From: Owenia fusiformis | Lineage: Eukaryota; Annelida; Polychaeta; Sabellida; Oweniidae | Assembly: GCA_903813345.2 (NCBI GenBank) | Contig: CAIIXF020000009.1 | Coordinates: 30,912,740-30,976,739 of the forward strand | Length of the DNA stretch: 64,000 nucleotides | Direction: 5' to 3' | Shown here: piece by piece, positions 1 to 64,000 of the stretch | How the letters are laid out: each line of letters opens with the position of its first letter | Numbering within the stretch: the first letter of the stretch is position 1 | Notes under the pieces: model-generated | Databases searched by the model: none | Told to the model about the DNA's origin: nothing | What the model saw: only the letters and a program-made list of their open reading frames with translations | Position numbers and translations under genes: made by a program

Positions 1-650
1 TTAGGTTGATCTTGTGTCTGTCCAAAGGCACTTCCTCCAGTTTGGGAGTTAGGTTGATCTTGTGTCTGTCCAGGGGCACTTCCTCCAGTTTGAGTGTTTG
101 ATTGATCTTGTGTCTGTCCTGGGGCACTTCCTCCAGTTAGGGTGTTTGATTGATCTTGTGTCTGTCCAGGGGCACTTCCTCCAGTTTGGGAGTTAAGTTG
201 ATCTTGTGTCTGTCCAGGGGCACTTCCTCCAGTTAGGGTGTTTGATTGATCTTGTGTCTGTCCAGGGGCTCTTCCTCCAGTTTGAGTGTTTGATTGATCT
301 TGTGTCTGTCCAGGGGCACTTCCTCCAGTTAGGGTGTTTGATTGATCTTGTGTCTGTCCAGGGGCTCTTCCTCCAGTTTGAGTGTTTGATTGATCTTGTG
401 TCTGTCCAGGGGCTCTTCCTCCAGTTTGAGTGTTTGATTGATCTTGTGTCTGTCCAGGAGCACTTCCTCCAGTTAGGGAGTTAGGTTGATCTTGTGTTAG
501 TCCAGGGGCACTTCCTCCAGTTTGAGTGTTTGATTGATCTTGTGTCTGTCCAGGGGCATTTCCTCCAGTTAGGGTGTTTGATTGATCTTGTGTCTGTCCA
601 GGGGCACTTCCTCCAGTTTGAGAGTTAGGTTGATCTTGTGTCTGTCCATG
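1..650 (-). repeat. 48-bp coding minisatellite (16-residue protein repeat)
   Basis: About 13 head-to-tail units of 48 bp. On the minus strand each reads as 16 residues in one frame, in two alternating forms: PNSQTGGSAPGQTQDQ and SNTLTGGSAPGQTQDQ. Differences are mostly point substitutions, for example GCAC/GCTC changing SAPG to RAPG. All visible units keep the 48-bp period and frame, so the array is translated. It continues beyond position 1. Confidence 0.9.
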
Positions 651-3600
651 GGCACTTCCAGGTTGTTCTTGTGTCTGATCTCCTGTAATATTTAACATAA
701 CTGTAGTAATGTTTGTTGATTCCATTGAGGGAAGTGATGAGGTGGGATAAGGTGCCCTATTGGGAACTGTCGTGGATGTTAGGCCTGTTGATTGGCTGTA
801 ACTGGTTGTTCTATAAGTTGTTGTCGCACCTGCTTTAGCCTCAGTAGTCTTAATGATAGCAAGGACTGGTTTATTCCCACCTAAAACACATGAATATATC
901 AAAATAATCATAATGCTAATTTGGTACAATGAGAAAACAGAGGATTAAAACTACATATATATATGGTCATGAAATATATTGTGTCCAGGTTATTTGAAAA
1001 TTAAAAGTTAACCCTCTCTGAAATAGAAAATGGTTTCATATATTTTTTCATCAGCTTTTATATACTACAGCTTGATGTTTGTCTAATTTATTAATGCTAT
1101 TGAATTTTACAAAATACTGAACCTAAAACACCTCCCAAGTGTTTCTTTTGTAATGTAATATTAACATTTACCATACATTCAAACACTTGAAATACATAGA
1201 TAAAACTACAGTAGTAATAAATGCATGTGCATACATGATATAAGCAACATATACACTACAACATTTAGAATAAGTAGCATTGACACACCATCCAAGTTCT
1301 TTTTAGTATTTGTATTTTTAAAATTAGAGCGAAAAAATAGTAATTAATGTGTTAAGGATACACATGTAAATGTTTGTATAATTTCTCATCTTAAACTGAA
1401 AATGTTTTTTCCTACAAGGCTAAAACATCAAATGAGTTTCTACTGGGTGTAACAATACAAGGTAACACAAGACACAGGGATAACTCCCAGAGGACATTAC
1501 AGTACAGGGTGACTAGTGGTAGGAATGATTACAAGGTGACCACAAGCAATGATTTATTATCACAGGGTAAAACTATACAGGATGACAAACAGAGATTATG
1601 AATAGGGATTATTATAAAGAAGGATTACTATATGATGACAAGTAGGGATTATCACACAGGGTAACAAACAGAAATTATTACAAGGTAATGAAAAGCAGAA
1701 TTATCATATTATGAACACAAATTAGTTATAATTACCTCACTCAATTCCCTCAACGTAACAGTGCATCACAATGTAGTTGTAAGTAAAAAAAAATAAAACA
1801 TATTAGGCTGGGGCAACCTTTTTCAAAAACAAATAAGCTAGGGCAAATAAATGAATTGTCTAAAGTCTAATTTGGGATATATACCAGTTTGTCAAACTAT
1901 ATGTACATGACAATAATGTCAGAGGTTTCATAAATAACAGGAGATTGTTGTTTATACGAATTTTGCAACAATTTTGAGCAACCCTCCCCCTTGGGCTAAA
2001 AGTTCTTTCCAAACTCATAATGCAGCTTTCACCATTTTGAGCACTTTTCAAGTGATTTTTGACCAAAGTTGTCAAATGTGAACTACCACCTAGAATTTTT
2101 ACAAAAAACTTGGCAAAAGCTGATAATGTGCCTGAAAATGACTGTTCTTTTCATTTATTTGGTTTGGCTGCAGTCCAAAATTCTAATGAAACGCCTGCAT
2201 GTATTTACATATGTATTTATTTATTGATGGATTTTATTTACATTATAAACAGACAATATCTTAGTTTATGACTTAGGTTCTGTTCATAAGGAAACAATTG
2301 CAACATTGATGGATGTAATATCTAATTGGCTGAATCAGTAAACGTTCACAGATTAACATATAAACATTACTTGACAACTTATAATCTGTTGATAATCAAC
2401 AATAAATAAATAAATAATTAGAGTGGATTTTCCAATCAACAAGAATTATGCTGTCTATGGTATCTAATGATATAATAATAGGATTTTATTAGTACTGATG
2501 GCCTTTTAGGGCCAAACGTACATCCGATATACAATTTTCAATAACAGTAAATACAGCAATAAAGTAAAGAAAATACATTATTATATATTTTTGATCTTGT
2601 GTTATATCAAAGATGGTATATCCCAAAATTTTCTTGATCTAAATTATCTTTTGATTTAAATTAAACCACTCGGACGTTTGTTTGATTTACTGAGTTATTG
2701 AAGATCTCTAACTTTGAGATTACAGGGTAACACAATACTTTCTCAGTTACATCTATTATGTTGAACAGAAACATGTACATGTACAACTTTTTTACTTGTA
2801 TTTACCTGTTTTGTCATCACGAATATCAGATCCCGCTGTTTCTATGTCATTTTCTGAAAAAAGCACACAAAAAGCAAGTGATTAATGTGAACAGTAAAAT
2901 GGAAAAGAAAATATTAAAATCTTGATTTGAATTAACAATAAGCAATACAATGTCACACAATCAGTTAACATCATCATTCTTATCAGAATATTTCCTAGAA
3001 GTTGCTATTACTAAGTTGTCCAATTATGATTTAAGATAATTTTCATAAAAATAAGAAATCTACATGCGCAAGTTAATATTTGTTGCAGTATACATGTATT
3101 TTTAATAAATGTGCTAGGAATCCAAGAAAATAACCCCACAACAGCCGATAGTAAAAGTTATTTGCTTTTTTGAATGGGATAGCACAGAAATAGTGAGTTA
3201 AATGTTTTTCAACATCATTCCAAGATACACATGTATATTTTAGTTTTACTAAACTATAGTATCACATCTACATCTAAACAGAGATTTCATTTATTGGAGA
3301 TGACTGAATATCAATGCAAAAGTATTGATTAAAAGTGATGATTCACACCCTTGTGAGATTGAATAATCACATAATCTATGTCATCTCATAGAAACTAGTT
3401 GGAAACACACAACACTGAGTTAAATAGAAAGCTCCAACAGAGGAACCCATGGATATATTTAAACCCATGGATAAATAACAACATGGGCTATGGCAATTAT
3501 TATAATCCCGAATGCATGGTTGTTTCTGGGGCTGTGTCCAAGACTATATTAATATTAATACCAATATTAACCATATCCAAAGAAAACACGTTGGGAACTA

Positions 3601-6600
3601 GTTGGGGTTTAGAAAAGCGTTAGGTAAAGAGGGACTCTGATAAATCAGAATGGGTACCTATACCAAAGTTGAATGTTTTCCAACCCACTCCCTAGGCCCC
3701 TGTGAAAAATTTAGTTCCATGACATCTCTAATTAGTAATATAAAACTTAGTCCATACACTAGAAGTATTATCCTCATTTTCGAAAATGACTGTCCAAATT
3801 TACCTCCACATGAATATTTTGAATGCAAATTATTAAAAACATGCGTGCAGAAACTATGCATTTAAAATCAATAACGGATTGATTTCAAAAAACATGTATA
3901 GAAACTATGTGTTCAGAATAAGTAACCAATCAATTTCAAATAAGAAATGTTCTCGGTTCTTCTCCTCAATATCTCAGGAGTGTTTGTTTATGGAAATAAT
4001 ACATTAATGCATGTATAGTGACAGACATTTCCTTTCTGATTAACAGATATCACACTTGAGGTAGCACTTCTATGATTTTCACAATACATGTACATTGTAT
4101 TACAATGAGAGTGAATAGAGTTAGTGGGCGGAGCTTCATTAGAAACAAAGGTGAAAAGGAGTGCTGGCAGTGGTAAGATGCAGTGCATGTTTTTCATAGT
4201 CTACCATTTATAGTCTCCTTCTCCATATCATTTTCATCTTTGTTGGTCTCAAGTCCAGACTTGCCCTGATCGATGGTTCCTAGATTCTGGTTGGCTACTT
4301 CAGGACTTTGGTTAGGTACTTCAGGAATTTTAGGATTTGTGTTGGATATTCCTGGGTTTTGATTGGGTACTCCAGGATTTGGTTTGGATACTCCAGGATT
4401 TGGATTGGGTACATCTGGATTTGGGTTGGATAATACAGGATTTAGATCAGGTGCTCCGGGATTCTGTTTTAGTACTTCAGGATTTGGGCTTTTATCTTCA
4501 GGATTTGTTTTGACTGCATTAGTATTTTCATTTTCAGTCCATTCTTTCTCTACTTGAAATTCATCCCCATTTTGATTTTCATGATCCCATTCTTTCATCC
4601 CAAAATCATCATCTTCACCATCTTCCTCTCCTGGTCCAATTCCTTGAATATACTCACCATTTGCATCATCCTCTCCTGGTCCAGTTCCTTGTAGATACTC
4701 ATCATTTTCATTTGCTTCATCGTCTTCTTCCTCTCCTGGTCCAGTTCCTTGTAGATACTCATCATTTCCATTTACATCATCATCTTCATCATTACGCCAA
4801 CTCAGATTTCTTTCACCATTATCAGTATCTGGTAAATAATTAAGATCTCTCTAGCATAAGCAAAATATTCAAGGTACTCAACAACAAAATTATCAGATAC
4901 CTATGAATTGATATATTGAAAAAACATATAACATTATCTAACAACTTTCTTCGAAAAAGATTTAAATCTCATTTTACATACAATAATCATGGATTCCCAT
5001 GTTTATGCAAAGATATATGTTTCAATACTTTATATTTTATATGATAGGCATTTGATTATGAAAAATAGTGTCAAGTACATTGGCGTATCTAGGGGGAGGG
5101 GGTTTCATTGGGTGTGCTGACATCCCCAATTTTTGAGCCAATCCCCAGGGATTTCATTTTTGATGCTGGAGAGAAGAGGACTAAGAGGCAAGAATAACTA
5201 ATGTGCTTTGGCAAATGAGGTGGAGAAGCTAGGCTTTGAGTGCAAGCTATGATGATGAAGACTGTTTTGGGTTTTTTCTTAGATATTAAAGAACATCATT
5301 GGAAAAATCCTAGGCATGTCCTTGGGAATAGGACTTTGTTTAAGGTTTATCACTGAATTCTCCTTTTCGCGGTTCGCTCTTTGAATCAGAATGTTCGCAA
5401 ATATGCACTGAAAAAGCACTCAAAAAGGACAAAATTTGATTGGTCAATATTTTCCCACTATGCATTTCGCGTAGCTATTTGCGTGACACGAAAGTTCTAA
5501 ATCAAACTAATTACTCAATTTTGTTTTTACACCCGCACGCTAAATAAAACAATGACACCATCGTAAGTATTCTTCTTTGTCATTGCTTTAATAGTCAGTA
5601 TACCGAGTTTAATCAATAAAAGATTGTACAATGAACAACAAAATTCGGAAACGAGTACTATAGATTTGCTTTCAGACCACTGAACAGATTGACCTAGATA
5701 ATAGCGAAGCGTCTTCTTTGGTCTACTGCTCAGTTGTTTGTGGGTTTTCAACGTAACTCTATAATGTAATTTGAAGATGAATACTTTTATTCAGTTGTTG
5801 CATCGATGTCGCAGTTTGTAGTGCGGTAAGATTGGCATGAAAGTAAAGTCGAATGGAATTGTTTTTTCCAATACGGCGACTAGTCTACTGATCACGTGAC
5901 CTTCACTTCCGGAATATTTTCTCACTTTTCAATCATCGTTTTCACCACGCTATGAATTAATACAATGAAAAAAATAGCTGTTATATTAAGATTAATGAGA
6001 GATCAATCGTTTCTAATAATTTTTTCTGTACTCTCGTACGGGAATATGAACGAATATATCGTTTGAAAAATAGGTGTGAAAATCCCCATGTTAAACCTAT
6101 GAGGGAAAATAAAATAAATTCGTTCCTCCACGAACTGCATCATGGGAAATATTTTGCCCTTATAAGGAAAGATTTTCGCGTCTTCTCTTTTGAAGAGGGA
6201 ACAGCGATTTCGAGAATTTATTCAGCTTATCACAGAAATACCCTATCAGCTGTATAATAAACATTCTGTAAATTTAATAATTAAATAAAAACTATCTAGT
6301 TTTTAGACCCTTGTCTCATTCAGTAAGTGCTTCCTTATGTACCAAGTTCTGATAATGAACCCAAATACTACGGAAAGGAACATTTTCAGGTAACAGCCCA
6401 ATCCCTATGCAATCTTAAACATACATTCAACCACCATATATATATAATTTAATTAATTTGAGATTAAAAAATATTGTCATGACAGCATCAAAAAAATTTC
6501 TTCAGTATGATCAGATCTTGAAGTTTCTCAAAGAATCACATTTTTGAATTATTTTGATGAATCCTACATATAATAATAATAGATCTGACAAAATCGCAGC

Positions 6601-9106
6601 AAATATAATGAAGATAATCATATGTATATATGTTGAAATATAAACAATTAATAATGTTTTTTTTATGTTTTTTCGATTGTGATCTCCATCTTTCAGATTA
6701 CACAGGGTGAACCAAAAAAGGTAACCCAAACAAATGCTAATAACTGAGTCATTCAGTATACCTTTGAACTCATATTTTGCACAATTAAATTGTTTAATGT
6801 TCTTTCATTCTTCCAAGTATTATTGGTCTATTTCCAATGGTTATGATTTTACAAAACATACTCCAAATTCAGTCTCAACTCTAGAGGCAAACTACAAGGT
6901 GTACGGTAAAGTTGTTCAATACACGCTCCACACATCTTCGCATGACATCACAGAGTCTCATAAAATCATGAACAGCATTCAGCCAGGAGGGGGTTCGATG
7001 GTGTGATCCACCCCCCCCCCATAACCAATGAAAATATGAGCATGATAGGGGAAGAGAAGAGCCTTAAAATGATCTTTATTTGAAGCTTCTAGGTCAATTT
7101 TGAAGGAAGTTACATACATTTGTGTAAATTCAAAACAAATCTTACACGTTTTCTAGAATTTTTTTCATGGCCTGAGTTCGTCGCTAACATGCTAAATATA
7201 AGAGTTAGCTGACGTTTGGGAGTCTGACTTACCTTCTAAAGGTTAGAACCCGAATCTTAATGAAACCATATCACCTTTGTTCTGTCAACCATGGAGCATT
7301 TGCCACAACATCCAAGAGGTAAATCATGGACCGTGAAAATGAATGATTTCCTTGTAAGTTCCGGAAGTTTCAATACGAAAAATTACCGAATGTATGTGAA
7401 AACCGAATATTTGTTCGTTGTTTTCATGATTTACAGGTTCGTTTGTTCTTCAATGTTTTGGTCTAAATTATAAAGCATCACCAACAGGTCTTACTCTATT
7501 AATCGACCAATACAGCAGACGGCTCATATTTCTACGTAGCATTTCGTTCAGACCAATAGTGGGAGTGTAGATCACGCAGTTACGTTCGTTGCGTACTTCA
7601 CTTGAAATTGGTAATTTTAAATATTGGCTACTTCACTTAGATTGGCGGATGTAGAACATTGCTTAATATTCTTTTAATTTTCACACCAGACATGCTTGGT
7701 TGACACGTCAACAATGTAAAGTTCAAGGGTCAATGCGTTATTTCGTGATAACTACAACGCCTTCCCGGAAGTCAACATTGATGAAAAAGTCGGAAAAGCA
7801 TTTACACTAATTTCTATCAAATGCTGTGTTTATGCATCATCATCGACGCAACAAAGGTGATATGGTTTCATTAAGATTCGGGTTCTAACCTTTAGAAGGT
7901 AAGTCAGACTCCCAAACGTCAGCTAACTCTTATATTTAGCATGTTAGCGACGAACTCGGCCATGAAAACAATTCTAATGATCTAATTATGTTATATATTC
8001 GTATTTTTCATTTTTTGGTACCAGGTTTTTTCGACCGGGTACCGGGTACCAAGTTTGTACCCAGCATGGAGGATTTACTACCTGGTAGGGGAAGTCGTCC
8101 TATCATCGCACGGGTACTCAGGGAAACTACTGACGATTTCAAATATGATAACTTCGACTTACTTTGAGAATATGAGACGAAAGATCAACATTTCCTCTAA
8201 AATCTAAGTAGTGTTTGACATTTCTCAATCTCCGAACGCAAACACTTTAAGACCCCTTAGACTCGCATGTGCGGTGGTCCTAATTATCGCACAGTCGTCC
8301 TAATTATCGCACAGTTATGTTTCAGATGTCATTTCACGATACTGTATACATTTCTCTGTTTATAACAGATACATACATATGCTGTAATCATTTTTCTATC
8401 AGTTTTAGTGTAAAATATCAACAAAATATACATTATACACTTACTTTTCTGTCTTTATTTGGAGGGGGTCAAAATTTGTCAGACGAATTTCACTTCTTGC
8501 GCAAAAGCATTTATGACAATGGCGGAAGTTAACAATTTTTTAAAAAATGAAGAGATATTTCAAAATATATGAATAAATCATGAAGATTGGGAGTAATGGT
8601 GTTGAACTGTTTTTCGTAACACTGGTTTAAAAGATGGTGGGTGAATATTTTAGCTATTTAGGACAATCGTGCGATAATTAGGACCGTGCGATAATTAGGA
8701 CCACTTCCCCTACCCATTTTTTTCTACAAACCCCACATCTTTGGTCTGATGGCATCTGGTTTTTACTTATTCATATATTCATGGGGTTTCATGTGAAAGG
8801 TCTGTTGTTTTAGTTCAATTATTTGGAGCTTGCACTGACCACACCCAACTTGAAAGTGAAAGTGTGTTGAAATCCTGGTTAGACTACCTGCGTTGTCAAA
8901 AGTGAATGTCTTAATTTTTTCAATGATGCTTCTAGCTTAAAATGAGTCCATAATGAACGGTAGGCTTAAATATTGAACTCTAATAGTTAACGAATACAAA
9001 GGGTATTTAGCTTACCTGCTTGTGCCACTGGAGCAGTCCGAATACCGTCAAAAATGCCTATTAAAAGACAGAGTAGGAAATATCGACGTAAATGTTTGGC
9101 TGCCAT
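1..9106 (-). CDS. Secreted low-complexity repeat protein (3' end beyond window)
   Basis: I assemble four minus-strand exons with consistent phase: 9106-9016, 4828-4205, 2853-2806 and 880 to beyond position 1. Exon 1 starts MAAKHLRRYFLLCLLIGIFD and continues to a probable cleavage after IRTA, a typical signal peptide. Exon 2 is acidic (D/E/N-rich, with three YLQGTGPGE-like units) and then carries NPNPGVP-type units. Exon 3 adds 16 residues. Exon 4 opens with a Ser/Thr-rich stretch with two NIT glycosylation sequons, then about 13 copies of a 16-residue Gln/Gly/Ser/Thr repeat running off the window. No folded domain or transmembrane helix is visible. The composition suggests an extracellular matrix, mucus or mineral-associated protein, but that is inference; I do not recognise the family. 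The exon 2 donor (gtagac) is weak, so that junction is least certain. The gene is head-to-head with NDUFAB1. Confidence 0.75.
881..2805 (-). other. Intron 3 of the secreted repeat protein gene
   Basis: AT-rich intron between exons 3 and 4. Positions 1440-1740 hold a degenerate array of phrases such as acagggtaac, gattattac and aggtaacaa, the remains of a short-period tandem repeat. Positions 2490-2530 (gccttttagggcc followed by AT-rich sequence) resemble a LINE 3' end, only weakly. No other gene was seen. Confidence 0.5.
2854..4204 (-). other. Intron 2 of the secreted repeat protein gene
   Basis: AT-rich intron of 1.35 kb. I see no recognisable gene or mobile element in it; the short open frames on both strands have no family features. 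Confidence 0.5.
4205..4828 (-). repeat. Coding repeats in exon 2: acidic YLQGTGPGE units and NPNP units
   Basis: Read on the minus strand, the first part holds three units of YLQGTGPGE or YIQGIGPGE followed by D/E/N-rich spacers (roughly 4800-4610). The second part (roughly 4520-4270) holds about ten units of the form NPNPGVP, N-N-P-G-x or NPEV. Both are internal amplifications, distinct in sequence from the 16-residue array of exon 4. Confidence 0.8.
5885..5915. promoter_or_regulatory. Promoter-like E-box and ETS site cluster
   Basis: CACGTGAC (5893-5900) is followed at once by CTTCCGG (5906-5912). USF/TFE-type E-box plus ETS motifs often mark TATA-less promoters. The patch is less AT-rich than its surroundings but lies inside an intron with no exon recognised next to it. 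It may be an alternative promoter, a non-coding transcript start, or chance. Confidence 0.25.
7154..7976. mobile_element. 820-bp TIR element with TA target duplication
   Basis: Inverted arms of about 130 bp run from TA|GAATT at 7154 to AATTC|TA at 7976. Each arm holds the matching phrases gagttcgtcgctaacatg, aaggttagaacccgaatc and gaaaccatatcacctttgt or their complement. The arms are nearly identical, so the insertion is recent. The 550-bp core has no transposase. This is a non-autonomous cut-and-paste element; the TA flank suggests the Tc1/mariner superfamily. Confidence 0.8.
8086..8712. mobile_element. 622-bp TA-flanked non-autonomous element, copy 1
   Basis: TA, then GGGGAAGTCGTCCTA at the left, and TAGGACCACTTCCCC, then TA at the right. 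Near both ends the phrase gtcctaattatcgcac is repeated two to three times. There is no transposase; the only open frame (8317-8532, 71 residues) is also present in copy 2 and has no recognised domain. Copy 2 at 47251-47876 is inverted and almost identical over its full length. Confidence 0.88.
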
Positions 9107-9331
9107 GTTAAAAATGATGTGTCAGGAGCACTCCTTATCTGGTTCCAGCTAAGATTAATTTCAATCAAATTACTGATTTTAGTCATTAATGATTCAAAAT
9201 TTTGATTATTCTATCAACATTTCAAACATTTTCCTAGTTTCCAAATAACAACTTATTGTAAAACGATTTGTAAAGTTGCGGAATTTATAGCAACAACTGC
9301 TCCCAGTGTTGCATTGTGGGAAATTTTTAAA
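9107..9331. promoter_or_regulatory. Shared promoter between secreted repeat gene and NDUFAB1
   Basis: Only 225 bp separate the divergent start codons. Near NDUFAB1 lies TTGCATTGTGGGAAAT (9309-9324), similar to the ZNF143/Staf core TCCCACAATGCA read on the other strand. AAAATGGCTGCC overlapping the NDUFAB1 start resembles a YY1 site. Both are common in promoters of nuclear genes for mitochondrial proteins. No TATA box stands out. Confidence 0.5.
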
Positions 9332-16314
<6,983 letters not shown>

Positions 16315-16367
16315 TGCGAAAAGGTAGTTATATAATAGCATGTTAATTCAACATTTATTACAGTCTG

Positions 16368-16373
16368 AATAAA
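16368..16373 (+). terminator. NDUFAB1 poly(A) signal AATAAA
   Basis: Canonical AATAAA 54 bp after the stop codon. A cleavage site and a T/GT-rich tract (tgcttttgtctttttc, 16389 onward) follow within 20 bp, as expected. Confidence 0.55.
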
Positions 16374-17563
16374 TGGCTAGTAAATAGTTGCTTTTGTCTT
16401 TTTCTACTAAAATGCATAAAATATCTTACAGTTTCATTTGAAATTTGTTTGAGTAAATTACTCTCTGAATTTTGACTTAAATGTCTAGTTGTACGCCATT
16501 GGAGTTCGTACATGAATTAAAATTCAGGAAATGTTTGATAATTTAGAAAATTAAGTGCCTTTTGTAAGTTATCTTCATACAAACTTCATTTTTTATTCAG
16601 TATATTTCAATTCTTTGTGGCCTCAAGCTTTGTAAACTCAGTTTAACCTTATAAGCAGTAATTACACCTACCCAATGTCATTTTTGGTTAAGATTTACAA
16701 TTACAGGAATGAAACACATCAGAGTCCCAGCTAATTACAAATTTAAAAAATGCCTGGTGATTTAATTGACCAATTTCGTGACAATTATGTTTGTGATTTT
16801 ACCACAATTAAGAATTGTGTTGAATTAAATCGCACGTCACGCAAAATGACGGAAGTATAGTAACTTAATAACAATCATTCGGCATAATCTAGACAAATTA
16901 TTATTGCTATACTCATGTGAAAAGGGATAGAAAAATGTGTTTAAAAAACTTTTAATACTTATTAAATGAAAGTGAGATATATTTGAATGCCCATTGATAT
17001 TAATGTAGTTATTGCATTTTTACACATTTATTCTAAATTAAACTTTATGTTTTCTTCAGCTCAGCTAGGAAATAAATTGTACAGAAAGACATTCACCCAC
17101 TTAATGACCTAGGGTTAAACAATGATAAATCAAAGAACTTGAATAAAAGGAGTGACTGATGGCGTATCCTTCATATGTACAAAGCTCTGAATTACCAATA
17201 GCTTTAGGATGAAGTAATAGAATTGAATAATGATACATGTGACATTCAGGAAAACTGATTTGTTTTAAATTCATCTTTTGGGACCGTGGAAGAAAAACCT
17301 TTGAAACTTTAGATAATAATCTTGTTTTAGCACAATTAGCACCATTGGCACTCTAGGACCTATTGGTACTACAGGATTGATTATAGCATACTTTATGTCC
17401 TAAAGTGTCATATACCAACTAAGATTTATATGGAATAAATCATCACTTGATTGTCATGTATTTAGGAGTATTTGTTTGCCAAATAAATGTTTGGAATATT
17501 ACTACAGTCGATTTAGTTATTTGTAAAAAAGTGTGATTCATCATTATTTTATAGATTTTCACA

Positions 17564-17704
17564 GGTACTATCCAGACCCAAACCGGATTCCATGCTGCTA
17601 ACAGTATCATTAATGAAACAAGGTGTGCTTGGACATAGATGTCACCCTTGCATTAGCTATGACACTTCAAGTAAGCTCACCCGATGATTGATCTGGATAG
17701 TACC
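17564..17704. repeat. Short inverted-repeat element (about 140 bp)
   Basis: GGTACTATCCAGA at 17564-17576 and its exact complement TCTGGATAGTACC at 17692-17704 bound a 115-bp core. Likely a small MITE; no unambiguous target duplication. Confidence 0.5.
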
Positions 17705-18450
17705 CATGGAATTTGATAAATATAGTGGTGCCATGTTGTTAAAGTCTGAACTTTTTTGTGGTTGGTGTTTGGCAAGCAGTGACATTTTACATGTCAATGC
17801 ATTGAAGCAACTTGAGTTGCTGCTCTACACATAGCTCCCATAAGATAGTTAAAAACTATTCTGCATCATATTGAAAATCCATTTGCACCCCTCTTGATTA
17901 TTCAGAAATATTCAAAAACTGGGATATAGATGGAGACTGAAACAGGGTTACCCACTTTAATACTTCTGATAATTTTGTAAATATCCATCCAATATTCTCA
18001 TAATTTTTAATATTCTTCGTCAAGTCTGTTAAGAAAGTGACAGAAATATCAGAATTATACAATCCTCAATGATGATTTACATAGAGGAAGGTCCTGTTTT
18101 GGAAAAATTGAAATTACATGTAGTGAACTTTATCATTGAGGAAGATGAAATGCTTCATCCCTCATTTATTATGCCCCTAGTAGAGGTTTAAATAAAAATT
18201 CATTTGGTGTTCTTTCAGTCCAACAGGCAGTAAGCTGGGGGACTCAATCAATAACTTCTGGTATTGAAACTTGAAATGTAAAACCTACCATAGAGTTCCA
18301 TGAAGTCTCATGGGACCTCATTGACTTTAACCATCAAGTCCCAGCTTTCCCTGTTGAAAGTTTAGAAAGCTTCGCCACCACCATTTTGATTCAACAAGTC
18401 ATACATGTTCATTCTCTAAGTGGGGCTTGGTGGCCCTTCATGGAACTTTG

Positions 18451-18490
18451 TTCATGGGACTCAATGGGGCTTCATGGGACTCAATGGGGC
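18451..18490 (+). repeat. Two perfect 20-bp tandem units
   Basis: TTCATGGGACTCAATGGGGC occurs twice head to tail; related diverged phrases lie upstream (catgggacctcattgac at about 18310). Confidence 0.8.
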
Positions 18491-18595
18491 TTCTCTAGTC
18501 ATTTTGGACTTATATGATTGAAATAACCAGGAAGTAGTAAATAGTATTGTCTCTTTTTGTCAAAATCTACACACATGATGTGACATGACCCCATA

Positions 18596-18705
18596 ATATC
18601 CCATGAACGAAGTTCGTAGGGATATTGGAAACGCCTCTGTTCGTCCATACATCTGTCCGGGTGATAACTCAAATACCCGATTTTGTTCATATTTTGTACT
18701 ATGGT
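18596..18705 (+). repeat. Fragment of the CCATCGAAC/CCGT repeat family
   Basis: tatcccatgaacgaagttcg, then gtagggatattgg, tctgtccgg and a stretch ending gattttgttcatattttgta match 53044-53210 in order. Only the left part of the element is present, with the CCGT run reduced to a few diverged units. Confidence 0.7.
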
Positions 18706-18718
18706 AATAAAAAATTGC

Positions 18719-18816
18719 TCAGAAGACAACAAAATCGTCGATTTAATTTCTCACTTAATTTACAGAAACAGTAACTTAGGTGAGGAATTAAATCGACGAT
18801 TCTGTTGACTTCTGAA
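18719..18816. repeat. Near-perfect 98-bp palindrome
   Basis: cagaagacaacaaaatcgtc followed by gatttaatt at the left pairs with aattaaatcgacgat and ctgttgacttctg at the right. The loop is about 40 bp. Probably a hairpin MITE. Confidence 0.65.
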
Positions 18817-18864
18817 CTATTTGTTCGCAAATATGTACATTTTCTTAAACATATGATACTGATA

Positions 18865-19496
18865 TACAGGGTGGGCCAAAAAAACGCCACTTTTTTTTCA
18901 AGACACTACAACTTTTTTATTTTCCAACCTACATACCTCAAATTTTGCAGTTATATAGTCCTAAGGGTTCTTAGCAATAATATAATGAAACAAGTCATTC
19001 AACTTGGATTATATTTGATCTAAAAGGGGAGTTCAATTGGTCCGCCACCCTAATTGATGATATATTTTAGATTTAGTCGCCTTGCTGATATTGCAGTATC
19101 AATGAAATGTTAGCTAAGTTTTTTCCAACCTGTCTAAATTCCCAGCTTTAGTTGAGCAATTTTCTAGATTGGGTGCCTTCATACAATCTCCTGGAGACCT
19201 TCCCATACCCTATACTCACTAGTCACTGGGGTTTGCATCAGGGCTACTAGCATGGCGATCATCAGGCCGTATCAGTTCAGGAACATTTTGCAAATTATGC
19301 TTATTTCTCATGAAAACCACATGTTTAAGTGAGACGCTGGTGACATATTTTATTCAAGTAAAACTGTATAATTTATGATCCATGGCTAGATAACAACCTC
19401 AAGTTTCATTTGGTATGCAAATTATGATTTAATATCAAAAATTAAAAAAGTTATAGCATTTTGAAAAAAAGTGGCGTTTTTTTGGCCCACTCTGTA
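18865..19496. mobile_element. 628-bp mariner-type MITE
   Basis: TA|CAGGGTGGGCCAAAAAAACG at 18865 and CGTTTTTTTGGCCCACTCTG|TA at 19496. The end sequence resembles mariner TIRs (CAGGGTGnnCCAAAAA). No transposase frame is present. Confidence 0.85.
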
Positions 19497-19767
19497 CTTT
19501 TGTGATAAAAATGTCATGGGAATTCTGCCTACGTGTGAAATAAGGAAAAAAGAAAAATCGTACCTTCGACGTTCCAACATTTTGTTACCGAAACAGTACC
19601 AGCGTAATCAAGTGGATCACCAGTGATTAACACAGGTGGGTATCATTGCAAGAACCCCATGTAAATCCTTGTTTGTAAGAATGAAAATATCACAAAGGGA
19701 AATAATAGTCACTTCAAACACAGGTCAAATTATGCATCCTCTCGTCTTGCCTCAGAAAAATCACAAT

Positions 19768-19890
19768 ACAGTATAACCTGTCTAATGGGAACAGCCCAAA
19801 GTGTTTGTATTGGCACACATTCACATTTCAAGGTTTTTTAACTGGGAAGTCTGTGAGATGTTTAAATTAGAGAGGTGTTCGGATATGCTG
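19768..19890 (+). repeat. Fragment of the ACCTGTCT repeat family
   Basis: acagtataacctgtctaatg and the later phrase ttcacatttcaaggtttt match the element at 38541-38731; other members end at 54315 and 62320. This copy lacks the opposite end. Confidence 0.55.
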
Positions 19891-20242
19891 TTTTATCCTC
19901 GGACTAGTATTCATAAATGAAACAACAAATGTGAGATATATTGATAAAATTGTATTTATTCTTCATTGGATACAGAACCATAAATAAACCAATCTGAATC
20001 GATACAAACTGTATACAGTTAATAAATGCAAAAATTCTGGTACATGTATCCTGTTCATTTCCAAAAGAAATAACATTTCAATAATTTGATTATAATTCAA
20101 TGCATTCAACAAATATCTTTTAACAAAATATTGAACATATATACATAATGTAAAACAGTTTTTGTAAATAATTTGAATAAGTAATATTATAAACCTCTGG
20201 ACGGATTATGGATTTCAGTTGGAATGCTATAATAGAATGTAT

Positions 20243-20279
20243 TTTATTGTCTTGTAAAATAAATTGAGCATTATTTATT
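20243..20279 (-). terminator. Candidate dynein poly(A) signals
   Basis: On the minus strand AATAAA occurs at 20248-20243 and 20279-20274, 208-244 bp after the dynein stop codon. Either could serve; no further discrimination is possible from sequence. Confidence 0.4.
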
Positions 20280-20486
20280 ACCTAAGTCATTTTGAGAAGA
20301 TGACTAATTCTTAATATTTTTGTGCAACACCATTGTACATCTCATTGTACAATTTTTAAAATATCCCATTTATGAATTCTTCAAAATGTGATTTTTATGC
20401 TAAGGCCAATTATTGAATAGTGGATGTAGTGTTGTGTCCATATTATTTCCTATTGAGTCTTAAAATGTTGCAACAAGAGTTGCTGT

Positions 20487-23400
20487 CTATACTTGAAGCA
20501 GCAATGCCACACCACCGAGTGTCCACCTAGCAGGCTTTTCCCTGGTCTTCAGGTTAAAGGTCCATACAAATGTAGGTCCTCTCTGTTTGGTTTTATACAC
20601 AGGGCATTCATACATGTTTCTATTGTCCTGGCGATCTACTGGGATAGCCTTGATGAAAATCACTGGCATTGGGGGTGCAAGTTCCTTCAGTCTTGCCTCC
20701 CCGATCATATTGATCTGTGGATCCCAACGGGCACCCTCCATAAATAGTCCATGTACATATGCCCCCTCTCTTGGTGGTCCACCCATGTCTTCTTTAGTCT
20801 TCTTAGTGACATCACACGACAGGCACATTTTATCGAGTGGCCATTCATTTTTACGAGCCATCTGTTGCATAATTGCCGTCAAGAATGACTGAGGGTTGAA
20901 AAATCCTGCTAGCCACACAGCTGCTGGGAGTTGGAAGTCGGATGTCCAAGACTCAAGCTGCTTTACTCTCTGGAGGAGATCTCCATACCACAAGCCCAGG
21001 GGATAGAGAGAGGGATAGGCACGTTTGGCCCATGACTCAGGGACTCTATCCAGGAAAAGGGCATTACCAAGGTCTTCCATGTCACTAGTGATCGTAAGCT
21101 CACCCTGGAAGTAAAATGATAGTCTTATTTAATTATAGTTAAAAGTATATGTGTAAGTAATGTTTTGAAGTATTTCATAATACATCAAAATCTTTGTTAC
21201 AATTACCATTGTTATGATTTGATTTAAAAAGTTAGAGAATTATACTAGATGAGCAAGAAGGAAAAAGGAAACAAATGGATGTTGATTTTGAAAATAGATC
21301 ATTCTTGAAACTTAAAATCAAATTATGCTTTTTTGATATTACAATTATATTCATACCTTGAGTCCGAGATCCAACTCCTTCAGGGATCGTCTCATCTCAT
21401 TGGTCAATCCATTCATCCTCTCGCACTCTTGGAAAGCAACCACAACGTAAGGAGTCCTCTCTTCCAGGGGAACCTTGCCCATAATATCCAGCATGTTGAA
21501 CTCATCAGGCATCTTTTCAACAATGTCATCCAAAATTGCCTTGATCTAAAATATATCAAATATTATATATATAGCAGAAAATTAAATATGCAAGACAATG
21601 AAAAAAGTACCTCAGGGGAACTAATTATATTTCTACAAAATGTTAACCATGCAAAGTTTCACCTACATATCTGTCCTAATGAGTCCTTTACTTATTTACA
21701 CGGTATTTCATATTGTAATATTATATTTTAATTTTACTAATTTTCTCTAAGTTCTTTTCGTTTTTGTTCAATGAATTTTAAAAAATTAAGTGCCATTGTT
21801 ATAAATAAAACATACCAAGTGGTTCAAAAGTAATAACAGTTTACAGATAGAAGCCCTACTTTTCGGCCAACCTGTATATTAAATAAATATCCAAGAATAA
21901 CTGATAACAATACCTTTTCTTCCCTACTGGCACCACCGCCACCAGACGCTGCTGCATCTCTAGGCTGCATCTCAAGTACAGTCTTGAACAGGAGATCAGA
22001 CTTAGTTGTCAAGAACTCAATCTCAGCATTTGGATGGAGACCATACAGGTATGGACTCTCAGGAGGTATACACTCATCTATGTAATTATGGTAAGCCTTG
22101 TAGTCTGAGTTGGGAGGGATTGGGAAGCCAGGGGCGAGGTAGAGTTCACCATCTAACATGTCAGGGTGCATGTATTCCTCTAGGTACGTCCTACATAGTC
22201 TTCTGTCCCAATCGTCAGTAATGTGACCACCGTACATAATCTCCCCAAACAGGTATCTCAGATCCTCCCATGGTACCTAAAAGACATATATATATCACAA
22301 TAATTTTATGTCTGAAATATAGTCTTTAATCTATAGCTGCTCGCTAATTTCAGTTTATGTACAAAAGCAGAATAGTTGCTGAGGTGTTCATGTTTTGTTC
22401 AAGTGTTTTATCGAGAAATGCTATTAGATTTGGGAGAACCGAACCCTTTTTAGAAACTGGTGCTGAGTCTGAATTTAATTTGAGGCAAATTAAAAGTATT
22501 TTGGAAAATATACTTCTGAAAATATAATTCTGATTTACAATAAACAGGAAGTTTTCTTCAACTGGAACTGTCTATACTGGAACTGTCTAAATGACTGTAT
22601 GGGAGTTTTAGTGAGACGACATCAGAATTGTGAATGTGATGTATGTGAGGTGATCAAACTTGTACCATGAATGAACATTGAAAAATGATTAAGGTAGGCA
22701 GAATAGAAGAGTAATCTGGTAAATTAACTTGAACAAACAGATCTAAGTCATTCTACTGGGCCAACCTTAGCTGAGGCTTGATAAAGGAGATCCTACTAGG
22801 GCATATCAGGAAGGGAAACTGGGTGCATCAAAAGGATTTCGGAAATCAGAATTTATAATATACATGTTGAGGAAGGGACACACAACTACCCTGAATATAC
22901 AATTACTTCTTCAACTCCAAACTGTGCCTGTCCCTAACACAACAGAAAACAATGTATGGTCATTGAACAAAGGTTGGAAAATCATTGCAGAAAGGTTGAA
23001 AGAGCATAGTACAAAGGTTGAAAGATCATTTCTGTCCTACTGGAGGCTAAAACATAAGTGAATTGAGTAAAATGTCATAATTTTCAACAAATCATGTGCA
23101 TCACAGATTCAACAATTGAATTGGGAAGTATGAACTGTATATGTAGTATATGTATATGAAACATGAGTACCCAACTCTAGATATAAACACCTTTTACAAA
23201 GCAAAGACCATGATTTTTATGACACAAAATTTTTCTTTAAATAGAATGATGTTTACCTTAGCGTTGGCCTCAAGGTAGTTATAGAGCACATTGCAGCTTA
23301 TAGTAAGATCTCCAGTGTTGTATGGGTAGACCCTGTTCCAGCCCTGTGGTCCGAACTTCCTGCGCTCACACACAACAGCATGGAAGTAACACAGTGCGAA

Positions 23401-23892
23401 CAAAATACTCTTGAACTCAGCCTCACGAGCACACATCTCTAGAGTGTCCTAGAATATAGCAAACAGGAATAAGCATATGTATGAGCCTTTTAGAAGGGTC
23501 AAATTGAGTGCTGTAAAATAATGGATTGAGTACATTTTGTGGGGTTGGGGCACTGATCATAATCAAATATTATCTAATATGGGACACATTTTTGCTAATG
23601 TAGGATATCTGCAATTGTAACATTTGAACATTATGTGTAACAAAGATTAATTTTCAGTAGTTACCTGATTGAAGTTATCAAAAGCTTTGTGTAAGTTGGC
23701 CTGCATGCCTGTAGGGGGCTCATTGGTGATCTTAATGGCTGACTCTAGGATACCCTGAGGGATAATATGGTACTCTGCAGAAGCAGCAGGCTCTGCACTA
23801 ATGTACACACGATAGTCAGGGTGACTCTCCTGGCTGTATTCCTCAATCTTCTTCTCCAATGTACCAAGCCATTTTGCCACAAGATGAACATT
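20487..23892 (-). CDS. Dynein exons 35-39: end of AAA6 and C-terminal domain (3944-4472)
   Basis: Exons 23892-23665, 23448-23257, 22276-21914, 21545-21357 and 21104-20487. Phrases: [100 protein letters not shown], and in the last exon [21 protein letters not shown] short glycine run (ASGGGGAS) just before exon 37 ends sits in a loop that varies across the family. The stop follows LLLQV, the expected end. Confidence 0.95.
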
Positions 23893-26800
23893 CTACAAAT
23901 CAAATAGATACATATACAGTAGTTGGCCATCTAAAATTGGTGGGTGATGAATTTAAATGACTGTGACAAGCTACACATGGAGAATTCAAGATCAATATCT
24001 GGTAGTCTTTTACAGAATATAAATATGGTGACATCCCATCTACAGTATAACTCTGGACTGCTATTTTCCACAGTAAGCTTTTACCCTTTTATATTTTATG
24101 TTCTTAAAATGTTGACTATCTATATGCAGATATGTATACAAGCAATCAAACCATTAAACACAAGACATATTTTGTATTCCACATTCAATAGGTAAATCTG
24201 TTCAAATGACAAAGTTTAGATAGTATACCAACCTGTAGAATGACCCAGTGTCCCTCCTTTGCTCCAAGATCCATGGCCTGCTCAGCTACAATCTCCTGTC
24301 CTTGTCCCAGGGAAATATTATGGAAGTTGTTATTATCAAACGAGAAGCCCATCTGCTTGCCAAGGGCCTCCACATCCTTTAAGGGGTCCACTCCGGGAGA
24401 CAGGATGAAGAATATAGGGGTCGCTGGACCAGATTCTGAGTATGATTTAGCGAATTCAACACTACGACCTTCTGTGTATTTCGTGCCCATTTTCTCTTCA
24501 ACGAAGTTAGTGACAGCGTATGACATACGATCAGGTCGCAATGCACGCATCATACAGAGTTTCTGCAGACTAGTTTTATTCTTCCATTCTTGGGGGAATT
24601 TTTCTTTTTCTGGACATTCACTTTCTACAAACTTCTTCCAGCGTTTCGCTGATCCCTCAATATCCCTATCTAAGTTTCTGTATTCTTCTATTGCAGATAG
24701 AGCTTTAATGCCTCCCCAACCTGGATTACTGAGGAAATCAACAGGACTTGTGACATTCACGTGGATAGGGAAACGTAACAGAAAGTCGAGCTCTGATGGT
24801 ACAATGTCTTTGTTCATTAGCATAATGAGGAAGCACATCTGTGATGTGAAGATGAGTTTGTCTTTCTCAAACAAACCTCGAGAGGTGTAGATGAACACAG
24901 AGAATGTTATGCAGTCAATGAGATTCAAAACTCTAGTTTTTGTATCTTCAGCCTCGACAGAATTCTCAATGGCCTTTTCAAAAACAACACTGAATGCAAC
25001 AAGAGAGAACTGGTACATAGGACTGATTTTGTTGAGATCATTCAGGATGAAGTACAAGAGAGAGCCTCTAGCACCTGCTGGACGGTACTCCTCCCGAGCT
25101 TCATTGATCTTAACTTCTGTGATCTTGGCCTCTTCTACCTTAACCTCAATCTCTTGGGCTGTTCTCTTAGTTGTCTCAAGGTTTTCAACGAGGGCAGTGT
25201 CTCCAAGGAAGTTGCCTCCAGCTGCAGACAATCTTGCCAACAAGTTATCCTCAAGTTCTTTGAGAGTAATCTTAAACTGGTTCTGTTGTCTAGTCAATTC
25301 AGATTTTAGTTTCTCTAAATCAGGTCTTTCTTTGTTGACTACAGCAGCCAAAAGCTGGTCTTCTAAACCATCCCTTGTCACAGTGAAGTTGATAAGAGTA
25401 GCTTGGGCTTGCATCTCAGGTTTGTAATGAGGATTGGCTAACTTTGTTTGCAAAATAAGACGGAACTTTGGATTGTATTCTACATCTTTGTCACCCATCT
25501 TGATGGCTCTGCCTTTCTTTATGGTGTTCCTTCCAAGTAAAGGATCAAGGACAGGGTCCATTTCCTCCTCAATATTCTCAATAAGGACAGTATCTCCTGA
25601 ACTGACAGCATTTTCAATAGTGTCCAAATAGCCTCTCTGTCCTAGACGTACCACTCTTAGGTTGTCTGCATACCTTGTCTTGATCCATTTGATACCCTGC
25701 AACTGGGGATCAATCATCAATGGCCATCGCTCACAGTTTGTTAAGATGGTTGCATTTTCTATTGACATTCGATCACTAGGGAGTCCCTCATTGTTCCAGG
25801 ATGCAATATCAGCTGCATCAGTTAACATGCTCAGTGGATCGAGTCCCTCAGTGATTGGGATATTACCAAGTTCCTTCAAGTATGGCAACCATTTTTCATC
25901 CATTAATTCCATACGATATTGTTTGGTGAAGCAACCAACATATGACACAAACGCCGTTGTCAGCAATACATCACCTGGCAACATATCTTCTTGTTTCTTG
26001 AAGCCTTCTACTGACTCTGCCCAACGTACATTTTCAGAAGCCAGTCCACCTACAAGTCTGTTAGCCAAAGAGATTGTTTGATTGGTTGCATCAGCTTCCT
26101 GTTGACACCTCAGCTTCTCATTAGTTGCTTTTTCAAACTCAGCCGTCAGTTTACCCAAAGCTTCCATGAGGGATGTAATTTTAGCCTGGATGACTGCTAG
26201 CTTGTCTTGGGCAGCTTTAAGGTCAGAATTAGCCTGTTCCAGAGCCAGACGTTTAGGTTCTACCTCACAATACACTTCGTAGAACTTACAGATGTTGATA
26301 ACCCAAGCACAGAGACCAGCAGCAGCATTGGATTTAGCTCGGATGAATTCTGGCTCAAATTCGGGGTCTGCCAAATAGGGCTTGATGGCTTTTAGACAGT
26401 TATCATGGATATTCTCCTTGTCGTAGTTGATGAGGTTCTCAAGGAAGAGATCCACCTAAAGAAAGAGATATAAACCTTAGACTAATATGATTCAATTTAC
26501 TAAATTCTACACATCATCAATTTCCTTCAGTACATGGAGAGTAAACGGCTGAACTAAAAAATGAAAAAGTGCAAAAACAATTATATAAGCGACACATTTT
26601 ACCAAGAAATCACACCTATAAAACATCCGTTATCAAGAATGAATAGTCTAGCATGGGTATTTTACATTATACATCTTAAGCTGTTTAAAAACGGGTCTTA
26701 AAATGCATTAATAAAAAAGCAAAATATGAATCGACATTTTTTATTAATTTAACTATGCAGCTGACCCTCACCTTGCCCATAGCTACTTTAGCTGCTTTCC

Positions 26801-29800
26801 AGCTCCTATCTTTGGGGATTTTGCCTCCTGGTGCCATGAGAACCATGACAGCTGCTGTTACATTGACAACAGCAGCTGGGGGTGATCCAAATGACTTCAA
26901 CTCTGTCAAGTTACCCTGTTAAATAACAAATGAGACGAAATGAGTATGAAAACAAGATTACGACAATATAACACATTTTCAATAAAAATATATGGGCTAA
27001 AACGAAATATAGTGTACATAGATCCCTCTCAAGAACTTAACTCATTAACTTAAAAAAAAGATGTAGATAATATTTAAGGTCAAAATGTTCATTTGGTCGC
27101 TAATTTACCTTATTCAGCGTATCCAAAGCAGCCTGAGCGGCAATCAAAGCTGGTTCAGCTTTTGCAAGATCTCTCTCACAATCAGCGGCCTTCTTTGTAA
27201 CCTCTTCATTAATCTTGTTAACTTTCTCCTCTTCAGCATCAGCAATAGCCTTCTCCTTAGAGACCTTTTCTGTCTCAGCACCAACAACTTCAATCAGTTC
27301 ATTGGCATCTTGATTCTTTTGGGCTAGTTCCACTTCCTGAGCAGCCAGCTTGGATTTTAGATCATCCACCTGGAAGGCACAAAATAACATGTTTAGACAA
27401 CTGGATTTCATAGATTTACAGAAGAATAATCAAGTTGAAAGGAAACGACCTACTCTGAAAAATTTGGAACCTTAAATATAAGTTTTAGGCAATGAATGCA
27501 CATTGACCTGATTGCTTTACAACCTTTTTTAGCATTAAAGGGACTTGGTGCCATTTTTCTGATCCTAAAATACACCAAACTGCAAAAATCAGGAACTTCA
27601 ATAAAGAGACTTTAAGAGATACAATACATGCAAAATTTCCACGAGTTAGACGGCTTACTCTGGTGAGAAATGTATTTTCAAGCCACAGTATTTTCAGTTT
27701 CAATTCTTTGTCTCAAAGTCTATTGAATGTGGAAATTCCAGATCCAGATTGTTTTAAAAATCGGAGGTATTTTTTGAGATTTTTAACTTACCTGACCAGC
27801 TGTGTTCCTAAGTTTCTCAAGACCATTCTCTAAACGCATTTTCATCCCTTGTAGTTCCGTTGACTTTGTCTTCATCAGGTTCTGATAGAAATTAATCTGC
27901 TCCAGGAAACTCTTGGGTGTCGTGTAGTTGTAACGTCGTTCATTGGCCAGATATTTGGAACTGATCTCATTTACAGATGTATGCACGTATGATAAGAATT
28001 TAGCTATAGAGTCCTTCATATTTTCAGGCAGGAGCTCATTTTCACCCAAGAATCTCTCTGATACGGATATCAGGGCCTGTTGGGGCCATTCGTGGAACCA
28101 GTCGATACTTGTACAGTTTGTAATAGCGGGGAATTTACGACCTCTCACTCTAAGGGTGTTTCCTACAGGGGAGAAGCACAGGACCACCTTCAGCAATCGA
28201 CGCACCCGATCAATGAAAAATCTCCAACAGTTTTCTCTTGAATCCTCCATACCCTGGCTCTTTACTTCATTTCTGACGGCCCCAATAATATTCTCAATTT
28301 CATCATCTGCGAACAGATTTGGAATTTCACCTGATGCTAGTAAATCATTAACCAATACGAGGAACTTCTCATCAGCCACTTGGGCATCTGTCATAAGGAA
28401 AACAATGCCAATATTCTTGACACCAGCTTTCATGTACAATGCTCCAAGGTCAATCTTCAGATCAGGGATAGCATATCCCTTACGTAGAGTAATCTGGAAC
28501 ACCTCTAAACTGCTTATATAGGCAGCCAAACGAGATAAACTCTGTTTTCCACTACCACCGACACCCACGAGTAAAGCATTACCACGAGGGGACTCCAGAA
28601 TACGATTGATTCTCAAAATGTGTTGGATGGCATCTTCAAAGAGCACGAGATTCATGGCAGCATTCAGCTCGTTGTAGCTGTCCAAGGCATCAGTGAGGAT
28701 CTTTGTGATGGATGGCCAGCCCTCAACAGGCATGTATTTGGGATCACCAATACCACTACTGAAGTGGCAGTAGAGGTTTGGCTTTTCAAACAATTGCTCT
28801 TCGGGTAGGTCCTACAAAATGTAACAATTTCAGTTTAAAGTAATTTCAACGAGAAACCTGCTTGAAAAATGCCTGAATTCTGACCTCATATTTTCCATTT
28901 GTTCTTTTACTCTTAACTAATTTTGAAATAAGTTTTGATAATCTTTTCAATTTTTGATTAAAATTGATTAACTTTTCACTATTCCGGATACGTCATTCTA
29001 TTATTTGTCTGTAAGTTTCTTACCTCAAAGTTCTTCTTTACGATATCTTTCTGCATTTTATTAAATGTCTCAATATCTTGCTCATCAGTTAGCTTGTCAC
29101 AGTAGACACGGTCCGTTTCATGCATAAGTAGTCTGACCAGGTCAACGTTGGTCTTTAAACAATCTGGTGTGGAATAAAGCAGACCCTAAAACCAAATAAT
29201 AGGAACATGAAGCTACAGAAGAAATCATAGATACATGTAGTCTTAATACCAATAAGTTAAAATTTCATGAAATGTTTCTTGCCTCAACCTCTCACAACTA
29301 TTGTGTATTCTTGTATGGAAGCTGAGGTTGAAGAAATAAAAAACTGTAAAAACACAGTAGTAATGATGACTTCTATTTTTGGAGTAACTGCATTAGCTTG
29401 TTAATTATGAAATTTATATTGAATTAATAAGTTGTATAATTATAATGATAAATTGATATTGACCAAGAAAAATATGATATTGACCGAAGGAGCATAACTA
29501 CTGCTGTTACTCACTTGGAAAACATTAGAGAGATCTCTAAGATTGAAGACGTAGTGGAACTTGATGGCTGTGGGTAGGAAGGTACTGTTGATCTTTGTGT
29601 GAAGTGCAAGAGCCCCTGCAGCTAGGGATGGTGCAAACTTGACCAATGCCCCTGGGAATGAGTTAAACTGTAGATGCTGTGACAAGATTGTACTGTAAAT
29701 GGTATTCAGGGCATCTAATCCTGGGAAACTGACGGCAAACACGGAGAAATGCCTCTGCAGACGTGGATTGATAGTGAAACTACCAGCAGTGGGGTTCATG

Positions 29801-32800
29801 CACGCAACGTACTGGGTGTTATGGATTTCTTTCAATGTGAGCTTGGTACGGTCATACCAATGGCTGTAGTCAATGTGCTGTCTAATCAGTGTGTGGGGCT
29901 GCACTGTGAAATAGGTATCCACCTAAAAGGAGATAAACAATTCATGAAATTTCAATCATGACTTTGAATAAATGCCTCTCTAATTTATATTATCAGCGAA
30001 TTTCAAACAAATCTTGTTTTTGTTCTTTTTATGGCACTTCAGGAATCAGGCCAGCTATTGTTAAATTTTTTATATAAATCGTAACATACATGTAGAAGTG
30101 CAATCTAAGACATTGAACTCTTGGTTACCTCAGGCATGTTCATATCATCAATGAAGTAGATGAGACGTCTACTACCAGGTGGCCCATAATTTCTTCCAGC
30201 TTTCTTCTCCAGTGGTTTTTCCAGAATATTCTGTAACATCTCAGATGTTGTATAGAAGTTGAATGGTACATTAGCAACCATCCAGTCATCAGAGAGATTC
30301 AGCAGTTTTTCTTGGATTGACACAGTTTTACCAGTACCTGGAAAAGTAGTGAATATATCAGCTCATTATTTGATTTTTGTGTGAATTTTCTGATTGAACT
30401 GACTACTACATGTTATCGAAGCTCATGAGTTCAAGTAGTACTGAGGTAGACTGACCTTCACATAAGCCACTGAAAATATCAACTTGTCAAAACTATGTGA
30501 CTTATATCTCAAGCTAAAATAGTACAAACCTGCATTTCCGACCAACATGACAGGTCTCTTCTTCTGTACCAAAAGATCCATGAAGTAGCGCACCCTAGTG
30601 GTCTCAGCTGTAGGTACAAGAGCAGCCTGTAGGGGCAAATCTGGGTCTAGCTCAAATGATGGCACCTTCTTGGTCCATGGCTCAAACTTCTTGGTTTCTG
30701 GGTCAATGAAGTAGTCGAACACTGTTCCAGTGCTGGGGAACTTAACTGTCTTGAATTCTGTAATCCACCACTTGGTGAATTCTACACGATAGTCGACCAA
30801 CTGGAAGAAGGTGTTCAGTGTTAGTTGTGTGATTACAAGTTCATATGATCATACAGTGGGTAAATGCAAAATGGAATGGTTTTAAATTTACTTTCTTCAA
30901 ATGTAACCAATGTCAACTCAATTATTTTGCTCATTTTAACTTAATCCAAATTCAATTCAAATCACTTCAACTTTAACCTATATTTGTTTCTCTCCAATGC
31001 TTATCAGTTGAGCATATATTTTAACTCTGACTCTGAGGCTTAAGCCCAATGGCCAATTCATATCCAACCCAACTCACCTGATCCTGGAACATGCAGCCTC
31101 CAAAGGCCCAGACGAGACAGAACACAAAGTAAAGCTCATAAAGTTCCTTTGAGCAATCAGCAGGTGTGTTCTCTGGGACTAGAGTCACTTCAAGCAGGTA
31201 GCACAACATCTGCATGTGGCTGACCTCTGCTATTGGGGTGATCTTCTTGAAACGTGTACGCATAGTCTCCAAACAGGTAGGAATATATTTGTCAAAGAGG
31301 ATCGTCAAGTTGGCCTTCTCTGATTGGACCTCTCTTGTCTCAATCCAACTGTTGACAAACCTGGAGTAAACAATTAAAAATATGTAATAATATTTCTTTC
31401 CATCATATTTACATGTCGTGCATTGTATTACACTGTACATTAATATTCATGTTAAATATGCATTCACTAAATCCACTTCTAAATGTAAACGAGCTGGATC
31501 AAATTTTTTGAACATTAGTTTTCAATTATCACACACGCAATCCCTAAGTGTTTTCAAAATCTGATATTCATCCACCTATACCTTGGAATTTCATGAAAAG
31601 ATGATTCGTTGATATTTCACCCTCCCCCTTTAAACACTAAAAACCATGTCCTGTAGTTAAATAGTTTCACTTACGGATTCCACCCAAGATCAGCAGGATT
31701 GATGAACAATATACCAGCCCTAGAGACAGTGGCAGGAGTGGCTGTCTTCAGATGGCTGATTTCAAACAAAAGTCTCATGCTAGGTGTTAGGGGGATTCTT
31801 TCGTTACTGGCCAGAGTCAACACTTTGTTGTCATCCATGACAGTATTGAGGGATTCAATCCACATAGGATCTATGTCACCATCAAGTACAATCCACTTAG
31901 GTCCATCACCGCTGAGGTTAGCAAGATCTCGCATAATCACAGAGAAAAGACCTGCAGTCAAAATTTGCATTTTATTCACAGGAAAACAATCAGCTGTACA
32001 TAATGTAAAATCCATGGACGATAAAAAAAATATGAATCAAGATTTTTTTCAAAATTCTTTGTACAAGCAATCTCATGAGGAATAATTATTAATGGAAATG
32101 ATTAGTTTTTGCCAAAAAGCTTGGAAACAAAAAGATGGCATATGAACAGTTGCATTAATGAAGCCCTTTGATCAAGAAATAAGTTTTGTACCATCTTTCC
32201 ATTCTCTTGTTGCTGGATTGATGATTCCAAACAGCTCATCATTGGTGACAGCCTTTGGATTAAGGTCCTGAGCAATGGGTTTCTTCTTCATGTTGGTGTA
32301 TGTCTTGTGCAGTGTCTTCCACACCATGGACTTGCCTGTACCAGCATTGCCAATGATGAACACAGAGTGACGCACAGCAAACAGCTCTTCTAATTGTACA
32401 ATCTGAAAATAACATTGTTATGAATTACAAAAAATTCAAAAATAATCAATAAAGAAAAACTAAGAAATATTTTGAATTTTTTCATGATATGGAAAAAACT
32501 TCAATATACTGTGTAAATGATATATAGATTATCTGATAGCATACCTTGAGAATGAAGCCATCTTCAGGTTGGAGCTGCAGGTCCATTGTAGCCTGTTTGA
32601 TTTGTTTTTCCATGTCCAGATCACGTTTACGAGGCACATCAAGGGCAGGGAAAAGATCACCGATGAGACCCATGAAGATAGGCATATCATCTGTAACAAT
32701 CTTTGGAACGTTGAAATCACGGAGAGCTCTCATGAGTACTTGATCCTCAGCACGGTCAGGGTCGCTACGTTTCAAGGCACCAGCCACTACGAGTACAGAT

Positions 32801-35800
32801 TTAATGGCTCTCAGCCCCCAATCGTAATGGTCCTGCTTGGATAACAACTCTTTACATAGTGTATACAGGGTGATGAACTTCCTAGCCAAGAGTCTAGCTT
32901 CTATGAAGCCCTCAGCTACCAACATGATTTCGCAAATCAGTTCAAAATCGGGTACCACCATAGCACATGGTCGGAACAGTGCCTTCAAGTTTTCGGGAAG
33001 CTCTGTCCTCCCAGCATACCCAGGGTTCATTGTGATGAAGATCCCGACAGTTGGTGTCAGGGATATCTCCTCTCCTAGGAAGTTGAATCGTTGTTTCTTG
33101 TCCTTGATGGCATCTTGGATTGACTTCACTTGGACAGCGACGACAGAGAGCACCTCAACGGAGATTCTATTAAACTCATCAAAACAACCCCATGCACCAG
33201 ATTGAGCCAGGCCTTTGTAAATGTTACCTAAAAAAACACAACATTGCAGTCATTATTCACAAAAATCAGATAAGACTTCAGTCCATTTTTGGAACCATAG
33301 AACCGCACACTTTGGTTGTAATTATTGTACATCTCCAAAATATATGGTTTCTTGAATCAGAATATCAATTCAAACCAAAAATAGTTTTCAATTTCAAATT
33401 AGACATTTTTAATATTTGATAGTAATTTTCAACAGACTAAATAATAACCTGGAACCAATTTCTCAAAAACATTGTCAATCACCATTCGTGATTTCTGTTT
33501 TCTATAATATACTCCACGATTTTCTAAATTGCATTTTTTGAAGTACCTCATCAATTGTAACAATAACAATGAATGCTTACCAATAGACTTGTAGTCCATC
33601 TGTTCAGAGCAGTTGAACACATACACCATGATACCCAGAGCACGTCCAAGATCTTTGGTTGTTTCTGTTTTGCCTGTTCCAGCAGGTCCAGCAGGTGCAC
33701 CACTCATTACAAGATGGAGAGACTGTGTCAGTGTGATATAGCATCTGAAAATTAATACACATAATAAAAAATAAACAAAGCACTGACATCATGACATGAC
33801 AAATTGTCCCCACTGGAAAAAGTGTAATTCTATTACAGACAGCAATGTTATAATCAAGCAGCAGCAACTCTTTGGTGGTGACATAATTTGTAATTTAAAA
33901 ACAAGTCAAGAATCTTTAGTGTCAGATAAAGGATTGCATTATAAGAAACACAGCTTCAGAGTGATGATTTCTTGTAAAGATAAAATTATAAAAGCATGTA
34001 GATCAAAGGTGCACACGAAAACAGAATTAACTAGGTTAATTAAGTGTTGGTATTCTACATATAATATACCGGTATGTCATTCTGCCAAGCAATATTATTT
34101 GACAAGATATATTTTTAAATAAGTACTACAGAATTTTCAAACGATTTCCCTCACCTGTCAGTCAATGGTGTAATCACAAGACGTGGGGTATTTCCCAAGT
34201 ACTCATGGGAGTAACGGAACTCAGCATCACAGATATTAGCAAAGCAATCCTTCTTGGTTTCACACCAACGATGACGTAACTGTGAGAGCCACATGAAAGC
34301 TTGGGAATTGTCGACCTTCTGTGCAATCATTTTTGTGATGACATCACGAGCATGGACATCAATGGTACAGATTGTCATAATCTTTTGACGGTCACCACTA
34401 CTGAGCTTTCCCACCAACATGTTGATCAGGGCATTCAGTTGAGCAATCTGTAAAACACATACATGTAGATTAAACATTTTGAGATTAAGATTTTTTGACA
34501 AGTTCTTAACCAAATATTGCAAATATGGATGGCGTCCTCTAACATGTACATGTAATTCCATATTATTTTACAATAAGAAATAGTAAACATGTATCAACTG
34601 CTAACTTTGTGTGATACAGATATTGCCTAACATGAGCTATCACCGTATTCAAGCTTCATGTTTAAAAATCAAGATAACTTATAATACACACATGCCTCGA
34701 ATGATCAGTGAACTTATTAAATAAAACAAAAAACAACATGTTGGTATCTGGTAAACTAACCTGTTTTTTGCTGTAATCCTTCAATGCATTCTCATAGCCT
34801 TCCTCTAGTCTCCCAAAGGCAATGTTCACCTCTGTAGTCCACCAAATCTGTGTTCCGCAAAGGGCAACCTGAGCAGGGAAGTCAAACAACCACTGATCAC
34901 GAGGCTTCTCCTCATAAGTTACAACAGCTTCATTCATCTCATGACAGATGGTCTCCTTTTGGATATCCAGGATCCTGTTAAGCCATACTTCAACTTGGCC
35001 ATTGCAGTCGCATTCATGAGGGAAGTCCACATATTCTCCATCCTTACTGTACATACCTAGAGCGGTCTTTGTGTTCTCATTGTTATCATCCTGTACAAAC
35101 TTCAAATCAGCCATACTATCAAACAGCTTTGTGAGATGTTTAGCTACAATGGTAGGATCATTACCATTAGAGAGGATATCCAGCAAATCAGCTGATGACA
35201 CAAAGTAGAATCTGGGGAATGCAAGACGTTTGGTCTCAAGATACTCAGCCAGGGCCTTCTCACAGAGGGCTAGATCTCCCTGAAGGGCTTCCAATCTCTC
35301 ATAGAGGTTTGGTTTCCCAGTTGCCTCAACAATATTCAAAGTGCCTTCAACATCAGCCACCAGCTCTTTGAAGTCGGTATCAAGACTATCGAAACGCTTG
35401 GAGTCCTCGGGGAGTTGGTTACGGATATCCTCAGAGCCAATGAAGATACTCTCCAAATGGGACCAAGTACGCTGAACCTCAAACCATATGGTGATGACAG
35501 AGTCAGCTGTAGAGAGTTTCTTCTGCCATGTGGATACTTCTTCAAGGAAGTGAGCAATATATTTGGAAGTCAACATGTTTTGGAGTTGCACCTAAAAACA
35601 ACAAAATGACCATTTTGAAGAACAGGTATAATCACATTATTTTAAGACCAAAAATCGCTTCATCTAATTATTTTATTTTTTGGACTCTCAAGTACTGTAT
35701 GAAGAACATAACATGAAATGACCCCAGAATTAACTCTGATTAATGTGGTCTGCAGTACATAAGGAACACTATTTATTAAAAAGGTTAATCTTTCGATGTG

Positions 35801-38800
35801 AATGCATTACCTGGTTATCTTCTAGTGTCTCTATGGCCTCTTCACTTGCACGCAGCATTGTGATCTGTGTACGTGGATGCTTATCATGTTCAAACTCCAT
35901 TGTGGACCATGTAACATCAAGTTCCTTAAGGACCTTCTCCATGGACATTTCTTTAACTGCCTTATCCACAATGTCATGCACCGTGTCTTCATACTCGTGC
36001 AAGTTCAGTGACATAAGATCTTTCAATGTTGTGCTCTCATCCATAGTGAATTTCACCTGTGAAATAGAGCATGTTACATGTGATTTCATTTTAAACTCTA
36101 AACTAGCTAAAAGTTTTTCATGACATAGAATCGATTCCATTTTAAGGTAATATATTCAGATATCTTTCATTACTTTGATTTTGTTTGTACATAATTAAAT
36201 GAGCCAAAAGTGCAGCTAGAGCTTAAAATATTATTAAACTGTTTATGGAATAAATTGTGTATGTTGATAATTCAAGGCATATCTACTTACCCCTGTGGCC
36301 TGCATAAGCTGCATCCAATGTCTATCTCTAATGGCAGGGTTCTGTAGTTCACTGACAGCTCTCAAAGATGTCAACATATTCTTCACTTGGTTCTCTACCC
36401 CTGAGTAGGAGTCCCATGCCCTCATCTCCTTATCCAGACTCCTGATGTCCTTAGCAAACTTCTTGCAGTCCATTTCCATCTGTTCTACATTGATTTCCAG
36501 CCAAGGGGTCTTTTCCCAATCTTCAATACTTGAGCGTACAATGAAGACGTAATCCCAGAGGGACTTGAGAAGACGTGCTTCCCGCCTGCATTGTTTGATT
36601 GCTTTGTAGTCAGGCACATTGACCTCAAACAGACTAGCTGATTCTAAGAGGGCCGCCATTTCTTTCTCCATGCCAAGCAGAATAAGATGCTGGACATCTA
36701 GCTCATCATACGGAGTTTCACAGGAGTATTGGAATGCACTAATCTTGCGGAATTTCTCGCGATATTCATGTTGTTGAACATCAAATGAGGCGCATTTACG
36801 GCGAATATTGTTCACTTCATTAGCCTGTAGTGGTGCCACCTGTTGTTTGACTGTGATGTGTATCTTCTTTGTGTTGTTCCATTGTTCGGGTAGCTCTTGA
36901 AGCTGTTGATGGACATCATCAGGAAGCTCCTGTTCGTATTGTCTCAAAAGCTCAATGGTCTGTTTCAATGGTTCAAACATCTCATCAGTTGAAGCTTGAC
37001 GTTCTTTGACAGCCATTAGATAACCCATAGTTCCTACAAGACCGTCATAGTCTCCCTCTTCTACAGGAGTGGTCAAACCAGCATCTGTCACCTTGATGAA
37101 CTCTTGGAGGTCATTCAAACTAGAAGAAATTACATAAGTCACATTATCATATGAAAAACAGCCCACGAGGTAACGTCTACATCGTTGTTGGTTATCATCA
37201 ATGAAAAGCCTTTGTTTGTACATGTTTAGTATTGGGTTATTTCTTGAAAACTTTTTTACAAAATTGACTCACATTATCCAGTATATGGAATATTATAAAG
37301 AAATTGACAAACATAAAAATTTTGATTTTAGCCACTTTTTTCTGAAAGTACATACCTGTTGGTAACATGATCAACCAAGTGCTGCTTGAACATGTAGCCC
37401 CAGCGTCTGATAATGTTGATGAGACTGGCCTTGAAGCCCTTGGAGTCCACACGGAACCATTTATCAAATGTATGGGTACTTTCAAACTGGTCGACCTCCT
37501 CATAGATCTTCTCATATGTATCAACCTAGATTGGACAAAAGATCCAAATGTATTTTCTCATTGGAGCAACAAATTAAAGGTTGTTTTTAATGTTTTTCAT
37601 GCATTTACAAAAAAAATATTGAAATAATGTTGCTATTGTAAACATCTGGTTTTTACTCTCATGGTAAAAGGTTGATTATATATTTAAAATAACCTTTTGG
37701 TTGATTGGGTTTACCAAGCTTCAAGTTCTGGAATATTCAACTCATTCATTCTATAGCTCTAGTTCAGTTGACAAACAATATATTCATTGTATTTGTGTAT
37801 TTACCTGTTCTTTGAACTGTTCCAAGGTTGGTGGACTCTCTGGAACGCCATCCTCAGCGTGTGCTTCAATCTCCTCTGTGGTTAACACATGGTTGTAGAG
37901 AAGGAACTGACGCATGAACTCATTGCGATCATCCACCCAGAGATAGGCGTAACTGTCAAATGAGTTGCGATACTCACAAGCTTTGTTCATTACATTCTGG
38001 ACCTTGTCCATCAGTTCTTGGCGCATCTCAGATAGTTCTTCCATGTCTTCAAGGTCAGGCTGGGAAAAGATGAACATATTAAGGTTTTATTTGAATCATT
38101 GTGTGCATGCTGTATGATGTAGAACGTAGATGTGATTGGTTGGACTGATTAAGCCTTGAAATTCTGACATCAACATTATACTGTTAAATTATTTAAATTT
38201 TTTTAATATTCAATGAAATGGAAAAGAATTAAGTGGAACGAAACAGAAAATGATGAATTAAATAACCTCACGATAGCTAATTTATTTTAATTAATTTTAA
38301 TTAATCTAATTTATAACCATGCACTTCATGAATGTTATCCAAATTTTTACCTGATAGTGACTCTGTCCACTGTGACTGGCCAGTCTTTCAATGAGGGATG
38401 CTTGCTTATAGATATCACCAACAAGACCATCCACAAGATCATAAAAGCCATCAGCAACACCATAATCCAGTGATGGCTTGAAAACCATCTCAGGAGCCTG
38501 TCAAGAAATAATGTATTAAGTTAAGTTTGATACAGTTACATACAATAAAACCTGTCTAATTCAAAAGCCTCTGAGACCAGCTAAAAGTGTTGCGATAAGT
38601 ATGACATGTTCACATTTCAAGGTTTTATAAACATGTAAGTAAATGGGAGACAAATTTCGGACTGGTAAAAAGTGTTCACATTGAAAGCTGTTCAGATTTG
38701 AGAGTTGTTCAGATATACAGGTTTCACTGTACATCCTGCATGTCTAGAAAACTGTAAGTAAAAGGCACAATGAATCAACATTACATGACATTCCAGTAGT

Positions 38801-41800
38801 TACTCATTTTTTCAGTATAAGAAATTTTAAGATTTTGTTCTTTTTCTGTAATCTAATGATCACTAAACAAATAATGAAGAAATAAAAAAATGAAAGAAGA
38901 AACAAAAGATTGGTTCAAACATCATTATAAATTTTAGATAAATAGCCAATACACAACATAAAAAGCTACCTATCTTGCAAAAAATTATATGTGTGAATCA
39001 AGTGAATGAATCATGTTCTGTACAAACATCCAGTCTACATGCACTCAGGTAACAATTATATAAATGACAACAATAAATTGATCACACACTTTATTCATAT
39101 CAACAAATACAATGTACGTTTAAATCATTTCTACAGCACAAGCAGTGAAGCACTGGACAAAATAATCACCTGTTTCTTCAGTGAGATGGTCTAAGTTACC
39201 AAAAACATTTATTAATTGAGAATAGTGTTCAAATATGAGAACTCCTTAAATAACAAATGAGTCTGAGGTTTATCATGTTGCCTTAAAAATAGTTACGGTT
39301 AATGATGTCTGTCTCTTTAACTCATTTATTCATTTCATTCAAAATACTGGTATTTTGAAAGACATACTCGTACGTGTATACTATGACTCAAATATTGATG
39401 TTAAGGATGCAGTACCAGGTCAGCGTAGAAAAAGTTCCAGACATTAGATTTTGCTCATATTTTTTACAATGTATCACTATGATGTTATCATCATCCAAGT
39501 GCAATATGAAGAGGATTGACCGTCTGGTAATTACAAAATAAAAAAATTATTTTACCCACCCAAAATGAATCTTTTTACTTTTTTTGAGTTTTCAATAGAG
39601 CTGGCACCTTTTGAACCCTGGTTTTCGTATCCACTAATTGCGACTCAAGAACAGGTTTTCCCATAAAAGTGAAAGGGATAAAATATGCTTGATAAAATGT
39701 TTCCAATTTAATTCTTTTCTGGAAACACCATTATCGAAATAAACTATAATTTTTGAATAAGACTAAATGCGAAAATGACGTTCTTGGGAGCTAGCTTTCT
39801 CAAACCGGAAGTCAAACCTGCGCAAACAGACGTGAAAACCGACCCGGTACTGCATCCTTAAATTTTTAAGCAGATGAGTGGAGACTAAAATGTACAAAAA
39901 GTTTCCTAAAATGTACATTAAGTTACTCATAATTTCATACCAGAATTTTATTTTGAGGTGTTAAACATTTGACCTTTTTAAATGTTATAGCATAGTCTCA
40001 AAAGATGAATAAAAATTTAAAAAATTTAATTAAACTTACCTCAAGATTGAGCTTAGCCTCAAAGAGTGGAGTGAGGCCACCCTTGTTGAGGTCTGTGTTA
40101 TCAAGAAGGAAGTTCAAGCTGCAGTGTATGGTGTTGAAGAAACCATCAACGATCATCTCATCAACATAATCCACATAGGCCTTCCAGATATCTGTCTCTG
40201 CATCCGCTTTGAAAAATTCCAGGTTTTCCTACAAAAAGATACATGAATCATAAGGTTTAAACAATAAATCACTTTGAAGATCAGTTCACAAAAAGATTTT
40301 AAAAACTTCAGACAATTATTGAAAACATTTTTATTTTTTGCCTATACACTCAAGTTATTTTATACTTCTTGATTTTCGTGGGATAATTGTTACATTTTAT
40401 GTCAAAAAGGAGTAATATCAATTTTTCGCACCTTGAGTAAATTGTGAATCTTATCGCCCAATTCTTTCACCTCAGCGTATCTCTTATTACAAACATTTTC
40501 TCGATCCTCTAGATGGAGTAGTGACTCCACTTGTTTATCAACCTTTCGGACAAACAATGGATCCTTGCTCCATGTTGCCATAATCTTCTGAATGTTCTCT
40601 ACGTTATCCTTGGCCTTCTGTACCCGAGACTCAAGATCTCGTACCTGCTCTCTGGTTTCTTGGATATATTCCCATACACCTGTAAAAATAAAATGAAAAT
40701 TATAAAATATATGATGGTACTTCAAGACACTTGGGAAGATGAAACAGTTGTTTTGGGTCATATGATGAAAGCTTCATGCTACTGTGTCTCAGAAAAGTAG
40801 GAAACAAATGGAAGCATTCACTAATCAGTGAACTTTGTGCACTTGTATGATATGGAAATAGTATAATACATAACAATGCAATGAAGCACAATACAATATA
40901 AAATGCAATTGTATAAGTAGGTGTCTGAACACACATTTAAAACCACTGTTCTCTTTATTACCACACTGCACCTTCTTATTGTATTATCTTGATAATCCTT
41001 TCACTAAAATGAAGATTCAACTTACTGTCATCATTCCAGTTGAGATCTTTCTCTGCTTTGAGTAACTGGGCATCAATCTCCTCCATTTGTGTCTCAATGA
41101 GTGGGAACTCCACTTCAAGGACAGTCTCTCGGACCTTGTTGTACCGCTTCACTATCAGATCAAGGTTGTTTACATAGTTCCTGAATGTGTCGTTCTCTTT
41201 GTATACGTTGCTAGCAGAGGGAGGGATCTCATCAGAATCTTCAACCTCCGCAATGCGGATCTCCATGTATTTTACCTCACGGAGCACGGCAACCAGCTGG
41301 AATCAGAGAGAAATGAATGAATCAGGTGAGACTGGATTGTTCAATGAGATGTAGGTAAGAAAATCCAAATAACCTGGAAGCTTGAAATAAACTGATTCAA
41401 GTACACATTTGGCCTATTTCATGAAAATATCATAAATTATAGCAAAATTCTATTTTCTCTTCCTTTGTTGTATCACAAATTACAATTGAAATAGAAAAAT
41501 TAAAATATACAATGTTTTGGTTAATCAGGTCCTCAGCACAAGATCCAACTCAAGAAAAAATTACTCCTCACCTGAGGATCAAAGTTGTGACAGATGAGTT
41601 TTGTCTCTTCATTACGCTGTAGAAGTGGCTGAGCAAGATTGAATGAGCATGCCTCATCCACTCCAGCTACCCATTCATTGTAGCACTGCTTCTCATACTT
41701 CTGTAGGAGCTCCAAGAATTCCTCATATTTGATCATCAAAAGTCGAGCCTCCTCACCCTCCATACATCTATATATATATGAGTATATATGAGAATATGAG

Positions 41801-44800
41801 TGAAATGGTTTAAAGTGGACATTAGGTGGTAGGGCTTGGGTCACAATATTGTTTTTTGCAAAAATTATCAAACAAAGGTTTAGAATCCCCATCAAGAAAC
41901 AGTGAAATTATGTTATTGCAAAATCAATTTTCTGTTTTTATAATTATTGATAATAAATCATGGCTTTTTACTCTCCTTTCTAACATAATCAGTATCTGTG
42001 AAGAAATGACAGTTTAATATTTGGTATTTTAAGGATAGAAATTTTGTTTTCTAATGTTGCCCTTGTGCTTTCTGAGATTTTGAAGTGTACAGACAAAACA
42101 TTAAAAATTAAATTCTCATAAAATCAAGTCGTGGATAATGCTATGTACATGTATCAAAAAATAATTCAAATAAAATTCATCTTCTGGATTCAATTTCTAC
42201 AAGTTCTCAATTTCACTTACGGGTGTTCTACATGCTTGAGTTGACTCATGGGGACTGTCACCCTCTCTCGTAGCTCAGCAGCCCACTTCATGCCACCAGA
42301 TATCTTAGGCATGTTCTTGTGAATGGGAGGCTGGCCTGAAGAACATAAAATATACAACATCACCTAAGTTTTAAATCAATAAGTCTATTTCATTCATAAA
42401 AATGCATTCACAAAATGCCTTGTTATACGGCAACCATCTTTTACATTGGCGAACAAGACTTGAATCATTACACTTGCTAATTTTAGTCAATGTCCTAACA
42501 ATCAGACAAAAATTGTCAGTAATTTAGTAGAGACTGGCAATATATGTACACTAAAGGGCTAAAACTCAGGAATTTAATGCTATAAATAATTCTTAAGACA
42601 ATAAAAGAGCTTAAGTCCTGCAGTGGTTCTCACCTGTTGAGTTCAGCATCACCATCTGCTTATCATATATGGCCTTAGCAGTGTCTAGCTCATTATCCAT
42701 CATAGTTATAAGTTGTGGGTAAGACTTGTCAAAGTCTTCTTTGATCAACTGTCGCTCAAGCAGTGACCCAAAGATGTCGATCAACTGAAAAGTGGAATTA
42801 AGTTCTATTAAAGATTATTTTCATGTGAATAACTTTTCCTTACAAAGTATAACATGAATATAAGAATCAAGTGCGGTATGTTAAAGTATAATTTATTTTA
42901 TTTTTCAAGTGAAGATTTTTTCATGAATGATGAAATGCCTTTATAGTATATTACTGACTTATACTTACTTTGAATGAGGACTCAAGACCACAGCAGTCCT
43001 CAAAGCCTTGGCAGATAATGGCCCCTAGACGTCTGTCCAGGTCTTCTGTGGAGCGACGGAATGTCTCATAGTCAGAGGTGAACTCCTGTCAATAAAACAT
43101 TATTTTAATTATGGTGTTACCTAAATTCATATGCATACATATGTTTTAAATGAATTCTTGAACATGTGTTATAAAATGATTATTTCTAGAGCATTATCTA
43201 GTAACATTTTTTTAATTTCCAATTATCATCTGTTGTTCTCATATTTTAAACTATTTTTGGCCGAATCATGTTTTTAGTTTATCATTTTTACAATCAACTT
43301 TAAATCCAATATTCTTCCATGAATTCAAAATAAAAAAACAAAAAATACACCAATATTTTGCTCTATTGAGTGGAATACTTTTGCATTTTTTACAAGTTAT
43401 ATTCCCTGGAACCTCTGAACATACCTCATCATCATTATCTAAGCAGTCATATGTCACTTCAGTGAACACTTTGTAGAGCTCATTGAATTCATCAAATATT
43501 TGGACCACCTGAGAACTGAGCATCTTGCCCTTTATACCACCAAGCTCAACCTTCTCCAGCTTCATGAACTCTATGGCAGTCTCAAACAGATCCTGAAAGT
43601 ACAAATGGAATGAACTCAATGTAGTTAAATGCGTCATAGCATTTGTGGTTGTTTAATATTTTTCTTATGGGTTTATCTTGAATTCTTTGCATTTATCTTG
43701 AATCTAATTTTTGGGTAATGACACCTCATTAACCACTTTTGTTTGGAAAGAAAATATTGCTTATTTTCCACAAATGCTACATTACTTTCATATATAAAAT
43801 AGATGCTAAGGGGTTTGCTAAAGGAGCATCTTATTTATTAACCCTAGAATAGTAAGATCATTTTTTTCAATAAGCACATCTATTTGTCAATCACTGAAAC
43901 TTACTCTGACAGTTTCCACCTTCTCTACGAACTTGTCAAATCTGGCAAAGACAAGTTGAGGGGCAAATTCCCATTCTTTTGGTTCACCTTCCTTGAAGTA
44001 GTCCTTGATGTTGGCACGGTGCTCCTCATAAGATTTGCGGAAAGCATTGAGGATATTTACAGCACCATTCACCTTGACGATCACCTCTTCCAGTTCTCCT
44101 TTGAAGATTTCTGTGGGCTCCAGGAAGTTGCGACACTGAAGAAATAAAGATTAAAGAAATCTATCATGTTGATAAAATATCAACCAAGAGTTCTGTACAA
44201 GATTACTAATTAGCTTAAGAATATATAATATTGAATGAGCAATCATTCTGGTTCCACCCCTAATGTGATACTTACATTTTCAATGAGCATATTGCAGATC
44301 TCTTGGAGGAGAATAATGATCCTGGCTGGTGTGTTGTAATACTGTGAATTAGCCCAGATGAGACACACTACATGCAGTAGAGGGTCAAACAGCTTTGCTG
44401 ATTCATCAAACTCTGCATTCTCTACATCATCTAGCTGATCACGAAGTGGCTTCAAGAACATGTTGATGTCTTGTGCCTCAGCAAGAGCTGAAAACAGAAA
44501 TGAAAGTTTCAACTCTGACTGTTACTAAGATATAGGCCTATCTTATATAATAGTCTCACATCAGGTTTCTGAGTGTTAGAGAGAGGGGGGGGGTGGAGTC
44601 ACAATGTTGAATATAACCATTTTTCAAATTGTCTAAAATGTAGAAAATCTAGTCACAGAACAAACAGTATGCTGGATACTCATGAAAATTACCTAGCACC
44701 AAATCACATTAATTTCATCCAGTTGAACATTTGAAAAATCATGAAAATTCTTTCACAGTCATAATGGGTAAAATGTAATTTTGTATCCAGTTGAGAGAAT

Positions 44801-47800
44801 ATCCAGAGGGAGAACACTGTTTCCATATGTGTGCAAAATAATTGTTCTGATATAAATCATCATACCTGCAACCACATCTCTGAAGATGTTCTTAAAGGAT
44901 GGGAAGTAGCTGCTCTGTGTTCTCTCCAAAAGTTCAGCCATTTTACGCACTTTGGGATCTCGTAACTACAACAATGAAAGTTTTTTAATTAATGGACACT
45001 GTATGCTGTGTAGATAACTGTTCATGTAGAGAAGTACATTTACTTGAGAATGTTTTTAAACTGTGTTATTACTCAATACACTCAGTGGATAGATTATTTT
45101 CAAGATTCAGCATTTTGCTTTTGAAATTGATAGCAGTAGAATCTGTGTTGACAGCGGAAACATCAAAACCAGAAGAGAAGAAAATGCAATCATATTTTAA
45201 TGATGATATCTAATGAATTCATGAAAAAGTTTCCACTTGCTGCATGTTCTGTACAGAAATGGCACATACCTGATCATAAATGCATTCAAGATTCTGAGCC
45301 TTTGCTTTCCAGAAGTTCAACTCTACAAAGGGTGATGGATTAAGTCCCTCAAGGAGTGGCTGAGCAGAGTCTCTCTTGAGGACATCTCTTATCTGGTGGG
45401 TCCAATCAATAATGACTGATTCAATTGCATGCACCAAGTTTCTGTCACATGTATCTTCCCTACAATTTGTAAAATATCTGATTACTATATTTTAGATCAT
45501 AGCTTTTGGATTGTAACAACCCTGCAAGAAACAGCACTGCCACCCTAGTTTCAGTTTAGATAGCTGATAGTTCAGTCGATAGAGCATCTGACTTTGGATC
45601 TGAGGGTTTAAGATTTGATTATAACACAGGGTGTTTAATTCACACACTTTCTTTCAAATACATATCTAGCTTGTTGCACTATGCTAGGAGGAGGTACGTC
45701 TCGGGTTATTAGTTTTTTATGAGAATGATTATGAAATATGTGTACCTCAATGATTCATGGTTAGTCTTTTTATTTACCTAATAGATGCATTTGTAAAATG
45801 TAATTTAGCTTGACAGTGATACATAAGGGTTATGTACTGGGAGGTTTTGGATATGGGTTTATCCAGAGGGAGATATGCATATCTACCTGAGAGACCGTAG
45901 GGACCGAAGGTAGATATGCATATCACGAGGGATGAACCCAATATCCAAACCGACCGTACATAACTGCTTTATCCTATACCAAGTAGAGTTTTCAGGTGCA
46001 TATGGCCATTTCAATAGTACAAGGTGTAAAAACAATCAAATCATTCATATGCAAAGTCATTTTATTGCATTTCCACTACTTACCGGAAGCGGGAAGATAT
46101 GCACCGAAGCGGGAAGATATGCACCGAAGCGGGAGATATGGCGGGAAATATGGAGGTTCTGGATATGGAAACCTCATAATCAGGATACGGGATATATCTT
46201 ACCAACTTATCTCCCTAAAACTCTACTTGGCATAGAATAAATTTGTGTATGCATTTGCAAATGTCATTTACAGCCACAAAATTCTTACTTTTCAGCTACT
46301 TCTTCCACTTTCTCTGTACCAACAGGTAGAGGTAATAAAGTTTTCCCCTTCACTTGTCCTGCAACAACATAGACGCTGCTCTTCAAGTTATGTACATGGC
46401 GTAATACATCTGCTGATACAACATTAGGCCATTGCTCATGATTTCTCTCATTTGACAACAGTGGAACTAAAACCTGTAAGTAGATCAACGAGTCACTGTA
46501 CTAAGGTTCATTAAATGCATGCAACGGTCACAATATAGTATAATGATGATCTTAAAATAAAATCAACTACTCTCGAAGGAAATGTAAGTTGTCACTTGTT
46601 ATATTTTGTGACTGGAATTCCCTACAAAACTACCCTGCTCATCACCTAAAATTTCCTGATTTTGAGAGAATATGTTTGAGAAACAATAAAAGGTCAGTGA
46701 GGCAAATTAGAAGGCAGTGTCAAATTACTTTAGAAGTAGATTTTGAACTGCGAAGTGTAGACATGACTTCAAAATCACCAAAATGTCGAGTGACATTTTA
46801 CATTTCCTCCAACCTTAGAATAGCAACTTTGTTGTGTTTTACTGGTACATGTAAGCTATTGACAAATCTCCTGTTTTCTGAGTTGACAGGGAGAAACATC
46901 ATGACATGTTTTAGTTGTTGGAGATAGACATGGTACAATCAGAGACAAAAATTCAAATTTATTAGCTTTATTGTATTTCAATCCCCATCAGGGGTCATAT
47001 ACAAAGCATACAACTAACTACAAACTACTTAAGTACAAAAAAGACATGTTGCCATTCCCATCTTCTACTACATTGTATTCCCTAAGCTAAATCTTTTGAT
47101 TTCATAGTCAAAAATGCCAATTGTATATTTTGACGCCTGACAGCAACGGGGTGCAAATAGATTACCTTTAAGGATGGAGATCGTTAAAAAATTATAATGG
47201 TATTTCATACAAGCAACATGTACAGTGTAAAGTATTGCCGTGTCTAGGCCTAGGGGAAGTGGTCCTAATTATCGCACGGTCCTAATTATCGCACGATTGT
47301 CCTAAATAGCTAAAATATGCACCCACCATCTTTTAAACCAGTGTTACGAAAAACAGTTCAACACCATTACTCCCAATCTTCATGATTTATTCATATATTT
47401 AGAAATATCTCTTCATTTTTTAAGAATTGTTAACTTCCGCCATTGTCATAAATGCTTTTGCGCAAGAAGTGAAATTCGTCTGACAAATTTTGACCCCCTC
47501 CAAATAAAGACAGAAAAGTAAGTGTATAATGTATATTTTGTTGATATTTTACACTAAAACTGATAGAAAAATGATTACAGCATATGTATGTATCTGTTAT
47601 AAACAGAGAAATGTATACAGTATCGTGAAATGACATCTGAAACATAACTGTGCGATAATTAGGACGACTGTGCGATAATTAGGACCACCGCACATGCGAG
47701 TCTAAGGGGTCTTAAAGTGTTAGCGTTCGGAGATTGAGAAATGTCAAACACTACTTAGATTTTAGAGGAAAGGTTGATCTTTCGTCTCATATTCTTAAAG

Positions 47801-48246
47801 TAAGTTGAAGTTATCATATTTGAAATCATCAGTAGTTTCCCTGAGTACCCGTGCGATGATAGGACGACTTCCCCTACCTCATCTGTAAGCGCTGCAAGCT
47901 GATCCATGGGTGAGTATGCAAGATCACCATACATCATAGCAGTTCTGTAGTTTGCATCTTTTCCAAGAGCAGCCTCTTTTTTGACAAAATAGCATGCTTT
48001 TGATTTTACTTGCTGCGGCCATTCATGTTGAATTGATAACATTCCTGCAGAATTTGCGATGACAATCAAAATGTGAATATCATTCTTTTCGAAGAAGTCA
48101 AAGAACATCTGTTTATTCTCATCTAAGCTGTACATTTTGGAGAACTTGTCACCTTTAATGCGCAATGTTTTGAGGACATATTCAGCTATAAACTCGACGC
48201 GGGTGTCCCCCAAATCGAGTTCTTTTACATCCACCACAAAAGCCAT
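20487..48246 (-). CDS. DNAH9: Axonemal outer-arm dynein heavy chain (DNAH9/11/17 group)
   Basis: I splice 39 minus-strand exons from ATG at 48246 to TAG at 20487. The exon lengths sum to 13,419 nt, an exact multiple of three, giving 4472 residues; family members are about 4460-4520. All parts are present: tail, linker, six AAA units with P-loops in AAA1-AAA4, antiparallel stalk with microtubule-binding domain, and C-terminal domain ending GGVALLLQV. The AAA1 P-loop [16 protein letters not shown] and the C-terminal [19 protein letters not shown] place it with outer-arm beta heavy chains rather than DNAH5/8 or inner-arm types. Assignment among DNAH9, DNAH11 and DNAH17 needs a tree; overall similarity looks closest to DNAH9. 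The protein hydrolyses ATP to slide doublet microtubules in cilia and flagella. The gene appears intact, with no internal stops. A transposon lies at the exon 1 splice donor. Confidence 0.95.
22277..23256 (-). other. Dynein intron 36, 980 bp
   Basis: Largest intron in the 3' half of the dynein gene. I see no gene, hairpin or transposon end in it. The other 3'-half introns (100-420 bp) are likewise unremarkable AT-rich spacers. Confidence 0.5.
24233..27369 (-). CDS. Dynein exons 32-34: stalk, microtubule-binding domain, AAA5-6 (3068-3943)
   Basis: Exons 27369-27109, 26915-26772 and 26455-24233. Exon 32 is the first coiled-coil strand ([20 protein letters not shown]). Exon 33 and the start of exon 34 are the microtubule-binding domain ([35 protein letters not shown]). 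Exon 34 continues with the second coiled-coil strand, [23 protein letters not shown]5 with [20 protein letters not shown], and part of AAA6 with [20 protein letters not shown]. The 2.2-kb exon is the longest in the gene. Confidence 0.95.
27792..30800 (-). CDS. Dynein exons 27-31: AAA3 and AAA4 (residues 2377-3067)
   Basis: Exons 30800-30530, 30337-30129, 29922-29515, 29185-29024 and 28811-27792. The AAA3 P-loop GNAGTGKT (about 2465-2472) is split by an intron after GNAG. Then come [29 protein letters not shown] and [17 protein letters not shown]4 P-loop GVGGSGKQ at about 2810-2817, followed by [19 protein letters not shown] and [15 protein letters not shown]. The end of exon 31 ([19 protein letters not shown]) begins the stalk. 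Confidence 0.95.
31078..33744 (-). CDS. Dynein exons 22-26: AAA1 and AAA2 (residues 1838-2377)
   Basis: Exons 33744-33581, 33227-32545, 32402-32192, 31951-31675 and 31360-31078. AAA1 P-loop GPAGTGKT at about 1857-1864, then QMDYKSIG, Walker B-like [10 protein letters not shown] and sensor-type [18 protein letters not shown]: the main ATPase site. AAA2 P-loop GNAGTGKS at about 2138-2145, followed by [20 protein letters not shown] and LASNERIPL. Every key residue is present, so the motor should be active. Confidence 0.95.
34155..37119 (-). CDS. Dynein exons 18-21: linker, into AAA1 (residues 1105-1838)
   Basis: Exons 37119-36291, 36056-35811, 35591-34761 and 34447-34155. Conserved linker phrases include [62 protein letters not shown] and [20 protein letters not shown]. 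Exon 21 enters AAA1 with [17 protein letters not shown]. The linker performs the power stroke over the AAA ring. All phrases are intact. Confidence 0.93.
37356..48246 (-). CDS. Dynein exons 1-17: N-terminal tail (residues 1-1105)
   Basis: Exons (high-low): 48246-47878, 46473-46289, 45459-45270, 44965-44866, 44487-44276, 44135-43905, 43592-43425, 43085-42969, 42784-42634, 42335-42221, 41767-41572, 41296-41026, 40679-40432, 40228-40040, 38497-38351, 38059-37805, 37525-37356. This is the DHC_N1 tail that binds intermediate chains and docks the motor on the A-tubule. Recognisable blocks are [10 protein letters not shown] (exon 2), [10 protein letters not shown] (exon 5), NLSQPLL-like NLAQPLLQR (exon 11) and [11 protein letters not shown] (exon 17). 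The first 120 residues are the least conserved, as in the family. Two larger introns (45460-46288 and 38498-40039) carry repeats. Confidence 0.9.
38541..38731. repeat. ACCTGTCT-family element, about 190 bp
   Basis: aaaacctgtctaattc at the left and ACAGGTTTCACTGTA at the right form imperfect inverted ends. Inside are two or three units of the form gtgttcacat or agttgttcag. Members also occur at 19768-19890, 54249-54315 and 62261-62320. It lies in dynein intron 14. Confidence 0.65.
39401..39861. mobile_element. 453-bp MITE with TTAA flanks in dynein intron 14
   Basis: TTAA|GGATGCAGTACCAGGTC at 39401 and GACCCGGTACTGCATCC|TTAA at 39861: inverted ends of 17 bp with one mismatch, flanked by TTAA on both sides. 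A TA target with ends AGGATGC would also fit. No coding capacity. The end resembles AGGTGCAGTGGTAC of the 12894-14222 element. Confidence 0.7.
45561..45625 (+). repeat. tRNA-like fragment (possible SINE head)
   Basis: TAGTTCAGTCGATAGAGCAT fits a tRNA D-arm / A-box, and ctgactttggatctgagggt sits where the anticodon arm should be. The B-box position reads gggtttaagatttg, a decayed GGTTCGAATCC. The stems do not close well, so it is a decayed tRNA or tRNA-derived SINE rather than a working gene. It lies in dynein intron 2. Confidence 0.35.
45829..46234. repeat. Compound hairpin element with 20-bp tandem units
   Basis: 45829-45964 is a palindrome: GTTATGTACTGGGAGGTTTT pairs with its diverged complement ending GTACATAAC, and around the centre AGATATGCATATCTACC pairs with GGTAGATATGCATATC. 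Next, TATACCAAGTAGAGTTTT (45975-45992) pairs with AAAACTCTACTTGGCATA (46217-46234). Between them are 2.5 units of AAGCGGGAAGATATGCACCG. Probably two hairpin elements side by side or one complex foldback, in dynein intron 2. Confidence 0.65.
46474..47250 (-). other. Rest of dynein intron 1
   Basis: AT-rich. At 46950-47000, tttattgtatttcaatcccc followed by atcaggggtcat resembles the 3' end of some LINEs, without any protein remnant. No gene seen. Confidence 0.4.
47251..47876. mobile_element. 622-bp TA-flanked non-autonomous element, copy 2, at a splice donor
   Basis: TA|GGGGAAGTGGTCCTAATTAT at 47251 and ACGACTTCCCC|TA at 47876. It is inverted relative to copy 1 (8086-8712) and nearly identical to it. 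The right TA (47875-47876) includes the T of the GT donor of dynein exon 1, whose last base is 47878. The minus-strand donor therefore reads GAG|GTA and then element sequence GGGGAAG. Confidence 0.9.
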
Positions 48247-48550
48247 TTTTTAAAAATTCAAAATCAGTCGCTCTTGTTTCAAATCGTTAAATATCCTCAC
48301 AAAATAAGGAAAACACAGTTCAAATCTCGGTGTAGATACTCCCAATTGTGTTAACTGTCACTTAACATCATAATGCTGTGATATACTCATTACATTTATG
48401 AACTAAATACGTAAATTGTTAATATTTTTGCGCGCACTTGCTAAGATGCAATATGGCGTCCAAAGATGCTGATGGTTGCTAGGGTGGTTGCTATGAATAG
48501 AGACCAAAACACTTCGGTTTGAGATTAAATAACCTCGCTTTGAAAATAAA
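48247..48550. promoter_or_regulatory. Shared promoter between dynein heavy chain and PGS1
   Basis: 304 bp between divergent start codons. GTTGCT occurs twice (48475-48480 and 48487-48492) with flanking sequence like an RFX half-site; RFX factors control ciliary genes through paired half-sites (X-boxes). Here the halves are in direct, not inverted, orientation, so the match is partial. caatATGGCGtcc (about 48450-48462) resembles YY1. No TATA box is clear. Confidence 0.5.
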
Positions 48551-51500
48551 ATGGTGGTCAGATTGAAACTTGGATTTCGTCTGCTTCGCTGTAATTTGTC
48601 CTATAAAACAAGGTACGTAATCTCTCAAAACTCCTTATATTATTACATAAGATGGCCTAACATTGATTCGCAGAAGAAATGAAGAGTGATTGATTGATTG
48701 AGATTCAGCACTTTGCTTAGGCCTACATAGTTCAACAAAGTTAACCCTAAGTCTCTGGGCCTTATTTCTTATCTGACATACCTTGTGGCCCACGACTATG
48801 TTTAACTTTGTTGAACAAGGCAAACTTATGAATCTCAATCACTCACCGTGAACATGTATAAAATCGAGTCAATTTTGTAATACATGTTCCTGGGCCTATG
48901 CACTCATCACTGCAAAAATAATGTCTCTGGGCCACGGATAGTGGGAAGTCCTCCATCTAGGAGGTATATATATACAAGGTAATGTTAGTAAAAATTAAAA
49001 AAATATGGTCACCTGTCCTCTAGATTCAATTTTTGAATGAATCGTAGCATAATGTACAGATTATTTGATATCATGCTATTCTTGAAACATTTATATGCAA
49101 AAATAACTGGGTCACTCACCTCTTATGCCTATATGTGTTTAGTAATCATACCCATTAGTGTACCTATAAGGACTTAGAAATTTTTCGAAAAGGGTAAATT
49201 AGAATTCCAGGATTATTCTTACATAATATGAATCTTTAAGAAGTATATTTTCAACAAATCACAAAAATAATATTTAGAATATGGTAAAAAGTTGTTTTTT
49301 ACAGTGATTCTTAACACATGTCATTCTGACTCTTAAAATGAGTAATTTTCACATATTTTCACAATTCCTTGAATAAAATCTTGATTTTTGTAGATACACT
49401 TAAATTGACTTGTCAATATAAAACTACATTGTGTCTGAGAATAATAACCTTCACTAAGCAGATCAACCATGCATAGATACTTTGTAATCCTATTGTTTTG
49501 AAAGGCACCCTATTGTGTTCTTGTTTTTAAGAATGGATGACCTTCTACAGTCACTGACAGATTGAGGTGCTTCCGCAGGTCAGACCCCCTCTGATTTCAC
49601 CTTTATTGTTTAGTATTGGCATTATTGCATAGTTCAAACATGAAATGAGAGAGGGTCCTGGCTGCGGAAGATATACAATGTGAAAGTATAGCAAAAAATT
49701 TTGTTTCAAAAAAGAGGCCATATTGGATCTGCCATACACCAAGGCAACAAACTATCAGACAAGTATCAAATGGGTCAATTTATTTTTGATTTATCAGTCA
49801 CGCATGCCTCTGAAGAGGATACGTTGCAGAGGGACTGAATTGATATCCATTTAGTCATTAAAGGGACACTGTTTGTAAGGTAGTTCTCATGCTAATGAAC
49901 ACTAAAATGTTTTAAACAACGAATCAAATGGGTCAATCTTCTTTTGATTCATCAGTCATGTCTATCTCTTGAGATGATATGTGGAAGAGACACTGAATTA
50001 ATATCCATTTAGCAATTAAAGGGACACTCCTTGTAAGGTAGTTCTCACCTTAGGAAACAAATAGGCCAATCTATCTTTGATCGATCATTCATGCATGCCC
50101 CTGAAGATGATATATTGCAGAGGGACTGAGTCATTATCCATTCAGCCATTTAAAGAGACATTGCTTGTAAGATAGTTCTCATCCTAATGAACACTAAACT
50201 ATTTTTTAACAAAGAATCAAAGGGTCAATATACTTTCGATTCATCAGTCATCCCTGCCCCTGAATGTGATATATTGCTGAGGGACTGAATCAATAACCAT
50301 TTACCCATTTAAAGAGACACTGCTTGTAAGGTAGTTCTCAACTAATGGGTCAATCTATTTTTGATTCTTCATTCAATTGCTTACCCCTGAAGATGATATA
50401 TTGCTGAGGGACTAAATCAATATCCATGTAGCTGTTTAAAGAGACCCTGCTTGCAAGGTAGTTCTCACCAAAAGAAACAAAAGGGTCAATTTATTTTTGA
50501 TGCCTGTCCCAAAAGATGATACATGTATATTGCTGAAAGACGGAATCAATATCCATTTAGCCATTAAAGGGACACTGCTTGTAAGATAGTTCTCATCTTA
50601 AGTCAAACTAAAATATTTTACTACATAATAATTATATGTTATACAATGGATAGATTAAAATACCTCCACTTGTTTGATAGCAAAACAATGGGTTTCAAAC
50701 TGACGAAAAAACTATCCTACATGCACCTTTTCAATTTTAAAAGGCAACCATTTGACTTTGTACCTTTAGCTTCAATTGAATTATTCTTTGAAAATGCCAA
50801 ATAAATATATCATATATTGGAAAGTCACAACTAGATTTTTAATATTTGAGTTGAATACCTAGGTTTTGTGTTTTCAATATGTTGCCCTTTGTGTCCTACC
50901 TTTGATAATGATATTTAATATGTCCTCTAAATTGAATATCCTAGGTTAAACCTACTGTATACCAACTGAGGTGATACTTTTGCTGAGATTCAAGATTAAG
51001 ATTCATAGCTATATTACATTTTAGGGGTTGTTTTATGATTTGTGTTTCCAATATATTGCCCTTTGTGTTCTACCTTAATGATATTTTGATATATTGATTG
51101 ATTCAATGGTCAATATACTTAAAATTGTCATGAGTGAAGACTGACATACCTCTAACATGATATTTAGAATGATTTGCATAGTCAAACTTAAATGCACCGA
51201 ATGACCTTAGTTTTAATCCCTATGACCTAATTTTGTTTTGGATGTGTTCATAATTTATAAAAGTAACTATTTCCATGTTATATTCAATGAAACCTTTGGG
51301 GGCACCTTTAGGTACATGGGGTAACGGATCCTTTCTCCAGCCCATTGAAGGGTCCTCTCCGTAAATTGACAATTTCTACTGCGCATGTGTAAAACACTGG
51401 ACGAAATGGTTTGGTAAATTTCAAACTATTTGATTGGTCGAAAAAATCACGCGCCTTTGCGTGATTTGCTTTATTCTCGCGAGATGGTGCGTGATTTGCT

Positions 51501-54500
51501 TTATTCTCGCGAGATACGGCGCTCTGTCCCCTTAAATTTTTATTTTGAACAACCATTATGATTTGGTGCATTATCTGACCAATAAAGCAGATTTGGAGGT
51601 ATGAGTATTTTTTTTATTTTTCTGTTTAGTGTTTTCTACAGGCCCTATGTGTCTCAGGATATTTGTTTAACGAAAACTAGACAAATAATTTATTTTAAAA
51701 ATAAATATTTTTTATTTTGGATGGAAGATGCGTAACCTGAGAAATAATATAATAGTAATATATGGAGGACTTCCCGTAACCATGCTCTGGGCCTTATTAA
51801 AGTAGCGGAAGGCGATAATTTACTGATGATTTTTGTTTTGTAAATACCTTCAGTTCATATGCCTAGAATCAAAACACTTATTCTAGTGACCAGTTCATAT
51901 GGTTGAAATAATGAAATAATGAAGTGTTACCATGTGTCTACTTACCAGCTTGTTCTATGTCATCCATCCTGCTAGGTTACATTGTGGCACGCAGCCAAAC
52001 ACGACAATGAAGGCAACAACATAACAATATTGATCTTAGCAGAATTTTTGGAAATTTAGATCGTCCATTTTGCAAGCTCACGTGACTGATCACTAGTGTT
52101 GTCGCGATTAATCGATACATCACGATATACATAGCCAAAGCCGATTCTGGCGATGCATCAATGTCTGAAACAAAACATTAATGTTTTAAAAAAAATTAAT
52201 TTGCTAAAAATCACCCTTTCATATCTTATTTTGACGCAAAGCGCTTACCTTTCTCATGTCTTATTTCATTTTCCAATGTTTTCTGATAATCTTTTCCTTT
52301 AAAACTGTTTTAGCTAGTCGAAGTGAACCATTAATCCAAAAAAATTACTTTACTTTCATTTCACCGTACCGTTACTAGAAGTTCCCGGATGTACCAGCGT
52401 ACTCTTATTAATTTGTTCTGTTCGGTATTTTAGTGCATTCAAGCGTCGAAATCATTCAAAATCAATCTTTTTTAATTATAAAGAGTTATTTGATCACACA
52501 TGACGCAAATAGCATAAAAGTATAAAGGTTTTAAAAGACTGATTTTGACTCATCAAAAATATTACATTTATAAACATCATTATTTAAAGATTTCAGTAAT
52601 GAATTAAATTATATCTTAAACTGTTCCAATATTCTTAATAGTTTGAAAGTTTATTGCTTTCACCTCCAACATAGCAAAATACCTCTGATTTATATTGAAT
52701 ATAACTGGGTCCAAGTTAACTAGGGTCCGAGTTGACTAGGGTCCGAGTTAACTAGGGTCTGAGTTAACTGGGGTCCGAGTTGACTAGGCTTCGAGTTAAC
52801 TAGGGTCCGAGTTGACCAGATACCTCTGCAATCACTAGTAATCAAATGACTCAAATTGTCTCTGATTATCTCTTGCTCTCAGTAATTGTGTGTCTCTATC
52901 TATCTCTCTCTCTGCTCCGTCTATCTTCTAGCGCATAATACATTGCAAATTACCCCCTAAATGTTGATTTTTCGAATCACCCCCACAATTACTTCTTATT
53001 AAAAATGCAAATGCACAGTGAAACCAGTGTATTGAACATTATTATCCCATCGAACGAAGTTCGGAGGGATATAGGGAATGCCTCCGTCCGTCCGTCCGTA
53101 CGTCCGTCCGTCCGTACGTCCGTCCCTACGTCCGTCCGTACGTCCGTCCGTCCGTCCGAGCAATAACTCAAATACCGTTGGCCCGATTTTGTTCATATTT
53201 TGTACACATATACCCTATGGGGGTAGAAGTTCTGCTCAATAGCAGATTTTCAAAATGGCCGCTCATTTAAAAATGGCGGCCATTTTAGTGACGATTTTAC
53301 AGTAATTTAGGTGCAATATGTAAAACTGCAATAGCAATATGTTTTAAATGTAAAAAAATTATAAAGGACATTAATAATGCTACAAATGTAGATATTAATT
53401 TAATTAAAGAAGCACATGGCAGCCATCTTGAAAAATGGCGGCCTTTACTCGTCATTTTACGATTTTTGCTGTAACTCAAAAAATAGTGGAGCGATTTTGT
53501 TCATACTTGGTATGTGAATACTATAAGAATTGCACACTGTCTAAAGACACTTTTGGTAGAACTTGGAACATTTTAATGTATTTTACAATAACTCGAAAAG
53601 TAGTGGAGCGATTTTGTTCATATTTGGTATGTGAATACTATAAGCATGGCACACTGTCTATTTCTAATGACACTTTTGGTAGAAGGCGGCCATTTTGAAA
53701 ACAATTTTGAAAAATGGCCGCCATTTTAACGTATTTCACTATAATTCGAAAAGTAGTGGAGTGATTTTGTTCATATTTGGTATGTGAATACTATAAGCAT
53801 GGCACACTGTCTAATTCTAATGACGCTTTTGGTAGAAGGTGGCCATTTTGAAAAATGGCCGCCATTTTAACGTATTTTACTATAACTCGAAAAGTAGTGG
53901 AGCGATTTTGTTCATATTTGATATGTGAATACTTTAAGCATGGCACATTGTCTAATATAACTTTGGGGAGTAGTCGTTTTCAAAATGGCCACCATTTTTA
54001 TGTGTGTTATTTTACAAGTACACTTGCGATTTTTCAAAAATTTTAGAGGTGGCTACTTAAAAGCATATTATTTTTTCTGATGACAACTTGGCTAGTGAGC
54101 AACCATTTTGAAAATGGTGGCCTTTCTGGTGTTTTGTTTTATGATATTTGCGCTTCGTTTGTAAAAATGCCAGCTATTTCTGTTCGATGGGATTCGCTAC
54201 GCTTTGGCGTTGCCGTTGTTCTGGTTTGCAGAGAAAAAATATTCAGTGAAGGGTGTTTACTAGAGACAGATGTTCACTAGAGAGAGAGGTGTTCACTAAG
54301 ACAGGTTTCACTGTATTGTCAAATTTAATACGAGCATCCCTTATTTTCATTGTAAATCTTACCAAAGGTGAGATTGTTGGATCCATATTACATTTTCCTT
54401 ATTTTTTACAATATCTTTACAAATAATATTTCGAAAATGATCTTGTCCCAATCACTTATCTGAAGATTTAAAATGAAACTAGTAATAACTGAATTTCTTC

Positions 54501-57500
54501 ATTTTTTATATATTAGTACTATATAATTCAACTACAAAAACAAAACAATAGCTCCAAAAAAATATAGGACATGTTACTCCAGCAATTTACTTTACACATT
54601 AATCTGACAAGGATGTAAAGAAATCTACATTCATTTGGACAAATTGGGGATATAACCAGAAATCGCATTAGAGTACACAAACAGCAGATTACTGATGAAA
54701 CAGTTAAGATGCTACCAGCCTATGAGTGAGTGACCACATAGCTCATTGTGCCAAAAGACTGGAGGTGAAATTCAAAATATTACCGTTCTTCCAGTTTAAA
54801 ACGGACAATATTACCCTCCAACTCTTTTACGAAGAACCTTTCATCAATATATTCAATCCAAGTTTAAATAAAAAATCATCTCTACTTTTCATTAAACAAT
54901 ATAATATATTTGTTTACATGTAGAGATGCAACTTAAATGAATTAATTACGTCATACTGAATTTACCTTGTTACCTGTACAGGTATAAAACAATCTAATTG
55001 TAATTAATGACAATGTAAATTAGAATTACATCACATTGGAATATGTTTTGACGATTTTTAAAGAAACGAGTCGCAACAAAAAATTTTATATCAAATAGTT
55101 TTTACAATAGGACAAATGGGAGACACGCTTAGAAACGGTGTCAGAGTTCACAGACAGCACATAATGATGAAACTGTCAGAATGCTGCCTGTGAGCGATCA
55201 TATCGCTAACTGTGCTAAAAAATGGATATAAAATTTAAAATCTTATCATTTTTTCAATTACAAAAGGACTAAAATAGGAGGAACATTTTATTAATAGATT
55301 TAAACCAAAATTAAATAAAAAATCAATTTCTCGTTGTTAGTCAACAAAACAAAACATTGGTTTCTTTATACATGTAAAATTAATGACGTCATACACAAAT
55401 TAGAATTTTACCCGCACAGGTATCTATTTTCGTGAGTAGAATTTGTTCCAAAGAGCTCTTATAACAATGATTAAGGATTTAAGCCCTAGACTCAGTGCAT
55501 TGTTTGCTGAATCATACCATGAAGGTGTTGTTTCCAAATCTTTGCATGACCGTACAGCGGGGTGGAATGAAGCAGTTGCATTGCATTCAATTCAATGCTT
55601 GAAAAAGAAGACAACGCAAGGATACTTTCCTGAAAATATAAGACTTGAATGTCTTGAATGTTTTCATGCATAATTTTATACCAGCAAATAACATGGGCAT
55701 AACATTTTCTCAAAAATCTCTTCATTTAGATGTACCTTGGATAGCAAATCATGTGACTTCTACATGTGATATGGCCATATGTCGAATTGACCTCAAATGC
55801 ACTTATGCTAAAAGTGGATTTAGAGTTTTACCTTCACATTGTATTAAGTTTTGACATTTATTTTTATAATTTATTGTTATATATATAAATAGTAGTACTT
55901 ATGTCTGTTTCTATACATGTACTATTGAAATTGCGTTTCATCACCTTGAAATTCTTGTATATAGAATCTATTCATATACACTGAATTGGTGATTCATCCC
56001 TGTTTCAACAAAGTATGTAGTTCTCTATTTATCTTATACTTACCTTTACTTCAAGTTGATCAGATATATAGCTTCGTCATACACATGCTATATGCTTGCA
56101 CACTATCTTGAAATAAACATACAATGAGGTTTTAGCAGCATTATTTCTGAACATGGAGTATCTAATAATTCTTGCAATTATTATTTGCATTCTAGTTCCA
56201 TATATTTACATATATTTTAACAGACTCTCAAAAGTATCTCAACCAAAGGAGACATTTCGCAGAGCATATTGCAGTTCGGAATCCCCAGCTAAACTTGATG
56301 AAAACAAAATGAACAACAACGTATCAGAATATGAGACCTTTTCGTGGATGAAAAAGATTGCACCAGTTTTCCCAGTTAATGGTAACAAGATCAAAGTGCT
56401 TTACCAGCCTGCTGAGTTCTTCACTGCACTAAAGGTATGTGTAGCACAAATGATTTATGAGATCAAAGGCCATGTTATGGGTTAAGCAGGTGGCGCTGAT
56501 TTGAAAAGAAGGAGTATGCAAGTATTTTTTTCTGTCAGTATATAGCTTAAACATGACCTTCACTGGTCTCATTTTTTCCCATATAATTGAGGTGCATATA
56601 TTTAGCTTGTACTGTTTTGTTGAAGTTATCGCTGCATGTAGAGCAATCAGGTGCTGCACAATGCACCGTTAAAAAATTGAAAATAACATGCCACCCTTTT
56701 GAAAATGTGTTTGCACACTGTCAAAATGATGAAATATTGAGATATTTTGGTCAAAAAGGTGAAATTAGGATTAAATTAAAAAGGTGCAAATGGTTCACCA
56801 TTCATGCTGGAATCACAAGTGTAAATGCAATCTTATTATTAAACATTACAATCACTCAATGCAAACTGCATGTTAGATGATAAGAGATGGGTTAATTATT
56901 TACATCTTCACTCTCATTCATATCTAATTTTGGAATGTTTAATTATGGTAGATAGGAATCTTCTTGAATTTCCTAACTGTAAAAAGGTTGAGTGTTTGCT
57001 TCATTGAACACTGGTAAGTGTTTAGTCAAGAGTTTAAGAATTTTCTTTCATAATTAAGCAAAGTTATTCAAAAATCACATTACTGCATTTGTTTTGGGTC
57101 ACTCTGTTCTGTACGGAATGTACTAAAAACCCTTCGACCCTTCGACCCTGCGACCTACGACTTACAGCGTGTCAAGAATTTTTGAAATATATTTTTTATA
57201 AAAACCCTTCGACCTTCTATTTTCTATCTTTCTTTCTGTCCGATCAACAATAAGTACAGTTATACAAGAAATGTAAACGAAGTGAAAATATATTCCCAAA
57301 AATTTTCCGAAAGGCATGTCATTTCCGGAAGTTATGATACGTTATATTACCGAACATGCGTGAAAATGGAACGTTTGTTCGTTCATTTTACGAGAGCTAA
57401 ATAAAATGCGAACACCCAAGCATCAGGTATGACTCCATCATTGTTTGGCGTTTTACTACTTGCCACAATCAACCTCACTGCCAGGATATCAAACAAGGCC

Positions 57501-60500
57501 CATTTTCCATCAAACTTGGCCCAACTACTATCAGGCGGATGTCCTTGAAAAATCAAGTTGACATGGTTACCAAAACCTAATAGTTGCCATGGCAACCATA
57601 GAAATGGGCTAAAAAAGATAGCAAAAAAGCACCCAAACCCACCATAATGGCACTAATTTATAAAATATTTCTAGATATACAAATTTTCTTAAACTTTGAT
57701 ATCATCTAGAACACTTGTCAAAATATTTGGGGGTAGGTTTACCACTTCGATTTTTTTCTAGGCTTGGTCAAAGTAAAACTACGAAAAAGCACTAATTTTA
57801 CTTTTGAATCACCTATTATCGCCCAAATGGCTATTATATTTTTTCAAGGTCAAGGTCGCCATGCTAAAAGTTGAATTACGGAGATAAATCTGCTCTTCAG
57901 ACAATGTTTGATAGCTTTTCTTCACCACAAAACAAAGATCTTTGCGCTGGTATGCCAATTTCCATGAGATAATGTATGGGAAGGAGGAACTGTGTCTTTA
58001 AATGTCATCAAAACTTTATGCCAACACGTGAAAAGGCTATTTTCGCACTACTTTTGGTGTAATAATGCCATCGAACAAACATTCCAATTCACCCATGTTC
58101 GGTAATATAAGGTGTTATTACGGTAAATACCACTTCCGGGTGTTTTTTAAAACTTTAAAAACGAAGCTATGCCAACTTCAATGGTGTGTATAGTAGGTTT
58201 AAGTGTATGTACTGTGGGCATTTGAGGTATGTATGTAAAGCAGGGGCCAAGTTCTTTTTAAATGTGCCATTTTTAGAAAAAAATCTCAAGAATATGGTCC
58301 CGTAAACAGGAACTACTTTATTCGTTAATTTTCATCGGTGAAGCAGAGATTTTACCTAGAAATAAGTCCCTATGTTGGCGTAGTGATATTTAAAAATCGA
58401 GACCCAAACCCTATGTTAAATATAGTGTCGAGATGAAGGTTATATATAGTGGATTGCAGAAATATAGTCATTGTATGGGCTAATTCGTTCGAAAATGGCG
58501 ATATGTACCCCAGAAGGTGTGAGTACCGTAATCCAACACCAAATTCGAAAATTCAGAACAATACTTTACACATATGGCGTTCGTGATCAACTATAAAACG
58601 CTTACCCCCCATAGTGTTAGATATCAAAATGTACCTGTTCATATAGGGGTTCGATTGATCTACATCAAATTATAGGGAGTCCGGTTACTTTTTGAGATAT
58701 CAGCGTCCATTTATTGTAACTCACGTTTGCTACCATTTCCTCAATTCTGAAATGACAGGCAACGCGTAGTAAACATGCTCACGCCGGAACTATATTTTGA
58801 CCTACATCGCTATTTTCGTAATTTAAATGAAAGTTGAACTCCTCCTCTATATTTTGATACAAAATAGTGGCATACTAGGTACCTAGAAGTCAACTATGGC
58901 GTTATTTAGTACAAAACCACGAGTTTTTGGCGGGTGGATATGGAACCTCATACCAGAACTTGAATTTTGTGATTTTTTTCAATATTTTTCAATGATTTAC
59001 CGTAGTGACACCCTAACGTATCATAACTTCCGGAATGACATGCCTTTCGGAAAATTTTTGGGAATATTTTCACTTCATTTACATTTCTTGTATAACTGTC
59101 CTTATTGTTGATTGGACGGAAAGATAAGCTGATGTAGTTACACTAGAGTTCGTTTACTACCATTTGGAAGGCACGTGAGGGTCCCATTCATCAGGTAACA
59201 CTCATATGTCGAAGTTATGTTCTTGCTATTTTCTCTAAATCAGAGGTCGAAGGGTTTTTCAATAAAATATATTCCAAAAATTCTTGACACCCAGTAAGTC
59301 GTAGGGTCGAAGGGTCGTAGGTCGAAGGGTTTTTAGTACATTCCGTTCTGTACAGATATTTTGATTGAGCAGGGAATTCATTGGCAACATGCCATTTGTA
59401 CCCAAATATCCTATTTTGAGGGATTTTGAACTAACATTATAATACAATATTCAATAATTCTGTCATATTGTCAGTTTTTTTTTATTAGAAATTCAGTTTT
59501 GTAAGTTATGTAGGGAAGTGAAGTATTTAGAGGTTTGTCACTATGACAATTTGACAATATAGGCCGACCTTGGGAGGCTCTATATTTGAGCAAGAACAAA
59601 TGCATATTTCATGTCATAGTGACATAACTGATGTATTACATACCTTTATCCCCATGGTTACTTTGTATCAATGACGTCACACATCTGTGTCTGAGTAGAA
59701 TTTGATCGAAATCAGACATGACGCCGTGATTTTGTTATGGTTATTAAAGAAATCTAATATCTATGGGGCTATATCAGGGTGATCGCACTGATCGGGCAAT
59801 ATCGGTGGATATCGCCTGCTAACTTTCCCATTGACTTCCATACAAATTCTTTGCTTGATATGTATGTAATACAGTGTAACACAGTGTAGATCATACATGG
59901 TGTGTGATTGGTGTGTGCTTCATGGCTCGGTTGATGGTTGATGTTGTTTCAAATTGCTATTTAGTTGGCAACTTTTTCTGTTTCCAGGACAATGTTTCTA
60001 AAGCACAACACAGAATTGTTATTGCCTCTCTGTATCTTGGGTCTGGGCACTTGGAACAGGAACTGGTAGGTGCAAAGACTTGTAAGAGACTTTTAGAGAC
60101 ATTAAATGTAGTCCCATTATATCTATGGGTGATAAATATGTCTTTGATTGATCATCAGCCATGATCTATAATCAGCAATGATCTCATAATTAACCAATGA
60201 TGCATACATAGTTCATAATCAGTACTGAATTGGTGATCAGCCTGTGATTGGTTATCATCCAATCATTTATAACAATGTTTCATTCTGCGAGTTGTACATT
60301 TCAGATTGATTGTATATACAAAGCAAGTCAACTATCCAAGGAGAACAATGGAAATCTGAAAGTTGATATTCTACTAGACCACACCCGAGGCTCTCGAGGG
60401 AAAGTGAACTCACGAACAATGTTACTTCCTCTTCTACAAGACTTTGAGAATGTGTCAGTTGCTTTGTATCACACGCCTGATCTGAGGGGCTGGTTAAGGC

Positions 60501-63500
60501 GGGTCATGCCAGAGAAATTCAATGAGACGATAGGTCTGCAACATATGAAAATCTACTTGTTTGATGATACTCTCATTATTAGTGGGTAGGTTGAGTCAGA
60601 AGAATTTTAGAAAATGAAAGTTATATTTGAGGGGATGAGTGACTGAAAGTAAGATAAGTTATTAGGCCTCTGACAGTACTGAAATTTTTCTGTTCTGTTT
60701 GCTTTTTGAGCGTTTTTTCATAAAAACTTTCCAAAGATCTGAACAAATCAATTTTAAGCAAATATGTATAGAAAGGGGCAAAAATATCCTAGGGTCGAAG
60801 ACACTAGTATCTGTAAATGATGGTTAAATGTTTTTGTTTATTCAAGCTGCAAACCTTGATATTTATTATAAAAATCCAGTGCTGTGTAGATATTCTGGTG
60901 TACTTCTACCTCTTTCTTATCACTTGTTCACTTGCATACTATTTGAAATTTGGTTTAATATAGAGTTCAAAATAGTCACTCTTATAATTGTATTGTACAT
61001 TTGCTCATGTACAAAGCTTAAGTACAATTATGCTAAAACTGTAAATAACAAATGGTTTCTTTTGTATTTTTAGAGCCAACTTAAGTAACGACTACTTCAG
61101 CAATAGACAAGATAGATACGTCATGTTGGAGAATTGTAAAGATTTGTCAGACTTCTATAGTAACCTCATACAGACAACCTCAACATTCTCCATGCAGCTG
61201 CAACCAGACAACTCAGAGAAACTCTCACAAGACTTCCCCTATCATCCATATAAAGGTTTGTTTCAGCATCCTGGTTCCTGCGCTCTGTTCAGGATTTTTG
61301 GTTTCTGTAACTTTTTCTGCCCTTTTCCAAAGTAGAAGAAATAATAAAAGATACAAACATCAAAAGTTTTGATGTTATATTAAATCAGGTGTAAAAATGT
61401 CATTGGAGGGTAATGCAAATAAATATATTAAAAGCTTACTTTCAGATAGAGATGGAGGTAAAAAGTTCAAAGCAGAGGCTAAGCAGCGAATAGATAATCT
61501 AATACATCAGTACATGCAGAGTGAGCCGCCAGGAGTTCCCTCTGCAAGCGGAGATATGCCCCAAAAACACAACACATCCCCAGAAGTGAAAAATGTACTC
61601 TTTGAGACAATTAGGTCATACACCACAGGAGTCAATCCAAATACTATTCCAACAGACTTAAATCCATCAATGCAGAATATACATGCAAATCAACAAAATG
61701 ATCATATAGGCAATCATGTTGATCCAAAGGACCACAAAAGTTGTATACAAAATAAAAAGACAAAAGAAGACACTCCTGATACATGGGTATTTCCCTTGAT
61801 CCAGATGGGTCAGCTTGGAGTTTTTATGGATAATTATGTGACTGAGGGGCTGCTGGTTTCAGCTCCTGACGCATCTAATCTCCATCTGACATCTGGATAC
61901 TTCAACCTAACTGATGAATACCTTAATACTATACTACTGAATTCCAAGGCAGATTATGATATTCTCATGGCTCACCCAGAGGTAGGTATTTTCTTTGTGC
62001 TCCGATAAATCCTGGCATCTTTTGATACATCAGAGAAACTTTAATATATTGGCTAGCTTGCCATTGGTTGTATTTTTCATTTAAAATTCGCAATAAGTTA
62101 ATCCTGTTGTGCATGGTCAGATTTCTTCCTACAACCAATGACATCATCATAGCCATTATCATAGTTTTTGTATTAAAAGGTACAAGGATTTATCGGAACG
62201 ATCTATTACAAACTAATGACACTTGACTGCCTTTTAAACACAATGGACACAACACGGAGGAAGGGTGTTGCACTAGAGAGAGGTGTTCACTAGAGAAAGG
62301 TGTTCACTAAGACAGGTTTTCATTTATTTCCAGGCCAATGGTTTTTTCACTGCAAGAGGTATATTAGGAGCCATACCTCCTGCTTATACCAGGATAGCCA
62401 AACTCTTCAATGATAGACTAATACAACACAAACAAGAGAACAGGATAAAACTTTGTGAATATTTCCGTAAAGACTGGACTTTCCATTCAAAAGGTCTCTG
62501 GTATTACTTGCCTGGTGATAAACTTCCTGTACTCACTCTCATAGGATCTCCAAATTTTGGTGAGTAATGCTTCTTAGAATGTACTAGTTTGGTTTCTTTA
62601 ACATTGTTAATTGTCCAAAGTTTTTTGTGGCGGGTGTTTGGAGGTTGGTGTTTGTGAATGAGTTTGCTGATGAACTGGGAGTATGAACTCCCTATTTTTA
62701 GTCACAAGAAATGTCAATGATAGAAAAATAAAGAAACTCTCAACATTACAAATTAACTTTGAAGAACTTTCCAAAGGTTAGTTTATTCAATATATATCAT
62801 TCATTAATGATAATAAAATTTGAAATGATCTCTTTGTTTGATTTTCGAAAACCTAATGGGCATATCATTTATTATATGTACTACAGTGAACATTTTTCTT
62901 GTATCTACAGGCTACAGATCTGTGTATAGAGACCTGGAGAGTCAACTAGCTATAGTCACTGAGAACCAAGAGTTAAGGCAACAATTACATCTGGTATGTT
63001 TAAAACACTACAATCAACATTAACTGGAATTTTCCTTTTCATTTCTCAAATCTTTCTCCAATATAGCCAGATCAATTGTGAAATAATAATTTGTTTGTGA
63101 AATAAAGAGTGAAGTTTCCACATATCAGTTGACAGCATTCCCTATGATTTAAGAGGCAGAGCCAACTTATGATCCATGGGAAGGATGTAAACATTGCAAT
63201 AACCCCCTCTCCCTGACAAATATGAGTTAAATTGCATGTTTTCTCCAAATAAGGTCATGAATAACTTGTAGTTTCAAGCCATAACCAACCATATCATAAA
63301 GCAAACCCATTTCAAAATCACTCCAAATCTGTCAAGCAATTTTAGATTAAAACTAAAATATATTATATTAAGATATGTTTTATTGTATACCTTCAGGAGC
63401 AGCAGAAGTTATACAGCTTGTCCACACCAGTCAATGCTGAGACATTTAGACAACCAGATAGATATGTACCAATGTGGATTCGTTTAGTCATCAGGGTCAT

Positions 63501-63516
63501 CAAAACATTCTTCTAA
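48551..63516 (+). CDS. PGS1: Mitochondrial phosphatidylglycerophosphate synthase
   Basis: Nine exons: 48551-48612, 56224-56434, 59988-60065, 60305-60585, 61074-61255, 61389-61981, 62334-62559, 62911-62993 and 63397-63516. All junctions keep frame, giving 611 residues (human PGS1 is 556). The enzyme transfers a phosphatidyl group from CDP-diacylglycerol to glycerol 3-phosphate, the committed step to cardiolipin at the inner mitochondrial membrane. It is a phospholipase D-superfamily protein: HKD motif 1 is H197-x-K199-x4-D204 followed by SGANLSNDYFSNRQDRYV; motif 2 is H520-x-K522 with LIGSPNFGYRSV. Motif 2 lacks the final Asp, as I recall for human PGS1. Exon 1 (MVVRLKLGFRLLRCNLSYKTR) is a good targeting peptide but is joined across a 7.6-kb intron by phase and splice consensus only. 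Extra length lies in exon 6 between the two halves. Confidence 0.93.
48681..48846. repeat. Hairpin repeat of about 165 bp
   Basis: agtgattgattgattgagat with gttcaacaaagttaa at the left pairs with ttaactttgttgaac and gaatctcaatcactca at the right. It begins about 70 bp after PGS1 exon 1. Probably a MITE. Confidence 0.6.
49771..50630 (+). repeat. Six diverged tandem units of 120-160 bp
   Basis: Each unit opens with gggtcaat(c/t)tatttttgat, passes through gaagatgatatattgc and agggactgaatcaatatcca, and ends with aagggacactgcttgtaagg and tagttctcac. Unit starts are near 49772, 49930, 50061, 50221, 50347 and 50482. Length varies by internal deletion. Non-coding. Confidence 0.8.
51459..51515. promoter_or_regulatory. 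Duplicated TCTCGCGAGA motif with nearby CCAAT boxes
   Basis: A 27-bp unit starting GCGTGATTTGC and ending TTCTCGCGAGAT occurs at 51459-51485 and 51489-51515 (period 30). TCTCGCGAGA is a palindromic element known from TATA-less, often bidirectional promoters. Inverted and direct CCAAT boxes lie at about 51430 and 51580. It lies in PGS1 intron 1, inside the 2.8-kb element, so it may be an alternative promoter or a transposon promoter. Confidence 0.35.
52709..52820 (+). repeat. 16-bp minisatellite, seven units
   Basis: Unit gggtccgagttaacta with variants (gttgacta, gtctgag, cttcgag). Seven consecutive copies keep the 16-bp period. Non-coding. Confidence 0.85.
53044..54193. mobile_element. 1.15-kb repeat element bounded by ATCCCATCGAAC
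   Basis: ATCCCATCGAAC at 53044-53055 and its exact complement GTTCGATGGGAT at 54182-54193 bound the unit. Inside are a CCGT/CGTC microsatellite (about 53091-53160) and about four tandem units of 130-150 bp (53440-53980) built from actcgaaaagtagtggagcg, attttgttcatatttggtat and ggccattttgaaaa. Open frames in it are by-products of the repeat. A truncated relative lies at 18596-18705. Confidence 0.7.
54249..54315 (+). repeat. ACCTGTCT-family right-end fragment
   Basis: gggtgtttactagagacaga, gaggtgttcactaagacagg and tttcactgta match the right end of the family (38717-38731 and 62261-62320). Confidence 0.6.
56435..57105 (+). other. PGS1 intron 2, part before the foldback element
   Basis: AT-rich intron sequence; no feature recognised apart from short open frames without domain features. 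Confidence 0.5.
57106..59353. mobile_element. 2.23-kb foldback element with 9-bp target duplication
   Basis: GTTCTGTAC (57106-57114) and GTTCTGTAC (59345-59353) are a perfect 9-bp direct repeat. Just inside, GGAATGTACTAAAAACCCTT is matched by its complement at 59344. The arms are about 230 bp (57115-57345 against 59010-59344); the right arm has an extra block of about 125 bp. Further inside, 57344-57385 pairs with 58072-58115, a second fold. A 9-bp duplication with long inverted arms points to the Mutator/MULE superfamily. No transposase was recognised. It lies in PGS1 intron 2. Confidence 0.8.
59354..59987 (+). other. PGS1 intron 2, part after the foldback element
   Basis: AT-rich intron leading to the exon 3 acceptor (tttctgtttccag). 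Nothing else recognised. Confidence 0.5.
62261..62320 (+). repeat. ACCTGTCT-family fragment next to PGS1 exon 7 acceptor
   Basis: aagggtgttgcactagagag, aggtgttcactagagaaagg and tgttcactaagacaggtttt. It ends 13 bp before the acceptor AG of exon 7 (62332-62333), so branch-point and pyrimidine-tract sequence may derive from it. Confidence 0.6.
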
Positions 63517-64000
63517 GATGGTTTGCTTACCTCTCATGCGAATAGAGTAATGCCTTCAGTGATATTTTAGATTTGACTTTAGTAGAAATTGGTATTAACA
63601 TGTACTAGATTACATGTATTAGATTGATACATATCATGGGGCCTTTCTATAGAAATGCATGGCTCAGATGTACCTGTATCATGTGTACTGGGATCATTTG
63701 AATCAAGTTTGATTTATTTCATTTTAAATGCTGTCAAATTGCTCATTTGAAAGAATGTGAAAATTCACATTTCTGCCCAAAACAAATTTCTTGGTCTGTA
63801 AAGATACAAAATCACTTATCGTATATCATATTGAATATCTGAATCCAGAGCATGTTGTTATCAACTGTACATCTCCTTAATTTGGCGGCCATTTTTATTT
63901 GGCCAATCCGCCAAATTGTTCCAGCATTAAGTTGTCACCAAATTCCCCAGTAATGTTCCTAAATTCCCGGGAATTCGCAATGCACCACTTTTTCTGGTTG
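63517..64000 (+). other. PGS1 3' UTR and downstream
   Basis: No AATAAA or ATTAAA was seen between the stop codon and the window end, so the poly(A) site may lie beyond 64000 or use a variant signal. ggcggccatttttatttggc near 63884 and aattcccgggaatt near 63961 are short palindromic or repeat-like phrases. Confidence 0.4.

Follow-up and report, generated by a model that had tools for sequence, protein, structure and literature searches.

A short transposable element lies inside the 5' splice site of the first intron of a dynein heavy chain gene, and its own bases begin at donor position +4. We favour, with a probability of about 85%, a TA-duplicating, MITE-like insertion at a pre-existing donor that left a donor of roughly equal strength; intron 1 would still be spliced out, the protein would be unchanged and the insertion would be nearly neutral. 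The element is 626 bp long, makes up approximately the first 44% of intron 1 (626 of 1404 bases) and carries no transposase-sized reading frame. The analysed window is a stretch of 64,000 nt, in which coordinates were checked base by base.

By similarity to solved dyneins, the host gene encodes an outer-arm beta heavy chain of the DNAH17/DNAH9 class. Its relevant parts are:

20487 to 48246, minus strand: dynein heavy chain coding region, an ab initio model of 39 coding exons separated by 38 introns, which encode 4472 aa free of internal stops.
47878 to 48246, minus strand: the gene's first coding exon (123 codons), with ATG at 48246 and ending in GAT GAG.
46289 to 46473, minus strand: exon 2, phase 0, starting VLVPLL.

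The 38-intron model is approximate: it keeps the introns of the first round, the first one replaced by the first two of the second round, whose 44-intron draft contained zero-length exons. Homologs check two N-terminal stretches (solved dyneins) and two C-terminal pieces (Pfam) of this model, the middle being ab initio. The exon 2 acceptor, CTACTTACAG|GTTTTAG at 46473, is in phase 0 and is joined in frame by exon 1. The spliced product of exons 1 and 2 (185 aa) matched nine solved sequences, best DNAH17 (4.5e-40) and DNAH9 (5.1e-22), with outer-arm beta heavy chains among the further matches, as well as two sequences named as putative dynein heavy chains. This piece has no Pfam match, so its identity comes from the solved-structure search. 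Another 487 aa matched 28 solved dyneins, the best being DNAH17 over residues 279-763 (3e-148), then DNAH9 (2.9e-134). When ten window proteins were searched against Pfam, two matched, both C-terminal pieces, with Dynein_C and AAA_lid_11. The DE|VLVPLL junction is gap-free in all five displayed alignments, out of the nine matched solved dyneins; a one-residue gap occurs 7 and 9 residues downstream in two of the five. The preliminary description had taken this DE-VLVPLL join to confirm the donor, and the phase and the alignments bear it out.

The donor and the element are laid out as follows:

47872 to 47880, minus strand: 5' splice site GAG|GTAGGG, with host bases up to +1, a TA copy at +2/+3 and element bases from +4.
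47251 to 47876, minus strand: copy 1 of a non-autonomous element with terminal inverted repeats, 626 bp with both TA copies (element proper 47253-47874), matching copy 2 over its full length.
47875 to 47876, unstranded: left TA, a putative target-site duplication, whose T is donor +2 and whose A is donor +3.
47251 to 47252, unstranded: right TA, a putative target-site duplication, seen at the ends of both copies.
47849 to 47876, minus strand: imperfect left terminal inverted repeat of about 28 nt, TA counted, which pairs with 47251-47279 (29 columns, 89.7%).
47251 to 47279, plus strand: imperfect right terminal inverted repeat, likewise of about 28 nt with the TA counted, its outer 17 nt 94% complementary to the left one.
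47647 to 47686, minus strand: subterminal doublet of GTCCTAATTATCGCAC, left side, with 20-nt spacing.
47261 to 47294, plus strand: doublet of GTCCTAATTATCGCAC, right side, with 17-nt spacing, the outer unit inside the terminal repeat.
8086 to 8712, plus strand: copy 2 of the element, with unrelated flanks CCTGG-TA ... TA-CCCAT, about 12 kb downstream of where the dynein coding region ends.

Exon 1 ends with GAG at 47880-47878, the donor GT occupies 47877-47876, and GAT GAG is followed by GTAGGGGAAGTCGTCC. The earlier placement of the exon end at 47878, of the TA at 47876-47875 and of element bases from +4 onward thus agrees with the base-by-base check. On the left, GGGGAAG starts at 47874, directly after the TA; on the right, copy 1 ends in CACTTCCCC, followed by TA at 47252-47251 and then GGCC. 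Its inverted ends, TAGGGGAAGTCGTCCTA and TAGGGGAAGTGGTCCTA, agree at 94% over 17 nt and, when extended to about 28 nt, at 89.7%. The terminal motif TAGGGGAAGTSGTCCTA was found four times in the window when up to three mismatches were allowed; all four matches are exact and all are element ends, against 0.05 expected, and 0 of 100 shuffles reached this count. The 16-mer GTCCTAATTATCGCAC gave nine matches at the same tolerance (0.27 expected), eight of them exact and contained in the two element copies, four in each. The ninth lies at 38590 and has three mismatches.

A transposon with its left end inside the donor had been proposed from copy 1 and is now matched by a second full copy with the same inverted ends. 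The two copies align end to end over 627 columns at 98.6% identity, differing by eight substitutions and one single-base gap. Flanks are GAGG-TA...TA-GGCC for copy 1 and CTGG-TA...TA-CCCA for copy 2. Identity stops at the TA on the right; on the left it runs two bases further (GG), to 629 columns. A second full copy with the same ends and unrelated flanks identifies the element as a mobile repeat; the preliminary description had left room for a locus with no element-like repeats elsewhere, and the copy at 8086-8712 lies within this very window. Close similarity between the two copies hints at a fairly recent insertion, which could still be polymorphic. The donor-end 48 bases of copy 1, TA included, are the same in copy 2, so no change of the donor after insertion is seen.

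With terminal inverted repeats, near-identical copies and no transposase-length frame, the element qualifies by sequence as a MITE. Its longest stop-free stretch in six frames is 82 codons (39 in the dynein frame), and on this length we take it to be non-autonomous. The transcript strand of the element folds more stably than shuffled versions (z -5.39; 0 of 20 shuffles as stable), as expected from inverted repeats. Scanning the window for tRNAs and against Rfam (gathering threshold) gave no match. An exact scan with the 16-mer doublet returned 0 matches each in viral_contigs and genome_contigs (viral, prokaryote), as expected for an animal element; these collections have no bearing on its spread among animals.

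TA is present at all four ends of the two copies, and removing the element with one TA joins the flanks of copy 1 in silico to GAGGTAGGCCTAGAC. The TA behaves like a putative target duplication, as had been supposed, and the probable empty site would read GAG|GTAGGCC where the occupied one reads GAG|GTAGGGG. Taken as a duplication, it predicts an empty allele GAGGTAGGCCTAG / GAGGTAGGCC, containing GAGGTAGGC. Compared base by base, the two donors share a G at +4 and another at +5 and differ at +6 alone, where C becomes G. The earlier statement that the insertion replaced +4 to +6 thus stands for +6 and falls for the other two positions. The donors of the gene prefer T at +6 (20 of 38); neither C nor G is consensus.

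Damage to the donor, implied in the preliminary description, is not what the scores indicate. In a position matrix built from the other 37 donors of the gene, a small model, the occupied donor scores 5.23 and the empty one 5.02, and the predicted U1 pairing energies are -9.8 and -9.3 kcal/mol, respectively; both values are marginally better with the element in place. The occupied donor ranks 24th of 38 by leave-one-out score and 11th best of 38 by U1 pairing. The 37 donors were chosen with consensus frequencies, which should bias them upward and the rank of intron 1 downward. The 44-intron draft gave scores of 5.30 occupied and 5.09 empty and placed this donor 29th of 44; its score is reached by 2.5% of all GT dinucleotides in the gene. 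We also placed GGG in silico at +4 to +6 of the 28 GTA donors of the gene. The score falls at 21 of them and is not lowered at 7, and since the ancestral intron 1 donor belongs to this tolerated minority, survivorship suffices to explain the insertion.

In the mechanism that we propose, a Tc1/mariner-like (TA-duplicating) cut-and-paste transposase would have inserted the element at the TA of the putative donor GAG|GTAGGC. The duplication would have left T(+2) and A(+3) in place next to the exon, while the GGGG terminus of the element would have provided +4 to +6, giving GAG|GTAGGG at about equal strength. The insertion would be tolerated because the TA duplication and the GGGG terminus together rebuild the donor. 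U1 recognition would then be kept, the whole element would leave with intron 1, the protein would be as before, and the insertion, being close to neutral, would have persisted. A transposase or autonomous partner is not seen in the window, so the superfamily is a tentative assignment, made from the TA only.

An unlikely alternative, based on fold modelling, is that the element ends pair in the pre-mRNA and bury donor positions +2 to +18 in a stem, so that some intron 1 is retained. Such a transcript would read 40 codons past exon 1 (one over GTA, 39 in the element) to a TAA at 47757-47755. The preliminary description had these counts and the 163-residue length right; what it called a tail fragment would be the first 123 dynein residues followed by 40 intron-encoded ones. 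In SOS splicing, transposons with inverted repeats are taken out of mRNA. The predicted pairing probability between donor and far end is 0.59 at +2, 0.92 at +3, 0.95 to 1.0 across +4 to +17 except for a mismatch at +12, and 0.77 at +18. Opening positions -3 to +6 is predicted to cost 5.0-8.5 kcal/mol while the transcript contains 30 to 600 intron bases; once it includes the far end (640 or 700 bases), the cost is 13.4-13.5 kcal/mol. With 777 bases, the cost is 12.05 kcal/mol for the intron 1 donor and has a median of 4.1 over the 38 donors; when the far 40 nt of the element are omitted as a control, the intron 1 donor costs 7.76. None of the other 37 donors is as closed in this calculation, which could mean poorer use of the intron 1 donor.

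The putative empty site is less closed in a short 277-nt context (9.01), but in equal context it is predicted to be as closed as the occupied one (12.0 versus 12.05 kcal/mol). This equality demotes sequestration of the donor to a rival, and it speaks against donor damage in terms of accessibility as well. Besides, transcription passes the donor about 600 nt before it reaches the far end, which lets U1 bind first, and an equilibrium fold of 900 nt carries little weight as evidence.

Returning to insertion at a pre-existing donor, the span of the gene contains 1996 TA sites, and 28 of these coincide with +2/+3 of a donor in the 38-intron model. A random TA insertion in the gene would thus hit a donor in about 1.4% of cases, and with many copies per genome such landings are expected (two copies are known, both within the window). 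GG precedes the left TA in both copies, against a background of 3.5% of window TAs, and 7.5% of window TAs have GG before or CC after them. Two sites, noticed afterwards, hint at a target taste. It is quite improbable that the family prefers GG-TA targets and, having a GGGG end, remakes working donors wherever a copy lands at G|GTA, which would produce a genome-wide excess at +2/+3.

More doubtful still is that the TA belongs to the element, which then, without any target duplication, itself made the GT donor. TA occurs at both ends of both copies and GG before both left TAs, so two copies do not fix the boundary. The ancestor would then be GAGGGGCC, which has no GT at the end of the exon, yet dynein homologs align without gaps across the junction. 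TA duplication is a common pattern. Least credible is an introner-like event in which the element gave rise to intron 1: the intron does begin at the element's edge, and some introners get a splice site from the duplication (PMC9860276), but 777 non-element bases still precede exon 2 and its acceptor lies outside the element.

The element is of a kind already known. It resembles MITEs of the TA-duplicating kind (Tc1/mariner, Stowaway-like) in being short, in lacking a transposase and in having inverted termini, TA on both sides and near-identical copies. Six mariner-family MITEs of 481-813 nt are described in Sclerotinia (PMC4188875). The element differs in having the GGGGAAGTSGTCC terminus and the 16-mer doublets, and its two known copies both lie within the window. 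With ISL2EU (PHIS superfamily) it would share a two-base A/T duplication; ISL2EU duplicates AT within A|AT|T (PMC4482050). We rejected this identity, as the element has GG|TA|GG and GG|TA|CC, not AT within AATT. There are several ways in which introners obtain splice sites from target duplications (PMC9860276), and here too the putative target duplication contributes to the 5' splice site. Unlike them, the element sits within a longer intron that it did not make; identity as an introner, which requires the element to be the intron and its creator, was set aside at 626 of 1404 bases. MITE-like elements have been described in introns of clam genes (PMC4732748). In a literature search with a partial view of the sources, we found no report of this element or of a MITE so placed.

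The case tells little about dynein itself. It is a clean natural example of a DNA transposon very near a splice donor without visible breakage, and it gives a simple rule that can be counted genome-wide, namely which donors tolerate GGG at +4 to +6. If the preference for GG-TA targets were true, target taste and terminus together would make splice donors tolerated landing sites.

In both copies of the 626-bp TIR element, the left inverted repeat and the subterminal doublet on that side, a pair of 16-mers, lie roughly 160 bp apart (47687-47848 in the copy at the intron 1 donor of the dynein gene); on the right side, unlike the left, the doublet is immediately terminal. The left arm may hold an old insertion.

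Other features of the window are as follows.

6-659: tandem array, 48-bp unit, 13.6 copies
7154-7299 and 7832-7976: inverted arms of 146 bp, 93.8% identical, spaced by ~530 bp
13511-14222: ORF with a C-terminal cysteine/histidine motif
49761-50620 and 53422-54009: diverged local duplications, 69-80% identical
60248-61335 (+): ORF pieces, CDP-alcohol phosphatidyltransferase-like, phospholipase D type

The inverted-arm pair, which stops ~110 bp short of the second TIR copy, looks like another inverted-repeat element. The motif of the 13511-14222 ORF resembles a LINE reverse transcriptase tail; a Pfam search with this ORF returned no match. Its 13969-14222 segment matches 12894-13151 in inverted orientation (87% over 261 columns). 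The tandem array contains open frames on both strands (193-480 and 197-484), and the local duplications lie upstream of the dynein gene.

Beyond that gene, the 60248-61335 ORF pieces show weak similarity to phosphatidylserine synthases (three matches, the best at 0.00016) and look like PGS1. Since PGS1 adjoins DNAH17 in the human genome, the pairing of PGS1-like ORFs with a DNAH17/9-class dynein gene here may be an old linkage.
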